Below are positions 1 through 64,000 of a DNA stretch of 64,000 nt, one piece after another. Numbering within the stretch: the stretch's first letter is position 1; every line of letters begins with the position of its first letter. Under the pieces are notes generated by a model that saw only the letters and a program-made list of their open reading frames with translations, searched no databases and had not been told where the DNA came from. A program made the translations under genes and the position numbers. The DNA lies in assembly GCF_947077775.1 (NCBI RefSeq), contig NZ_CAMTTE010000001.1, positions 1,364,001 through 1,428,000 of the forward strand. The letters run 5' to 3'. The stretch comes from Salinibacter pepae. GTDB lineage: Bacteria > Bacteroidota > Rhodothermia > Rhodothermales > Salinibacteraceae.

Positions 1-42
1 CAACGCGGACGCCGTCCCGGAAGCCGACGCGGCGTCCGGCAT
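1..42 (-). CDS. possible 5' end of a gene leaving the left edge
   Basis: A minus-strand ATG at 40-42 opens a frame (MPDAASASGTASAL) that runs off the window. Its third codon positions are almost all G or C, as in the genuine genes here, and the next genes lie on the same strand. Only 14 residues are visible, so no function can be given. The plus-strand frame over the same bases is also GC-rich, so this is a weak call. Confidence 0.25.
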   Translation of the reverse strand, partial: MPDAASASGTASAL

Positions 43-128
43 GAGACCGCTCGCTACGGACGGCCCCAGCGGCCTCTGTGGGGCTCTCTCGGAAACGAGT
101 GCCTCCAAACGGTCGCCACAGCCTGCGG

Positions 129-590
129 TCATTCGAGAAGATCCTCCCCGACCTGCTCGACAGGCGCGTGGTCGGGGTACTGTTCGCGAAGACGCGCCCG
201 GAACGACGAGAGGGACGGCACGGACTCGAAGCGAGTCAGGTGGGCCGGACAGGTACAATCCGACGCCCCAAAGCCGTCGACCGGCACCGTGGCCCCGGAT
301 CGGTCCCGGAGCACCGCGGCCCACGTGCACTCGCGGCGCTCGGGGTCGTGGGTGTACCAGACCGCCTCCAGTGCCGTGGCCGCACGCAGGTAGTCGACGT
401 GCCAGTGCTGCGCCCCGTCGCCCCGAGCATGCCGCCCCACTCGGGCACGGAGCCCGCCGGGGCCGAAGGCGCTCCCGACGTAGACGTACACGCCGGGCCA
501 GACGATCATTTCGCCAAGAGCCCCCACCTCAATCTCCTGGTTCTCCTCGCCACGGAGCAGCAACGCGTAGGTGCCGGGCGCGTCGGTCAT
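129..590 (-). CDS. GIY-YIG/DUF123 family protein
   Basis: This is a 153-residue protein resembling the small DUF123 group of the GIY-YIG nuclease superfamily, found free-standing or fused to endonuclease III. The N-terminal GTYALLL strand is followed by a YVYVGSAFGPGGLRAR segment (about residues 36-51), which matches the GIY-YIG core, and by an HWHVDYL motif near residue 63. Function within the family is not settled; nucleic-acid processing is inferred from the fold. Its ATG overlaps the stop of the upstream propeller gene (ATGA overlap at 587-590), so the two are probably translationally coupled. Confidence 0.75.
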   Translation of the reverse strand: MTDAPGTYALLLRGEENQEIEVGALGEMIVWPGVYVYVGSAFGPGGLRARVGRHARGDGAQHWHVDYLRAATALEAVWYTHDPERRECTWAAVLRDRSGATVPVDGFGASDCTCPAHLTRFESVPSLSSFRARLREQYPDHAPVEQVGEDLLE

Positions 591-1654
591 CGGGCCGAGG
601 TGGCGGTCTCTTCCGTCTTCCAGAAGGCAATGCCGCCCGCCTGCGGCCCCACCTCGACGGAGGCGACGCGCTCGTTCGACTGCAGGTCGAATACGTCCAC
701 GGCACCCGGGTCGTCGCCCCGCCCCTCCGCCGAGACGAACGCGTAGCGGCTGTCGGGCGAGATCACGACGCCGTGCGTGACGGCCTGTGTGTTCGACAGG
801 CGGGCCGCCCGCTCCCCCGTCCCCAAATTCCAGATGCCCGTCTCGCCGGTCCCCTTGTAGGACACCACGAGCGTCGTGCCGTCCGGCGACACCTCCAGGT
901 TGTACGGCGCGGTCCCCTCGCCCGTCGGCAGCCGCTGCGTCACCGCCCAGTCATCCCGGTCCACCACGACCACCTCGTCGGCCCCATTGTGGGCCACGTA
1001 CGCCAGCGGCCGCGAGGGGTGCGGATCCACCCATGTCGGCTTCGGCGTGCCCTCCCCGGTCGTGAGGGTGCGCGTGACCCGGCCCGTGAGCGCGTCAACT
1101 TCGTGGAGCGTCCCGTCCATCATGCTCACCGAGTAGTGCGTGCGCCCGTCCGGCGCGAAGCGGGAGCCGTGCGGCATGATGCCCGTCTCGATCCGGTCTA
1201 CCTCCGTCATGGCCTCCGGATCGACGACCGACACGGTGCTCGGCTCCATTTCGCCATGGAGGTTGAAGTTCGCAACGTAAAGCAGGCCCGTCACGGAAGA
1301 GACCTCCATCGTGGCCGGAAACATGCCGACGTGGGCGGTGTCGACCTTCGCGTTCGTCCCCGTCTCGTACTTCGCGACGCGGCCGTAGGGCTTGCCGTGG
1401 GCGATGGACACGAACCAGTGGTCCCCATCCGGCGCCACCGTCATGCCGTGCGCCCCCTCCGTCTCGGGCGCGATGTAGCCGACGGGAACGGTTTCCTCCA
1501 CGGTCGCCGATTCGGTGTCGGCATCAAACCGCACCAGGGCCACCTCGTCGGCCGACTCGGACGCGACGTAGGCGTAGTAATTCTGGGCGAGGGTGGGCGA
1601 TGCCGCCAGGCCGAGCAGGCAAACGGCGAGACACAGCGTCCGGAGCAGGTGCAT
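587..1654 (-). CDS. secreted YncE-like beta-propeller protein
   Basis: This is a 355-residue exported protein of the YncE/lactonase-type seven-bladed propeller group. The chosen ATG gives a clean signal peptide (MHLLRTLCLAVCLLGLAAS, cleavage near TLAQ); the longer frame adds a low-complexity basic leader and is rejected. Repeating units contain signatures such as VAPDGDHWFV, FAPDGRTHY, VSPDGTTLVV and ISPDSRYAFV, each a strand followed by an Asp-Gly turn. Propellers of this kind bind ligands or partner proteins in the periplasm; no enzyme active site is evident. It overlaps the GIY-YIG gene by 4 bp. Confidence 0.8.
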   Translation of the reverse strand: MHLLRTLCLAVCLLGLAASPTLAQNYYAYVASESADEVALVRFDADTESATVEETVPVGYIAPETEGAHGMTVAPDGDHWFVSIAHGKPYGRVAKYETGTNAKVDTAHVGMFPATMEVSSVTGLLYVANFNLHGEMEPSTVSVVDPEAMTEVDRIETGIMPHGSRFAPDGRTHYSVSMMDGTLHEVDALTGRVTRTLTTGEGTPKPTWVDPHPSRPLAYVAHNGADEVVVVDRDDWAVTQRLPTGEGTAPYNLEVSPDGTTLVVSYKGTGETGIWNLGTGERAARLSNTQAVTHGVVISPDSRYAFVSAEGRGDDPGAVDVFDLQSNERVASVEVGPQAGGIAFWKTEETATSAR

Positions 1655-1730
1655 GGGGGGTGGTTGATGGGTTGGTCGGCTAGTGGGTTGGTGAGCTGGG
1701 GCCATCGGCCCCTCCTCACTCGTCAGGCTT

Positions 1731-1779
1731 CACGCATCACGTCCTCACACATCACGTCCTCACGCATCACTCATCACTC
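1731..1779. repeat. tandem 15-bp intergenic repeat
   Basis: The sequence ATCACGTCCTCAC occurs at 1736-1748 and again at 1751-1763, and CACGCATCAC occurs at 1731-1740 and 1761-1770, giving a degenerate 15-bp periodicity. It fills the gap between the Ig/LVIVD gene and the propeller gene. Related GCATCAC-type tracts recur near 24.6 kb and 37.3 kb. Confidence 0.6.
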
Positions 1780-1780
1780 C

Positions 1781-3748
1781 TTACTCTCCATTCGTCAGCT
1801 CCACCGCCCAGAGGCCGGAGTTCCAGTCGGAGAAGAAGACGTGTCCCTCATGCGGCTGCGGCCCCCAGGCCATCGCGGCGTTGGGAATGCGGCCCTCGGG
1901 ATCGTGGGATTTGAAGTGCGCAATCTCACGGCCCTGCTCGTAGAGGTTGCCCTTGAGGTCCCCGGACAGATCCACCACGCGCAGCCCGGCGTTGTAGTAG
2001 GCGACGTAGAGCGTGTCGCCGTCCACCCAGAAGTTGTGCGAGCCGGCTTCGGGCACGCGGTACCGCGCCTCCTCGGACGGGGTCTCGGGATCGGTGACGT
2101 CGACAAAGTGGAGCCAGCCGGCGGGAATGGTCGGCTCATTCTCGGTGTTCAGGCCGTTGGGGAAGGCCTCGTCGCCCGCAACGACCCAGTCTTTGCCCGT
2201 CTCCGCGTCGTCGTACGGAAACGCGGCGTGGTTCCAGCCGCTCGGGTAGGCGTAGCGCCCCATCTCGACCGGATTCGAGGGCGAGCCCCCCTTCACGCCG
2301 TTGCCCACGTCCACCATCACGACCCCGTCGTCCCAGTTCGACGAGTAGGCGATGCCGTCGTCCACCCACACATCGTGGATCGAGTGGCCGGGCGTCTCGA
2401 GCTCGAAGTCGGTGACCCGGGTCGGGTTCGCGCGGTTCTCGATGTTGATGATTTCGTAGCGGCGGCCGTTGCTGAGGGCGTAGACGTGGTCCTCGTAGAT
2501 GAACAGGTTGTGGACGCCGCCGGTGAGGCGGTTCGTGTACTCGGTGACGATCGACACGTCGGTCGGGTCCGAACAGTCAAGAATCACCATGCCGTTCTTC
2601 CGGTCGGACGCCCCCTCGCGGCTGATGATGCAGGTGCGCCCGTCGTCGCTCACCTTTACGTCGTTGACCGTGCGGGCGTCGACGGTGACCGTGTCGACCG
2701 GCGTGATGTCGGACGGGTTGGTCACGTCCCAGAAGTAGGCCTCGCCGTCGCCCCCCCAGGTGCCGGTGATGGCGTAGTCGCGGCCGTCCGGCGCCTCCCA
2801 CACCCAGAGGTCCGAGGTGTGCACGTTGGAGACGCGCCCCCGGCCCACGACCTCGATCGCCCCTTCCAGGTCGCGGGGCGTCACCGAGACGGTGTGGGTG
2901 GCGGTGTGCCCCCCACTCGTGGCCACGACGGTGTACTGCCCGGCGTCCTCCGCCACGAAGCGCCCGTCGCTCCCAATCTCGGCGGTCGCGCCCGGCGCGA
3001 TCGGCTCCGTGTGGTCGGTGCGCACGGCGTACCGGATTGGGGCATCGCCTACGGCGGTGCCGGCCTCGGTCCGGGCCGTGGCCGCAAAGTCGAGCACGTC
3101 CCCCGTGCGGGCCGAGTCGGCCCCGCCGCTCAGTGTCAGCGACGCCACCGGGTTCTCCCTCACGTCCACAGTCGTGGTGGCCTCGTGGCCCTCAGCCCGC
3201 GCCGTGAGCGTCACGCGTCCGGGCGCCTCGGCATCGATCCGGCCCAGTCGATCCACGGCGGCCACCTCGGGATTGCTGCTCTCCATCTGCACGGCAACAT
3301 CATCGCGCACCTGCCCGTCTGCCGTCCGGGCCTCGGCGACGAGGGGCACCTGCGTGCCCGCATAGATTTGCGACGGGGCCTCGGCGAACGCCACCTCGCC
3401 GACCGGGGCCTGGGCAACCGTCACCGACACGCGCTGCACGATGCGATCCTGAGACCCGGTGCCGGGCCGCAGCGCGATGATCTCGTGGGTGCCGGGCGCC
3501 GCCGCCGTCACCTCGCCCGCTCGGCTCGTCGGCGCCGCGTCGCTGCGGGCGTAGAAGACGACGGTCGTGTCGCGCACGCGCTCCCCGTCCGCGTTCACGT
3601 AGTAGGCCTCCAGCTGCTGGCTCTGGCCGACCTGGAGGGCGGGACTGGCGGGCTCAATCTCGAGCGACTGGGCCGCGGCGTGAGGGGCGACGAGGAGGAC
3701 AGACGCAACGGCGGCGATCACCGCCGAGCACAGGAGACGATACGGCAT
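1781..3748 (-). CDS. secreted Ig-like plus LVIVD-repeat protein
   Basis: This is a 655-residue exported protein. The ATG at 3748 gives a standard signal peptide ending in a VAPHAAAQS cleavage region; the upstream in-frame ATG adds ten residues and is less likely. The N-terminal half (about 30-290) carries three to four bacterial Ig-like (BIG2-type) modules, for example ITLTARAEGHEATTTVDV-like strands ending each domain. The C-terminal half contains LVIVD-type repeats (blocks such as YFWDVTNPSDI, MVILDCSDPTDV, YEIINIENRANP, LHFVDVTDPETP), which form a beta-propeller. A surface or periplasmic binding role is inferred. No catalytic motif was recognised. Confidence 0.8.
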   Translation of the reverse strand: MPYRLLCSAVIAAVASVLLVAPHAAAQSLEIEPASPALQVGQSQQLEAYYVNADGERVRDTTVVFYARSDAAPTSRAGEVTAAAPGTHEIIALRPGTGSQDRIVQRVSVTVAQAPVGEVAFAEAPSQIYAGTQVPLVAEARTADGQVRDDVAVQMESSNPEVAAVDRLGRIDAEAPGRVTLTARAEGHEATTTVDVRENPVASLTLSGGADSARTGDVLDFAATARTEAGTAVGDAPIRYAVRTDHTEPIAPGATAEIGSDGRFVAEDAGQYTVVATSGGHTATHTVSVTPRDLEGAIEVVGRGRVSNVHTSDLWVWEAPDGRDYAITGTWGGDGEAYFWDVTNPSDITPVDTVTVDARTVNDVKVSDDGRTCIISREGASDRKNGMVILDCSDPTDVSIVTEYTNRLTGGVHNLFIYEDHVYALSNGRRYEIINIENRANPTRVTDFELETPGHSIHDVWVDDGIAYSSNWDDGVVMVDVGNGVKGGSPSNPVEMGRYAYPSGWNHAAFPYDDAETGKDWVVAGDEAFPNGLNTENEPTIPAGWLHFVDVTDPETPSEEARYRVPEAGSHNFWVDGDTLYVAYYNAGLRVVDLSGDLKGNLYEQGREIAHFKSHDPEGRIPNAAMAWGPQPHEGHVFFSDWNSGLWAVELTNGE

Positions 3749-3902
3749 GGACGGGCACGGGAGCGCGGAGGAGAGCAAGTGTCACTTCACAGTCCCTTTC
3801 CACCACTCCTCCCTCACCAAGTTTCTTCGTTGCCCCCACGCTCCCACTGCTCTGTTCGTTCTCCCCCCCACCCTCAACGCAAAACGCCCTGCACGAAACG
3901 AA

Positions 3903-5369
3903 TCACACAATCTCGTCCGGCCCGTACTTGAGCACCGGCCCACGGTAGCCGAAGACCGTCTGCAGCACCTTTGTGACGGTGGGCGATTGCTTCTGCACGT
4001 ACCACTGATCCGCCACCCGCCGGACGCCCTCGCCGTAGGCCGGGTAGGGGTGGATCGTGTCGCCCAGGTTGCGGAGCGTGACGCCGTTGCGCATGGCAAT
4101 CGTGAACGCCGTGATCAGCTCGCCGGCCCGCTCGCCGAGGACGCTCGCGCCCAGGATGGTGCCGGTGAGGGACTTCGCGTGGACCTTGATCTGGCCGGTC
4201 GTCTCGCTCTCGGTGATGGCGCGGTCGAGCTGGTCGTACGGGAAGCGGTAGGTCTCGTAGGAGACGCCCTGCTCGTCGAGATCGGCGGCGTGCGCCCCCA
4301 CGTGCGCCAGCTCGGGCTCCGTGTAGGTGACCCACGGCACGTGGTCGGCGTCGATTTTCGAGGGCACCTTCAGGAGTGCGTTCGTGACGGCCACCTTCGC
4401 CATGTGGTTGCTCATGTGCGTGAACTGGTAGCGGCCCGTCACGTCGCCCACGGCGTAGACATGACCCTGGCTCGTGCGGCAGCGGTCGTCGACGGTGATG
4501 CCCTGGCGGGTATAGTCGATGCCCGCGGCGTCGAGGTGGAGGCCGTCGACGTGGGCGGTGCGACCGGTGGCGAGAAGCAGCGCGTCGGCCTCCACGGGGC
4601 CGTGTGCTCCCGCCGAAATCGTGATCGTGCTGCCGGACTGCGCCACCTCCTCCACCTGCGCCCCCAACACGTATTCGACGCCCTCCCCCTCCAGCGTCTC
4701 CCGGAGTGTGGCGGCCAGCTCGGCGTCGTCGTTCGAGAGGATGCGGTCGGCCATGTCGAGCACGACGACCTCCGTGCCGAGCCGTGCAAAGGCCTGCGCC
4801 ATCTCGGTCCCGATGGGTCCGCCCCCCACGATCGCAAGCCGCTCCGGTTGTTCTTCAAGCTCGAAGAGCGTCTCGTTGGTGAGAACGTCGACCTCGCCGA
4901 GGCCGTCGATGGGCGGGACGAGCGGGCTCGCCCCCGCCGCCACGATCACGTAGCGCCCCGTCACCTGTTCGGTCGTCCCGTCGTCGCGCTCCACGGCGAC
5001 GGTGTGCGCGTCGATGAAGTGCGCGTCCCCCTGCCGCACGTCGATGTCCAGGTCCTCGAAGATCTCCGGCGCGTCGGCCTCCTCGTACACGTCCTGTCGC
5101 ACCTGGCGGACGTGCTCCATCACGCCCCCAAAGTCGACCTCGACGGACTGGTCGGTGAGGCCGTATTTGCTGGCCGTCTGGGCCTGGTGGACCACCGTCG
5201 CGGCCTTGAGGAGCGTCTTGCTCGGCACGCAGCCGGTCCACGTGCAGTCGCCGCCGAGGGCGTCGCGCTCGATCATGGTGGTCTTGGCGCCGAGGTTGGT
5301 GGCGATGCCGGCCGCGGAGAGGCCGCCGGCCCCGCCGCCAATCACGATGACGTCGTAGTCGGTCGTCAT
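3903..5369 (-). CDS. class I pyridine nucleotide-disulfide oxidoreductase
   Basis: This is a 488-residue FAD/NAD(P)H flavoprotein of the dihydrolipoamide dehydrogenase/mercuric reductase family. The N-terminal dinucleotide fold has VIVIGGGAGGLSAA, followed by the redox-active disulfide in GGDCTWTGCVPSK (CX4C). A second Rossmann motif, AIVGGGPIGTEMAQAFARLG, binds NAD(P)H, and the FAD-closing motif is YAVGDVTG. The usual C-terminal dimerisation domain is present but without the full HAHPT signature; HPYPAYGEGVRR occupies that place. Substrate is unknown: it lacks a lipoyl-complex neighbourhood and the extra N-terminal heavy-metal domain of many mercuric reductases. The start is set at MTTDYDV, seven codons inside the longest frame. 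Confidence 0.85.
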   Translation of the reverse strand: MTTDYDVIVIGGGAGGLSAAGIATNLGAKTTMIERDALGGDCTWTGCVPSKTLLKAATVVHQAQTASKYGLTDQSVEVDFGGVMEHVRQVRQDVYEEADAPEIFEDLDIDVRQGDAHFIDAHTVAVERDDGTTEQVTGRYVIVAAGASPLVPPIDGLGEVDVLTNETLFELEEQPERLAIVGGGPIGTEMAQAFARLGTEVVVLDMADRILSNDDAELAATLRETLEGEGVEYVLGAQVEEVAQSGSTITISAGAHGPVEADALLLATGRTAHVDGLHLDAAGIDYTRQGITVDDRCRTSQGHVYAVGDVTGRYQFTHMSNHMAKVAVTNALLKVPSKIDADHVPWVTYTEPELAHVGAHAADLDEQGVSYETYRFPYDQLDRAITESETTGQIKVHAKSLTGTILGASVLGERAGELITAFTIAMRNGVTLRNLGDTIHPYPAYGEGVRRVADQWYVQKQSPTVTKVLQTVFGYRGPVLKYGPDEIV

Positions 5370-5462
5370 GGAAGGGGGAGGTTGAGGCAAGAGGAGACAG
5401 AAGCTCTACGCGCCCCTGAGTCTGCCAGTTCTTCTCGTCGTTACGAAGCCTCCGGCCCCAAT

Positions 5463-5984
5463 CTACGCATCGTCCGCGAGCCGCCGCACGCGCCGCGGGA
5501 GCCACCACGCCAGGCCACCCGCCGCCCCCAGGAGGAGCATGGGGACGCCGAGGGTGACGCCCCGCACGACCCCGGGAAGCGTGTCCGTGGCCGACGTGGC
5601 CACCTGGTAGGTGCCCCACTGCGCGACCCCGAACACGACGAGCATCGCGGTGGCGGTCCCGTACAGAAAGACCTGCACGTCGCGGCACACCACGCGCTTG
5701 GCGGCCGGGGCGAGGGCGTCGTACTGCTGCTGATTCGGCACGTTGATGCTTCCGGAGGCCCTGCCGGTCACCCAGGCGGCCCCGTACACGAGGCCGACGA
5801 CGATGAGCGCGATGGCCGGCACCAGCATCCAGTGCACAAGCGTCGCCGCCCAGTAGGCGTCCGCCGTGCCGCCGAGCCCAAAGTGACGCGGAATGCGGAC
5901 CGGAAGCCGCGGAAAGGCCCAGAGGCTTCCGCCGATTAGTAGAAGCGCGAGGCCGGCGTTGAGGCCATGAACGAGACGATGCAT
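5463..5984 (-). CDS. DUF1648-domain small membrane protein
   Basis: This is a 173-residue membrane protein. Near the N-terminus, FPRLPVRIPRHFGLGGTADAY matches the DUF1648 signature (P-x-x-I-P-x-H-F-x-x-x-G) found in SdpI-type proteins, flanked by a first membrane helix and followed by three further hydrophobic segments. The longer frame upstream is out-of-frame fbpC sequence, so the ATG at 5984 is chosen. It starts 14 bp after the fbpC stop and is probably co-transcribed with the iron transporter. Function is unknown. Confidence 0.75.
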   Translation of the reverse strand: MHRLVHGLNAGLALLLIGGSLWAFPRLPVRIPRHFGLGGTADAYWAATLVHWMLVPAIALIVVGLVYGAAWVTGRASGSINVPNQQQYDALAPAAKRVVCRDVQVFLYGTATAMLVVFGVAQWGTYQVATSATDTLPGVVRGVTLGVPMLLLGAAGGLAWWLPRRVRRLADDA

Positions 5985-5997
5985 GACTCGCGACGAG

Positions 5998-7095
5998 CTA
6001 CTCTTCGGGCTCCGGTACAGGCGTGGCCCCGCTTGGCACCTCGGCAGGGGTGGCCCGGCTTTCCAGCACGACAGCCGGTTCGAGGGGGCGGACGGCCACC
6101 GTGTCGCCCGGCTCGTAGAACCGCCGGTTGTCGGTGTGGACGAGGTACTCGCTTCCCCCACAACACACCCGGTACGTGATGTCGTGCCCCTTGAACGCCC
6201 GGCCCACGACCGTCCCCACCGTGCCGTCCGAGGCCTCCGGCGCCTCCAGCGCAAGGTGCTCCGGCCGCATCGACACCAGCACCGTCCCCTCCGCCGCCTC
6301 GTTGAGCCCCACGCGCCCCAGCGGCGTGTCCGCCTCGGTGCCGGCGGCCTGCGAGAGCAGCAGGTTGGTGCGGCCCAGGAACTGGGCGACGAAAAGCGTA
6401 CGGGGGTGGTAGTAGACCGCCTCCGGCGTGCCGATCTGGTCGAGCTGCCCGCCCCGCATCACGGCCAGGCGGTCGGCAAAGGAGAGGGCTTCCTCCTGGT
6501 TGTGCGTGACGAAGACGGCACTCATGCCCTTGTTCTTCAGGAGCTCCCGCACCTCCTGGCGCGTCTCCTGTCGCAGCAGGGCATCGAGGTTGGAGAACGG
6601 CTCGTCGAGCAGGATGAGGTCCGGCTCCGGGGCGAGGGTGCGCGCGAGGGCCACCCGCTGCTGCTGCCCGCCCGAGAGGTGCTGGGGCCGCCGGTCCTCG
6701 AAGCCGTCGAGCCCCACCATCTCCAGCGCCTCCTGCGCCCGGGCGGACCGCGCCGCCTCCGACGCCCCATCGAGCCCAAACGCCACGTTCTCGCGGACCG
6801 TGAGGTGCGGAAAGAGGGCGTAGTTCTGAAAGACAATCCCCACATCCCGCGCGTCCGGCGACACGTGCACGCCGGGCCCGGAGAGCGTCTGGTCCCGCAC
6901 CGCGATCGTGCCCGCCGAAGCCTCCTCAAAGCCCGCCACGCAGCGAAGCGTCGTCGTCTTGCCGCAGCCGCTCGGGCCCAAGATCGAAAAGATCTCGCCG
7001 TCCTCCACCTCGAACGACACCTCGTGGACGACGGGCGGGGCCTCGGGCCCAAACCGCTTGGTCAGGTTCTGAACGGAGAGGATCGGGGTGCTCAT
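5998..7095 (-). CDS. fbpC: iron(III) ABC transporter ATP-binding protein
   Basis: This 365-residue ATPase would power Fe3+ import with the adjacent permease and binding protein. Visible motifs are Walker A GPSGCGKTT, Q-loop FQNYALFPH, signature LSGGQQQR, Walker B LILLDEPFSNLD and the switch His in VFVTHNQEE. A C-terminal TOBE-like region (about 270-355, with MRPEHLAL) is typical of FbpC/PotA-type importers. The start at MSTPILSVQ is preferred over the slightly longer frame. Sequence alone cannot exclude a related substrate such as thiamine, but the FbpA partner favours iron. Confidence 0.88.
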   Translation of the reverse strand: MSTPILSVQNLTKRFGPEAPPVVHEVSFEVEDGEIFSILGPSGCGKTTTLRCVAGFEEASAGTIAVRDQTLSGPGVHVSPDARDVGIVFQNYALFPHLTVRENVAFGLDGASEAARSARAQEALEMVGLDGFEDRRPQHLSGGQQQRVALARTLAPEPDLILLDEPFSNLDALLRQETRQEVRELLKNKGMSAVFVTHNQEEALSFADRLAVMRGGQLDQIGTPEAVYYHPRTLFVAQFLGRTNLLLSQAAGTEADTPLGRVGLNEAAEGTVLVSMRPEHLALEAPEASDGTVGTVVGRAFKGHDITYRVCCGGSEYLVHTDNRRFYEPGDTVAVRPLEPAVVLESRATPAEVPSGATPVPEPEE

Positions 7096-7169
7096 GACAG
7101 AAAATGGCACCTATCGTCGGCCGGGGTCGTTCCCGGCGTGTCGTCCGGCGACGGCACAATTGAACGGGT

Positions 7170-8849
7170 CTACGTGCGCTCCGCGGCTGCGGGGCGCTCG
7201 CTCGCCTGCTCGCGGAGCAGCAGCACGCCCACGAAGAGCGCCGAGACGAACATGATGGTGAGCGCGTAGGGGGCCGCCTGCCCAAACATTGCCTCCTCCG
7301 CGTAGCTCCACGTGTTGAGGGCGAGCGTCTCGAACCCGATCGGCGCCAGGAGGAAGGTGAGGGGCAGCTCCTTCATGGCCGAGAGGAAGACGAACGCCAT
7401 GCTCACGAGCAGGCCGCGCCGCACGAGCGGAAAGGTGACGCTCACGAACGCCCCGAGCGGCGAGCGGCCCAGCGACCGGGCGGCCTCTTCGAGGTGGGGG
7501 GGCGCCTGGTAGAGCGCGCTCCGCACGGGGCCCACGGCCTCCGCCATGAAGTGAAGCGCGTAGGCCGTCACGAGCAGGGCCAGCGTCTGGTACGCGAACG
7601 GCACGGCCCCGAGCGAGAACACAATGAGCGCGAGCGCAAAGGCCAGCGGGGGCGTGGCATAGCCCAGGTAGGCGGCACGCTCGACGACGCGCGTCCAGGG
7701 GGACGGGTGCCGCACGCCCAGGTACGCCACCGGCAGGGCCAGCAGGGCCGCCAGCACGGCGGCGGGGGCGGAGGCCGACACCGAGTCCCAGAGGGCCGCC
7801 CCCAGACCGGCCCAGGGCACCCCGCCCGCCGCCGCGTCGGTCATCCAGTACCCGACCGTGCCCGCCGGCAGGACCACCGACAGCCCCGCCACGCCCAGCG
7901 CAAAGGCGTACCCGCCCCAGCGCCCACGCCCCAGCTCGTACCGGGCGGCGGTGCGGCTCGTGCCGCTCTCCGTCCGGTGAAACAGGAGCCCCTTCAGCAA
8001 CCGCGCCTCCAGCAGCAGGATCGCGCCCGTCAGGATCAACAGCATGAGCGCGAGGCAGGCCGCGTAGATGCGGTCGTAGGAGGCCGCGTACTGGATGTAG
8101 AGCGCGTAGCTGAACGTGTCGTACCGCATGAGCGACACGACCCCGAAGTCGCCCAGCACGTGGAGGGCCACCAGGAGCCCGCCCGACAGGAAGGCCGGGC
8201 GCAGCTGCGGCAGCACCACCTGCACGAAGACCCGCCACCGGCCGCGCCCCAGCGCCCGGGCCGACTCCTCCAGGGACGGATCCAGCCCCAGGAAGGCCGT
8301 CCGGAGGTTCAGAAAGAGGTACGGGAACGTCGAGAGGCTGAGCGCAAGCCAGGCCCCGGTGTAGCCGCTCAGCCGGGGCACCACGAGGCCGAGTGTCTGC
8401 GCGAGCGTGCCGTATTCGCCCGTCGTGGCCATCAGGGCGTACGCCATCACGTAGCCGGGCACCGCAAGGGGGAGCACGCCCAGCAGGGTGAGCGCCTTTC
8501 GGCCCGGGAGGGCCGTGCGGGTGGTCAGCCAGGCCAGCGGGAGCGCCAGTGCGCTCGTGCCCGCGAGCACGCCCACGGTGAGCCCCACCGTGTTCCCCAG
8601 GAGCCGCAGGGTGCGCCCCCGCACCACCAGGTCCCACAGCGTCCCCGGGTCCGCCTGGAAGGCGCGGAGCAGCAGGTACACCAGCGGAATGAGCACGCCC
8701 CCCACGACGACCGCCACGGGGATCGTCACGTACCAGCGGCGGCGGATCGTGTCCAGCACGCGAGCGGGAGATCGGTTTTGCGGGTGCGGATGAACGGACA
8801 GACGTGTGGGCGTGTACGAGAGACCAACTCCGCTTCTCCGTGCGCCCAC
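7170..8849 (-). CDS. fbpB: iron(III) ABC transporter permease
   Basis: This is a fused double-length permease (up to 559 residues) with two copies of the binding-protein-dependent transport domain. Each copy carries an EAA-type loop for contact with the ATPase: LEESARALGRGRWRVF and LEEAARSLGRSPLGAF. This is the usual layout of FbpB/SfuB proteins. The start is uncertain: a GTG at 8849 lies 19 bp after fbpA but gives a basic, poorly conserved leader, while a GTG at 8759 begins directly before the first membrane helix (VLDTIRRRW). It is the middle gene of the fbpABC operon. Confidence 0.85.
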   Translation of the reverse strand: MGARRSGVGLSYTPTRLSVHPHPQNRSPARVLDTIRRRWYVTIPVAVVVGGVLIPLVYLLLRAFQADPGTLWDLVVRGRTLRLLGNTVGLTVGVLAGTSALALPLAWLTTRTALPGRKALTLLGVLPLAVPGYVMAYALMATTGEYGTLAQTLGLVVPRLSGYTGAWLALSLSTFPYLFLNLRTAFLGLDPSLEESARALGRGRWRVFVQVVLPQLRPAFLSGGLLVALHVLGDFGVVSLMRYDTFSYALYIQYAASYDRIYAACLALMLLILTGAILLLEARLLKGLLFHRTESGTSRTAARYELGRGRWGGYAFALGVAGLSVVLPAGTVGYWMTDAAAGGVPWAGLGAALWDSVSASAPAAVLAALLALPVAYLGVRHPSPWTRVVERAAYLGYATPPLAFALALIVFSLGAVPFAYQTLALLVTAYALHFMAEAVGPVRSALYQAPPHLEEAARSLGRSPLGAFVSVTFPLVRRGLLVSMAFVFLSAMKELPLTFLLAPIGFETLALNTWSYAEEAMFGQAAPYALTIMFVSALFVGVLLLREQASERPAAAERT

Positions 8850-8868
8850 ACGCCGTCCCGGCAGGGGG

Positions 8869-9951
8869 CTAAAGCGCCCCGGCGTCGCGGAGCAGATCGA
8901 GCGTCGGCTCCATGTTCTGGAGCTGCTGCAGGTCGAACTCCGGACTCAACGTCAGGGCCTCGTCCGCCGGCATCATGTAGTCCGGCACCGACGTGCCCGA
9001 CACCACGGGATACTCGTTTACACGGGTCGCGGCGAAGGACTGCGCCTGTTCCGAAAGCAGGAACCGCAGGAACCGGTTCGCCGCGTCGGGCTGGTTGCTC
9101 GTCTGCAGCGCTCCCGCCCCCGTTACGAGAGCAAGGTTGCCAAGGTCCCCGTCGGCAAAGTGATACATCTCAACCGGCGCGGAGGCCCGGGGCGCGGCCT
9201 CCTCCTCGGCCTCTTCTTCGTGCTCCTCGCCCTCTTCCTCTTCCCCTTCGTACTCCCCCTCCGCCCCGCCGTGCTTCAGGCGCAGGACGTAGTAGTGGTT
9301 TGTCAGCGCCACGTCAATCTCGCCGGCCTCCAGGGCCCGCACCATCGGCGTGTTGGAGGTGTAACCGTTTGGGTTCAGCGCCTGCATGTCCGACAGCCAC
9401 GTGCGAGCCGTCTCCGCCCCCTCCGTCACACGGAGCGCCGTCACGAAGTCCTGAAAGCTCGAGTAGGCCGGCGTCCATCCGACGCGGCCCTCAAACTCCT
9501 CGTGCTCCGGCAGGTCGAGCACCGAGTCGGGGAGGTCCTCCGGGCTCACCGCGTCGCTGTTGTAGGCCAGCACCCGGAAACGGGTCGTGACCGGGGTCCA
9601 CCGCTGGTTCGACGGGGTGAAGCGGGCCGCGCGATTCGCCAGCGTGTCGGGCAGCTCGGTCAGCAGGCCGTTGTTGACGGCGTTGCCCAGGGCGCCGGTC
9701 GTGTTCGCCCAAAACACATCGGCCGGAGACTGGTCGCCCTCCTCCTGAAGCGCGGCCAGCAGCTGCGAGTCGGTGCCGTAGCGCACGCGGACCGGCACGT
9801 CCGCCTGCTGTCGGTACTGCTGGACCAGCGAATCAACGAGGGCCTTGCTGCGGCCCGAATAGATGACGAGCTCGTCCTGCTGCTCCCCGCCGCAGCCGAG
9901 CAGGGACAGGACCAGGGTGACGACGAGGCTGAGGCTGAGAAGTCGCTTCAT
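8869..9951 (-). CDS. fbpA: iron(III)-binding lipoprotein of ABC transporter
   Basis: This is a 360-residue solute-binding lipoprotein. The signal peptide ends in a lipobox (SLLGC, Cys20), so it is anchored at the cell surface or periplasmic face. The mature start ELVIYSGRSKALVDSLVQQY matches the first strand of FbpA/FutA-type ferric-binding proteins, and NHYYVLRLKHG corresponds to the Tyr-Tyr iron-ligand region. An unusual insertion at about residues 228-256 is almost entirely Glu, with one His. It follows that Tyr segment directly. A palindrome lies upstream at 9987-10003. Confidence 0.88.
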   Translation of the reverse strand: MKRLLSLSLVVTLVLSLLGCGGEQQDELVIYSGRSKALVDSLVQQYRQQADVPVRVRYGTDSQLLAALQEEGDQSPADVFWANTTGALGNAVNNGLLTELPDTLANRAARFTPSNQRWTPVTTRFRVLAYNSDAVSPEDLPDSVLDLPEHEEFEGRVGWTPAYSSFQDFVTALRVTEGAETARTWLSDMQALNPNGYTSNTPMVRALEAGEIDVALTNHYYVLRLKHGGAEGEYEGEEEEGEEHEEEAEEEAAPRASAPVEMYHFADGDLGNLALVTGAGALQTSNQPDAANRFLRFLLSEQAQSFAATRVNEYPVVSGTSVPDYMMPADEALTLSPEFDLQQLQNMEPTLDLLRDAGAL

Positions 9952-9986
9952 GAGAGGTGCGTGTGGGGTTGGGTGAGCTGAATTTG

Positions 9987-10003
9987 TTTAGATTGATTCT
10001 AAA
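9987..10003. promoter_or_regulatory. DtxR/MntR-like palindrome before fbpA
   Basis: The 17-bp sequence TTTAGATTGATTCTAAA consists of perfect 6-bp inverted arms (TTTAGA/TCTAAA) around a 5-bp centre, 36 bp upstream of the fbpA start. Its size and TTTAG arms resemble operators of DtxR/IdeR/MntR-type metal repressors more than a Fur box (that comparison is from general knowledge). On the fbpA strand it contains TAGAAT, a -10-like hexamer, so a bound repressor could block transcription. It is also upstream of the divergent S9 peptidase gene. Confidence 0.55.
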
Positions 10004-10221
10004 GAAGTCGGACGAAAGATGACACGGGACGCGCCGGGGGACGCGTTTAAATCGCAGAAACTCCACACAAATCGCAGGCTCGCCCGCCTCCGCCCGACTC
10101 CTTCGTCGCCGTAGCCCCACGGATCCGGCCCCGCAGACCACACATGATTGCCTTCCCGGCCTGGGTCTCTTTTCTTCATAGGTACGTGACTCGCCCCCTG
10201 TGCACTTTCTTCACGCCCCCG

Positions 10222-12255
10222 ATGGCCCGCCGCGCTGTTCTCGCCCTGCTCGTTGCGCTCGCCCTTCCCGCCCTCGCCCACGGCCAGGACGCGCCCTTCT
10301 CCCGCATGGACGTGTTTGACCTGGAGTGGGTGGCCCACCCGCAGGTGTCTCCCGACGGCAGCCAGATTGTGTACCAGCGGCGGGGCATGGACGTGATGGA
10401 GGACCGCCGGACCTCCGCCCTCTGGCGCCTCGACGCAGACGGCACCGACCACACGAAGCTGACCCCCCGGACGGCCGACGAGTCCTCGCCCCGCTGGTCC
10501 CCGGACGGCTCGAAAATCGCGTTCACCAGCTCGGACGAAGAGCACGGCACCGAGATTTACGTCCACTGGGTGGAGCAGAACAAGACCGCCCGCATCACGC
10601 AGGTGGAGAATGCCCCGAGCGGCCTCTCGTGGTCGCCGGACGGAACGCACCTCGCGTTTTCCATGCACGTGTCGGCCCCCGAGCCCACGCTGGCCTCGCG
10701 CCCGGAGCCGCCGGAGGGGGCCGACTGGGCGGAGCCGCCCCGCGTGGAGACGCGCCTCAACCACGAATCGGACGGGACGGGCGTCCTCGACTACGGGCAC
10801 GACCACCTGTTCGTCGTGCGGGCCGAGGGCGGCCGCGCCCGCCAGGTAACCGCCGGCGACTACAACCACTCCAGCCGCCCGGTGTGGACGCCCGACGGGG
10901 AGGCGCTCCTCTACTCGGCCAACCGCCACGACAACTGGACGCGCGAGCGCCGCAACTCGGAGCTCTACAGGGTCCCGGTGGACGGGGGCGAGAGCACGCC
11001 GCTGACGGACCGCTTCGGCCCCGACCACACGCCCCGCGTGTCGCCGGACGGGGAGACGATCGCCTACCTCGGGTACGACGACGAGGTCCAGACCTACCAG
11101 GTGACCCGGCTCTACGTGATGGGACGGGACGGCTCCAACCGACGGGCCGTCGACCTCGGCCTGGACCGCTCGATCGACGACATCGCCTGGGACGAGGACG
11201 GCGACGGGCTCTACATCCAGTATGAGGACGAGGGCACGACCACACTGGGCCACACCCCCCTCGACGGCTCGACCTCGGTGGTGGCGACAAATCTGGGCGG
11301 CACGTCGATCGGCCGCCCGTACGGCGGCGGCGACTTTTCTGTCTCGGAGGCAGGACGCCTTGCCTTCAACCAAACCTCGCCCGCCCACCCCGCCGAGCTG
11401 GCGGTCACGCGCCGGGGCCAAGACACGACGCGGCAGCTCACGGACCTGAACGGGGACCTCCTCGACGACCGCGCCCTCGGCGCCGTGGAGGAGATCCGCT
11501 ACGCCTCCTCGAAGGACGGGCGCGAGATCCACGGCTGGGTGGTGACGCCGCCGAACTACGACCCGGACCGCGCCTACCCGCTGATGGTGGAGATTCACGG
11601 CGGCCCGATCTCGAATTACGGCGACCGGTTCTCCGCGGAGATTCAGCTTTACGCGGCGGCCGGGTACGTCGTATTTTATCCCAATGCGCGGGGCAGCACC
11701 AGCTACGGCGAGGCGTTCGGCAACCTGCTCTACAACGACTTCTCGGGCGGGGAGTACCAGGACATCATGGACGGGGTCAACCGGCTCGTCGAGCGGGATT
11801 ACGTGGCGGCCGACAGCCTGTACGTCACCGGCGGCAGCGCGGGCGGCACCTCCGCCGCCTGGATCACGGGCAAAACCGACCGGTTCCGGGCCGCGGCCGT
11901 GCAGAAGCCGGTCACCAACTGGATCAGCAAGACCCTGGCGGCGGACAACTACTACGGCTACGCCGAGTACCGCTACCCGGGGCAGCCGTGGGAGAACCCG
12001 ATGGAGTACTGGGACGTGTCCCCGGTCTCGCTGCTCGGCTCCATGAGCACGCCGACGGTCGTCATCGTGGGGGGCGACGACCGCCGCACGCCCCCCTGGC
12101 AGGCCAAGCAGCTCTACAACGGGCTGAAGCTGCGCGGCGTAGAGGCGGCCTACGTCGAGATCCCGGGCGCCTCCCACGGCATTGCGTACCGGCCCAGCCA
12201 GCTCATCACAAAGGTCGACCACGTGCTCGGCTGGTTCGACCGGTACCGACAATAA
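10222..12255 (+). CDS. secreted S9-family peptidase (prolyl oligopeptidase-like)
   Basis: This is a 677-residue exported serine peptidase. The ATG at 10222 gives a signal peptide (ARRAVLALLVALALPALAHG); the longer frame is not needed. Residues about 35-400 form a TolB/PD40-type propeller (repeats with WSPDGSKIAF, WSPDGTHLAF, WTPDGEALLY, VSPDGETIAY). The C-terminal alpha/beta-hydrolase domain contains Ser539 in GGSAGG, an acid at Asp619/620 in GGDDRRTP and His652 in ASHG. Members are acylaminoacyl- or dipeptidyl-type peptidases that trim short peptides; exact specificity cannot be read. It is convergent with the glycosyltransferase downstream. Confidence 0.88.
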   Translation: MARRAVLALLVALALPALAHGQDAPFSRMDVFDLEWVAHPQVSPDGSQIVYQRRGMDVMEDRRTSALWRLDADGTDHTKLTPRTADESSPRWSPDGSKIAFTSSDEEHGTEIYVHWVEQNKTARITQVENAPSGLSWSPDGTHLAFSMHVSAPEPTLASRPEPPEGADWAEPPRVETRLNHESDGTGVLDYGHDHLFVVRAEGGRARQVTAGDYNHSSRPVWTPDGEALLYSANRHDNWTRERRNSELYRVPVDGGESTPLTDRFGPDHTPRVSPDGETIAYLGYDDEVQTYQVTRLYVMGRDGSNRRAVDLGLDRSIDDIAWDEDGDGLYIQYEDEGTTTLGHTPLDGSTSVVATNLGGTSIGRPYGGGDFSVSEAGRLAFNQTSPAHPAELAVTRRGQDTTRQLTDLNGDLLDDRALGAVEEIRYASSKDGREIHGWVVTPPNYDPDRAYPLMVEIHGGPISNYGDRFSAEIQLYAAAGYVVFYPNARGSTSYGEAFGNLLYNDFSGGEYQDIMDGVNRLVERDYVAADSLYVTGGSAGGTSAAWITGKTDRFRAAAVQKPVTNWISKTLAADNYYGYAEYRYPGQPWENPMEYWDVSPVSLLGSMSTPTVVIVGGDDRRTPPWQAKQLYNGLKLRGVEAAYVEIPGASHGIAYRPSQLITKVDHVLGWFDRYRQ

Positions 12256-12283
12256 ATTCTCGGGGCGCCGGGCAGCCCTCTTC

Positions 12284-13456
12284 TCAGCCCGCGTGCCTCG
12301 CCGCCAACCGTTCGATGGCCTCCATCAGGCGGGCGGGCTGCTGGGCGCGCTTCCGCTCGCGCACCCCCTCCGTGAGCCGCCCGGCCCAGTCCGCCCGGAC
12401 GAAGCGACCGATGGCCCGGGCCAGGGCCTCCGGGTCCTCGGGCGAGACGACGAAGCCGGCCTCCTCGTGTGGAATCGACTCCGCGAGGCCGCCGACGTCG
12501 GTCACCACCATGGGCCGCTCGAAGTGGGTCGCGATCTGGGCGACGCCGCTCTGCGTGGCCGACACGTAGGGCTGCACCACGAGGTCGGCGGCGCAGAAAT
12601 AGGTCGGGACCGCGTCGGACGGGACGTAGGCGTCGTGCCACTGCACCCGGTCGTGAAGCCCGTGCCGGTCGATCATCGCGCGGTAGCGCTCCGGGTCGTC
12701 GTACGGCTCCCCCGCCACGACGAGGCGCAGGTCGGGGTGGTCGGCCAGCACGTCCGGCATCGCCTTCAGGAGAACGTGCAGCCCCTTGTATTCCCGCACG
12801 AAGCCGAAGAAGAGAATCACCGGCGCGTCGTCGGGCAGGCCGAGTGCCGCGCGGGCCTCGCCTCTCGGGACGGGGTCCCCGAAGCGTTCGTAGACCGGGT
12901 GGGCAATCTGTTCGATTTGCGCCCCCGGCCCGGCCAGCCGCCGGGCATCGGCGGCCACGGCGTCGGACATCACGACGTGCCCGGCGCAGGCGTCGAGGAA
13001 GAAGCGGCTGAGCGCCGCGTCGCCGAGATGCCGCTCGTGGGGCAGGGCGTTGTGCACGACGGCAAACGAGGGGATGCCGTAGTGCCGCCGCAGCCCCCGC
13101 GCCACGACGCCGTAGGCGGGCGCGAAGAACGGCATCCAGTACTGAAACACCACGGCGTCGGGGGCCGCGTCCCGCAGGTGAAACCCTGTCCGGAACCACG
13201 AAACCGGGTTGATGGAGTCGAGAAGGCGCGGGGCACCCCGGACCGCCTCGGGCGCGTCGCTCTCCGGCTCGTACTGCGTCTCGCCGGGAAAGAGGAGCTC
13301 GGGATACTGCCGTGAGAAGGTGACCGGCCGCACGTCGTGCCCGCGCTCGTTCAGCCCCGTCACCGTCATCTCCGTGAAGTGCGCAATGCCGCCCCGGTAC
13401 GGGTGCATCGGCCCGAGGACTGCAATCTTCCATTTTTCGTTGTCCCCTTGTCCCAT
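12284..13456 (-). CDS. glycosyltransferase family 4-type protein
   Basis: This is a 390-residue GT-B glycosyltransferase. The N-terminal domain opens with KIAVLGPMHPYRGGIAHF (a GPxxPxxGG acceptor-side loop). The C-terminal nucleotide-sugar domain has VILFFGFVREYKG and later FCAADLVVQPYVSATQSG, close to the EX7E-type region of GT4 enzymes. It probably adds a hexose to a lipid or polysaccharide; donor and acceptor are unknown. The start at MGQGDNEKW is preferred, because the upstream in-frame part is a Lys/Arg-rich non-conserved stretch. Confidence 0.82.
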   Translation of the reverse strand: MGQGDNEKWKIAVLGPMHPYRGGIAHFTEMTVTGLNERGHDVRPVTFSRQYPELLFPGETQYEPESDAPEAVRGAPRLLDSINPVSWFRTGFHLRDAAPDAVVFQYWMPFFAPAYGVVARGLRRHYGIPSFAVVHNALPHERHLGDAALSRFFLDACAGHVVMSDAVAADARRLAGPGAQIEQIAHPVYERFGDPVPRGEARAALGLPDDAPVILFFGFVREYKGLHVLLKAMPDVLADHPDLRLVVAGEPYDDPERYRAMIDRHGLHDRVQWHDAYVPSDAVPTYFCAADLVVQPYVSATQSGVAQIATHFERPMVVTDVGGLAESIPHEEAGFVVSPEDPEALARAIGRFVRADWAGRLTEGVRERKRAQQPARLMEAIERLAARHAG

Positions 13457-13612
13457 TTTCCGCTCTCGCTTTCTCTTCAAAGACCAACTACCCCCCTTCC
13501 ACATTCCCAAATTGAAAGCCGCACTACTGTACGCCACACTATCTCTTCATCATCGACCGTCGACGAAAGCCAGTGTCGAAATGAGACGATGAGAAGCTTG
13601 CAGACTGACCTG

Positions 13613-14620
<1,008 letters not shown>

Positions 14621-14779
14621 TGCGTAGTAGAGAGAGGTGCCGCGCAGTCCAACGCCTCCCCCCACGGGCTGTTGCGCGGCTCGCCGAGGGGCCTCGTCCA
14701 CGGGCCCGTACGGGGCGAAACGAGCCGTACGTTCCGGCACGTGGCGGCGGATGCACGGGAGGCCCCCGTACGTTGATGC

Positions 14780-15328
14780 TCACGCCCCCGCCGTGGCCTG
14801 CCGCAGCCGCTCAGCGATCTCCTCGTGCCCTTCCGCGGCGGCCTGCTCGGCGGCCGTTTGGCCCTGCTCGTTCGTCGTGGTGGGATCGGCCCCGTGCTCC
14901 AGCAACAGGTCCACGAGTGCCGACTCCCCGTACGTGGCCGCGTACATGAGCGCCGTCGCGCCACGGGCCCCGGTCGCATTCACGTCGGCCCCCGCCTCGA
15001 TGAGCACCGCCGCCGCCTCGGCAAGGCCCTTGAAGCAGCACCCCATGAGGGGCGTGCTGCCGCTGGGGCCCGACCGGTCCGGATCGGCCCCGTGCTCGAT
15101 CAGCAGATCCGCCATCTCGGGCTGGTCGCTGTAGGCGGCGATCATGAGGAGGCTGTGGCCGTGCTCGTTCGTGTGGTTGGGATCCATTCCCTGTTCGAGG
15201 AGCCCCTCCATGGCTTCGGTGTCGCCCCGGCGAGCAACCTCGTGGCCGTCGGCGTCTCGGGGCTCGGTGTCCTGCCCGTCGCCGGTGGGGGACGGGCTGT
15301 GGGGATCAGCGGACTCAGAATCGGACAT
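14780..15328 (-). CDS. ankyrin-repeat protein linked to katG
   Basis: This is a 182-residue soluble protein with about four ankyrin repeats after an acidic N-terminus. Visible units are GHEVARRGDTEAMEGLLEQG, HSLLMIAAYSDQPEMADLL, STPLMGCCFKGLAEAAAVL and ATALMYAATYGESALVDLL. It lies 134 bp downstream of katG on the same strand. Ankyrin proteins encoded next to catalases are known (for example AnkB with KatB in Pseudomonas), where the ankyrin protein is needed for full catalase activity. A similar role is inferred here from position. Confidence 0.85.
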   Translation of the reverse strand: MSDSESADPHSPSPTGDGQDTEPRDADGHEVARRGDTEAMEGLLEQGMDPNHTNEHGHSLLMIAAYSDQPEMADLLIEHGADPDRSGPSGSTPLMGCCFKGLAEAAAVLIEAGADVNATGARGATALMYAATYGESALVDLLLEHGADPTTTNEQGQTAAEQAAAEGHEEIAERLRQATAGA

Positions 15329-15374
15329 GCGGTCGTGGGGGGGGTTGGGAAACAGGTGCGCGTGCCAAACACGA

Positions 15375-15405
15375 AAGAGGGGCGAACGCGAGGTCCGCCC
15401 CTCTT
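15375..15405 (-). terminator. hairpin between katG and the ankyrin gene
   Basis: Perfect 10-bp arms AAGAGGGGCG (15375-15384) and CGCCCCTCTT (15396-15405) enclose an 11-base loop. On the katG strand the stem is followed by TCGTGTTTGG, only a weak U-tract. It probably reduces rather than abolishes read-through from katG into the ankyrin gene. Confidence 0.55.
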
Positions 15406-15462
15406 CGGGCTGTCCATCCGTGACGGAAGCTCGCCCCCGTCATTCGGGGAGGGGACGACCGT

Positions 15463-17745
<2,283 letters not shown>

Positions 17746-17768
17746 TTACAGAAGGTACGCATCCGGAG

Positions 17769-17798
17769 TTGATTATTCAAATCGATCACCTCTATATT
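17769..17798 (+). promoter_or_regulatory. putative oxyR promoter
   Basis: TTGATT (17769-17774) and TATATT (17793-17798) are separated by 18 bp, 41 bp before the oxyR ATG. The -10 overlaps the second quarter-site of the OxyR operator, which fits autorepression as known for OxyR in enterobacteria. On the opposite strand TTGAAT (17775-17780) could be a -35 for katG directly beside the operator. Confidence 0.45.
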
Positions 17799-17817
17799 CT
17801 TGATAGTTTTCCTCTAT
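17781..17817. promoter_or_regulatory. OxyR operator in the oxyR-katG intergenic region
   Basis: Four tetranucleotides lie at exact 11-bp steps: ATCG (17781-17784), CTAT (17792-17795), ATAG (17803-17806) and CTAT (17814-17817), each separated by 7 bp. This is the 37-bp OxyR architecture ATAG-N7-CTAT-N7-ATAG-N7-CTAT, with one mismatch in the first quarter-site. The site is 22 bp before oxyR and 74 bp before katG. Confidence 0.85.
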
Positions 17818-17839
17818 CAAAGAGCAGGCCCTCCGTTCG

Positions 17840-18748
17840 ATGACGCTCGCGCAGCTGCAGTATCTCGTGGCCCTCGATACGCACCGCCACTTCGGCAACG
17901 CGGCCGCGGCGTGCGACGTGACCCAACCCACCCTCAGCGGGCAACTGCAGCGGCTGGAGGAGGAGTTGGGGGTGGAGCTGATCGACCGGAGCCACCAGCC
18001 GGTGGTGCCCACGGCCGCCGGCGAGCCCATCGTGGAAGAGGCCCGGGCGGTGCTCGCCGCCCGGGACCGGCTTGCAACCACCGCGACGGAGGTGAAGGAC
18101 CGCGTGACGGGCACCCTTCGCCTCGGCATGCTTCCCACGCTGTCGCCCTACCTCCTGCCCCTTCTTCTGCCCGCCCTGGACACGGCCTTTCCCGAGGTCT
18201 CCCTCGTGCTGCGCGAGTGGCCCACGACCGAGATTCTCGATGCCCTCCGCACCGATGCCCTCGACGCCGCCCTGATCGCCACCAATCAGGCGGGCCCGGA
18301 CCTCCACGACCGTGTGCTTTTCACGGAGCCCTTTGTGGGCTACGTCGCTCCGTCCCACCGCCTCGCCAACCGCGACGCGCTGGCGCCCACGGCCCTCTCC
18401 ATTGAAGACCTGTGGCTGCTGAGCGAGGGCCACTGCTTTCGGGACCAGGTGCTTCAGGTGTGCGGCCGCGCCCCGTCCGCCCCCCAGGCCGCCGCCCAGT
18501 TCGAGAGCGGCTCCCTGGAGACGCTGGTCCGCCTCGTCCGGAACAGCGGCGGGATGACGCTCCTCCCCCGGCTCGCCACGCACCAGATGCCGGAGGCGGA
18601 GCGGTCCACGTTCGTCGTTCCCTTCGCCGACCCGGCGCCCACCCGCAACGTGCGGCTCGTCACCCGGCGGCGGCACAAGCAGCGCCTCGTCGACGCCGTC
18701 GTCAGCACGCTGTACGACGCCCTCCCGGACACCGTCACGCGCCGCTGA
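17840..18748 (+). CDS. oxyR: LysR-family hydrogen peroxide sensor
   Basis: This is a 302-residue LysR-type regulator. The N-terminal winged helix-turn-helix is clear (FGNAAAACDVTQPTLSGQLQRLEE, residues 18-41). The sensor domain keeps the peroxide-reactive cysteines at Cys199 and Cys208 (SEGHC, QVCG), the same numbers and spacing as in E. coli OxyR, and Thr100 sits in the MLPTLSPYLLP loop. H2O2 oxidises the pair to a disulfide and switches the regulator on. It is divergent from katG and probably activates katG and represses itself. Confidence 0.93.
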   Translation: MTLAQLQYLVALDTHRHFGNAAAACDVTQPTLSGQLQRLEEELGVELIDRSHQPVVPTAAGEPIVEEARAVLAARDRLATTATEVKDRVTGTLRLGMLPTLSPYLLPLLLPALDTAFPEVSLVLREWPTTEILDALRTDALDAALIATNQAGPDLHDRVLFTEPFVGYVAPSHRLANRDALAPTALSIEDLWLLSEGHCFRDQVLQVCGRAPSAPQAAAQFESGSLETLVRLVRNSGGMTLLPRLATHQMPEAERSTFVVPFADPAPTRNVRLVTRRRHKQRLVDAVVSTLYDALPDTVTRR

Positions 18749-18757
18749 CCGCCCCCC

Positions 18758-19771
18758 TCAGCCCTCCAGCACCTCGGCCGCCTCGTCGGCGAGACCCGTC
18801 GCCTCCGCCACCTCGTACGTCGACGGGTCTTCCATGCGCGGCCGGATGATCATCTCGCCCAGCAGGCCCGTGGTGAACATCTGCGACCCGAACAGGATGA
18901 GCAGCACCCCGAACAGCAGCAGCGGGCGGTCCCCGATCGGGTGCCCCAGCACAAGCTTGTCGAACGACAGCCACAGGCTCACCAGAAAGCCGAGCGCAAA
19001 CGCCGCGGTGCCCATCGACCCGAAGAAGTGCATGGGCCGCACGGCGTAGCGGGTGAGAAAGACGACCGTGATGAGGTCGAGGAAGCCCTGCACGAAGCGC
19101 TCGACCCCGAACTTGGTGGTGCCGTACTTGCGGGGGTGGTGTTGCACCTCCTTCTCGGCGACGCGATCGTACCCCTCCCACTTGGCGAGGAGCGGGATGT
19201 AGCGGTGCAGCTCGCCGTAGACGTCGATGCTCTTCACAACCGGGCGGCGGTAGACCTTCAGGCCGCAGTTGAAGTCGTGCAGGGGGAGGCCGGAGAAGAG
19301 GCGCGTGACCCAGTTGAAGAAGCGGCTGGGCAGGGTCTTGCGGAGCGGGTCCTTGCGGTCTTTCTTCCACCCGCTGACGAGGTCGTGTCCCCCCTCCTCC
19401 AGCTTGTCGATTAGGGCCGGAATTTCGTCGGGGTCGTCCTGCAGGTCCGCGTCCATGGTCGCGACGTAGCGCCCCTGCACCCGGTCGAACCCCACGGCCA
19501 GCGCCGCGGACTTGCCGTAGTTACGGCGAAAGCGCACGCCGGCGACTCGCGGGTCGTCTTCGCAAAGCCCCCGCACCACCTCCCAGGTTTCGTCCCGCGA
19601 CCCATCGTCGATGATCCACAGTCGGAACGAGAGCCCCGCCTCCTCGCACGCCGCCCGCACCCCGTCGGCCAGCTCGGGGAGCGACTGGGCCTCCTCGTAC
19701 GCCGGCACGACGATGGACAGGTCCGGGTCCCGAGAATCGGGCGGAGAATGTTGGGGAGCGGGTGCTTCCAC
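18758..19771 (-). CDS. glycosyltransferase family 2, polyprenyl-phosphate type
   Basis: This is a 337-residue GT-A enzyme like DPM1/GtrB/ArnC. It has LSIVVPAYEEAQSLPEL at the N-terminus, IIDDGSRDETW for the nucleotide, and TMDADLQDDPDEIP as the metal-binding DXD region. Two membrane helices occupy about 230-292, followed by a short tail (LLGEMIIRPRMED). Such enzymes transfer a sugar from a nucleotide donor to a polyprenyl phosphate on the cytoplasmic face. Which sugar cannot be told. It converges with oxyR, with 9 bp between the stop codons. Confidence 0.86.
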   Translation of the reverse strand: MEAPAPQHSPPDSRDPDLSIVVPAYEEAQSLPELADGVRAACEEAGLSFRLWIIDDGSRDETWEVVRGLCEDDPRVAGVRFRRNYGKSAALAVGFDRVQGRYVATMDADLQDDPDEIPALIDKLEEGGHDLVSGWKKDRKDPLRKTLPSRFFNWVTRLFSGLPLHDFNCGLKVYRRPVVKSIDVYGELHRYIPLLAKWEGYDRVAEKEVQHHPRKYGTTKFGVERFVQGFLDLITVVFLTRYAVRPMHFFGSMGTAAFALGFLVSLWLSFDKLVLGHPIGDRPLLLFGVLLILFGSQMFTTGLLGEMIIRPRMEDPSTYEVAEATGLADEAAEVLEG

Positions 19772-19870
19772 GACCAGTGGGCACTATCCAGAGAAGTGTG
19801 GACTTCGCGATGCACGTCGCGTGCGCCCGCCCCTCTGCGTCCCTGCGCAGCGCGCACCACGCAACGCGCC

Positions 19871-22000
<2,130 letters not shown>

Positions 22001-22117
22001 TCAATTCGCTGGGGGCCGGTGGACACCGCTCGGCCAGGGCCCTACGTTGTGGGCCGTCGTGGTCACGGCGAATGAGGGGTGGCCGCCCGTGCTTTTTCCA
22101 CACCTGAGATCTGCCCC

Positions 22118-23968
22118 ATGCGACGCCTCCTCGCCGCCGTCCTTGTCCTTTTCGCCTGCCCCGCCCTCGTTCTGGCACAGGCGCCCGAGATCGACCGCAT
22201 CGACCCGCCCTTCTGGTGGGTCGGCATGGAGCGCCCGACCGTGGAGCTGATGGTCTACGGCAACAACCTCGCCGACACCCGCGTGCAGCTCGGCGAGCAT
22301 CCCGGCGTGACGCTGGACCGGGTGACGGAGGTCGAGAACCCCAACTACCTTTTCGTTCGCCTCCGCATCGGCGACGCGGCCACGCCCGGCACGGTCCCGC
22401 TCCGCTTCCGCCACGACGCCGGGACGCTCACCCGCAGCTTTGAACTCCGCCCGCGCCGCACCGGCACGTACGCCCAGGGCTTCTCCAGCAAGGACGTGAT
22501 CTACCTCCTCATGCCGGACCGGTTCGCAAACGGCGCCCCCGAGAACGACTCGATCCCGGGCTTCCTGGAGGGGGTGGACCGCTCCGACCCCGACGCGCGC
22601 CACGGCGGGGACTTCGCCGGCGTCCGCGAGCACCTCGACTACATCGACGACCTGGGCATGACGGCCCTCTGGATGACGCCCATCTTCGAGAACGACATGC
22701 CCCCCGAATACGGCGCCTATCACGGCTACGCGGCCACCGACATGTATCGGGTGGACCCGCGCTTCGGGAGCAACGACACGTTCCGGCGGCTCGTGGAAAG
22801 CGCCCACGAGCGGGACCTGAAGGTGATCATGGACATGATCCACAACCACATCGGCGACCGGCACTGGTGGATGGACGACCCGCCGACCGGCGACTGGGTC
22901 CACGACTTCGACACGCATGGCACCACCAACTACGAGGGCGCCGCCGTCATCGACCCGTACGCCTCCACCCACGACCGCGAGCAGCTGACGGACGCCTGGT
23001 TCGTCCCCTCCATGCCCGACCTCAACCAGGACAACGAGCTGCTCGCCACCTACCTGATTCAGAACACGCTCTGGTGGATCGAGTCGACCGGCATCGACGG
23101 CATCCGGATGGACACCTACTTCTACGCCGACAAGGACTACATGACACGCTGGACGTCGGCCGTGCTGGAGGAGTACCCCGACTTCAACATCGTGGGCGAG
23201 AGCTGGGTGCCGACCGTGCCCCACGAGGCCTACTGGCAGGACGACTTTCAGGCCCACCCCGACGATTACGACTCGGACCTGCCGAGCGTCACCGACTTCC
23301 CGCTCAGCTTTGCGATGCAGGACGCCTTCGCCCCCGACGGCGGGGGCGTCTACGACCTCTACCGGACGCTCGCCCAGGACCACGTCTACCCCGCGCCCAA
23401 CAAGCTCGTGACCTTCCTCGACAACCACGACCTCACCCGGTTCTTCTCCGTCGTGGACGAGGACGAGGACGCCTTCAAGCTGGCGTATGCGTTCCTCATG
23501 ACCACGCGCGGCATCCCGCAGGTCTACTACGCCACCGAGCTGATGCAGCCGATGCTGGACGTGGAGGGCGACGGCGCGAAGCGGCCCGACATGCCCGGCG
23601 GCTGGCCCGGCGACGCGCGGAGCGTATTCACCGAGGAGGGCCGCACGGCCCGCGAGAACCGGGCGCACGACTTCGTGACCACCCTGACGACGTGGCGCGA
23701 GGACGCCGATGTGGTCCATCACGGCGGCCTCACCCACTACATCCCGCAGGATGACACCTATGTTTACTTCCGCCACGACGCCGACGACACGGTAATGGTC
23801 GTCCTCAACGACGCAGAGGAGTCGCGCACCCTCGCCCTCGATCGCTTCGAGGAGCGCATCCAGGCCCACACGGCGGGGCGCGACGTGATCAGCGGGGCGA
23901 CCGTGGCGCTCGGGGACTCCCTCACGGTGCCCGCACGGACCCCGATGGTGCTGGAGCTTCGGGAGTGA
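22118..23968 (+). CDS. secreted GH13 alpha-amylase family enzyme
   Basis: This is a 616-residue exported glycosidase. The signal peptide is RRLLAAVLVLFACPALVLAQ. Residues about 22-125 form an N-terminal Ig-like cyclomaltodextrinase domain, followed by the (beta/alpha)8 barrel with all four GH13 regions: MDMIHNHIGD, GIDGIRMDTYFY (nucleophile Asp332), IVGESW (acid Glu361) and FLDNHDLTRF (Asp438). The C-terminal beta domain is present. It most resembles neopullulanase/cyclomaltodextrinase enzymes of the SusA type, suggesting periplasmic maltodextrin breakdown. No susCD pair is adjacent. Confidence 0.9.
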   Translation: MRRLLAAVLVLFACPALVLAQAPEIDRIDPPFWWVGMERPTVELMVYGNNLADTRVQLGEHPGVTLDRVTEVENPNYLFVRLRIGDAATPGTVPLRFRHDAGTLTRSFELRPRRTGTYAQGFSSKDVIYLLMPDRFANGAPENDSIPGFLEGVDRSDPDARHGGDFAGVREHLDYIDDLGMTALWMTPIFENDMPPEYGAYHGYAATDMYRVDPRFGSNDTFRRLVESAHERDLKVIMDMIHNHIGDRHWWMDDPPTGDWVHDFDTHGTTNYEGAAVIDPYASTHDREQLTDAWFVPSMPDLNQDNELLATYLIQNTLWWIESTGIDGIRMDTYFYADKDYMTRWTSAVLEEYPDFNIVGESWVPTVPHEAYWQDDFQAHPDDYDSDLPSVTDFPLSFAMQDAFAPDGGGVYDLYRTLAQDHVYPAPNKLVTFLDNHDLTRFFSVVDEDEDAFKLAYAFLMTTRGIPQVYYATELMQPMLDVEGDGAKRPDMPGGWPGDARSVFTEEGRTARENRAHDFVTTLTTWREDADVVHHGGLTHYIPQDDTYVYFRHDADDTVMVVLNDAEESRTLALDRFEERIQAHTAGRDVISGATVALGDSLTVPARTPMVLELRE

Positions 23969-23989
23969 CGCGTCTCTTCCTCAATGGCC

Positions 23990-24508
23990 TCACACCTCGT
24001 GCCGCATCCACACGATGAGGCTCATGCCCCGCTCCAGCACGTCCGACAGGTGGGGCCCCTCCCCGGCATCGCCGGCCGGGGCATCGGCCAGGAACTGCTC
24101 GATCTCGTCGTGCGTCCGGCGCGCCTCCTCCACCAGCTCCTCCGAGACCTCCGGGTAGAGGCTCAGCAGGTGCTGGTGCATGGCCTGCGTGAGGCGCTCG
24201 GCGCGACGCATCTTCATGAGGAGGTCGAAGTGGCGCACGGCGTGCGGCAGCGGCTCTTCGTCGCGCTGCTCCAGCGGCACGCGGCTCAGGGCCATCTGCA
24301 TGAGCAGCTCCATGAGCGTCTGCCCCGCGTTCTGGAGGCGGGCGGCGGCCTGGTCGGGGGGCGCCTGCGCCGACGGGTCGCGGCCGGCGCGGCGCTGGGC
24401 CACCGACTCGCGGAGCGTCGCGGCGGTCGACAGGGTGGCCAGCAGCGTCATGGACTCCAGCACGGCGGCGGGGTCGGGCTGGGGGTCGGAGGGGCTTTCG
24501 CTACTCAT
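23990..24508 (-). CDS. hypothetical protein, helical
   Basis: This is a 172-residue protein that I do not recognise. It is predicted mostly alpha-helical from its pattern, Leu/Glu/Arg-rich, with MTLLATLSTAATLRESVAQR near the N-terminus and LMELLMQMALSRVPLEQ in the middle. There is no signal peptide or membrane helix. The ATG at 24508 is preferred over the longer frame, whose extra 42 residues overlap a repeat region. It is convergent with the amylase gene and downstream of the CBS gene. Confidence 0.65.
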   Translation of the reverse strand: MSSESPSDPQPDPAAVLESMTLLATLSTAATLRESVAQRRAGRDPSAQAPPDQAAARLQNAGQTLMELLMQMALSRVPLEQRDEEPLPHAVRHFDLLMKMRRAERLTQAMHQHLLSLYPEVSEELVEEARRTHDEIEQFLADAPAGDAGEGPHLSDVLERGMSLIVWMRHEV

Positions 24509-24623
24509 GGGGGGACGGGCTTCAACAGAAGAGGGGCGAGAAACAGCACACGCCCGAAGAGACCGGTGCGCGAGGGCGTGAAGCGGGAGCGATGTCCGTC
24601 GCGCATCACGGGTGACGCATTCC

Positions 24624-24661
24624 AAATCACGCATCGCGGCCCAAATTACGCATCGCGGCCC
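24624..24661. repeat. 19-bp tandem duplication
   Basis: AAATCACGCATCGCGGCCC (24624-24642) is followed immediately by AAATTACGCATCGCGGCCC (24643-24661), with one mismatch. The second copy ends on the stop codon of the CBS gene, so the duplication sits just after that gene on its own strand. It belongs to the same GCATCAC-type sequence flavour as 1731-1779. Confidence 0.6.
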
Positions 24662-25320
24662 TACACCTCCAGGTACCGCACGAACTCGTCGACCAGCTCC
24701 TCCAGCTCCTCGCCTTCCTCCCCGAAGGCCGCCACGACGTGGTAGTCGTTGTGCTCCAGGACGTGCCGGACGCGGGAGGTGTCCTTCACGTTGAGCTTGA
24801 GCGTGATGCGGATGTCATCCGTCGAGGTCTCCGGCAGCTCCGAGGCCACGGCCAGCACCTTCGCCTCGTTCTGTTCGATGACGTGGATGAGCTTCGACAG
24901 GGCGTAGTCGCGCGGGTCGACCTCCAGGGCCAGGATGGCCCCCCGTTCGCGGGTGGACAGCATCTGCGCAAACTGGTCGAAGATGTCGTGCCGGCGGAGA
25001 AGCCCGTGGTACTGCCCGTCCGAACCGGCCACTGGCACGGTGCTGAGGTCGTGCTTGACCATCGTGCGCGCCGCGTCGAAGATGTGCGCGTCCGGCGGCA
25101 CACTCACGGGCCGCCCGACGAGCAACGCCCCGATGGATGAGGCGGGCCCGTCGGCGTCCATCAGTCGCTCCTCGGCAATGATGCCGGCCAGCCGTCCGTC
25201 CTCGTTCACGACCGGCAGGTGACGCACGTGATGCTCCATGAGCAGCCCCAGGGCCTTTTCCACCGAGTCGGAGCTCTGGAGGGCGGGGGTGGGGGCGTGG
25301 ATCGCCTCTCGTACTTTCAT
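24661..25320 (-). CDS. CBS-domain pair with C-terminal ACT-like region
   Basis: This is a 219-residue cytosolic protein. Two CBS motifs fill residues 1-135 (ALGLLMEHHVRHLPVVNEDGRLAGII and ARTMVKHDLSTVPVAGSDGQYHGLL, given here by their cores), forming a Bateman module that would bind an adenine nucleotide. The remainder (about 140-219), with ALEVDPRDYALSKLIHVIE and ITLKLNVKDTSRVRHVLEH, looks like an ACT-type regulatory fold. The start at MKVREAI is chosen because the CBS fold begins there. The regulated target is unknown. Confidence 0.8.
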   Translation of the reverse strand: MKVREAIHAPTPALQSSDSVEKALGLLMEHHVRHLPVVNEDGRLAGIIAEERLMDADGPASSIGALLVGRPVSVPPDAHIFDAARTMVKHDLSTVPVAGSDGQYHGLLRRHDIFDQFAQMLSTRERGAILALEVDPRDYALSKLIHVIEQNEAKVLAVASELPETSTDDIRITLKLNVKDTSRVRHVLEHNDYHVVAAFGEEGEELEELVDEFVRYLEV

Positions 25321-25460
25321 GGGATCAGGGGCTTGAGGAAAAGGACACGCAGCGGAAGGCGTGGGCGCGGGATCGTCGGTGCATTCCCCTACAATCGCCG
25401 TGCCGAACACGTCCCCTGCCAGAATCGCAGGGCATCTCGACTCGAATTCGTCTCGGCCGG

Positions 25461-26828
25461 TCAGGCATTCAGGACCGGCTCTTCGGTCGCGGCCGGCCGG
25501 AGCGCCCCGCGGGGATCCAGGGCCTCCTGGAGGCGGGCGTCGTTGCGCGGGGCGGCACGGAAACGGATGCGCGCCACGGCCTGGGCCCCCTCCACTTCCC
25601 CGTTCAACGATTCCAGCCCCCCATTCTCGGCGTACTCGTAGCTCTCCTCGATGACGTCGCCGAGCCGGTGCACCTGCGCGATGACCTCCGGCTCACTCAC
25701 CGGAATGTACGCCACCCGCTCCACGTAGTCCTGCTCGATGAGGTCGAGGAGGTCTTCCTTCAGCGTTTCCAGGCCGATGCCGCGCAGGGCGGACGCGAAC
25801 ACCGCGTCCGGGTGGTTGCGCCGGAGGCGGCGGAGCAGCGTCCGGTCCTCCATCGCGTCGATCTTGTTGAACACCACGAGGGTCGGCTTGTCGCGGGCCT
25901 CCAGCTCGCCCAGGGTCTCGGCCACCACCCGCATCTGCTCCTCGTAGTTCGGGTGCGTCACGTCCACCACGTGGATGAGCACGTCGCTCTCGCGCACCTC
26001 GTCGAGGGTGCTTCTAAAGCTCTCGATGAGGCGGTGGGGCAGCTTCCGGATAAACCCGACGGTGTCGGACATCAGGACCTCCTTGTTCGAGTCCAGCTCT
26101 ACGGTGCGGGTGGTCGCGTCGAGCGTGGCAAAGAGGCGGTCTTCGGCCTCGAGGTCCTCGTCGGCCAGGGCGTTGAGGAGGGTGGACTTGCCCGCGTTCG
26201 TGTAGCCGACGAGCGAGGCGGTGGTGTATCCCTCGCGGCCCTTGCGCTGGGTCGTGCGCTGCCGATCGATCTCGTCGAGCTTCTCGCGCAGCTTCGCCAT
26301 GCGCTTGTCGATGATGCGACGGTCCATCTCAATCTGCTTCTCGCCGGGCCCCTTCGTGCCGATCCCGCCTTCCTGCCGCGAGAGGTGGGTCCAGCGTCGC
26401 GTGAGGCGGGAGCGGAGGTAGCCGAGCTGCGCGAGCTCCACCTGCGTCTTGGCCGCTCGCGTCTGCGCCCGGCTGGCAAAAATGTCGAGGATAAGCCCCG
26501 TCCGGTCGAGCAGCTTGCAGTCAATCTTCTTTTCGATGTTCTTAACCTGGACGGGCGACAGCTCGTCGTCGAAGATAACGAGGTCGGAGTCCCGCTCTTT
26601 TGTGAGGCGCGCCAGTTCCTTCACCTTTCCGGAGCCGATGAAGGTGGCCGGGCTCGGGCTGTTGAGCGACTGCGTCAGCCGGTCGGTGACGTCGGCCCCG
26701 GCCGTGCGGGCGAGGTGCTCCAGCTCGTTGAGGTGATCGCGCACCTCCCAGCGCGACTCCTGGGGCGTGATGACCCCGACGATGATGGCCGTTTCGGCGT
26801 CTTCGGTCTTGTGCTCAGGGGTAAACAA
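25461..26828 (-). CDS. hflX: ribosome-associated GTPase HflX
   Basis: This is a 455-residue GTPase that binds 50S/70S ribosomes and helps split stalled ribosomes under stress. The N-terminal HflX domain has FIGSGKVKELA and LVIFDDELSPVQVKNIEK, followed by the Gly-rich linker GGIGTKGPGEKQIE. The G domain has GYTNAGKSTLLN (G1), DTVGFIRKLPH (G3) and FNKID (G4). A C-terminal extension of about 90 residues after the G domain is somewhat long and ends in a low-complexity tail. Confidence 0.93.
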   Translation of the reverse strand: MFTPEHKTEDAETAIIVGVITPQESRWEVRDHLNELEHLARTAGADVTDRLTQSLNSPSPATFIGSGKVKELARLTKERDSDLVIFDDELSPVQVKNIEKKIDCKLLDRTGLILDIFASRAQTRAAKTQVELAQLGYLRSRLTRRWTHLSRQEGGIGTKGPGEKQIEMDRRIIDKRMAKLREKLDEIDRQRTTQRKGREGYTTASLVGYTNAGKSTLLNALADEDLEAEDRLFATLDATTRTVELDSNKEVLMSDTVGFIRKLPHRLIESFRSTLDEVRESDVLIHVVDVTHPNYEEQMRVVAETLGELEARDKPTLVVFNKIDAMEDRTLLRRLRRNHPDAVFASALRGIGLETLKEDLLDLIEQDYVERVAYIPVSEPEVIAQVHRLGDVIEESYEYAENGGLESLNGEVEGAQAVARIRFRAAPRNDARLQEALDPRGALRPAATEEPVLNA

Positions 26829-27070
26829 CGCGGCGGAAGCGGCTTTTTCGAGGGAAGAATGTGCGAGTGGAGGGGGCGACGGCCGGGCGTACGGGCCGTT
26901 GGTTCAACCAAATTCCATACGGTTGTACCTGTCCGTGCGCCCGCTTGTTGCACGCAGCCCACAGGGAGAACACAATTTTCTTGACCCGCCGCCCCCAGTG
27001 GGAACCCGGACGCAGAGGGTCGGGACGAGGGGCCCCGAGCGGCCCCGCCGGCGGCGCGCCGGAGCCAGGC

Positions 27071-29182
27071 TTACGTCGTCTCCGGGGCCCACTGACTGGC
27101 GACGAGCATCTCCGCCGCGAGGAAGACGAGTGCCAGGAGCAAAAACACGTTCCAGAGCTCCGTGCCCGCCCGCCGGGTGCGGAGCGTCTCTTCGAGGTCC
27201 TCGGTCTCCGCCGCGGCCACCGCCCGTACCGGCGCCCCCGTCGCGGTCCCCAGCCGGTCCGAAGCGTCCGCCGGGGCCGCCGCCTGGAGGTTCGATTCGG
27301 CCGGGGGGACGTTCACCGCCACCCGCCGGACCCGCGTCGAGCCGGCCTGCACGTCGTAGAGGCCGGGCGTGGTCAGCGTGCCCCCCACCTGCACGAGGGT
27401 CGCTCCGAAGAGGGTGCGCTGCTCGGGCGCAACCTCGATGCCGTCGGGGCCGTGGAGGCGGACCGATGCCTCCGGGGGGACGCCGGTCACGCGCAGTTCG
27501 GCCGGCCGCCCGGCCACCAGCTGCTCCCCCGCCACGGACGTGGTGGCGGAGAGGTAGTAGACCGACCGGTAGAGAAGCGGCACGAAGAGGCCGCGGACGG
27601 GCAGGTCGCTCCACGCCTGGGTGGGCGCCACGGCCGACAGCAGCAACCGCCCGCTTCCGTGACGTACCTCGTGCAAAAATGGACGGCCGTTGGACAGCTC
27701 AATGAGGGTCTGCCCCGCCTGGCCCGACGGGCGAAAGTTCATGACGTAGTAGAGGTCCGGCTGCTCCACGGAGGCCTCCGCCCGGCGCCGCTCCTGAAAC
27801 ACGCCCTCAAAAAGCGGGTGCTGCAGGTCCACGCGACCAAACGAGGCGACCGTCTGCTCGCCCGACAAGGCGCCGCTAAAGCCCCGCAACGATCCGGCAT
27901 CGAGCGCCCCGAACAGGGCGTTGTAGTCGTCCGGGCGGGCCTGGGCGGTGGGAAAGAGGAGCAGGCCGCCCCCGCGGTCGACGAAGCGGGCGAGGGCGTC
28001 GACCTCTCCGCTCGACAGGGATCGGGGCCCCGCGAGGAGCACCGCGTCGTAGCGGCCGAGCTCGGCCGAGGCCAGGTCGCGCTCGCCGATGGCGGTGGTG
28101 CGGAAGGCAATTTGGTCCGCCACCATCTCGGACGAGAGGGCGAGGTCGAGGTAGCGCGTGTCCTGCCCCTCCCCCTGCACCAGCAGCACGCGCCGTTCCT
28201 CCGGCACGTGCAGCGCAAAGTGGTGCCGGTCGTCGACCGGGAGGTCGTCGTCCTCCGTCACCACCGCCCCGTCCAGCCAGCCCCGTGTCTGGGGCGTGAC
28301 CGTGAACGAGACCGTCTTTTCCAGGCCCGGCTCCAGCGTCGTCGTGGCCTGGGCCACCCGGTCGCCCGCCAGGTAGACGCTCGCCACGTAGTCGGAGAGC
28401 GGGTCCGGCCCGTGGTTGGTGAGGGTCGCCTCCAGCTGCACCGGCTGGTCGACCTCGGCGATGCGGCTGGTGACGGTCACGTCCGAGACGCCGACGTTGG
28501 ACTGTGCCCGCGTCTCGACGGGGAGGAGCTGCACCTGGACGCCGTCGGGCACGTTCGTCGCAACCGAGTCGCCAAGGGTGCTGGCCTGCAGGTCGCTTAC
28601 CACGTAGACGACGGCCTGCGGCGCGTCCGCCTCGTCGGCCGCCTCAGCCGCCCGGCCCACCGCCTGCGCGAGCGGCCGCGCTCCGGCCTGCGGCTCCAGC
28701 TCCGCGAGCGACTGCCGCGCCACGCCCGTGTTCGCGGTGGGCTCCGGGCGCCGCGCGCCGCTCCGGGCGGTTGGCCAGAGGAGGACCTCGTCGTCCTCCT
28801 CCACCGTCCCCAGCACGCCCTGGGCCTTCTGGACGGCCTGGTCGAAGTACGCCCCGCCCGGCCCGTCCGCCGTCATCGAGAGCGAATTGTCGACGACGAC
28901 CGCGTGGGCGGTGGGCGCCGACGCCCCCACGCCCCCGAGCGTGCTCGTGAGCGTGGGCTGCGCAAACGCCATCACCAGACTGGCAATCGCCAGCATCCGC
29001 AGGGCCAACAGCAGCCACTCCTTGATGCGGACCCGCTGCACCGCCGACTCCTTCAGCTCCTTCACGAACGCCAGCGAGCTGAACTCGACGGTGCGCGGCT
29101 GGCGCAGGTTGAAGAAGTGCAGGAACAGCGGCACCGCCACCGCCGCCATCGCCAGGAGCGCGAAGGGGTTGAGGAGCGACAC
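27071..29182 (-). CDS. BatA-domain / VWA membrane protein
   Basis: This is a 703-residue membrane protein with the N-terminal BatA (aerotolerance regulator) double-helix signature: LLNPFALLAMAAVAVPLFLH, then FNLRQPRTVEFSSLAFVKEL, then a second helix around 58-75. A VWA-like domain follows (AVVVDNSLSMTADG at about 93-106, a MIDAS-type DxSxS). A large periplasmic region with a glutamine-amidotransferase-like part (YDAVLLAGPRSLSSGEV) is followed by a final helix (LWNVFLLLALVFLAAEML). Such proteins are common in Bacteroidota near bat/MoxR clusters; here it stands alone. Confidence 0.83.
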   Translation of the reverse strand: MSLLNPFALLAMAAVAVPLFLHFFNLRQPRTVEFSSLAFVKELKESAVQRVRIKEWLLLALRMLAIASLVMAFAQPTLTSTLGGVGASAPTAHAVVVDNSLSMTADGPGGAYFDQAVQKAQGVLGTVEEDDEVLLWPTARSGARRPEPTANTGVARQSLAELEPQAGARPLAQAVGRAAEAADEADAPQAVVYVVSDLQASTLGDSVATNVPDGVQVQLLPVETRAQSNVGVSDVTVTSRIAEVDQPVQLEATLTNHGPDPLSDYVASVYLAGDRVAQATTTLEPGLEKTVSFTVTPQTRGWLDGAVVTEDDDLPVDDRHHFALHVPEERRVLLVQGEGQDTRYLDLALSSEMVADQIAFRTTAIGERDLASAELGRYDAVLLAGPRSLSSGEVDALARFVDRGGGLLLFPTAQARPDDYNALFGALDAGSLRGFSGALSGEQTVASFGRVDLQHPLFEGVFQERRRAEASVEQPDLYYVMNFRPSGQAGQTLIELSNGRPFLHEVRHGSGRLLLSAVAPTQAWSDLPVRGLFVPLLYRSVYYLSATTSVAGEQLVAGRPAELRVTGVPPEASVRLHGPDGIEVAPEQRTLFGATLVQVGGTLTTPGLYDVQAGSTRVRRVAVNVPPAESNLQAAAPADASDRLGTATGAPVRAVAAAETEDLEETLRTRRAGTELWNVFLLLALVFLAAEMLVASQWAPETT

Positions 29183-29275
29183 GGGGAGGAAGCGTTGGGC
29201 ACGAGCGTCGATGCGGCCGGGATCGGCTGCTACCGCCCATCTGGGCCCGGCGTTCCACCGTCTCTTTACGTAGAC

Positions 29276-29308
29276 GCGCCGGGCCGTCCTCGATGGACGA
29301 CCCGGCGC
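29276..29308 (-). terminator. strong hairpin after the TonB receptor-fasciclin genes
   Basis: GCGCCGGG and CCCGGCGC (29276-29283, 29301-29308) plus inner arms CGTCC/GGACG (29285-29289, 29295-29299) form a 13-bp stem with one internal mismatch and a 5-base loop, 48 bp after the fasciclin stop. There is no U-tract on either strand, so it may stabilise a 3' end or act with Rho rather than be a classical intrinsic terminator. Confidence 0.5.
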
Positions 29309-29356
29309 AAGTCCCCAGAACTCCTTTCCAGAAAAGGCGCCATTCTGAGGCTGAAG

Positions 29357-30277
29357 CTATGGCATGAGAACCGTGTCGATGCTATGGATGACACCGTTGT
29401 CGACCTCCACGTTGGGAACGGACACCTCATTTCCATTGACGGTAACCGTCCCATTCGAGCGCTGAACTGTCACGTCCGTGCCCTCTAGCGTCGGTATGTC
29501 CGTGGCCGAGGTCGGCACGTCTCCGGCAAGGAAGACGCTGTCGAGCACGTGGTACTGCAGGATCTCGTCGGCGTTGGGAGGGATCTCATCGCTCTCGACC
29601 TCCCCGCTATCGTCCTCATCGAGGGCGGCCAGCAGTGCTTCGTTGGTCGGAGCGAAGATCGTACGCCCGTCATTATCGCCGGACACGCGGAGGGCGGGGG
29701 CAAGGCCGGCCTCCTTGACCAGTCGCGCAAAGATCGTGAATCGGGGCGTCAGCGTCGCCCGGTCTACCGCGTCGGCCAGCAGTTTTCCGACGACGTGCAC
29801 GACACCGTTCTCCGCGTTGGCGTCGGGAGTCAGGACCGTTGCCTGATTCACTGTCACATTCTCGCCCACCCCGATCCTGAGGTCCTCCCCAGCAAGCGGT
29901 GATACCGTCTGTCCATCGCTAAGTTGATCGGAGGTCACCTCTCCATTCACGACGTGGTGCCGAACAACCTTCCCAACGACCTGCCGGTTGAGCGAGGGGT
30001 CAATGGCCGGCGAAATGGAGTCATTGAGGGGGGCAAATACGGTGAATGGACCGCCCGTGTCCAGGGTCTTGACGAGGCCAGCCTCGGCCGCGGCTCCCTC
30101 AAGCGCGCTCAATGCCGGCACCTCCTGGACGTAGCCCGCGATCGTAGGGGATGAGGGCGCGGAGTCGCTTTGGTCCTGGTCGATAAAGGCGTCACACCCT
30201 GTCGTGACGAGAGCAAGGGCGAAAAGACCGAGGCCGAGGCGGCCCCATCGGCGAAAGGACGTAGCGAGATCAATCAT
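29357..30277 (-). CDS. lipoprotein with two fasciclin domains
   Basis: This is a 306-residue lipoprotein. The signal peptide ends at ALVTTGC (Cys28). Two FAS1 domains follow: one around 45-160, with GGPFTVFAPLNDSI and VVRHHVVNGEV, and a second around 175-306, with RTIFAPTNEALLA, ILQYHVLDSV and the final VIHSIDTVLMP. FAS1 domains mediate cell-surface adhesion or matrix binding. It starts 109 bp after the TonB receptor stop on the same strand and is probably co-transcribed with it. Confidence 0.88.
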   Translation of the reverse strand: MIDLATSFRRWGRLGLGLFALALVTTGCDAFIDQDQSDSAPSSPTIAGYVQEVPALSALEGAAAEAGLVKTLDTGGPFTVFAPLNDSISPAIDPSLNRQVVGKVVRHHVVNGEVTSDQLSDGQTVSPLAGEDLRIGVGENVTVNQATVLTPDANAENGVVHVVGKLLADAVDRATLTPRFTIFARLVKEAGLAPALRVSGDNDGRTIFAPTNEALLAALDEDDSGEVESDEIPPNADEILQYHVLDSVFLAGDVPTSATDIPTLEGTDVTVQRSNGTVTVNGNEVSVPNVEVDNGVIHSIDTVLMP

Positions 30278-30386
30278 ATGGAGGGAAGGTGGTCGGTTCG
30301 AAGTGAGGGGGGAGTGTCGGGCCGGCACGGCGACGGGGCCCGGGGGAAGGCCCCTCTGCCCCGCCGTCTCCGTCAGGAGACGATTG

Positions 30387-33155
30387 CTAGAGGGAGATCG
30401 TGAGCCGGCTGTACACGAAGCGGCCGTTGAAGCCCATCGGGTGGGCCCGGTTGTAGGGCAGGATGATGTCGAAGGTGCCCTTGTTCGGATCCAGGTCCGG
30501 GTAGTTGTCGAACAGGTTGCGGGCTCCAACGGCGAGGTTCACCTGGTCCTCGAACATGCTGTACCCGAGCTCGCCGCCGAAGACGTACTCCGGATCGAGT
30601 GTGAACTGATCGGCCTCTATGTCATCGTCCGCGTTCAAGAGCTCGCCGTAGCGGGCGCCACGGAGCGTCAGGTCCACCGGGCCGGCCGTGAGGGAGGCGG
30701 TCAGCTTCGTCGTCGTGTTGGGGAGAGCCCCTTCCGTGAGCGCCCGCTGGTCGTCCGGCGCAAGGATCACCGTGCTGAAGTCCTCGTCCAGCGTCGTCGG
30801 GTTGCGCGGACCGCCTGTAATTTCGGTATCTGTCCAGTTGAACGCGCCGCGGAGCTGGAGCTGAACCCCATCCGCGAGGAGCGCCGAGAACTTGGAGGTC
30901 ACGTCGACGCCCTCGGTCTTCGTGTCGATGGCGTTCGAGAAGAAGCTGGCGGTCGACGCCCCCGTATTGTTGTCACTGAGGACCTCTTTGATGGCCTCTT
31001 CTCCCGGCGACCCCGGCTCCCCAAGATCCCCCGAGAGCGTGATCCGGTCGTCAATCTGAATGTTGAAGTAGTCGACCGATACCTGGAACCGATCGACGGG
31101 CTCGATGATGACCCCGCCGCTGAAGTTGACCGAGCGCTCCTCTTCGAGGTCCGGAATGCCCAGTGCGTTCCCCACATCACTGTTGATGCGGAAGATTCCG
31201 GTCTGGACGGGCTGATTGTCGATGAACGTCGTGGAGACCTTCGAGAAGAACTTCTGCGCCTGATTCGGGGCGCGGTAGCCCGTCTGTGCCGTCCCGCGGA
31301 AGGCGAGCTGCGAGACCGGCTCGAAGCGCAGTGCAACCTTTCCGTTGACGGTCGAGCCGAAGTCGCTGTAGTTTTCGAATCGGCCCGCGATGTTCACCTG
31401 GAGCGGATCGATGAGGTCCGCCTGCAGGTCCACGTACGTCCCGACGTTGGTGCGCGTCTCGTCGACCTCCTGCTCCGGCCGGAAGCCGGGGAAGACCTGT
31501 GCCCCCGGCGCGGGCGTGCCGCCGTTCTGGTTGATGCCCCAGGGGGGATTTTCGAAGCCCGCCCAGGAGGCCTCTTCCCCAGCCTTCAACTGGTAGGTGT
31601 CCGCCCGGAAGAGGGCGCCGGCCGCCACGTTCAGGGGCGAGGCAAGGCCGACCTCCAGGCCGCGGTCCACGTCCAGCTGCACGACCGTCTGCTGGAGCTG
31701 CACGGCCCCCGCGTAGAATTCAGTCTGGTTCCCTTCCTGGGAGGGGCCGTAGCTGGCGTTCAGGGTGTTCGTGATGTTGTACTGAAAGTAGTTGAAGCCC
31801 GTCTGGGCACTCAGGTCGTAATTCCACTCGTCAAGCATCCCTCGGAGCCCAACGACCACCGAGCCGTCGTTAATCGGGTTCTCGAAGTTTGGGAGGAAGC
31901 CCTCCGGGTTTGTCTGAGGCCAGTTGCCGTCGTCGGTGCCCTCCCGGTAGAAGCCCTGCCCCTTCCCCTTCCGGTAGCTGTAGCCCCCGAACGCGTAGAC
32001 TTCGGTGGGCTGCTCCGCGGTGACGTTGGCAATGGGGTACGCCCCGTTCGCCCAGAACAGCAGGTTTTCCGAACGCCCGTCGCCCCAGTGGAAGGCCGGC
32101 TGTTCCACCGAATTGTTCTTGTCGACAATGTCGAACAGTCCATCGCCGTCCGGGTCCGCGATCTCGTCCCCACCTTGCCCGGCAGGCCCCAGGTTGAAGC
32201 TCGCCGGGCCGGCCCGGTTGGTCGGCGTGCGCAGCCGGTACTCGCCGAAGAAGTTGAGGAATCCACCGTCGTCGCCCAGCTCCACGCCGAAGGACGGACG
32301 AACGCTGTAGGTGGTGCCGTCATTGGGGTAGGGCTCCGTGGCGTACCCTCCGATGCGGGTCTCGATCGTCGGATCGAGGGGCTCATCTTTGAGGCGCAGA
32401 TTCGCCACGCCCGCGATGGCGTCGGATCCGTACTGCGAGGACGCCCCGTCCCGAAGCACCTCAATTCGCTCGATGGCATTGGCCGGAATCGCGTTCAGGT
32501 CAATCGGACTCGACCCGCCCGAGACCCCGGCCCCAAGCCGGTTGACGAGGGCCGACTTGTGTCGGCGCTTGCCGTTGACCAGCACCAGCGTCTGGTCCGG
32601 ACTCAGGCCACGGAGCGTAAACGAACGGAGGGCATCCATCCCGTCGGAGAGCGTATTCTGCGGGAAGTTGACCGACGGCGCACTCTGCTGGAGAATCCGT
32701 CCGGTCTCGAAGGCCCCAGACGTTTGGATCTCTTCCGTCCCGTACACATCCACGGGCACCGCCATGTCCTCGGCGGCCATGTCGCGGGCCCGAGACCCGA
32801 CGGTGACCGTTACGCCCTCTCCTTGCAAGGGGGCGCGCTCAAGGGAAAAGGTCCGCGTGGCCTCCTCCCCAGGCTCGAAGCGAATTTCCCCTTCGATTGT
32901 CTCGTACCCGACAAACGTCACGCGGAGGGCGTACGTCCCGGGATCGATGCCTGTGATGCTGTAGGACCCGTCAGCGCCCGCCGCCGTGCCGTAGTCGGAG
33001 TCCAGGAGGACGACGTTGGCCCCTGGCAGGGGCGCCCCGTTCGCGTCCTCAACGGTTCCGGTAAGCGTGGCGGCCTGCTGGGCCGGCGCCGCCACCGCGG
33101 CGAGTCCCCATGTGAGGCCGGCAAGCAAAAGGGTGGAAGCGTAGCGTAGTGTCAT
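30387..33155 (-). CDS. TonB-dependent outer-membrane receptor
   Basis: This is a 922-residue outer-membrane transporter. A signal peptide (to about residue 26) is followed by a carboxypeptidase-regulatory-like domain (about 29-105, TLTGTVEDANGAPLPGANV). The plug shows FTLRGLSPDQTLVLVNGKRRH and IERIEVLRDGASSQYGSDAIAGV, and a beta-barrel runs to the C-terminus. Segments such as GYRAPNQAQKFFSK and VTSKFSALLADGVQLQLRGAFNW are typical barrel strands. No SusD partner is adjacent; instead a fasciclin lipoprotein follows. The substrate is unknown. Confidence 0.93.
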   Translation of the reverse strand: MTLRYASTLLLAGLTWGLAAVAAPAQQAATLTGTVEDANGAPLPGANVVLLDSDYGTAAGADGSYSITGIDPGTYALRVTFVGYETIEGEIRFEPGEEATRTFSLERAPLQGEGVTVTVGSRARDMAAEDMAVPVDVYGTEEIQTSGAFETGRILQQSAPSVNFPQNTLSDGMDALRSFTLRGLSPDQTLVLVNGKRRHKSALVNRLGAGVSGGSSPIDLNAIPANAIERIEVLRDGASSQYGSDAIAGVANLRLKDEPLDPTIETRIGGYATEPYPNDGTTYSVRPSFGVELGDDGGFLNFFGEYRLRTPTNRAGPASFNLGPAGQGGDEIADPDGDGLFDIVDKNNSVEQPAFHWGDGRSENLLFWANGAYPIANVTAEQPTEVYAFGGYSYRKGKGQGFYREGTDDGNWPQTNPEGFLPNFENPINDGSVVVGLRGMLDEWNYDLSAQTGFNYFQYNITNTLNASYGPSQEGNQTEFYAGAVQLQQTVVQLDVDRGLEVGLASPLNVAAGALFRADTYQLKAGEEASWAGFENPPWGINQNGGTPAPGAQVFPGFRPEQEVDETRTNVGTYVDLQADLIDPLQVNIAGRFENYSDFGSTVNGKVALRFEPVSQLAFRGTAQTGYRAPNQAQKFFSKVSTTFIDNQPVQTGIFRINSDVGNALGIPDLEEERSVNFSGGVIIEPVDRFQVSVDYFNIQIDDRITLSGDLGEPGSPGEEAIKEVLSDNNTGASTASFFSNAIDTKTEGVDVTSKFSALLADGVQLQLRGAFNWTDTEITGGPRNPTTLDEDFSTVILAPDDQRALTEGALPNTTTKLTASLTAGPVDLTLRGARYGELLNADDDIEADQFTLDPEYVFGGELGYSMFEDQVNLAVGARNLFDNYPDLDPNKGTFDIILPYNRAHPMGFNGRFVYSRLTISL

Positions 33156-33616
33156 GGGTGGAGGAGGGAGCTTCGGAGGTGACAGAGAATCTTCTTCGGC
33201 TCACCCTGAAGAAGAGGAGCTTAATAAAGTGTTTGCCAAGAGCACCGGCGATATATAATTTCGGGAATCACCACTGTCAATGTTTCGGAAACGCTTCGAC
33301 GGGTGTGTAGAGACAATATAACCCGATACGCTGTGAACTTACAAGAAAGGGACGTTCCGGACCTCCCCATGCCCGCCTGCCTGGTCGAATGCCGCCGATC
33401 GATTGGGTGGGCTCGTGTCTCGGAGGGCCCACTCGACGCGGCAACAACAGGACGCGTCGCCGGGGCCTCGTGCCTTGACGTCAGGGACGGCCGGATGCGG
33501 CGCAGATGTGCTTGTGCCGGGGCGGCCCGGGACAGCCCTCCGCCGCCGGTTGGCACGCGGGCTCCCAGGGGTCGGGAGGTGCAAACCGGCCCTCGTCGTG
33601 CCCCCCTGGCAGGCCG
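33156..33616. other. 461-bp upstream region of the TonB receptor
   Basis: There is no gene here. The receptor-proximal 190 bp are distinctly AT-rich and carry two sigma-70-type promoters facing the receptor. The distal 260 bp are GC-rich with no recognisable RNA, riboswitch or ORF that I can support. The O-methyltransferase gene ends at its far side. Confidence 0.5.
33252..33280 (-). promoter_or_regulatory. sigma-70-like promoter of the TonB receptor gene
   Basis: On the minus strand, TTGACA (33275-33280) and TATATA (33252-33257) are separated by exactly 17 bp, about 97 bp before the receptor ATG. A second, weaker pair lies 64 bp upstream: TTGTAA (33339-33344) and TTATAT (33316-33321), also with a 17-bp spacer. 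Both lie in the only AT-rich stretch of this gap. Confidence 0.6.
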
Positions 33617-34279
33617 TCACCGCTTCATCGCCAGGGTCACGCCGTCGGCCAGTGGGAGCACGCTCAGGTCCACGCGCTCGTCGTCTTGAATCTTCTCGTT
33701 GAGGCGCTGAATGGCCCGCACGCTCTCCTCCTCCACGTCCGGGTCGGCGACCCGCCCGCTGCGAAACACGTTGTCGAGGGCAATGACCCCGCCGGGCCGC
33801 AGCAGCCGGAGCGACTGCTCGTAGTAGGTGTCGTAGCCCTCCTTGTCCGCGTCGATGAACGAGAAGTCGAAGGTTCCGTCCTGCCCGTCGTCGATCAGCG
33901 CCGCGAGCGTCTCCTCGGCGGGGGCGATGCGGAGGTCGATGCGGTCGGCCACGCCCGCCTCTTCCCAGTAGCGACGGGCCACCGCCGTGTACTCCTCGCT
34001 CACGTCGCAGGCGACGAGGGTGCCCGTCGGCGGCAGGACCGACGCCACGGCGAGTGCGCTGTACCCGGTAAAGACGCCGACCTCGATCGTGCGGCGGGCC
34101 CCGATCAGCTGGACGAGGAACTGCAAGAACTGCCCCTGCTCCGGGGCAATCTGCATGTTGGACCGGGGGTGCTCGGCCGTCTCTTCCCGGAGGCGCTGCA
34201 TCACCTCGGGTTCACGCAGGGACACGGACAGGAGATACTCGTGCAGCTCGTCCGGGAGGCCGATCGACTGGGTAGACAT
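33617..34279 (-). CDS. class I SAM-dependent O-methyltransferase
   Basis: This is a 220-residue methyltransferase of the caffeoyl-CoA/catechol O-methyltransferase family. The SAM motif is IEVGVFTGYSALAVASVLP, followed by the acidic loop TLVACDVSEEYTAVARRYWEEAG. The metal-binding region shows FDFSFIDADKEGYDTYYEQSLRLL (given in part) and GGVIALDNVFRSG. It would methylate a small hydroxylated aromatic compound using a divalent metal. The physiological substrate is unknown. Its N-terminus keeps the family MQRLREET helix. Confidence 0.88.
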   Translation of the reverse strand: MSTQSIGLPDELHEYLLSVSLREPEVMQRLREETAEHPRSNMQIAPEQGQFLQFLVQLIGARRTIEVGVFTGYSALAVASVLPPTGTLVACDVSEEYTAVARRYWEEAGVADRIDLRIAPAEETLAALIDDGQDGTFDFSFIDADKEGYDTYYEQSLRLLRPGGVIALDNVFRSGRVADPDVEEESVRAIQRLNEKIQDDERVDLSVLPLADGVTLAMKR

Positions 34280-34468
34280 CGTGGGGTGGGTGGAGCAGTG
34301 AGTACAGTGGCATTGACCGCATGACGTGGCGAGGGCAACGTTCCCCGGTTCGTCTCTGCGGCGGCCGGCACGGGCGTCCCTCCCCCCACGTCGTCACGCG
34401 GAAGGCGGACGGGGCACACGCCCCGAGCCCCCTCGGTGGTCTTCTTTGACCGCACGCCCCCGTCCCCC

Positions 34469-35314
34469 TCACGGGGCGTCGCGGAATTGGTCAAGCCAGG
34501 CGTCGGTGTCGGGGTGCTGGGCGAACGTCGTCACGGCACTCTCGACGGCCTTTCGGCTCGCCTGCCCGTCCAGTTCGTCCGCGACGGTGGCGTAGAGGGC
34601 CTCGAGAAGCTGGAGGGGCGTCTGCTCCGCCTCGCCCGCCACGCCCCGAAAGCCCCGCCGCGCCGCCGCATCGAGGAGGTCGTCCCAGGCGCGATCGAGG
34701 CCCCGGTGCAGGGCGCCAGCGGTGCTCATCTCGTCGTCCTCCGCGATGTCAAGTGCGCGGAGCAGCGCCCGGGAGGCGCCGTTGGTTTCCGGCCCCGTGA
34801 GCCCGTCCACCGTCACGGGCCGATCGAACAGGTGGGTCAGTGCCATCTGCCAGTACAGGACCCGCGACTCGTGGCCCGGGACGAACCCGGGCTCCCCTCG
34901 CCCCGACACGTGAACGTGATCCTGATGGGCCGCGTCGAATTTGTAGTTGAGCACGGTCCCGAGGTGCTTGCGGAGCACCGATTCGACGGCCAGGTAGAAG
35001 CGGCGGTCGCTCGGGTACTGGTTTGTGATGAACGCCTTGTCGGTCCAGAAGATGCCGTCGATGTCGAACGCCCGGCCCGCCCCGTGCAGTCCGCTCTTGT
35101 CCACGTAGGCCCCGGCCGAGGTGATGACCTCCGCCGTCCCGAGCGGGCAGGCGGCCCAAAGCTCCTCGAACGCCGCGTGCAGGGTCGTCTCGAACGGCTC
35201 GGTGCAGTGAAAGGTATAGGGAGTGCCACGCGTCCCGTACCCGGCGCTGGGGGCACGGTCGTAGTGGACGGGGACCCCTGCAAGCTCCTGGAATGTGTTC
35301 TCGGGCTTGGACAT
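34469..35314 (-). CDS. extensin-like / DD-peptidase-fold protein
   Basis: This is a 281-residue protein. Residues about 15-165 match the extensin-like C-terminal domain, related to DD-carboxypeptidases: SAGAYVDKSGLHGAGRAFDID supplies a His and an Asp, and AAHQDHVHV supplies the H-x-H pair, together consistent with a zinc site. The C-terminal part includes a putative peptidoglycan-binding segment (VTVDGLTGPETNGASRALLRAL). No signal peptide is visible at the chosen ATG (MSKPENTF); a long upstream frame is non-coding-like. Cell-wall processing is inferred. Confidence 0.72.
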   Translation of the reverse strand: MSKPENTFQELAGVPVHYDRAPSAGYGTRGTPYTFHCTEPFETTLHAAFEELWAACPLGTAEVITSAGAYVDKSGLHGAGRAFDIDGIFWTDKAFITNQYPSDRRFYLAVESVLRKHLGTVLNYKFDAAHQDHVHVSGRGEPGFVPGHESRVLYWQMALTHLFDRPVTVDGLTGPETNGASRALLRALDIAEDDEMSTAGALHRGLDRAWDDLLDAAARRGFRGVAGEAEQTPLQLLEALYATVADELDGQASRKAVESAVTTFAQHPDTDAWLDQFRDAP

Positions 35315-35646
35315 GGCGGCGGATGGAGCATTCGTGGACGAATCGGCGACCCGCTTCGGGACTCGGGAGACACGAAGGGCCGCCCCGTCATAACGTTGGG
35401 GTCCCCCCTTCGACCGCCCGCCGGCATTCCAGTCAGTGGCGTTCTCGGCCACTGGGGGCCCATCCGGGCGGGACGGCGGAACGAACCCGCCGGACTGGAC
35501 CTTCTCGGATTGGAGCCTGCATGCCCCGAACGCGACGTGACGACCCGGGTACAAGGCACTGTTGCGCGTCGTGGGCCCCAGCGCACCCATCATCATTCCT
35601 GCCCGGCCTCTCTCGGCCGGGGCTCGACACCTGCCCCTTCCCCCCC
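35315..35646. other. 332-bp divergent region before porX
   Basis: No gene was found in this divergent gap. It contains two clean hairpins: CAGTGGC/GCCACTG (35434-35440, 35448-35454) and CCCGGCC/GGCCGGG (35602-35608, 35615-35621). The second ends 25 bp before the porX ATG and would lie in its 5' UTR. No convincing -35/-10 pair was found. Confidence 0.4.
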
Positions 35647-37215
35647 ATGAGCAGCCCACACATTCTCTGGGTCGACGACGAGATCGACCTGCTCCGCTCG
35701 CACGTGATGTTTTTGGAGGAGAAGGACTACGACGTCTCCACCGTGGCGAACGGGGCCGACGCGGTCGACCGGGTGCGGCAGCGCCCCTTCGACGTGGTGC
35801 TGCTCGACGAGCAGATGCCGGGCATGGAGGGGCTGGAGGTGCTCGACGCGATTAAGGACGAGCGGCCCACCCTGCCGGTGGTGCTCGTGACGAAGAGTGA
35901 GGAGGAGGACCTGATGGAGGCGGCCCTCGGCAATCGAATCAGCGACTACCTCACCAAGCCCGTCAACCCCAGTCAAATCCTCCTCACCTGCAAGCGGCTG
36001 CTGGAGCAGTCGCAGATTCGGAAGGAGGCCCTCTCGCAGGAGTACCTGCAGTCGTTTAATCGGATCTCCCAGCAGCTCCGCGGCGCCTTCTCCCCCCACG
36101 AGTGGATCGACCTCTACCAAACCCTCGTGGAGTACGACCTCGAGCTGACCGACGACGAGGGCGCGCGGCAGGTCTTTCAGGACCAGTTCGAGGAGGCCAA
36201 CCGCGAGTTTGGGGGGTTCGTCGAGGAGCACTACCCGGAGTGGATGGCCCGCGTCGACGAGGCGCCCGGGAATGACCGCCCCGTCTTGTCCCACGAGGTG
36301 GTGCCCGAATTCGTGCTGCCGGAGACGGGCGAGGAGCCGGTCGTCTTTTTTGTGATCGACTGCCTGCGGTACGACCAGTGGCTCGAGATTGCCGAGCTGC
36401 TCCGGCCCCACTACACCGTCGACACGGACTTCTACATGAGCATTCTGCCTACGGCCACCCCCTACGCCCGCAACGCCATCTTTGGCGGCATGCTGCCGGT
36501 CGATCTCGTCGACCGCTTCCCAAAGGCGTGGCAGACGGGCGAGGAGAGCGAGCACAGCCGCAACCAGTACGAGGACGCCCTGCTCCGCCACCAGCTCGAC
36601 CAGCACCACCGCGAGGACCTGAGCATCCGCTACGACAAGCTCATCACGAGCGAGGACGGCCAGCAGCTGGCCCAGGACGCGGCCAACCTGACGCAGCACG
36701 ACCTGAGCGCCGTCGTCGTCAACTTCATCGACATCCTCGCCCACAGCCGCTCCGAGTCGGACGTCCTCAAGGAACTGGCGCCCGACGAGGAGGCCTACCG
36801 GGCCCTCACGCGCACCTGGTTCGAGCACTCGTGGCTTCTCGACATGCTGCAGGCCCTGTCCAACACCGACTGCACGGTCGTCCTCACCAGCGACCACGGC
36901 GCCGTGCGCAGCCTGCAGTCGACCAAGGTGATCGGCGACCGCGAGACCTCCACGGCCCTCCGCTACAAATACGGGAGCAACCTGAAGTGCGACGCGGACG
37001 ACGCCATCTTCGTCCGCGAGCCGGAGCGGTTCGGGCTGCCCAGCTACGGGATGAACACGACCTACCTCCTGGCCAAGCAGGACTACTACTTCGTCTACCC
37101 CACCAACTTCCACCACTACGAAAACCTCTACCGCGACACCCTACAGCACGGCGGGGCCTCCATGCAGGAGATGATCCTGCCGGTCGCGACGCTCCGGCCG
37201 AGGGAATCGTCCTGA
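35647..37215 (+). CDS. porX: PorX-type response regulator with PglZ phosphatase domain
   Basis: This is a 522-residue fusion of a receiver domain (1-125; acidic pocket VDDE, phospho-acceptor Asp54 in VLLDEQMPG, Lys in YLTKPVNPS), a helical linker and a PglZ/alkaline-phosphatase-fold domain (about 210-522). The latter shows VFFVIDCLRYDQW, ILPTATPYARNAIFGGM, NFIDILAHSRS and LTSDHGAVRSL. In Porphyromonas and Flavobacterium PorX, with PorY, controls type IX secretion genes, and its PglZ domain acts on oligonucleotides. No T9SS structural gene is in this window. tsaE follows, a neighbour I recall from other Bacteroidota. Confidence 0.93.
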   Translation: MSSPHILWVDDEIDLLRSHVMFLEEKDYDVSTVANGADAVDRVRQRPFDVVLLDEQMPGMEGLEVLDAIKDERPTLPVVLVTKSEEEDLMEAALGNRISDYLTKPVNPSQILLTCKRLLEQSQIRKEALSQEYLQSFNRISQQLRGAFSPHEWIDLYQTLVEYDLELTDDEGARQVFQDQFEEANREFGGFVEEHYPEWMARVDEAPGNDRPVLSHEVVPEFVLPETGEEPVVFFVIDCLRYDQWLEIAELLRPHYTVDTDFYMSILPTATPYARNAIFGGMLPVDLVDRFPKAWQTGEESEHSRNQYEDALLRHQLDQHHREDLSIRYDKLITSEDGQQLAQDAANLTQHDLSAVVVNFIDILAHSRSESDVLKELAPDEEAYRALTRTWFEHSWLLDMLQALSNTDCTVVLTSDHGAVRSLQSTKVIGDRETSTALRYKYGSNLKCDADDAIFVREPERFGLPSYGMNTTYLLAKQDYYFVYPTNFHHYENLYRDTLQHGGASMQEMILPVATLRPRESS

Positions 37216-37342
37216 AGACCCGCGCTCTGCCCGCGGTCGAAATGCCTGCCCACTGATGCGCGATGCGCAACGCGTGACAGGCAAACGAGACAGTACGCGC
37301 CTCACGCGCCTTACGCATCACTCCTCACGTTTTGCGCCCAAT

Positions 37343-37933
37343 ATGCTCCCTACAGAGACCAATGCCATCCGGGACCGCCTCCCCCGAACGACCGACTCGG
37401 TGGAAGGCACCATGGCGCTCGGGGCCCGCATCGCGCAGGGGCTTCCCCCAGGCGCCGTGGTCGCGCTGTATGGGGACCTGGGGACGGGCAAAACCCACTT
37501 CGTAAAAGGGGTCGCGCAGGGCCTTGGGCTGCCCCCCGCCGAGGTCCGCAGTCCCACCTTTACGATCCTCGCCGTCCACGACGACGGCGACCGGCCGCTC
37601 TACCACTTCGACGCCTACCGCGTGCAGACCCCCGACGAGTTTGTAGAGCTGGGCTTTGAGGACTACGTGCACGGCGACGGGATTGCGTGCGTCGAATGGG
37701 CGGATCGGATCCCCGATCTTCTCCCGCTCGACACGATCCACCTCCAGTTCCACCACGTCGCCCCCTCGAAACGCCGCATCACCCTCGGCGCCCCGAACGG
37801 TAGTGAGGAAGTAGTTTCAGACTGCGCCCCGAACGGCAGTGAGGAAGTAGTTTCAGACTGCGCCCCGAACGGCAGTGAGGAAGTAGTTTCAGACTGCGCC
37901 CCGGACGATGCCTCTTCTGGAAACGACCGCTGA
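37343..37933 (+). CDS. tsaE: tRNA t6A-modification ATPase TsaE with C-terminal repeat tail
   Basis: This 196-residue ATPase acts with TsaB and TsaD in making threonylcarbamoyl-adenosine at tRNA position 37. Visible motifs are Walker A GDLGTGKTHFVKG, SPTFTIL, YHFDAYR and the Walker-B-like CVEWADRI. The normal protein ends near residue 148 (RRITLG). Beyond it three identical 12-residue units (APNGSEEVVSDC) and a short acidic end are added by a 36-bp in-frame tandem repeat. The ATG at 37343 is preferred; the upstream in-frame part is a low-complexity intergenic repeat. Confidence 0.9.
   Translation: MLPTETNAIRDRLPRTTDSVEGTMALGARIAQGLPPGAVVALYGDLGTGKTHFVKGVAQGLGLPPAEVRSPTFTILAVHDDGDRPLYHFDAYRVQTPDEFVELGFEDYVHGDGIACVEWADRIPDLLPLDTIHLQFHHVAPSKRRITLGAPNGSEEVVSDCAPNGSEEVVSDCAPNGSEEVVSDCAPDDASSGNDR
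37788..37902 (+). repeat. 36-bp tandem repeat, 3.2 copies, inside tsaE
   Basis: Units at 37788-37823, 37824-37859 and 37860-37895 are identical apart from one T/C difference in the first, with a 7-bp partial fourth copy. Each starts GCGCCCCGAACGG and ends GTAGTTTCAGACT. Because 36 is a multiple of 3, each copy adds 12 residues without changing frame. It is contiguous and has no spacers, so it is not a CRISPR array. Confidence 0.9.
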
Positions 37934-38010
37934 CGCTCGACCGACGCGTCCCGGTACGAGCGCCTCTACGGCGAGAACGCCCAACGCATAACGCTCAACC
38001 CTCAACGCGC

Positions 38011-39318
38011 ATGTCCGACGCCCTCGACCTTCTCCTGGACCGCCCCCAGTACGCCAATGTCGCCGACGACGCGTTCGCGCCGGGCCTGGACCGGGTGCGG
38101 GCCCTGCTCGACGGGATGGGCAACCCGCACGAGGCGCTCCGGGCCGTCCACGTGGCGGGCACGAACGGGAAGGGCTCCACCGCCGCGATGACCGCCGCCA
38201 TCGCCACCGCGGCGGGCCTGCGCACGGGCCTTCACACCTCCCCCCACCTCACGCACGTCGCCCAGCGGATGCGGGTGGACGGCACGCCCGCCCCCACCGA
38301 CTGGCTCGCCGACACGCTCGATGCGCATCGCAATTTGATTGAAAAGACGCAGCCCAGCTTCTTCGAGCTCGCCGTCGCCCTCACCTTCCGGTACTTTGCC
38401 GAGCAGGACGTGGACCTGGCGGTGATCGAGGTGGGCCTGGGCGGGCGGCTCGACTCGACGAACGTGCTCGCTCCGGCCCTGTCGGTGATCACGCACGTCG
38501 GCCTCGACCACACCGACATGCTGGGCGAGACCCTCGACGCCATCGCCCGCGAGAAGGCCGGCATCATCAAGCCCGAGACGCCCGCGCTCAGTGCCGTAAC
38601 CGCGGACGAGGCCCGGGCCGCCATCGCCGCGGTCGCCACCGAACAGGACGCGCCGCTCCACCGGCTCGACGACGAGGCCACCTGGACGACCCACCGGTCG
38701 GGCCTGACCGGGAGCGTGATCGGCCTCGACACCCCGGCCCGTCACTACGACCGCCTCTCACTGTCGCTCGCCGGCCCCCACCAGCAGCGCAACGCCGCCC
38801 TGGCCGTGCGGGCCGCCGAGCTCACGTTCCTGGCGGGCGAGGACGATGCGTCGGCCGACGCGGCGGTGCGGGACGGCCTCGGCGACGTGCGGGGCCACAC
38901 CGGCTTTCACGGGCGGCTCGACGTGCTCGGGAACGAGCCCCTCCTCGTGGTCGACGTGGGCCACAACCCCCCGGCCATCGCCGCGACCCTCGACACGGTG
39001 GCCCCCGTCGTGGCCGGGCGCGGTGGCACGCTGCACGTGTGCCTCAACGCCGTGCGCGGCAAGCAGCTCGACGAGACGGCCCGGCTGCTCGCCGCCCACG
39101 ACGCCGTCGTGACCCCCATCCCCATCGACACGAGGCGTGCCCTCCCGCCCGACGAGATTGCCGAGCGCCTCCGCGCCCAGGGCGTCACGACACGCACGCC
39201 GCGGCCCCTCGCCGACGCGCTCGACGCGTTTGAGCGGAGCGCGCCCCCCGCAGACGGACTGCTGCTCACCGGCTCGCACAAGCTCGTGGACGTGCTGCCG
39301 CCCCGGTTTCGCGACTGA
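38011..39318 (+). CDS. folC: folylpolyglutamate/dihydrofolate synthase
   Basis: This is a 435-residue Mur-ligase-family enzyme that makes dihydrofolate from dihydropteroate plus Glu and/or extends the polyglutamate tail. The P-loop is HVAGTNGKGSTAAM, followed by GLHTSPHL and RMRVDG. The second site is IEVGLGGRLDSTNV, followed by THVGLDHTDMLG and EKAGIIKP. The C-terminal domain has VVDVGHNPPAI. The length is typical of FolC. It follows tsaE by 77 bp and may be in the same transcript as the ArsA-like gene 38 bp downstream. Confidence 0.93.
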   Translation: MSDALDLLLDRPQYANVADDAFAPGLDRVRALLDGMGNPHEALRAVHVAGTNGKGSTAAMTAAIATAAGLRTGLHTSPHLTHVAQRMRVDGTPAPTDWLADTLDAHRNLIEKTQPSFFELAVALTFRYFAEQDVDLAVIEVGLGGRLDSTNVLAPALSVITHVGLDHTDMLGETLDAIAREKAGIIKPETPALSAVTADEARAAIAAVATEQDAPLHRLDDEATWTTHRSGLTGSVIGLDTPARHYDRLSLSLAGPHQQRNAALAVRAAELTFLAGEDDASADAAVRDGLGDVRGHTGFHGRLDVLGNEPLLVVDVGHNPPAIAATLDTVAPVVAGRGGTLHVCLNAVRGKQLDETARLLAAHDAVVTPIPIDTRRALPPDEIAERLRAQGVTTRTPRPLADALDAFERSAPPADGLLLTGSHKLVDVLPPRFRD

Positions 39319-39356
39319 TCGTCGCTTCCCGCTCTCCCTTGCCGCTTGCCCCGCCC

Positions 39357-40586
39357 ATGCTCTTCCCCGCCAGCGACGACGACGTCCCCTTCGACGACGC
39401 CCCCCGCATCCTTCTGTTTACAGGAAAGGGGGGCACCGGCAAGACCACCTGCGCCGCCGCCACGGCCCAGCACGCGGCCCGGCAGGGCCACAAGACACTC
39501 GTCCTCTCGTCGGACCCCGCCCACAGCCTCGCCGACGCCCTCGACCAGGAGCTCGGGCCCGAGGCGCGAGAAGTGCGCGACCGCCTCTTCGCCCAGGAGG
39601 TGGACCTCTACTACTCGATGAAGAAACACTGGGGCCACATGCGGGAGCTGATGCTCACCGTCTTCCGCTGGCAGGGGGTCGACCAGATTGCCGCCGAGGA
39701 GCTCGCCGCGCTGCCGGGCATGAACGAGGGCTCGGTGCTGCTGTGGCTCGAAGAGGCCCTCCGCGAGGCCGACTACGACCTCATCGTGGTGGACAGCGCG
39801 CCCACCGGCGAGACGCTCACCCTGCTCACCCTGCCCCAGGTCACCCAGTGGTGGCTCGCCAAGGCGTTTCCCTTCCAGAAGATGGCGGTCAAATCGCTCG
39901 GCTTCGGCGTCCGCAAGGCCACCGGCATTCCGCTGGACAAGGGCTACGAGGAACTGGAGGTGATCTTCGAGAAGCTGGAGCGCGTCCAGCAGGTGCTCGC
40001 CACCCCATCGACCACCTCGATCCGGCTCGTGACGAACCCCGAAAAGATGGTGATTGAGGAGGCGCGGCGGGCCTTCACGTACCTGCAGCTGTACGGCTAC
40101 GGCGTGGACAGTGTCGTCGTGAACCGCGTGCTGCCGGAAAACGAGGTGCCGGCCGACTCGTTCTTCGAGGGCTACGTGGAGAGCCAGCGCGAATACCTCA
40201 AGGAGATTGAGCAGAGCTTCCGCCCCCTTCCCATCCTGCAGGTGCCGCACCTGGGCGAAGAGGTGTTCGGGGCCGAGCGCCTGGGCCGCATCGGGAACGC
40301 GATGTATGCGGAGCGGAACCCGACGGACGTGTTCTACGACGAGCCCACGTTCACGGTGCGGGAGGACGGGGACGCGTACGTCCTGAACCTGCGCCTCGCG
40401 TTCGCCACGGAGGCCGACGTCGACGTGCGCCAGCTCGGGGATCAGCTCGTGGTGCAGGTCGCCAACCAGCGGTCCAACGTGATCCTCCCCAACTTCCTCA
40501 ACTACTACCACATGACGGACGCCACCCTGGAGGAGGGATGGCTCCGCGTCCGCTTCACCCCGGATGGCGAAGCCTCTTCGGATTGA
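39357..40586 (+). CDS. ArsA/GET3-family ATPase with C-terminal HSP20-like domain
   Basis: This is a 409-residue P-loop ATPase of the ArsA family. The deviant Walker A is FTGKGGTGKTTCAAAT, the switch I region is LSSDPAHSLADAL, and the switch II-like segment is VVDSAPTGETLTLL. The last ~80 residues (TFTVREDGDAYVLNLRL, then DQLVVQVANQRSNVILP) match the small alpha-crystallin-like domain attached to many bacterial ArsA homologues. There are no arsenic-resistance genes nearby and no CxxC pair for metalloid binding, so a chaperone/targeting role is as likely as arsenite efflux. Confidence 0.87.
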   Translation: MLFPASDDDVPFDDAPRILLFTGKGGTGKTTCAAATAQHAARQGHKTLVLSSDPAHSLADALDQELGPEAREVRDRLFAQEVDLYYSMKKHWGHMRELMLTVFRWQGVDQIAAEELAALPGMNEGSVLLWLEEALREADYDLIVVDSAPTGETLTLLTLPQVTQWWLAKAFPFQKMAVKSLGFGVRKATGIPLDKGYEELEVIFEKLERVQQVLATPSTTSIRLVTNPEKMVIEEARRAFTYLQLYGYGVDSVVVNRVLPENEVPADSFFEGYVESQREYLKEIEQSFRPLPILQVPHLGEEVFGAERLGRIGNAMYAERNPTDVFYDEPTFTVREDGDAYVLNLRLAFATEADVDVRQLGDQLVVQVANQRSNVILPNFLNYYHMTDATLEEGWLRVRFTPDGEASSD

Positions 40587-40745
40587 ATGCGATCGAAGAT
40601 CGCCCGCTCACGTCCCTCTTCCCCTCCACGCCCTTTCCCCACTCTCTCGCCCCCCACGCCCTCTCCACGAACCCGTCCGGGCCCTCTCCGTTGAGGGCGA
40701 TGTCTCGTTCATCCGAGCCACTTCCGTCCGCACTCCTATCCGCTC

Positions 40746-42290
40746 ATGTCCGTGCCCGACGCCCTTCTGAAGCAGCTCTACACGTTTGGCAGCCTCGAGA
40801 ATACCGACCGGGGCGTCGAGTTTGCGCTCAAGAACCGCCTGCAGGACGCCACGCTCACCGGCCTCCTCGACGTAAAAATCAACGGCGACACGGTGCCGCC
40901 GGAGCGGGTGCACCTCTTCATGGGCGAGGGCGAGACCCACGCGGCCGACGAGATCTCCGACGAGGATGCGCTCGACTTTCCCCTCCGCCGCACCCTTCAC
41001 CTGCGGGCCGACCGCCCGGCGCTGGAGACCGGCACCCACACCCTCGAGCTGACCTTCCGGGCCGACCCGTTCGGCACGCTCACCTTTTCCGTCGAGGACT
41101 CGATCTCCGAGCAGGACGAGGCCCTGGAGCGCATTCCCCGCGCCCCGGACGACAACTGCAGCCAGGCCATCATCGACGAGCGGCAGCAGTTCGTCGAGGA
41201 CTACAGCGACACCTCGCTCGACCACGTGCCCCACTACTCGTTCGACCCGGCGGTTACGGAGGGCAACGTCGAAAATTTCACCGGCGTCGCCCAGATTCCG
41301 CTCGGGGTTGCCGGGCCGCTCACGGTGCACGGCGAGCACGCGCAGGACGACGTGCTGATTCCCCTTGCCACGTCCGAGGGCACCCTCGTGGCCTCCTACA
41401 ACCGCGGCATTAAGGTGTGCAACCTGAGCGGCGGCATCGAGGCGACCGTGTCCCGCGACTCCATGCAGCGCGCCCCGGTCTTCATCTTCGACAGCGCCCG
41501 GGCGGCCCGCGACTTTACCCACTGGGTGGACGACCGCATGGACGCGATCCGGGCGGAGGCGGAGTCGACCTCCAGTGTCGCGGAGCTGCTCTACATCGAC
41601 CACTACCTGTCGAACCACTTCGCGTACCTGCGCTTCAACTACCGCACCGGCGACGCGGCGGGGCAGAACATGGTGGGGCGCGCCACCTTCGCCGCCTGCG
41701 GCTGGATCATGGACCAGTACCCGGGCGCCGTCGAGCACTTCTACCTGGAGTCGAACTTTGCGACGGACAAGAAGGCCTCGCAGGTCAACGTGATGCGGAC
41801 GCGGGGCAAGCGCGTGACGGCCGAGGCCACCATCGACCGGGACACGCTCGCCCAGCACATGCGGGTGGAGCCCGAGGCCCTGCACCACCACTGGAACGTG
41901 TCGACCGTGGGGGCCTTCCTCTCCGGCGCCAACAACAACGGCGCGCACTCGCCCAACGCCATCACGGCCCTCTTCATCGCCACCGGGCAGGACGTGGCCA
42001 ACGTCTCCGAGTCGTCGGCGGGCGTCCTCTACACCGACCTCACCGACGACGGCGACCTGTACATCTCGCTCACGATTCCGTCCCTCATCGTGGCTACGTA
42101 CGGCGGGGGCACGGGCCTGCCCACCCAGCGCGAATGCCTCGAAGTGATGGGGTGCTACGGCAAAGGCAAGGTCCACAAGTTTGCCGAGATCGTGGCGGCG
42201 GCCACCCTCGCCGGCGAGCTGTCGCTGGGCGCCGCCATCTCGTCGTCCGACTGGGTCTCCAGCCACGAGACCTACGGACGCAACCGGTAA
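40746..42290 (+). CDS. hydroxymethylglutaryl-CoA reductase with N-terminal extra domain
   Basis: This 514-residue enzyme converts HMG-CoA to mevalonate, the committed step to isoprenoids (carotenoids and quinones in this lineage). The class I-type catalytic set is visible: Glu211 in TSEGTLVAS, Lys342/343 in TDKKASQ, Asp416 in GQDVANV and His507 in SSHETYG. Supporting motifs are ENFTGVAQIPLGVAGPL and DAAGQNMVGRATF. Residues 1-130 form a separate beta-rich domain (LKNRLQDATLTGLLDVKING) with no membrane helices, absent from the archaeal soluble enzyme. A standalone gene: no other mevalonate gene is in the window. Confidence 0.94.
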   Translation: MSVPDALLKQLYTFGSLENTDRGVEFALKNRLQDATLTGLLDVKINGDTVPPERVHLFMGEGETHAADEISDEDALDFPLRRTLHLRADRPALETGTHTLELTFRADPFGTLTFSVEDSISEQDEALERIPRAPDDNCSQAIIDERQQFVEDYSDTSLDHVPHYSFDPAVTEGNVENFTGVAQIPLGVAGPLTVHGEHAQDDVLIPLATSEGTLVASYNRGIKVCNLSGGIEATVSRDSMQRAPVFIFDSARAARDFTHWVDDRMDAIRAEAESTSSVAELLYIDHYLSNHFAYLRFNYRTGDAAGQNMVGRATFAACGWIMDQYPGAVEHFYLESNFATDKKASQVNVMRTRGKRVTAEATIDRDTLAQHMRVEPEALHHHWNVSTVGAFLSGANNNGAHSPNAITALFIATGQDVANVSESSAGVLYTDLTDDGDLYISLTIPSLIVATYGGGTGLPTQRECLEVMGCYGKGKVHKFAEIVAAATLAGELSLGAAISSSDWVSSHETYGRNR

Positions 42291-42392
42291 TCGGGCACGA
42301 GAGCATGGGGGCACCGCAGTGAGCGAGTGGAGTCCCCGCCTCCGTGGCCAGCGGCCCCTGTTCACCCTTCAACGGTCCAACGCTCAACGCGC

Positions 42393-43925
42393 ATGCTTGC
42401 AGCCTTCGAGGTCGCCGTTCCGGCACTCTACGCGGTTGCCATCGTGGCCCTCACGGCCTACGGCGGCAACCTGTTGTGGCTGGCCCTCGTCCACGCCGCC
42501 AGTGAAAGATTACGCGACGGCCCCGTGCCGGCCCCCGACGACCTGCCGGAGCCCGACGACGACTGGCCCGTCGTGACCGTGCAGCTGCCCCTCTACAACG
42601 AGGCCGAAGTGGCCCAGCGCCTCATCGACGCCTGCGTGCACCTCGACTACCCCCGCGCCAAGCTCGACATCCAGGTCCTCGACGACTCCACGGACGCGAC
42701 AACCGAGCGGGTCGCCCAGCGGGTTGCCCACTGGCAGGCCGAGGGCGTCAGCATTACGCACGTCCGCCGCGACGACCGGACCGGCTACAAGGCCGGCGCC
42801 CTCGCCAACGGGCTGCACCGTGCCCGCGGGGACCTGATCGCGATTTTCGACGCCGATTTCGTGCCGCGCCCGTCGTTCCTGCGCCGCCTCGTGCCGCGCT
42901 TCTTCGACGCCCCCGACCTGGGCATGGTGCAGGCCCGCTGGGGCCACCTCAACCGGGACGACTCGCTGCTGACGAAGGTGCAGGCCTTCGGCCTCGACGC
43001 CCACTTCGCGATCGAGCAGCGGGTGCGTGAGCTGGCGGGCTGCTTCCTTAACTTCAACGGCACCGCCGGCGTCTGGCGCCGCGCCTGCATCGAGGACGCG
43101 GGCGGCTGGGCCCACGACACGCTCACCGAAGACCTCGACCTTAGCTACCGCGCCCAGCTGCAGGGGTGGCGCCTCACGTACGTCCCCGCCGCGGAGGCCC
43201 CGGCCGAGCTGCCGCCCGACATGAACGCGCTCCGCGCCCAACAATTTCGGTGGGCGAAGGGCGGCGCCGAAACGGCCCTCAAGCTGACGGGCCGCCTCTG
43301 GCGATCGGCCCAGCCGTGGCGGGTGAAGCTGGAGGGCACGTTCCACCTTACCGCTCACTTCGCCTTCCCGTTTATCCTGCTCGCCGCCCTCACCCACGCC
43401 CCGCTCCTGCTGCTCAAGGGCATTGGCCACGGGCCCGGGGAGGTCTATTTCGCGATCATGGGATTCGGCCTGTTCGGGTTCGCCGGGTTTTTCCTCGCCC
43501 AGCTGTTCGCCCAGCGCGCCCTGCACCCCGATTGGCGACGGCGCCTCCGCCTCTTCGTGCCGTTCATGGCCGGCACCATGGGCCTCTCGCTCAGCAACAC
43601 GAGCGCCGTGTGGCAGGCCCTCCGGGGCACCGACACCGCGTTCATCCGCACGCCGAAGGTGGGGAGCGCCGGCGGCGACGGCTGGTGGGAAAGCCGCTAC
43701 GCCATCCGCGAGGTGCCCCGCGTCGTGTGGGGCGAGCTGGCCCTGGCCGTCTATTCGACGGTCGGCCTCGGCGTCGTGGTGGGCCTCGGCGAGTGGGCCG
43801 CTGTTCCGTTTCAGGCGCTGTTCGCGCTCGGGTTCGCGCTGGTGACCGCGTCGAGCCTGCGGCAGGCCCTGACGGCCCAGCAGGGCCCGACGGCCTCCGC
43901 CCCGGCCTCGTCGCCGGCCGCCTGA
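42393..43925 (+). CDS. processive family 2 glycosyltransferase (cellulose/mannan-synthase-like)
   Basis: This is a 510-residue membrane glycosyltransferase. An N-terminal helix (AVPALYAVAIVALTAYG) precedes a cytosolic GT-A domain with the processive-synthase D,D,D,QxxRW set: VLDDSTDATTE, AIFDADFVPR, LTEDLDLSYRAQL and QQFRWAKGGAE. Four or more membrane helices follow (about 325-480). This arrangement matches glucomannan/cellulose synthase-like CslA-type proteins rather than BcsA, since no PilZ domain is present. It would build an exopolysaccharide. The start follows a sequence shared with the folC leader. Confidence 0.9.
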   Translation: MLAAFEVAVPALYAVAIVALTAYGGNLLWLALVHAASERLRDGPVPAPDDLPEPDDDWPVVTVQLPLYNEAEVAQRLIDACVHLDYPRAKLDIQVLDDSTDATTERVAQRVAHWQAEGVSITHVRRDDRTGYKAGALANGLHRARGDLIAIFDADFVPRPSFLRRLVPRFFDAPDLGMVQARWGHLNRDDSLLTKVQAFGLDAHFAIEQRVRELAGCFLNFNGTAGVWRRACIEDAGGWAHDTLTEDLDLSYRAQLQGWRLTYVPAAEAPAELPPDMNALRAQQFRWAKGGAETALKLTGRLWRSAQPWRVKLEGTFHLTAHFAFPFILLAALTHAPLLLLKGIGHGPGEVYFAIMGFGLFGFAGFFLAQLFAQRALHPDWRRRLRLFVPFMAGTMGLSLSNTSAVWQALRGTDTAFIRTPKVGSAGGDGWWESRYAIREVPRVVWGELALAVYSTVGLGVVVGLGEWAAVPFQALFALGFALVTASSLRQALTAQQGPTASAPASSPAA

Positions 43926-44068
43926 CCCTCAAGGCCTCCTGCGGGACGTGTCCCCCTCCGGCGGCACACGAACGCTCGCTGCAACCGGGCCTGCGTCGGG
44001 AACCCCCGTGGGCGCCTCTCATTGCCTCTGTCCTCTCTCCCGTCCCGAGCGCATTCCTGCCCCCCGTC

Positions 44069-44923
44069 ATGTCTGTGCCCGACCTTCAAGAGCCCCTTGC
44101 CCTGCTCGAACAGGAGGACTACGACGCCGCCATCGCGACGCTTCACGACACGGTCAGGGCCCTGCCGGCGCATCTGGGGGCGCACGTGCTGCTGGCCCAC
44201 GCCTACGAGTCCCAGGAACGCTGGGAGGAAGCACTGCAGTCCTGGGCGGAGGCGCGCTTCCTGATGCCGAACAGCCCCATCGCCAAGGCGGGCACCCAGC
44301 GGGTCCTTCGCCGCCTGGAGGATCACGACGGCGCCTCGTTCACCTTTGCCTTTCCCCCGTCCCTCACGACCTCGTCCCCCTCCGACGCCGACCCGGACGC
44401 CGCCCCCAACGACGCTGCCGCTCCGGCCGAGGGGGCGGAGGACCCGGCCGCCGACGCGGACTCCGGCCTGGCCCAGCTGCGGCGCCAGGCCGAACGGGAG
44501 GCCCGGCAGGGCGGCGCCCGCCCGGGGCTGTCCGACGCGCCCCCCTCGTCCGACCGTCCGTCCTCGCCCGACGAGGCCCCGCCCACGCCCGAAGAGCAGG
44601 TCGAACAGCTCGAGGACGAGGGCGACACCGACGACCTTGACCACCTCATCAACGAGCTGCAGTCGGCCCGCATCGAGCCGGAGGCCGAGGCCGACGCCCC
44701 GCCCCCGGACGTGGACGAGGAGGCCGGGATGGCGGCGGAGGACGACACGGAGGACATCGTCTCGGAAACGCTGGCCCGCATTCACGAGGGACAGGACGAC
44801 TACCAGGAGGCCGCCCGCATCTACGCCGCACTGGCCGAGCAGGAGCCCGACCGGGCCGACGAGTTTCAGGAAAAGGCCGACGAGATGCGTAGGAAGGCCG
44901 ACGAGGCCGGGGAAGACGCCTAG
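44069..44923 (+). CDS. TPR-containing acidic protein
   Basis: This is a 284-residue protein, probably cytosolic as no signal peptide is visible. N-terminal TPR-like helices occupy about 5-75 (LEQEDYDAAIATLHDTVRAL, LLAHAYESQERWEEALQSW). A long acidic, Pro/Asp-rich linker follows, and a final TPR unit (LARIHEGQDDYQEAARIYAALAEQEPD, cited by its core) lies near 235-265. It is a probable scaffold protein. It is placed between the glycosyltransferase and anmK on the same strand; its partners are unknown. The longer upstream frame is the shadow of the preceding gene. Confidence 0.78.
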   Translation: MSVPDLQEPLALLEQEDYDAAIATLHDTVRALPAHLGAHVLLAHAYESQERWEEALQSWAEARFLMPNSPIAKAGTQRVLRRLEDHDGASFTFAFPPSLTTSSPSDADPDAAPNDAAAPAEGAEDPAADADSGLAQLRRQAEREARQGGARPGLSDAPPSSDRPSSPDEAPPTPEEQVEQLEDEGDTDDLDHLINELQSARIEPEAEADAPPPDVDEEAGMAAEDDTEDIVSETLARIHEGQDDYQEAARIYAALAEQEPDRADEFQEKADEMRRKADEAGEDA

Positions 44924-44998
44924 CGTCGGAGCGTTCATCGTGGCGCGTGGAGGCCCGATGCCCGCGCCCCGCTTTCTCATCACCCATCGCCGTCCCGA

Positions 44999-46192
44999 AT
45001 GGACGTCCTTCTCGCCCTCCACCGCCGGTCGCGCCGCACGGTCGTCGGCCTCATGTCTGGCACCTCGCTCGACGGCGTGGACGCCGCCCTCGTGCAGCTG
45101 GACGGCAGCGGCCCGGACCTGACGATGGACCCGGAGGCGTTCGTGCACATCCCCTATCCCACCGCCCTCCGGGACCTCATTCGCGCAAACACAGATCCGG
45201 CCGCGTCGTCGGTCCGGGACGTGACGCGCCTCGATGCCCGCCTCGCGGAGGCGTACGCGGCGGCCGTCGACCGCGTGGTGGCGGAGGCCGACGTGGACCG
45301 CGGGACCGTCGACCTCGTGGGGGCCCACGGCCAGACCGTGTGCCACCTCCCTGAGCCGGCGGACTGTGCCGGCAAGGACGTCCGGGCCACGCTCCAGCTC
45401 GGCAACCCGTCGACCCTCGCGACGCGGCTGGGGGTGCCGGTCGTGGGCAATTTCCGCGCGGCGGACCTGGCGCTGGGCGGACAGGGCGCCCCGCTCGTGC
45501 CATACTTCGACCGGGTCGCCTTCACCGATCCCGACGAGGCTCGCGGGCTGCTCAACCTCGGCGGCATCGCCAACCTGACGGTGCTGCCCGCCGGCGCGGC
45601 CCCCGACGACGTGCGGGCCTTCGACACGGGCCCGGCCAACATGGTGATCGACGCGCTCGCCACCCGCCTCTTCGGCGCGCCCCACGACCCGGACGGCCGG
45701 CACGCCGACACCGGCACGCCCGACCACGACCTGCTTGCCGACCTGCTGGAGGGCGAGTACTTTCGCCGCGAGCCGCCGAAGTCCACGGGCCGCGACGACT
45801 TCGGGCCCGACTACGTGGACCGCCTGCTCGGCGCCGCCCGGTCCCGCACCCTCTCCCCCGAGGACACGATGGCCACGGCGACGCTCCTCACCGCCGCGTC
45901 CGTCTACCAGGCCTACGCGCAGTACGTGCGTCCGGAGCAGGCCATCGACGAACTCATCGTTAGTGGCGGGGGCGTGCACAACGACACGCTCTGGCGGATG
46001 CTGGAGGAGGCCTTCACCCCCATTCCGGTCCGCCCCACGTCGGACCACGGCGTGGCCCCGGACGCGAAGGAGGCCCTCTGCTTCGCCGTCCTCGCCCACG
46101 AGGCCGTCAACGGAACGCCCACGAACCTGCCGTCGGTGACGGGGGCCTCGGCGCGCACTCCTCTCGGCTCTCTGAGCGTGCCGGGGCCATAG
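44999..46192 (+). CDS. anmK: anhydro-N-acetylmuramic acid kinase
   Basis: This 397-residue ASKHA-fold kinase opens and phosphorylates 1,6-anhydro-MurNAc during peptidoglycan recycling. Family motifs are all present: GLMSGTSLDGVDAALV (phosphate-1), GAHGQTVCHLPE, LNLGGIANLTVLP, FDTGPANMVIDAL and LIVSGGGVHNDTLW. The length is typical. The start at MDVLLALHR fits the short N-terminal stretch before the phosphate-1 loop. Other recycling genes are not adjacent; thiL follows 148 bp downstream. Confidence 0.94.
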   Translation: MDVLLALHRRSRRTVVGLMSGTSLDGVDAALVQLDGSGPDLTMDPEAFVHIPYPTALRDLIRANTDPAASSVRDVTRLDARLAEAYAAAVDRVVAEADVDRGTVDLVGAHGQTVCHLPEPADCAGKDVRATLQLGNPSTLATRLGVPVVGNFRAADLALGGQGAPLVPYFDRVAFTDPDEARGLLNLGGIANLTVLPAGAAPDDVRAFDTGPANMVIDALATRLFGAPHDPDGRHADTGTPDHDLLADLLEGEYFRREPPKSTGRDDFGPDYVDRLLGAARSRTLSPEDTMATATLLTAASVYQAYAQYVRPEQAIDELIVSGGGVHNDTLWRMLEEAFTPIPVRPTSDHGVAPDAKEALCFAVLAHEAVNGTPTNLPSVTGASARTPLGSLSVPGP

Positions 46193-46340
46193 CGGCCGGG
46201 CCGAGGGGCCTGGACGCCCCGCCGCCTTGGCAAAAAGCCGACGAAAGGCCCGCCTCTCCCGCCCGGGATACAAACACGCCCCCGCCGCCGGAATATAGAA
46301 GGATCGGCAGTCGCTGCCTTTCCCAAACCCAAACGCTCCC

Positions 46341-47423
46341 ATGGAATCCCAGGAGCAGTCCGACCAGACGGCCCTCGCCGAGATCGGTGAGTTTGGCCTC
46401 ATTGCCCTCCTGCGCGACACGCTCGGCGAGCCCACCGACGACACCATTGTGTCGGGCATCGCCGACGACGCGGCCGTGTACCGCACGGACGAGGACCGCG
46501 TGCACGTCATGACCACCGATACCCTCGTGGAGGGCGTCCACTTCGACCGCGCCTTCATGCCGATGGAGCACCTCGGCTTCAAGGCCCTCTCGGTCAACGT
46601 GAGCGACGTGGTGGCGATGAATGCGTCGCCGCGCTACGCCACCGTCTCGATCGGCATCCCGCAGAACGTGTCCGTCGAGATGATTACCACGGTCTACGAG
46701 GGCCTGAAGCAGGCCTGCGACGCCTACGACATGCACATCGTGGGGGGCGACACGAACGCGTCCCACGGCCTCTCGCTCTCGATCTCGGTCGTGGGGGCGG
46801 CGGCGGAGGAGAAGGTGGTGTACCGCACGGGGGCCCAGGTCGGCGACAAGATCTGCGTCACGGGCGACCTTGGCTCCTCGTACGCGGGCCTGAAGGTGCT
46901 GCTGCGCAATCGGGAGCGCCTCCAGGAGCAGGAGGAAGACTTTGAGCCGGACCTCGACCCGTACTCTTACGTCATCCGGCGGCACTTGGCCCCGCCGGCC
47001 CAGCTCAAGACGGTTCGCGACTGGGGCGACGCCGGGGTGCAGCCCCACGCCCTCATCGACATCTCGGACGGCCTCTCCGCCGAGGTGCACCACATCTGCG
47101 AGGCCGGCGACCTCGGCGCGCAACTCTACGAGCCGGCCCTCCCCATCGACCCGGAGACCCGCAACACGGCCACCGACTTCGGGGAGGACGTGACGATTTA
47201 CGCCCTGTTCGGCGGGGAGGACTACGAGCTGGTGTTCACGATTCCGGAAGACGAGCTCGACGCCCTCGACCCACAGACGTACACGGTGGTGGGCGAGATC
47301 GTGGAGCCCGACGATCCGGAGCACCCGATCAAGCTCCAGCGCGCCCACGGCGAGAATGTCCCGCTTCAGCCGGGGGGCTTCGACCACTTCGACGGCCCGT
47401 CCGCGACCGCCCCGCCGGCGTAG
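46341..47423 (+). CDS. thiL: thiamine-monophosphate kinase
   Basis: This 360-residue enzyme phosphorylates thiamine monophosphate to thiamine pyrophosphate. The N-terminal half has the metal/ATP motif GIADDAAVY, TTDTLVEGVHFD, and VNVSDVVAMNASPRYATVS. The centre has VGGDTNASHGLSLSISVVG and VTGDLGSSYAGLKVL. The C-terminal half has DISDGLSAEVHHI and FGGEDYELVFT. It is PurM-superfamily, with normal length. No TPP riboswitch was recognised upstream. It is convergent with the HPt gene, with 4 bp between the stop codons. Confidence 0.94.
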   Translation: MESQEQSDQTALAEIGEFGLIALLRDTLGEPTDDTIVSGIADDAAVYRTDEDRVHVMTTDTLVEGVHFDRAFMPMEHLGFKALSVNVSDVVAMNASPRYATVSIGIPQNVSVEMITTVYEGLKQACDAYDMHIVGGDTNASHGLSLSISVVGAAAEEKVVYRTGAQVGDKICVTGDLGSSYAGLKVLLRNRERLQEQEEDFEPDLDPYSYVIRRHLAPPAQLKTVRDWGDAGVQPHALIDISDGLSAEVHHICEAGDLGAQLYEPALPIDPETRNTATDFGEDVTIYALFGGEDYELVFTIPEDELDALDPQTYTVVGEIVEPDDPEHPIKLQRAHGENVPLQPGGFDHFDGPSATAPPA

Positions 47424-47427
47424 CCGT

Positions 47428-47799
47428 TCAGTCTACCCGTCCGGCGGCGTCCTGACACGCCGTCCGGAGGGCACGGAGCTCGTCTTTGAGGCGGTCAATT
47501 TCGGCCTCCAGCGTCTCCAGGGCCGCCTCGGCGTCCGCAAAGTCCCCCGCGTGGGCCATCTCCTCGAGCGTCTGGGCCGCCTCGCTGGACGGGGCGGCCC
47601 GAAGGCTGCCCGTCGCTCCCTTTAGGCCGTGGGCCTCCCGTTCCAGTGCCTCGGCGTCTCTGCTTGCAACCGCGGCCCGGATGGCATCCATGTAGTCCGA
47701 GCAGTCGTCCAGGAACGAGTCGATAAGGGTCACGATGACGTTGGGGTTCCCGTCCAGGAGTTCGACGAGGGCGTCTCGGTCAACAGCAGGGGGGGGCAT
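47428..47799 (-). CDS. histidine phosphotransfer (HPt) protein
   Basis: This is a 123-residue four-helix HPt domain protein. The phosphorylatable His57 lies in the canonical REAHGLKGATGSL motif. Residues 8-33 (ALVELLDGNPNVIVTLIDSF) match the first HPt helix, and the C-terminus is a Glu/Leu-rich coiled helix. It would relay phosphate between a hybrid kinase and a response regulator. No kinase is adjacent; the nearest receiver domain is PorX, 10 kb away, so the partner is unknown. Confidence 0.9.
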   Translation of the reverse strand: MPPPAVDRDALVELLDGNPNVIVTLIDSFLDDCSDYMDAIRAAVASRDAEALEREAHGLKGATGSLRAAPSSEAAQTLEEMAHAGDFADAEAALETLEAEIDRLKDELRALRTACQDAAGRVD

Positions 47800-48035
47800 G
47801 GGCCTCCAATCCTCTAGAGCAATTCAGTGGGTACCTCGATCAGCGCCCGGTGGGAAAGAGACGGGGGCGTCCCGTCCACGGCCCGTCGGGACGGGCGTAT
47901 TTTCCCGACGGCGAGGATCAAAGCGGAGTATATTCCCTCCCTCCGCCAATTCATCGCGCACACAGGGCCTCTGAGGGGGGACGTTCGGGGACCTTCGTAC
48001 ATGCAAAAAACATGCAAGAAATGAGGCGCCCGCCC

Positions 48036-50624
48036 CTACGGCCTCTGCCGCGAGCAGACGGGCGGGGCCCACCGATCGAGCCAGGCCTGCCGCTGGGCGT
48101 GGCGCCGGTGGTACCCTGGGGCCTGTCCGATGGGGGAGCCGGGCGGGGCATCGACGGTAGATGGGCGGGCGGCCGCGTCGTGGGACCGGTCGAAAAATCG
48201 CTCGATCGACGTCCGGACGGCCGTTCGGTGGGCTTCGGCCTCCGCCCCCTCGCCCGGATGGTCGGCGAGCCAGTCTCGAAGCGTGCGCAGGTGCTGTTCG
48301 AGGCGGGCCTGCACGGCCGGGGCCCCGTCGGCGGCGTCGGCGCGGTCGAGGAGCACGTCCGTCCACACCTGCTGCACCGTCCGCTGCACCTCGGCCCGGT
48401 ACCCGTCGGCGGGCGGGTCGGCCTTCCACACGGCGTCGGTAATTTGCGCGAGCGTGCCCTGCAGGCCCGGCAGGTCGGGGGTGGCGTCCCGCTGCTCGAT
48501 GAGGCGCAGGGCCCGTTCCGGCACGGTGAGGGCATCGAGCACCATGGTGGCCGCCACCTCGGCCGGGGCGTAGGGGTCGAACGTCGGGTCCGTCCGGCCC
48601 TCGAACACCTCGCGGGTATCCGGATGGCCCGGCGGACGTGGCGGGATGCGGTCGCGGGCGGCCTCCGGCAGGGCCAGCGCCGCGGGCGTGATCGTGGACA
48701 GCAGGGCGTCGAGGGCGGCCGCCTGGCGTTGGGCCGGCACGCGCTCGGACACCTGCGCCTCCGACTCGCCACGCACGGCGTACTCGTAGGCCTCGCCCCC
48801 AATGAGCTTCGCCGTGGCGGCGACCTGGTACCGGTGGCGCAGGTAGAGGGGCACGAGCGCCTCCTCCATCTGGGCGAGCGGCGTCCCGCGCTTCACGACC
48901 GCCTCGCCAAACCGGTCGAGGGCCACGTCTCGCACCCGCATCTCCCGATCGAGGGCGTCGACCATGTTGCGCCCGTTGTCCCAGAGGTTGCCCTTCGGGT
49001 GGGCGGCGCCGGCCGGACGGGCGTCCGCGTCCGTCACGTACCGGAGGCCCGCCCGCTCCGCTGCCCGCACGAGGCTGTCGAGCAGCGCGGCCTCCGTCTG
49101 ATTGGGGCCCGGACGGGCGTAGGCGTACTGGAGGGCCTTCACGTCCCACCGCTCCACGCCGGTGTCGTAGGCGCCTTCCAGGGACACGGAGTCTCCCTCC
49201 ACACGGGCCCGCGGCGCCGGGTAGTCCATGACCGAGGCGCGGTCGTTCACCGACGCGGCAAAGTTGTGGGCGAGGCCCAGCGTGTGCCCCACCTCGTGCG
49301 CCGACAGCTGCCGAATGCGGGCGAGCGCCATTTCCAGCATCGGATCGTCCGCGGCCGGGATGCCGTCGGCATGGGCGCCCTGGTACGGGGCCAGGAGGCC
49401 CTCGGCCAGCAGGTAGTCCTGCCGCACGCGCTGGGAGCCGAGGGTGACGTGGCCCTTCAGAATCTCGCCGGTCCGCGGGTCGGTTACGGAGGCGCCGTAG
49501 CTCCAGCCCCGCGTGCGGCGGTGCACCCACTGGATCACGTTGTAGCGCACGTCCATCGCGTCGGCACTGTCCGGCAGCACCTCGACCCGGTAGGCGTCCT
49601 CAAAGCCCGCGGCCTCGAACGCCTCCCCCCACCACCGGGCGCCGTCGAGCAGGGCGCCGCGCACCGGCTCGGGCGTGCCGGGGTCGAGGTAGTAGACGAT
49701 GGGCTCCTCCGGCGGGCACAGCCCGTCCGCGCCGGGCGCCGCCGCACAGGTGAGCCGGTGCCGGTTGACGAGCCGCTTCGTCATGGACTTCCCGATGGGC
49801 GTTGCAAAATCCATGTAGTCCGTGTAGAAGAGCCCGGAGCGCGGATCGAAGCGGCGCGGGGTGTACCCGGCCGTATCGGGCAGCTCGACGAGCGAGTGGT
49901 GCACGCGGAGCGTGAGGGCCCGGGGCGCGGCCGCCGTCCGCTCCACGTACGCCCCCGGGTCGCCGTCCGTGGTGAAGGTGAGCCGCGCCTCCAGCTCGGT
50001 GTTCTGGGGAAAGGCCTTCACGTGCTCGGGAACGGGCGCACTGCGTCCCTCCGCGAGCGCGTACGCCCCCTGCCCGGTGTTTTTCAGGCGACGGGCCACC
50101 CCGTGGGCGTCGCGCACCACGAAGTCGGTCGCGTCGACCAGCACGTGCCCCTCGGGCCCCTCGGCCGCCACCTCGAAGCCCTGCAGGACACCCGGCGCGA
50201 ACGCCTCCCGCACCGCGGTTCGCTCGTACTCGTTGTCGGAGGCGGCGCGGTAGTCGAGGTTCGGGGTCACGAGCAGCACCGTCGGCCCCGTCCGCTCGAA
50301 GCGGACGACCCGCTGCGTGCCGAGCTGGCCCCGATCGAGCCCGACGGGGTTGGACCCGAGCCCCGTGGGCAGCGAGCTGACGTAGAGCATCTCGGTATCG
50401 AATCGGGTAATCTCCAGCCAGAGTTTGCCCGTCGCCGCGTCCCAGTAGACCGGAACGTAGCCGTCCATTTTTGTCATCCCCTCGGTCTTCTCGGCGATGG
50501 TCGGCAGGGACGAATCCTCTGCGTCCTGCGCGAGGGCGGGGGACGTGAAGAGCCCCACCGCCCCGAGCACCAGGAGCACGACGCACGAGCAGCGCAGCGA
50601 GGCGGGCGGGGAACCAAAGTGCAT
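48036..50624 (-). CDS. secreted zinc metalloprotease, DUF5117/DUF4953 type
   Basis: This is an 862-residue exported metallopeptidase. The signal peptide is SCVVLLVLGAVGLFTSPALAQ. An N-terminal beta-rich region has PVYWDAATGKLWLEITRFD, and the gluzincin/metzincin-type site HEVGHTLGLAHN (His443, Glu444) lies in the middle. A helical C-terminal domain follows with YLRHRYQVAATAKLIGGEAYEYA (in part). This is the layout of the zinc-dependent metalloproteases common in Bacteroidota; the substrate is unknown. It is divergent from atpD. I saw no C-terminal type IX sorting domain. Confidence 0.9.
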   Translation of the reverse strand: MHFGSPPASLRCSCVVLLVLGAVGLFTSPALAQDAEDSSLPTIAEKTEGMTKMDGYVPVYWDAATGKLWLEITRFDTEMLYVSSLPTGLGSNPVGLDRGQLGTQRVVRFERTGPTVLLVTPNLDYRAASDNEYERTAVREAFAPGVLQGFEVAAEGPEGHVLVDATDFVVRDAHGVARRLKNTGQGAYALAEGRSAPVPEHVKAFPQNTELEARLTFTTDGDPGAYVERTAAAPRALTLRVHHSLVELPDTAGYTPRRFDPRSGLFYTDYMDFATPIGKSMTKRLVNRHRLTCAAAPGADGLCPPEEPIVYYLDPGTPEPVRGALLDGARWWGEAFEAAGFEDAYRVEVLPDSADAMDVRYNVIQWVHRRTRGWSYGASVTDPRTGEILKGHVTLGSQRVRQDYLLAEGLLAPYQGAHADGIPAADDPMLEMALARIRQLSAHEVGHTLGLAHNFAASVNDRASVMDYPAPRARVEGDSVSLEGAYDTGVERWDVKALQYAYARPGPNQTEAALLDSLVRAAERAGLRYVTDADARPAGAAHPKGNLWDNGRNMVDALDREMRVRDVALDRFGEAVVKRGTPLAQMEEALVPLYLRHRYQVAATAKLIGGEAYEYAVRGESEAQVSERVPAQRQAAALDALLSTITPAALALPEAARDRIPPRPPGHPDTREVFEGRTDPTFDPYAPAEVAATMVLDALTVPERALRLIEQRDATPDLPGLQGTLAQITDAVWKADPPADGYRAEVQRTVQQVWTDVLLDRADAADGAPAVQARLEQHLRTLRDWLADHPGEGAEAEAHRTAVRTSIERFFDRSHDAAARPSTVDAPPGSPIGQAPGYHRRHAQRQAWLDRWAPPVCSRQRP

Positions 50625-50885
50625 GGGTGCGCGACCGGGTTGGCACGGGGATGGAACGTGGAGCTGCCCAAAACCTACGAAATCAGGCGTTAGAAACCGA
50701 AATCCACGCCGGCACGGAATTCCTGGATTCTTTGCGGCGCAACCGTGGAATCCTCATCCAGCGCGTAGGCATTTTCCGTCGGCACCCGTTAGGTTTTTCA
50801 TCGTGTAGATTCTGCAGTCGGCTCCGGTGTGGTCCGGCGGAACTCCGTCGTCCTCTGTCTGGCCCCTCTCTCATTGAATAACTGA

Positions 50886-52397
<1,512 letters not shown>

Positions 52398-52473
52398 CCG
52401 AGTTGGGCGCCACGCGTCGTGCGTCGACCGTTTGCGCGACGCCCCCCTCAACCCCCAAACCCAATACCCACAG

Positions 52474-52923
52474 ATGGCCGACGAACTGACCGTTGACATC
52501 GTGACGCCGGACGAGCGCTCGTTTCAGGGCCCGGCCAATGGCGTCCGCGCCCCCGGCATTGAAGGCTCATTCGAGGTCCGCGAAGACCATGCCCCCATGA
52601 TCGCCGCGTTCGGCATCGGGCCCCTCATCGTGAAGACGCAGGCGGCCCACGAGTACGCCGACATGCACAACGACCGCATCATCTTTGCCACGAGCGGCGG
52701 CTTTCTGGAGATCATCGACAACAAGGTCACCGTGCTGGCCGAGACGGTCGAGCCGGCCTCGGAAATTGACGTGGAGCGGGCCGAGAGCGCCGAGGAGCGC
52801 GCGAAGCGACGCCTCGAAGAGGGCGTGCAGGAGGAGGAGCGCGAGACCCACGAGGCCGCCCGCGACCGGGCCCGAAACCGTCTGCGCGTCGCCATGGGGA
52901 AGGTCGGCACGCGACAGTCGTAA
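52474..52923 (+). CDS. atpC: F1 ATP synthase subunit epsilon
   Basis: This is a 149-residue epsilon subunit of the F1 rotor. The N-terminal beta-sandwich shows LTVDIVTPDERSFQGPANGVRAPG and GSFEVREDHAPMIAAFGIGPL (in parts). The C-terminal part (from about 95) is a strongly charged helical region (RAKRRLEEGVQEEERETHE). The start at MADELTV is chosen; 14 upstream codons are spurious. It is co-transcribed with atpD. Confidence 0.95.
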   Translation: MADELTVDIVTPDERSFQGPANGVRAPGIEGSFEVREDHAPMIAAFGIGPLIVKTQAAHEYADMHNDRIIFATSGGFLEIIDNKVTVLAETVEPASEIDVERAESAEERAKRRLEEGVQEEERETHEAARDRARNRLRVAMGKVGTRQS

Positions 52924-52976
52924 GGGCATCACGCGCCGGCCGCCCCCACTGTCCTGCATGTCTTTTTGAGGGGACC

Positions 52977-53006
52977 GGGACGCCGTCTCCACCTCTCCGG
53001 CGTCCC
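52977..53006 (+). terminator. hairpin after atpC
   Basis: Nine-bp arms GGGACGCCG (52977-52985) and CGGCGTCCC (52998-53006) with a 12-base loop lie 53 bp after the atpC stop. No T-run follows, so intrinsic termination would be weak. The rest of the 301-bp gap to the HEAT-cyclophilin gene (52924-53224) shows nothing else I can support. Confidence 0.4.
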
Positions 53007-53224
53007 TCGTCCTGGCTGTCCTCCTCTCCCCGCCCCTCGCGGCGGGCCCTGCTCCCGCACGGACGTGCCTCGTCCGCGACGGCTGCGGCAGCCGGTCACT
53101 GAGAGACGGCCGATGGGTCGTGCGCACGAGATGATGACAGGACTGCGGCCGCAAGGGCGCGAACACGCATCGCGTCGTTCGCTTTTGCTCGTTCCCGATT
53201 CTTGTCCAGCTGTCTCGTCCCTCC

Positions 53225-55255
53225 ATGCGGACTTGGCTTGCCCTCCCGCTCGTCTGTCTCTGGAGCCTCACGGGCGCGGCCGCGCAGCCGATGCCCGAGC
53301 GCCCATCCGACGACCTGCTGACGCGCCCTGCGCTGCAGGCGGTCGTGAAGGCCCAGGTCGACCGAAACGGCGCCCTGCTCCGCGAACAGATTGGGGCCGA
53401 CGACGCCGACGTGCGGGCCCGGGCCGCCCTTGCCCTCGCCTCCGTTCGGGACACCAGCGCCATTCCCGGGCTCCTCGACCTGCTCAGCGACAGCGTGCCC
53501 CTCGTCCGCACCGACGCCGCATTCGCCCTCGGCCAGATGCCGTCGGGGGTGCCGGCGGCCCCGCTGCTTCAAGCCCTACGCTTCGAGCGCGACCCCTCGG
53601 TGCAACGACGGCTCATCGACGCACTCGGCGCGACGGGCAACGCCCAATCTCTGCGCGGCCTCATTCGGCTTCGTCTCCCCCCGGCCCGTCATTCCGACCT
53701 GGCGCTGGCGATCGCCCGCTACGGCATGCGCGGCGTAACCGACTCGACGGCCACGACCTGGCTTCTGAGCCACCTGCGGGACGACGACCCGTGGACGCGC
53801 CGCAACGCGGCGTACGCGCTGGGGCGGGTGGAGGCCCTCGCCGCCGGCCGCGCCGACACGATCCGTGCCGTGCTCAACGACACGGCCCCCGACGACCCGG
53901 CCGCCATGCACCTGCTTGGGGCCCTGGGCGCGACGGGCGACGCCGCCGATGCACCTCGCCTGGCGGATTGGCTCCGGACGGCCCCCGACTGGCGCACACG
54001 CGTGGAGGCCGCCCGGGCGCTCTCCGCGCGTTCCGCCCCCGGCGAATCCCAGAGCGTCCTCGTCGCGACCCTCAACGACGGCCATCCGCTCGTGGCCCGC
54101 ACGGCCGCCGAGACGCTGGCCGGGCTCGACTGGTCCCCCAACCGCGTCGCGGCCGTCGGGGCCTGGCTCGACGCCCATCCCCGCCGGTGGCGCGTGGCCG
54201 CGCCGCTGCTGCTCGGCCTCGCCCGGAACGGACGTTCGGAGCGGGTCCTCAATACCGTCGGCCGCTGGCGCACTGAACGATCCCCCGTCGTCTACGCCGC
54301 GGCCCTGCCCGCCCTGGCCCCGATCGACGCGCCCCGTGCCGACTCGCTGCTGGGGGCGGCCCTCCGCAGCGACGACGTGCGGGTGGGCGCCGCGGGCGTG
54401 CAAACCCTCGTGGCCCGATGGGACCGCACCCGACCACGGAACGCAGAGGCCGTGTTCGACCGACTCTCCGCCGCCGTGCGCCGGGGCGACCCGGCGCTCC
54501 TCTACCACGGCGCGCCCGCCCTCGCCGACTCGGCCTTCGCCCCACGGGGCGCCGCCGACACGCTCGCCGCCACCTACCGCACGCTCGCCACGCCCGACGA
54601 CCTGGAGGGCATGACGGCCGTGCTGGGGGCTCTCGGCACGCTCGGGGGCCCTACCGCCGAACCGATCCTCCGCGACGCGCTCGACCACCCGCACCACGCG
54701 ATCCGAAACGCCGCCGCACAGGGACTTTCTGAGGCAACCGACACCACGGTGACTGCCGCAGCGAAGCCGCTCCCGGAGACGCCCTCAATCGACTGGAACT
54801 ACCTTCAGGCGTTGGGCCCCCACCCACGCCTCGTGTTGGAAACGAACCGGGGCACGGTCACGATCGCGCTCGACACCGAGCAGGCGCCCCAAACCGTGCA
54901 GGCGATCACACGGTTTGCCCGGGAGGGGCGCTACGACGGCGTGCCGTTCCACCGCGTGGTGCCCAACTTCGTGGTGCAGGGCGGCGACTTTGCGCGACGG
55001 GACGGCTTCGGCGGGCCGGGGGTCTTTCTCCGCACCGAAGCGACGCGCATCGGCCACCGGCGGGGCACCGTCGGCATGGCCAGTGCCGGCACAGATACGG
55101 AGGGCAGCCAGTTCTTTGTCTCCCACAGCATGCAGCCGCACCTGGACGGCGGCTACACCGCCTTTGGGCGCGTGACGGACGGGATGGACGTGGTGGATCG
55201 GCTCCGCGCCTTCGACCGGATCGAAGACGCCCGGGTGGAGGCGACGGACGAATAG
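53225..55255 (+). CDS. secreted HEAT-repeat / cyclophilin fusion
   Basis: This is a 676-residue exported protein. A signal peptide (RTWLALPLVCLWSLTGAAAQ) is followed by HEAT-like repeats over about 45-510 (units such as RARAALALASVRDTSAIPGL, VRTDAAFALGQMP, PWTRRNAAYALGRVEAL). A C-terminal peptidyl-prolyl cis-trans isomerase of the cyclophilin type occupies about 530-676, with RLVLETNRGTVTIALDTEQAP, VPFHRVVPNFVVQGGDFARRDG, GTVGMASAGTDTEGSQFFVSH and YTAFGRVTDGMDVVD (in parts). It likely helps fold proteins outside the cytoplasm. Confidence 0.9.
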   Translation: MRTWLALPLVCLWSLTGAAAQPMPERPSDDLLTRPALQAVVKAQVDRNGALLREQIGADDADVRARAALALASVRDTSAIPGLLDLLSDSVPLVRTDAAFALGQMPSGVPAAPLLQALRFERDPSVQRRLIDALGATGNAQSLRGLIRLRLPPARHSDLALAIARYGMRGVTDSTATTWLLSHLRDDDPWTRRNAAYALGRVEALAAGRADTIRAVLNDTAPDDPAAMHLLGALGATGDAADAPRLADWLRTAPDWRTRVEAARALSARSAPGESQSVLVATLNDGHPLVARTAAETLAGLDWSPNRVAAVGAWLDAHPRRWRVAAPLLLGLARNGRSERVLNTVGRWRTERSPVVYAAALPALAPIDAPRADSLLGAALRSDDVRVGAAGVQTLVARWDRTRPRNAEAVFDRLSAAVRRGDPALLYHGAPALADSAFAPRGAADTLAATYRTLATPDDLEGMTAVLGALGTLGGPTAEPILRDALDHPHHAIRNAAAQGLSEATDTTVTAAAKPLPETPSIDWNYLQALGPHPRLVLETNRGTVTIALDTEQAPQTVQAITRFAREGRYDGVPFHRVVPNFVVQGGDFARRDGFGGPGVFLRTEATRIGHRRGTVGMASAGTDTEGSQFFVSHSMQPHLDGGYTAFGRVTDGMDVVDRLRAFDRIEDARVEATDE

Positions 55256-55298
55256 AGAGGGCTGTCGTCGGGCTCCTCCCCGTCGTGGAGCCTTGATG

Positions 55299-55808
55299 TC
55301 ACTCAGACGCCTGATTTCGGAACGCCTCGAAGCCCTGCTCCTCGTACGCCCCGGAGCCAAAGTACCGGAGCATCGTCAGAAACATGGGCCGCTTGATGTA
55401 ACCGGGCTGCTTCGCAATCGGGGTGCCCTCGGGGGTCATGAAGACCGTGGTGGGCACGCCCCGCGCCCCGAGCGCTAGGCCCAGCTCTTTCGACGAGAGC
55501 GTGCGGCCGTCGAACTGATGCGCCCCTGCCGTCGTGTCGCGGTTGAGGCGGGCATAGGTGAACTGACGGTCCAGGGTCGCCCGGACCGTGGAGTCGGCGT
55601 AGACGGTCTCCTGCATCTTCTGGCAGTAGGGGCACCACGGCGCGTAGATCTCCAGCAGAATCGGGGTCTCCTGCGCCTCGGCCTGGGTCACCACCTCCCC
55701 GAGCGAGCGAGGAGGCATCTCCATCTGCGCGTGGGCCGTGCCAACTCCGACCACGAGGGTGAGGACTGCCGAGAGAACGAAGGGTCGGACCAAAGGAAGC
55801 GAGCGCAT
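55299..55808 (-). CDS. exported thioredoxin-family protein
   Basis: This is a 169-residue protein with a signal peptide (LSAVLTLVVGVGTAHAQ). The thioredoxin fold has ILLEIYAPWCPYCQKMQ, with a CPYC redox pair, and the cis-Pro in GARGVPTTVFMTPEG. It resembles DsbD-gamma/SoxW-type periplasmic thioredoxins. It converges with the cyclophilin-fusion gene (43 bp between stops), so both neighbours are extracytoplasmic folding factors. It is the last gene before the AT-rich island. Confidence 0.88.
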   Translation of the reverse strand: MRSLPLVRPFVLSAVLTLVVGVGTAHAQMEMPPRSLGEVVTQAEAQETPILLEIYAPWCPYCQKMQETVYADSTVRATLDRQFTYARLNRDTTAGAHQFDGRTLSSKELGLALGARGVPTTVFMTPEGTPIAKQPGYIKRPMFLTMLRYFGSGAYEEQGFEAFRNQASE

Positions 55809-55948
55809 TCGGACGGGCAGACGAGTAGATGTGAAAGCCTACCTGTCCGATGGAATCGATGACCGAAAGGTTCCTGCTCGAATCAACGCCAGTAGAAGAC
55901 TCCCACTATTTCCACTTGAGGATATTTTCTGGTCTAGATAGCACTTTT

Positions 55949-56611
55949 TCATATCATTTGATGTAATCGAATCGTCTTAACAGTTCCGCTATCTTCGTCT
56001 ATTTCGAACGTGATCTGCGTTCTTGTATCAGTTATCTCAAGCTCCCCGCTTCGCTTCGCTTTCTTGGCTGTACCCTGCTTCGCAATATACACGTATCCGG
56101 ACTTCCGGACCGGCGGACTAAGCTGATTCCCCGCCATGCCGGGGCACAATTCTTTTTCTCCCACTGTGAGCGACCACTCCGAAGACGTAATCTTCATCTC
56201 TCGGAGCCTGAAGTCCGCCTTTCCTGCGGACTTGAAGTACTCCATCTTTAACCCACCGTAGTTCAGATCCACTCGGACGGTGCTCCCATCGGGATAGGGG
56301 ATACGATTGAACGTTTTTGACTCGCCAAACAGACGGATTACTCCGTCAAGAGACGAGACGGCCAGTATGTCTCTGAACGTGGGTTGGGAGCCCGAGGACT
56401 TGCTGGAAATGAGTTCCCCTCCCACAGAGATGTTCTGGAACTCGGCGTGGCTGATGTAGGGCGTCGGGTCGTGCTGCCCCTGGACTGTCTTCTCCGTCTG
56501 CGCCTGAACGGCCCCTGTCTCAGCAAGGCTGATAATAACCATTGCCCAAACAAGTATGAATGGTCTTCTTGCAGCCGAAGAAAAAGTAATATATAAATAT
56601 TTACAATACAT
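55949..56611 (-). CDS. secreted protein of unknown function, island paralog A
   Basis: This is a 220-residue protein with an N-terminal signal-like helix (FILVWAMVIISLAETGAVQA). I do not recognise the family. It shares an order of motifs with the two paralogs nearby: YISHAEFQNIS, FRDILAVSSLDGVIRLFG, LNYGGLKMEYF and SSEWSLTVGEKEL. The pattern (short helix, LG turn, several strands) is reminiscent of BamE/SmpA-like folds, which is only an inference. Base composition is clearly lower in GC than the flanking genes. The ATG at 56611 gives the same length as paralog C. Confidence 0.65.
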   Translation of the reverse strand: MYCKYLYITFSSAARRPFILVWAMVIISLAETGAVQAQTEKTVQGQHDPTPYISHAEFQNISVGGELISSKSSGSQPTFRDILAVSSLDGVIRLFGESKTFNRIPYPDGSTVRVDLNYGGLKMEYFKSAGKADFRLREMKITSSEWSLTVGEKELCPGMAGNQLSPPVRKSGYVYIAKQGTAKKAKRSGELEITDTRTQITFEIDEDSGTVKTIRLHQMI

Positions 56612-56686
56612 TCTGTATTGCTCGTAGCCGCCATCAGGGCAATCAAATAGAAACAAAAAGAGTGGAGGATCCCGCATGCTCGTTCC

Positions 56687-57360
56687 TCAGATCATGCGGT
56701 GGAACGTGATCTCTTTCACCCGACCGTCGACGTCAATCGAAATCCCCAGCCGACGCTCTGATTGAGACCGCTCTGCTTTAGCAGTGTCGGTCGTTTTCGC
56801 GTTTCTAAGGTGGATGACGGCTCTCCCCCCGTCGGTGCTCTTCTCAGCGGATGTCCGTACAGACTCACGAACCGGCGTGCTCAGTTCACTTTCTGGCATC
56901 CCTATATGGACTCGACTACCATTTACTGTGAGTGACCACTCACTACCCGTGATCGTCAGGTCACGTAGCAATATCTTCCCCTTCTTTTCGGCTTTGATAT
57001 ACTCCAGCTTAAGTCCTTCGTAGTGAAAATATGCGATGAATGAGCCTTCTCTCACCAAATTTTTTTCTCGAGAGACTCCGGATTACCAAGGTATTGCGTA
57101 ACTTGATCGAGCGAAGCAGCCGACAACAGATCGGACAGCGTCACCCCTTGGATAGTTGCACTGCTGCTTACCTCATCGGACTTAAGCCTGCCTCGGCTGA
57201 GAGAGGCTTTTTCGAAATCATCAAAGGTTATATACGAAGCCTGAACAACCTCACCCTCATAGGTTCTCTTGAAGACGTTTTCGGCTTGTGCTATCAGCAT
57301 ATCCGGAGAAAAAGAGACTGACAACAGGACTACTACGGAAGTCGCAACAAGGTACTTCAT
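56687..57360 (-). pseudogene. frameshifted secreted protein, island paralog B
   Basis: Two overlapping frames (57360-57052, 102 residues; 57058-56687, 123 residues) together make one paralog of A and C. The first part has a signal peptide (SVVVLLSVSFSPDMLIAQA) and LSDLLSAASLDQVTQYLGNPESLEKK. The second has GSFIAYFHYEGLKLEYI and GSEWSLTVNGSRV. They would join as one 224-residue protein if the run of seven A's (57060-57066, minus strand) were read as eight. This could be a true mutation, phase variation, transcriptional slippage or a sequencing error. Confidence 0.7.
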
Positions 57361-58193
57361 AGTTATATAGAGTCAGCTTCAGGAAACAATATAATCAGGA
57401 GTACTGATCGCAAAAAGAGGGGCACTTTCAGATTTCAAGATTACCTAAAACAGGTGTCCTATTCGAATAAACTCCCTATCTCAGCGGATCAAGTCAGAGA
57501 AGTGGTGGAATACGTTCTGGCGTGAGCCCGACGGAACAGATAGGTGATTACATTTACACTGTGACTATTAGACACTTTCGGGGGATCAGTTGTTCTTAAT
57601 CATGGTACACGACAAAAGCTGGACGAGCCTTCACAAGACGGCTATTCCCGTCCCTCGACCGCGTCATTCCGAGCGTAGCGAGGCGCTGCGGAGCAAGTGC
57701 TCTCGGAGTGAATCTCTTTGAATGAAGCGGAAACGAGTTGGATCGGCTTGCCACTTGAGCACCGCTTTCGCCGCTTCTCGAAGAGATTCTTCGTCGCTGC
57801 GCGACTCAGAATGACTTGTGTCGAAAGATTGAAGTGTCATGTGAGTTTTGTCGTGCACAGAGGTTCTTAATTATGAATTTAATTGTATGTCAACAGTGTC
57901 TTCTATTTTCGCTTAGTGAAGGTCCTTCTCCAAAGGAATTCCCAGGTTACTTTGCCTCATTCCGAGATGAACCGTTTCACCTTCCGTCTTCAGAAAGTGG
58001 TCGGGCGAGGTCACCTCGGCCACCCCCAAATGGGCATCTCTCGATGTTTCAGTGAATTCATTTCCGTCCGGCCCGGCTCAACGGGCTTTCAGAACCGGCG
58101 AACGCTGAACTCCCCCAACCTTTGACTTGTATATAACTAATGTCGTTACTTAATTTATTTTTATATTTGCAATGGATTAGTACTTCCAAATGT
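57361..58193. other. 833-bp non-coding stretch within the island
   Basis: This is the largest gap in the window. It is AT-rich at both ends and holds a MITE-like element (57592-57875). Short frames here lack codon bias or homology-like motifs. The right part (57880-58193) includes a GCCCG/CGGGC hairpin near 58073 and an AT-rich run near 58120-58175, downstream of paralog C. I support no gene here. Confidence 0.5.
57592..57875. repeat. MITE-like element with nested inverted repeats
   Basis: The core, 57664-57815, begins GTCATTCCGAG and ends CTCAGAATGAC (10 of 11 bp inverted). It has inner arms GAATCTCTT and AAGAGATTC and resembles the GTCATTCTGAG-type repeats scattered in Bacteroidota/Chlorobi genomes (from general knowledge). 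It is enclosed by 10-bp perfect inverted repeats CACGACAAAA (57608-57617) and TTTTGTCGTG (57846-57855), then by direct repeats GTTCTTAATCATG (57592-57604) and GTTCTTAATTATG (57863-57875). No transposase is encoded. The 64-residue frame inside it is not credible. Confidence 0.55.
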
Positions 58194-58856
58194 CTAATCT
58201 GATGGAATTCGGCTGAGACGAACAACGTCAATAGCCCCTGCTTTTCCAGTCTTAAAGTTGAACTGCGTCATTCCGTTCATCAGCGGCTCAACTTTCTCAT
58301 TCTTCGAATCATTCGGTTGTTCAATGTAGATTGCCCCGACACCACTCTTGTTATTTTTCTTCGATAGCTTACCAGAAACAGCCGACCGACGGACTGTTTT
58401 GTCAAGATCAGCGATGTCTCCCCCCGGAGACAATCTTTTACTTCCGATTTCCAGCCCCCACCTCGGGGATCGAAGCTCGATTGAGGTTATTCCCAGCGTG
58501 CCGTCCGCAAAGCCATGATACTCCACTGTTGTATCTCTATCATAGTGTAGCCATGCGGTGAAACTCGCATCATCGGGGTCGTCATTACGCTCGACCGACT
58601 GTGGGTCACCAAGCAAACGGATCACCTCGTCTAAAGAAGAAACAGTTAGAAGCTCTCGAAGCGGCACTTGACCATCGGGACGGTGGAGCGTGACCGACTG
58701 AAACTCCTCATAGGTAACGTAGGGCGTCTGGACGATCTGACCATTTGAATCCGTCCGCTGAAAAGTTTTTTCAACTTGTGCACATGCAGTGTCCGACCCC
58801 ATGAAGGTGAATGCTGTGAACATAGCTAATATTGGAAGAAGCCGTTTCGTAACCAT
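58194..58856 (-). CDS. secreted protein of unknown function, island paralog C
   Basis: This is a 220-residue intact member of the island family. The signal peptide is RLLPILAMFTAFTFMGSDTACAQ. Shared blocks are TPYVTYEEFQSVTL, LRELLTVSSLDEVIRLLGDPQSVER, AWLHYDRDTTVEYHGFADG and SPRWGLEIGSKRLSPG. I do not recognise the family. It lies 99 bp downstream of the split M23 gene and is separated from paralog B by the repeat element. GC content is low compared with the rest of the window. Confidence 0.75.
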   Translation of the reverse strand: MVTKRLLPILAMFTAFTFMGSDTACAQVEKTFQRTDSNGQIVQTPYVTYEEFQSVTLHRPDGQVPLRELLTVSSLDEVIRLLGDPQSVERNDDPDDASFTAWLHYDRDTTVEYHGFADGTLGITSIELRSPRWGLEIGSKRLSPGGDIADLDKTVRRSAVSGKLSKKNNKSGVGAIYIEQPNDSKNEKVEPLMNGMTQFNFKTGKAGAIDVVRLSRIPSD

Positions 58857-58955
58857 CGTACCATCTTTGCAGTTTTTCCCTGATAGTTCAATCGTCTTTT
58901 CTGTGCGTCTCCGTGCTTGATCGCACCCATCAGAGGTCGGGATTTCGTCTGAATA

Positions 58956-60408
58956 CTAACTACATTGATCGGACTTTGCTTCCCCCTCCTCGTTGAAGTT
59001 GGTCCCGATATACTCTTCAGGATCTACAGTTTCTCCCCCAAGATCCTTGACCCACCCAAGATCTGTTCCATCCCCTTCACGCACCTCAAGGTGGAGGTGC
59101 TCCTGGTTACATTCTGCCTCCTCTGCGTTCCCACTCTTACCAGTTTCTCCAAGCTTACGTCCTTGAACAACAGCGTCATCTTCTCCGACTGCAGTTGAAC
59201 TGAGGTGAGCGTACAGAAAGTATTGATTTTCGTTTTGAGAAGACTGAACGACAACATAATCGCCGAAGTCATCTAAGTAATCCACCTGTACAACCTCACC
59301 TCTCTCTATAGCGAACAACTCAGTACCCTTGTCTGCATCAAGATCGAGTCCTCCGTGGAACTGATTGTTATTCGGCCCCCTCGTGTCACCGTAGGTTCCC
59401 CCTTCAATTCCGGCACATGTCGCCCGAATGTCCATATCCTTAAGTGGATCCTGGGGACACACTTCAGTCTCATCCACGTCGTCGTCGGGCGGTTCCGCCG
59501 GCGGGCACTCCGATCCTGGCCCTGACGAACCTGGATATAGCCGCTTCGAAAGGCTTTTCGTAGATTCGCAACTCCTGTTCTCGTCTCCGTCAGCCCCCCC
59601 CACTTCCTCCACCGCCAACCCCATCTCCTCCGTCGGGATAACCTCCACCAAGTCCACCTGCACCACCTCCAGGAATCGACGAACCGCATGATACTTCGTA
59701 TTCAGTTCCACACGACTCATTCCACGACCATCCAGCACAGGTAGTCACCTGCTCGATAGTGCAGACCTGGTTTTTAGAAGCGGGTTTTTCGGGGGATCCT
59801 ACTGCATTCAATACGGCCTCCTCTTCTCCAGCCCGGATCAATTGCTCGTTGGCTATGTCCTCAGCTCCTGACGTGGCTGGAATCACACAGTTCGCGTAAC
59901 GGACGCCCGTTTCTTCTCGTTGCGCTGCAGCCTCCGCCGGATCGCTTTTCGCTGCGGACACCGAAGCTTCGATCAGAGCCGCTTCGAGCGAAAAGACAAT
60001 GCGCTTTTTCTCTTCACCCGCCTCTTTTACCATGTCTCGCGGGAAGTACAGGTACACGCTCCGGAACGCCACTGCCTCGGAGTAGGGCCGGCTCGCCAGG
60101 TAGCACCCGTACGGCGACGGGGTGCCGGCTTTTTTCGCCGTCTCCTTGCTCCGCGGCAAGCGCGGCTGTGCCTGCGTGGTTGGCTCCTGATCCGGGCGCA
60201 CCATTCCTCGCTCCAGGGGCACCTCGTCCGGCGATGGCAGGGTGTTCCCCATCGGCATGTGGGAGAACGTGAGGGCCTTTGCCTCCAACCTCTCCGATTC
60301 AGGCGATGACGATCCCGTGAGCTGGTCACAGGCCCCTGCGAACAGGCCCACAAGCAGGAAAGCTACACCCACGAGGACTGAGTTTGACAGGCGTAATCGT
60401 GGACTCAT
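58956..60408 (-). pseudogene. lipoprotein / M23 peptidase gene split by a G8 tract
   Basis: The 5' frame (60408-59590, 272 residues) begins with a lipoprotein signal (GLFAGACDQL, Cys27) and ends in a Gly-rich run. The 3' frame (reading to 58956) continues with GGADGDENRSCES and an M23/LytM endopeptidase domain: FHGGLDLD, YFLYAHLSSTAV and EHLHLEVREG supply the zinc ligands. They join into a single protein of about 483 residues if the eight G's (59594-59601, minus strand) are read as seven. An intact gene would be a surface-anchored cell-wall hydrolase. Decay, phase variation or sequence error are all possible. Confidence 0.75.
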
Positions 60409-60621
60409 AATGTGAATGGCGGCACGCTGTACGCTGAACTGTCATTTCCAAACGGAGAGTAGCAAAAAAACGATGGTGTCAAATATTCGAGTAGTCGCAA
60501 ATTTGAAGTGGGGTGAGCCCTCGGGTCGACACCCACTATCCGACCGCCCCGGAACCCACCACGCCCCCATCACGTCCCGCGAATCCGCAACGACCTGTCG
60601 CGCACTGCCCCTCGTCGCCCC

Positions 60622-61788
60622 GTGACGATTTCCGACCTTCCCACCCCGGCCCTTCTGATCGAACAGTCGCGCCTGCAGGCCAACCTCGCGACCATGCAGG
60701 CCCGGGCCGACGCGAACGACGTGGCCCTGCGCCCCCACACGAAGACCCACAAATCGGTCGCCCTCGCGAACGAGCAGAGGAACCGCGGCGCCGAAGGGCT
60801 GACCGTCGCCACCGTGCACGAGGCCGAGACGTTCGTGAACGCCGGATTTGAGGACATGCGCGTGGCCTATCCGGTCACCGGCCGCAACAAGCATGAGCGA
60901 CTGCAGGCGCTTCGGGCCGATTCCAAAATCTCATTCACCGTCGACACCGTGGCGGGCGCCGACCAGGCGTCGGCGGTCTACGCCGAGGCGGACATCCCGG
61001 TGGACGTGCTCATCGAGGTGGACGTGGGCCACGGGCGCTGCGGCGTGCACTGGGCGGACGACGCGGCGGCGGTCACGCTGGCCCGTCGCATCGCCTCCCT
61101 GCCGGGCCTGCACCTCGCAGGGATCCTGACCCACGCCGGGCAGGCCTACGACGGGCCGTCCGACGGCGAGACCGAGACCGACGCGCTCCGTCGCGCCTCG
61201 CGGCAGGAGCGCGACCGGATGCTGTCGGTGGCATCCGCTCTCGCCGAGACCGATGGCGTAAACGTGACGCCGGACAACTTTGAGATCAGCGTCGGCTCCA
61301 CGCCGTCGATGGCCGCCTTCACGAACGCAACGCGCGACGGCTTCCGCGTCACCGAGATCCGCCCCGGCAACTACGTGATGCACGACGCGATGCAGGTGGC
61401 CCTCGGCGCCGCGACGCTCGGCGACTGCGCCCTCACGGTGCGTACGACCGTCGTCAGCACGCAGCAAAAACCCGACGGCACCGCCCACGCGTTCGTGGAC
61501 GCGGGCAAGAAGGTGTTCACCACGGACACCGGCTACGGCACGGAGGGGCACGGCATCGCCCTGGCCGATGCCGCGCAGATGCGCCCTCACCCGAACCTCC
61601 ACGTCGATCATCTCTCGGAGGAGCACGGGTGGCTCACGATGACCGGTGATGCGGACCTGACGGTGGGCGACCGGCTCCGCATCGTGCCCAACCACGCCTG
61701 CGTCACCGTGGCCACCCAAGACACCCTCCACGTCGTCGACGGCCCCTCCGTCGTCGACAGGTGGTCGGTCGACGCCCGAGGGGGGTAA
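60622..61788 (+). CDS. D-threonine aldolase / D-serine dehydratase-like PLP enzyme
   Basis: This is a 388-residue fold-type III PLP enzyme. The alanine-racemase-like N-terminal barrel begins LPTPALLIEQSRLQANLATM, with the PLP-binding Lys in RPHTKTHKS and the PLP-phosphate region in PDNFEISVGSTPSM. The C-terminal domain has IRPGNYVMHDAMQ and EEHGWLTM followed by VPNHACVTV, the His/Cys metal site of D-threonine aldolase and eukaryotic-type D-serine dehydratase. The start codon is GTG. It would act on D-threonine or D-serine. It is the first normal-GC gene after the island. Confidence 0.88.
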   Translation: MTISDLPTPALLIEQSRLQANLATMQARADANDVALRPHTKTHKSVALANEQRNRGAEGLTVATVHEAETFVNAGFEDMRVAYPVTGRNKHERLQALRADSKISFTVDTVAGADQASAVYAEADIPVDVLIEVDVGHGRCGVHWADDAAAVTLARRIASLPGLHLAGILTHAGQAYDGPSDGETETDALRRASRQERDRMLSVASALAETDGVNVTPDNFEISVGSTPSMAAFTNATRDGFRVTEIRPGNYVMHDAMQVALGAATLGDCALTVRTTVVSTQQKPDGTAHAFVDAGKKVFTTDTGYGTEGHGIALADAAQMRPHPNLHVDHLSEEHGWLTMTGDADLTVGDRLRIVPNHACVTVATQDTLHVVDGPSVVDRWSVDARGG

Positions 61789-61821
61789 TGCTGCGGCCCG
61801 CTTCTTCACAGTTCGCGCTTC

Positions 61822-61879
61822 CCCCCGGCGCCGGTCCCGTCCTCGCGGGCCGGGGGAGCCGAGGCCTTCGGCGGGCCTC
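61822..61879 (+). terminator. two hairpins after the D-threonine aldolase-like gene
   Basis: CCCCCGGC (61822-61829) pairs with GCCGGGGG (61849-61856), and directly behind it GAGGCC (61861-61866) pairs with GGCCTC (61874-61879). Both follow the stop at 61788. No long T-run is present, so the efficiency is uncertain. They separate this gene from the actin-like/bactofilin pair. Confidence 0.45.
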
Positions 61880-62016
61880 CCTGGTCGGTTCTTCCTGGTC
61901 GCAAGCATGTGCGCTTAATACACCGACAATCGTGGCGATAACAAGAGACCCAGCCGATTCCTCCGTCTGGGAACGTGCCGCCTTCGCTGTCCGGGTCTCT
62001 TGAAATTTCTAGCGCG

Positions 62017-63045
62017 ATGCTGAAAACAAAATCGTTTCCGAGTGTCTTCGAAACCAACACGACCGAGCTGGTCGACGTGGCCGACGGGCTTCTCGAGGGC
62101 CTGAAGGTCCAGGTCGATGATGAGCAGTACGTCGTCGGGGACCTTGCCCTCCGCGAGGGGACGGCCCCCCACAAGGGCATCAACAACGCCCCCTCCGACC
62201 TCGACTACCGCCTGTTGCTGCGGGCCGGGCTTCTGGTCGCCCAGGCCGGCGGGGCCGACACGCCACTGACGCTGACGACGGGCTTCCCCTACTCGTCGTA
62301 CCGGGTCCACCGCCGGAGCGCGGGCACCCTGATTGAAGGCAAGCAGGAAATTGAGTTCGACGGGCGCCCCTTCGGCGAGGGCGAGCATTCGGTCGTGGGC
62401 CTGGACATTGCGGACGTGGAGGTCCTTCCGGAGATCGAGGGCCACGTGACGGCGACCCGCGAGGGGGAGGTGGGGGAGGACGATCCCTTCTTCGCCGTCT
62501 CGTTGGGGTACGGAACGTTCGAGTCCGTCTTGAGCCTTCCCTCCGGCCCCGTCCAGCGAACGGCGACGAGCGGACACGGGCTCCGCTACGCCACGTCGAT
62601 GATGGCCGAGCGGCTCCGGGAGAAGCACTACCTGGACATGCCCACCGAGCACCAGATCGACATGGCGATGCGCCGGGGCACCGTCGTGGCCGGGCGCCAG
62701 CGGTACGACCTCTCGGAGCTTCGGCAGAAGGTGCTCCGCGTCTACTACAACGACGTCGTCTCCCCGGCCCTCAAAAAGGCCTTCGACGACAGCGACTTCG
62801 GACAGACCCGCAAGATGTACCTCGCCGGGGGCGGCGCGCTCTACACGGAGCTCGTGGACGCCTTCGACGACGAGTTTGGGGACGTGCTCTCCCTGGAGGT
62901 GGTGCCGGACCCGCCCACGCACGTGAGCCGAGGGTTTGCGCTCCACGCCGCCGGCGTAAACGGCAAGAGCCCGGACCACGCCGTCGGGCTCGACCTGGGC
63001 AACGCCAACACCTCCGTCACGCTGTTCGACCGGGAGCGCGCGTAG
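62017..63045 (+). CDS. actin-like (ParM/Alp-family) protein, apparently circularly permuted
   Basis: This is a 342-residue ASKHA-fold protein. In order are seen KSFPSVFETN and DDEQYVVGDLA at the N-terminus, LTTGFPYSSYRVHRR, the phosphate-2-like FFAVSLGYGTFES (the usual Asp is Ser), and the adenosine motif KMYLAGGGALYTELVDAF. The phosphate-1 motif VGLDLGNANTSVTLF is at residues 323-337, at the very C-terminus, instead of residues 1-15. The N-terminal FPSV segment is what normally follows phosphate-1 in archaeal-type/ParM-like actins. No phosphate-1 motif is encoded upstream in any frame. The ATG at 62017 is preferred. Bactofilin follows by 45 bp. Confidence 0.8.
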   Translation: MLKTKSFPSVFETNTTELVDVADGLLEGLKVQVDDEQYVVGDLALREGTAPHKGINNAPSDLDYRLLLRAGLLVAQAGGADTPLTLTTGFPYSSYRVHRRSAGTLIEGKQEIEFDGRPFGEGEHSVVGLDIADVEVLPEIEGHVTATREGEVGEDDPFFAVSLGYGTFESVLSLPSGPVQRTATSGHGLRYATSMMAERLREKHYLDMPTEHQIDMAMRRGTVVAGRQRYDLSELRQKVLRVYYNDVVSPALKKAFDDSDFGQTRKMYLAGGGALYTELVDAFDDEFGDVLSLEVVPDPPTHVSRGFALHAAGVNGKSPDHAVGLDLGNANTSVTLFDRERA

Positions 63046-63090
63046 CCCCGAGGCCCTTCGCCTGTTCCGTTCGCACCACTGCCGGCCGCC

Positions 63091-63807
63091 ATGTTCGACT
63101 TTTTTCGACGCTCGACCGACGACGAGGACACCGCCCCCTCGTCGGCCCTCTCGGTGCTCGGGGAGGACACGACCGCCCAGGGGACGTTTGACCTGAAGAA
63201 GGACGACCTCCGGGTCGACGGGATCCTCAACGGGGACGTGACGACCGAGGGGCACGTGCACGTGTCCCGCGGGGGCAGCATCCACGGGGAGATTCGGGCC
63301 GGGTCGATCCGGATCGCCGGCGACGCGGCGGGAATCCTGCACGCGCAGGCGGACCTCGTCGTGCTGCAAACCGCGTCGGTGCACGGCATTCTGTGTGCCG
63401 ACGCCCTGACGATCGAGGACGAGGCCGACTTTGAGGGGGGGCTGTGTGACACCGCGGACCAGATCCCCGCCCTGAAGGACGCCTTCTTCTCCGCCGAGGC
63501 ATACACAATCCCTGCCCTTTCGTCGTCCCCCGACGAGCCCCCGGCCGACTCGTCGGGGCAACAGCCGTCCGAGGCCGCCGAGCGGTCCGTTACGCTCGAC
63601 ATTGAGCCGTCGTCGCCCCCCGAGCCCACCGATACCGGGGAGGAGACCGCATCCTTTCGCTCCCTCCAAGAAGGGGACGGCCTTCCGGAATCCCCGTCCT
63701 CCTCGCCGGCCGCCCCGACGACGGAACCGTCCGACGCCGAGCCCGAGACGCCGGATGCCGAGAACACCGACGACACGGAAGACACCCTCTCCACGATTGA
63801 GTGGTGA
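63091..63807 (+). CDS. bactofilin, polymer-forming cytoskeletal protein
   Basis: This is a 238-residue protein. The bactofilin beta-helix core spans about 25-130: SVLGEDTTAQGTFDLKKDDLRVDGILNGDV (in part), then repeating strands such as VHVSRGGSIHGEIRAGSIRIAG. The amphipathic start MFDFFRRS may bind membrane, as seen in other bactofilins. The C-terminal 100 residues are an acidic, Pro/Ser-rich disordered tail. Bactofilins assemble spontaneously without nucleotide and place cell-wall or envelope enzymes. It is in an operon-like arrangement with the actin-like gene. Confidence 0.9.
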   Translation: MFDFFRRSTDDEDTAPSSALSVLGEDTTAQGTFDLKKDDLRVDGILNGDVTTEGHVHVSRGGSIHGEIRAGSIRIAGDAAGILHAQADLVVLQTASVHGILCADALTIEDEADFEGGLCDTADQIPALKDAFFSAEAYTIPALSSSPDEPPADSSGQQPSEAAERSVTLDIEPSSPPEPTDTGEETASFRSLQEGDGLPESPSSSPAAPTTEPSDAEPETPDAENTDDTEDTLSTIEW

Positions 63808-63932
63808 TGCCGCCGCCCTCACCACGCGGCCTCCCAAATTGCCGGCGAAAAGCCCCGCCCCCGCCGAACGAACCGGGGGCCCATGCCGTCCATATACACC
63901 GCGAAATTGGTGTTCAAGACGTCCCGACGGCA

Positions 63933-64000
63933 TGACGGAAGCCCCTTCCTACACTGACATCGACACCCTGGCCGACCGGCTGCGGGACGTTCCCTACGAG
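63933..64000 (+). CDS. 5' end of an unidentified gene
   Basis: An ATG at 63933 opens a frame (MTEAPSYTDIDTLADRLRD) with high-GC third positions that runs off the right edge. Twenty-two complete codons are visible and the product cannot be identified. It lies 125 bp after the bactofilin stop on the same strand. Confidence 0.55.

Follow-up and report, generated by a model that had tools for sequence, protein, structure and literature searches.

A split lipoprotein-M23 peptidase gene in Salinibacter pepae lies in a putative polymorphic toxin-immunity island

RESULTS

A lipoprotein-peptidase gene broken at a run of eight G's

The DNA analyzed here, referred to throughout as the window, is a stretch of 64,000 nucleotides (64 kb) from Salinibacter pepae. 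Near its right end, two open reading frames (ORFs) overlap on the minus strand in different frames. The ORF at 59590-60408 encodes a lipoprotein of 272 amino acids with the signal ...LLVGLFAGAC, and the ORF at 58956-59738 encodes 260 amino acids that match Pfam Peptidase_M23 with an E value of 1.2e-18. A first-pass annotation of this DNA had proposed that the lipoprotein and peptidase halves of one gene are out of frame with one another, that the break falls exactly at eight G's, and that the function is related to the cell envelope, and all three proposals were supported. The lipoprotein ORF ends in ...GGGGSGGG* at the G8 run, which is C8 on the plus strand, and a TGA stop lies right behind the run. 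At the same site, an intact homolog designated G010-1 reads GGA GGA AGT GGC GGT GTG GAT (GGSGGVD), and the window allele reads GGA GGA AGT, then G8, then CTGAC. The break was placed in the tract itself because the homology to G010-1 switches frame across it. The M23 catalytic motifs, HxxxD and HxH, are intact despite their out-of-frame position, and by sequence the domain matches DipM, EnvC, LytM, and zoocin A. The lipoprotein module showed no match in Pfam and none above the cutoff in NCBIfam, and its lipobox, AGAC, is weaker than the LGAC, LAAC, and LLSC of its homologs. The features of the locus are as follows.

55299..55808, minus strand: left flank, thioredoxin-fold gene, conserved across the genus
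55875..60550, no strand: low-G+C island, 51% versus 67% for the 64-kb window, between GGTTCC (55869-55874) and GGAACC (60551-60556)
55949..56677, minus strand: putative immunity paralog 3, whose start is probably internal, ahead of '...AQTEKTVQG'
56687..57360, minus strand: putative immunity paralog 2, split by a frameshift in a run of seven A's (A7; on the plus strand T7, 57060-57066)
58194..58856, minus strand: secreted protein of ~220 amino acids, proposed cognate periplasmic immunity protein 1 (ORF; partner-family matches)
58956..59593, minus strand: C-terminal toxin region (putative), out of frame (the ORF itself is 58956-59738)
59073..59360, minus strand: M23 peptidase domain, its HxxxD (HGGLD) and HxH (HLH) motifs intact (Pfam E value of 1.2e-18; sequence relatives)
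59594..59601, minus strand: G8 run within the Gly-rich linker; the frame breaks exactly here (homolog comparison)
59602..60408, minus strand: N-terminal lipoprotein module, with signal peptide, Cys27, conserved 'SPYGCYLASRPY...GVRYANCVIP', and the beginning of the Gly-rich linker (family profile matches; ORF stop at 59590)
60622..61788, plus strand: right flank, alanine-racemase-N/D-Ser-dehydratase-like gene, conserved in the genus

A low-G+C island at a variable site

The split gene lies in an island of 4.7 kb (about 55875-60550) with a G+C content of 51.0%, against 64.5 to 71.5% in 4.6-kb sliding windows across the rest of the 64 kb. The island is bordered by the thioredoxin-fold gene on one side and the D-Ser-dehydratase-like gene on the other. 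Four congeners (G003, G004, G005, and G011) have an empty site, with the two flanking genes 140 to 163 bp apart, and in a fifth (G006) a version of the gene with a GH19 domain occupies the same position. The second copy in G010 adjoins the same thioredoxin gene, and an allele with another C-terminal type (G008:C101) adjoins the dehydratase gene. Where the site is empty, as in G011, the GGTTCC and GGAACC that flank the island come together as a single short inverted repeat, a possible insertion target. The D-Ser-dehydratase-like gene of G010 (C4:3448010-3449164) has an in-frame TAA and no longer adjoins the toxin site.

One N-terminal module with many C-termini

A profile search with the N-terminal module (N-module) found it in 9 of the 27 genomes of the family, and in 24 of 244 genomes, from 13 genera, of the class Rhodothermia. 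Across alleles the module is joined to unrelated C-termini, as is typical of polymorphic toxins. The M23 C-terminus is present in the window allele, in both copies of G010, in G008:C245, and in G021:C19. A GH19 endolysin-like C-terminus occurs in G006, G007, and G065, and that of G006 matched a solved endolysin structure (4ok7) with an E value of 4e-15. Many alleles end in a JAB-like domain with HTHP, three (G021:C83, G015, and G021:C2) are nuclease-like, and the remaining kinds include 'FALLDIPCDQIP' and HExxH types; the labels JAB-like, nuclease-like, and HExxH denote motifs read by eye, for which there were no convincing Pfam matches.

The N-modules of the window allele and G006 are 52% identical, with M23 versus GH19 at the C-terminus. 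Those of G021:C19 and G014 are 97% identical and carry M23 versus JAB-like domains, and the two G010 copies share 98% identity in the N-module and 57% in the M23 domain. Near-identical N-modules with different or diverged C-termini thus indicate domain exchange at the linker. A Foldseek comparison of the AlphaFold model of the N-module (mean pLDDT of 54) against the PDB yielded no significant match, and a literature search for polymorphic toxins in Salinibacter turned up one incidental paper. By its sequence relationships, the split gene is one member of a hitherto unnamed allelic family in halophilic, Salinibacter-like bacteria, made up of modular, putatively antibacterial lipoprotein toxins, each with its own candidate protective gene.

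Downstream genes that track the C-terminal type

Behind each allele lies a small gene, whose product in most cases has a signal peptide. Among 26 toxin/downstream pairs, the family of the downstream gene follows the C-terminal type, with matches in 32/53 comparisons within a type and 0/272 between types, where types were set from the C-terminal domains and the downstream genes were compared independently of that assignment. The family of M23 partners was found in 5 of the 27 family genomes, including all four that have an M23 allele (Fisher P value of 2.8e-4). The fifth, Longimonas halophila (G014), has an array of such genes without an M23 toxin. That array (G014:C5:1-8000, L129) mixes M23-type immunity genes with other small secreted proteins, and no M23 toxin was found there; its first gene is 78% identical to the G021:C19 partner, and the whole constitutes an orphan immunity island. 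The partners of the peptidoglycan-hydrolase types carry signal peptides, and the partner of the nuclease-like G021:C83 has no detected signal peptide and gave a weak DUF1877-like match. The window holds three partner paralogs, the second of them broken. Foldseek of the AlphaFold model of paralog 1 (pLDDT of 76) against the PDB gave no significant match.

Cassettes of a C-terminal domain and its partner also occur without an N-module, in G015 and G020. In G015 (L048) and G020:C72 (L052) they stand in tandem behind a full-length toxin gene and begin in linker sequence resembling that of the full-length gene. In G010:C4 (L057, reverse complement 4372-5398), an orphan M23 fragment of 86 amino acids is followed by another immunity paralog; it lies downstream of the broken copy 2 and is likely a displaced toxin cassette. 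Toxin cassettes and immunity arrays that stand as orphans within variable islands are a further trait of polymorphic toxin loci, and the C-terminal-type-specific partners and orphan cassettes therefore point to a polymorphic toxin-immunity architecture. The first-pass annotation overlooked this modular toxin nature of the split gene, as well as the immunity paralogs downstream of it.

Broken alleles and the behavior of other G8 runs

The frame is broken in at least 6 of about 26 alleles, by differing lesions. The window allele is broken at G8, G010-2 at G6, and G020:C108 at C6. The lesion of G006 is near GTGTGTC, where a two-base deletion is equally possible, and G021:C2 and G122 have in-frame stops, a TGA and a TAA, respectively, the latter inside the GH19 domain. 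A JAB-like toxin ORF in G014 (L063/L025) stops within the expected HTHP motif (...IATIHMPIQS*) near a contig end and is probably a further broken allele. The longest G runs in the linkers of 14 homologs are 5 to 6 nucleotides, and the closest intact homolog codes the same residues as GGC GGT, without a G8 tract. Neither the genome contigs nor the viral contigs contained a same-species genome or a viral copy bearing the tract, and a later alignment-based scan of the genome contigs returned only four relatives, all more distant. The varied lesions most likely represent inactivation of a dispensable and self-dangerous gene with immunity kept, and the frameshifted mafB genes of Neisseria lactamica are a published parallel (PMC4287609).

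Runs of eight G's are ordinary in this genome, with 229 overlapping matches in 3.63 Mb. No broken gene was found at 36 sampled tracts of eight or more G's elsewhere in the genome or at two others in the window, a survey that is a sample of the genome and includes several tracts with weakly scoring flanks. Where the flanks were clearly coding on both sides, 12/12 tracts keep the frame, two of these being G7 runs in the window. One strong-looking candidate for a second broken G8 gene (L093) was rejected because its tract is intergenic, the other two G8 runs in the window were rejected as gene breaks since they are located at gene edges, and a genome-wide break signature at G8 was rejected given that no broken gene was found at any of the 38 other tracts. 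A codon-model scan of the 64 kb, which called 52 kb coding and could not score the island itself on account of its atypical codon usage, detected no other frame break; the sole frame change that it listed looks like a start/stop overlap. Because no break was found at the other G8 runs sampled or in the coding sequence scored in the window, the frame break is specific to this locus and not a signature of the assembly. With the A7 lesion of immunity paralog 2, the island has two homopolymer frame breaks, and none was detected in the rest of the window.

DISCUSSION

Possible meanings of the frame break

The first-pass annotation took the G8 run for a site of phase variation. In such a scheme, the run in the linker would switch reversibly by slipped-strand mispairing, and the population would contain toxin-on and toxin-off cells. 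Known phase-variable G tracts span lengths that include eight, the M23 catalytic motif is intact though out of frame, and three of the lesions (G8 in the window, G6 in G010-2, and C6 in G020:C108) are in G or C runs between the delivery module and the toxin. However, the tract is in no other family member examined, other alleles are broken at nonrepeats or by in-frame stops, and the second lesion of the locus, at A7, strikes an immunity paralog. Because the homologs lack the tract, the lesions differ, and no broken gene was found at the 38 other G8 or longer tracts, dedicated phase variation is not supported and we consider it unlikely; reversion by slippage at G8 may occur. A ribosomal shift at the run, programmed to yield a minor fraction of full-length toxin, would agree with the stop immediately after the G's and with the same direction of shift being needed in four alleles. 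Those four share no slippery motif or position, the lesion of G006 could equally be a two-base deletion, and most alleles are simply intact, all of which makes recoding extremely improbable.

Two homopolymer indels inside 4.7 kb might also suggest an error of sequencing or assembly, with the gene intact in the cell. Against this stand the 38 other tracts at which no broken gene was found, the absence of indels from the roughly 52 kb called coding in the window, a genome completeness of 99.97%, and the relatives, from other assemblies, in which alleles of this family carry breaks at other places. We regard such an error as quite improbable, and a systematic one as unlikely. That the gene is broken, and that M23 domains were present in every genome searched, would likewise fit an ordinary housekeeping M23 cell wall lipoprotein that turned into a pseudogene and had no role in competition. 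Such a history is very unlikely in view of the accessory low-G+C island, the swapped C-termini, the paired downstream genes, and the orphan immunity arrays.

The reading that we favor, and consider probable, is that the locus is a polymorphic toxin-immunity island in which the M23 toxin allele was inactivated, most likely recently, with immunity retained. The N-module would be exported and lipid anchored and would serve for delivery or anchoring, and a Gly/Asp-rich linker connects it to a predicted M23 peptidoglycan endopeptidase toxin. The toxin would pass to neighboring cells, where the C-terminal domain would attack the cell wall, and the secreted downstream proteins would shield the producer's own periplasm. 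Modules are swapped by recombination in the linker. A single frameshift at the G8 run parts the putative delivery module from the putative toxin and leaves the lipoprotein half as the only one that can be produced in anchored form. As in other alleles, the toxin was most likely inactivated recently while immunity was kept, the recency being our inference. Antibacterial activity, immunity, and cell-to-cell delivery are likewise what the architecture suggests. Some observations weigh against this reading: M23 lipoproteins can also be housekeeping cell wall enzymes, the AGAC lipobox is weaker than that of the homologs, the folds of the N-module and the immunity protein had no significant structural match, and the lipoprotein signal peptide is the only secretion signal that was identified. 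C-terminal signals of the T9SS type were found at 16 other places in the genome and not at the toxin locus.

With this interpretation, what seemed a one-off frameshift becomes a competition system that can be tested, in a halophile lineage that serves as a model. The interpretation brings to light a putative delivery module that lacks annotation, a number of putative toxin types with their candidate immunity proteins, and a site on the chromosome at which close relatives gain, exchange, and lose toxin alleles. The broken allele beside intact immunity genes would be a natural case of a weapon dropped and a shield kept. On a broader scale, we see an even chance that Salinibacter, Longimonas, and their relatives share a class-wide, undescribed Rhodothermia family of lipoprotein-anchored toxins that kill neighbors via peptidoglycan hydrolases and nucleases, by some means other than outer membrane exchange, and that mutations often uncouple the toxin output from the delivery module and leave immunity intact. 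If the toxins are transferred, this would be a lipoprotein-borne weapon outside the myxobacteria, and the lineage that bears it has already been studied for its variable genomic islands.

Comparison with known systems

The M23 domain resembles the endopeptidases LytM, zoocin A, and DipM in having HxxxD and HxH intact, but here it is an interchangeable C-terminal cassette of a lipoprotein. Polymorphic toxin systems at large (Zhang et al. 2012, PMC3482391), including the APD1 and APD2 lipobox prodomains of Amoebophilus, appear similar in their conserved N-terminus, variable C-terminus, immunity genes, and orphan cassettes, whereas the Salinibacter N-module is outside all Pfam and NCBIfam families, and the APD toxins are predicted to act on a eukaryotic host. 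Salinibacter is not named in the sections of that survey consulted here. The MafB/MafI islands of Neisseria (PMC4287609) likewise comprise a toxin, an immunity gene, and alternative cassettes, with mafB frameshifted in N. lactamica, but MafB, likened here by description, is secreted as a toxin and is not described as lipid anchored in the manner of a lipoprotein. The architecture is most like that of the SitA lipoproteins of Myxococcus, toxins of the SitA/SitI system that are delivered by outer membrane exchange (PMC5562445, PMC8546572). By description, both would have a lipoprotein signal, a conserved N-terminal 'escort' module, a variable C-terminal toxin, a downstream immunity gene, and modular swapping. 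We do not claim SitA membership. SitA is reported to have no significant homologs outside the Myxococcales (PMC5562445), and its orthologs are reported only from Myxococcales with TraAB. A SitB-like upstream partner was not noted at the Salinibacter locus, and SitA toxins are described as nucleases acting in the cytoplasm, whereas two of the types described here would be peptidoglycan hydrolases with secreted partners.
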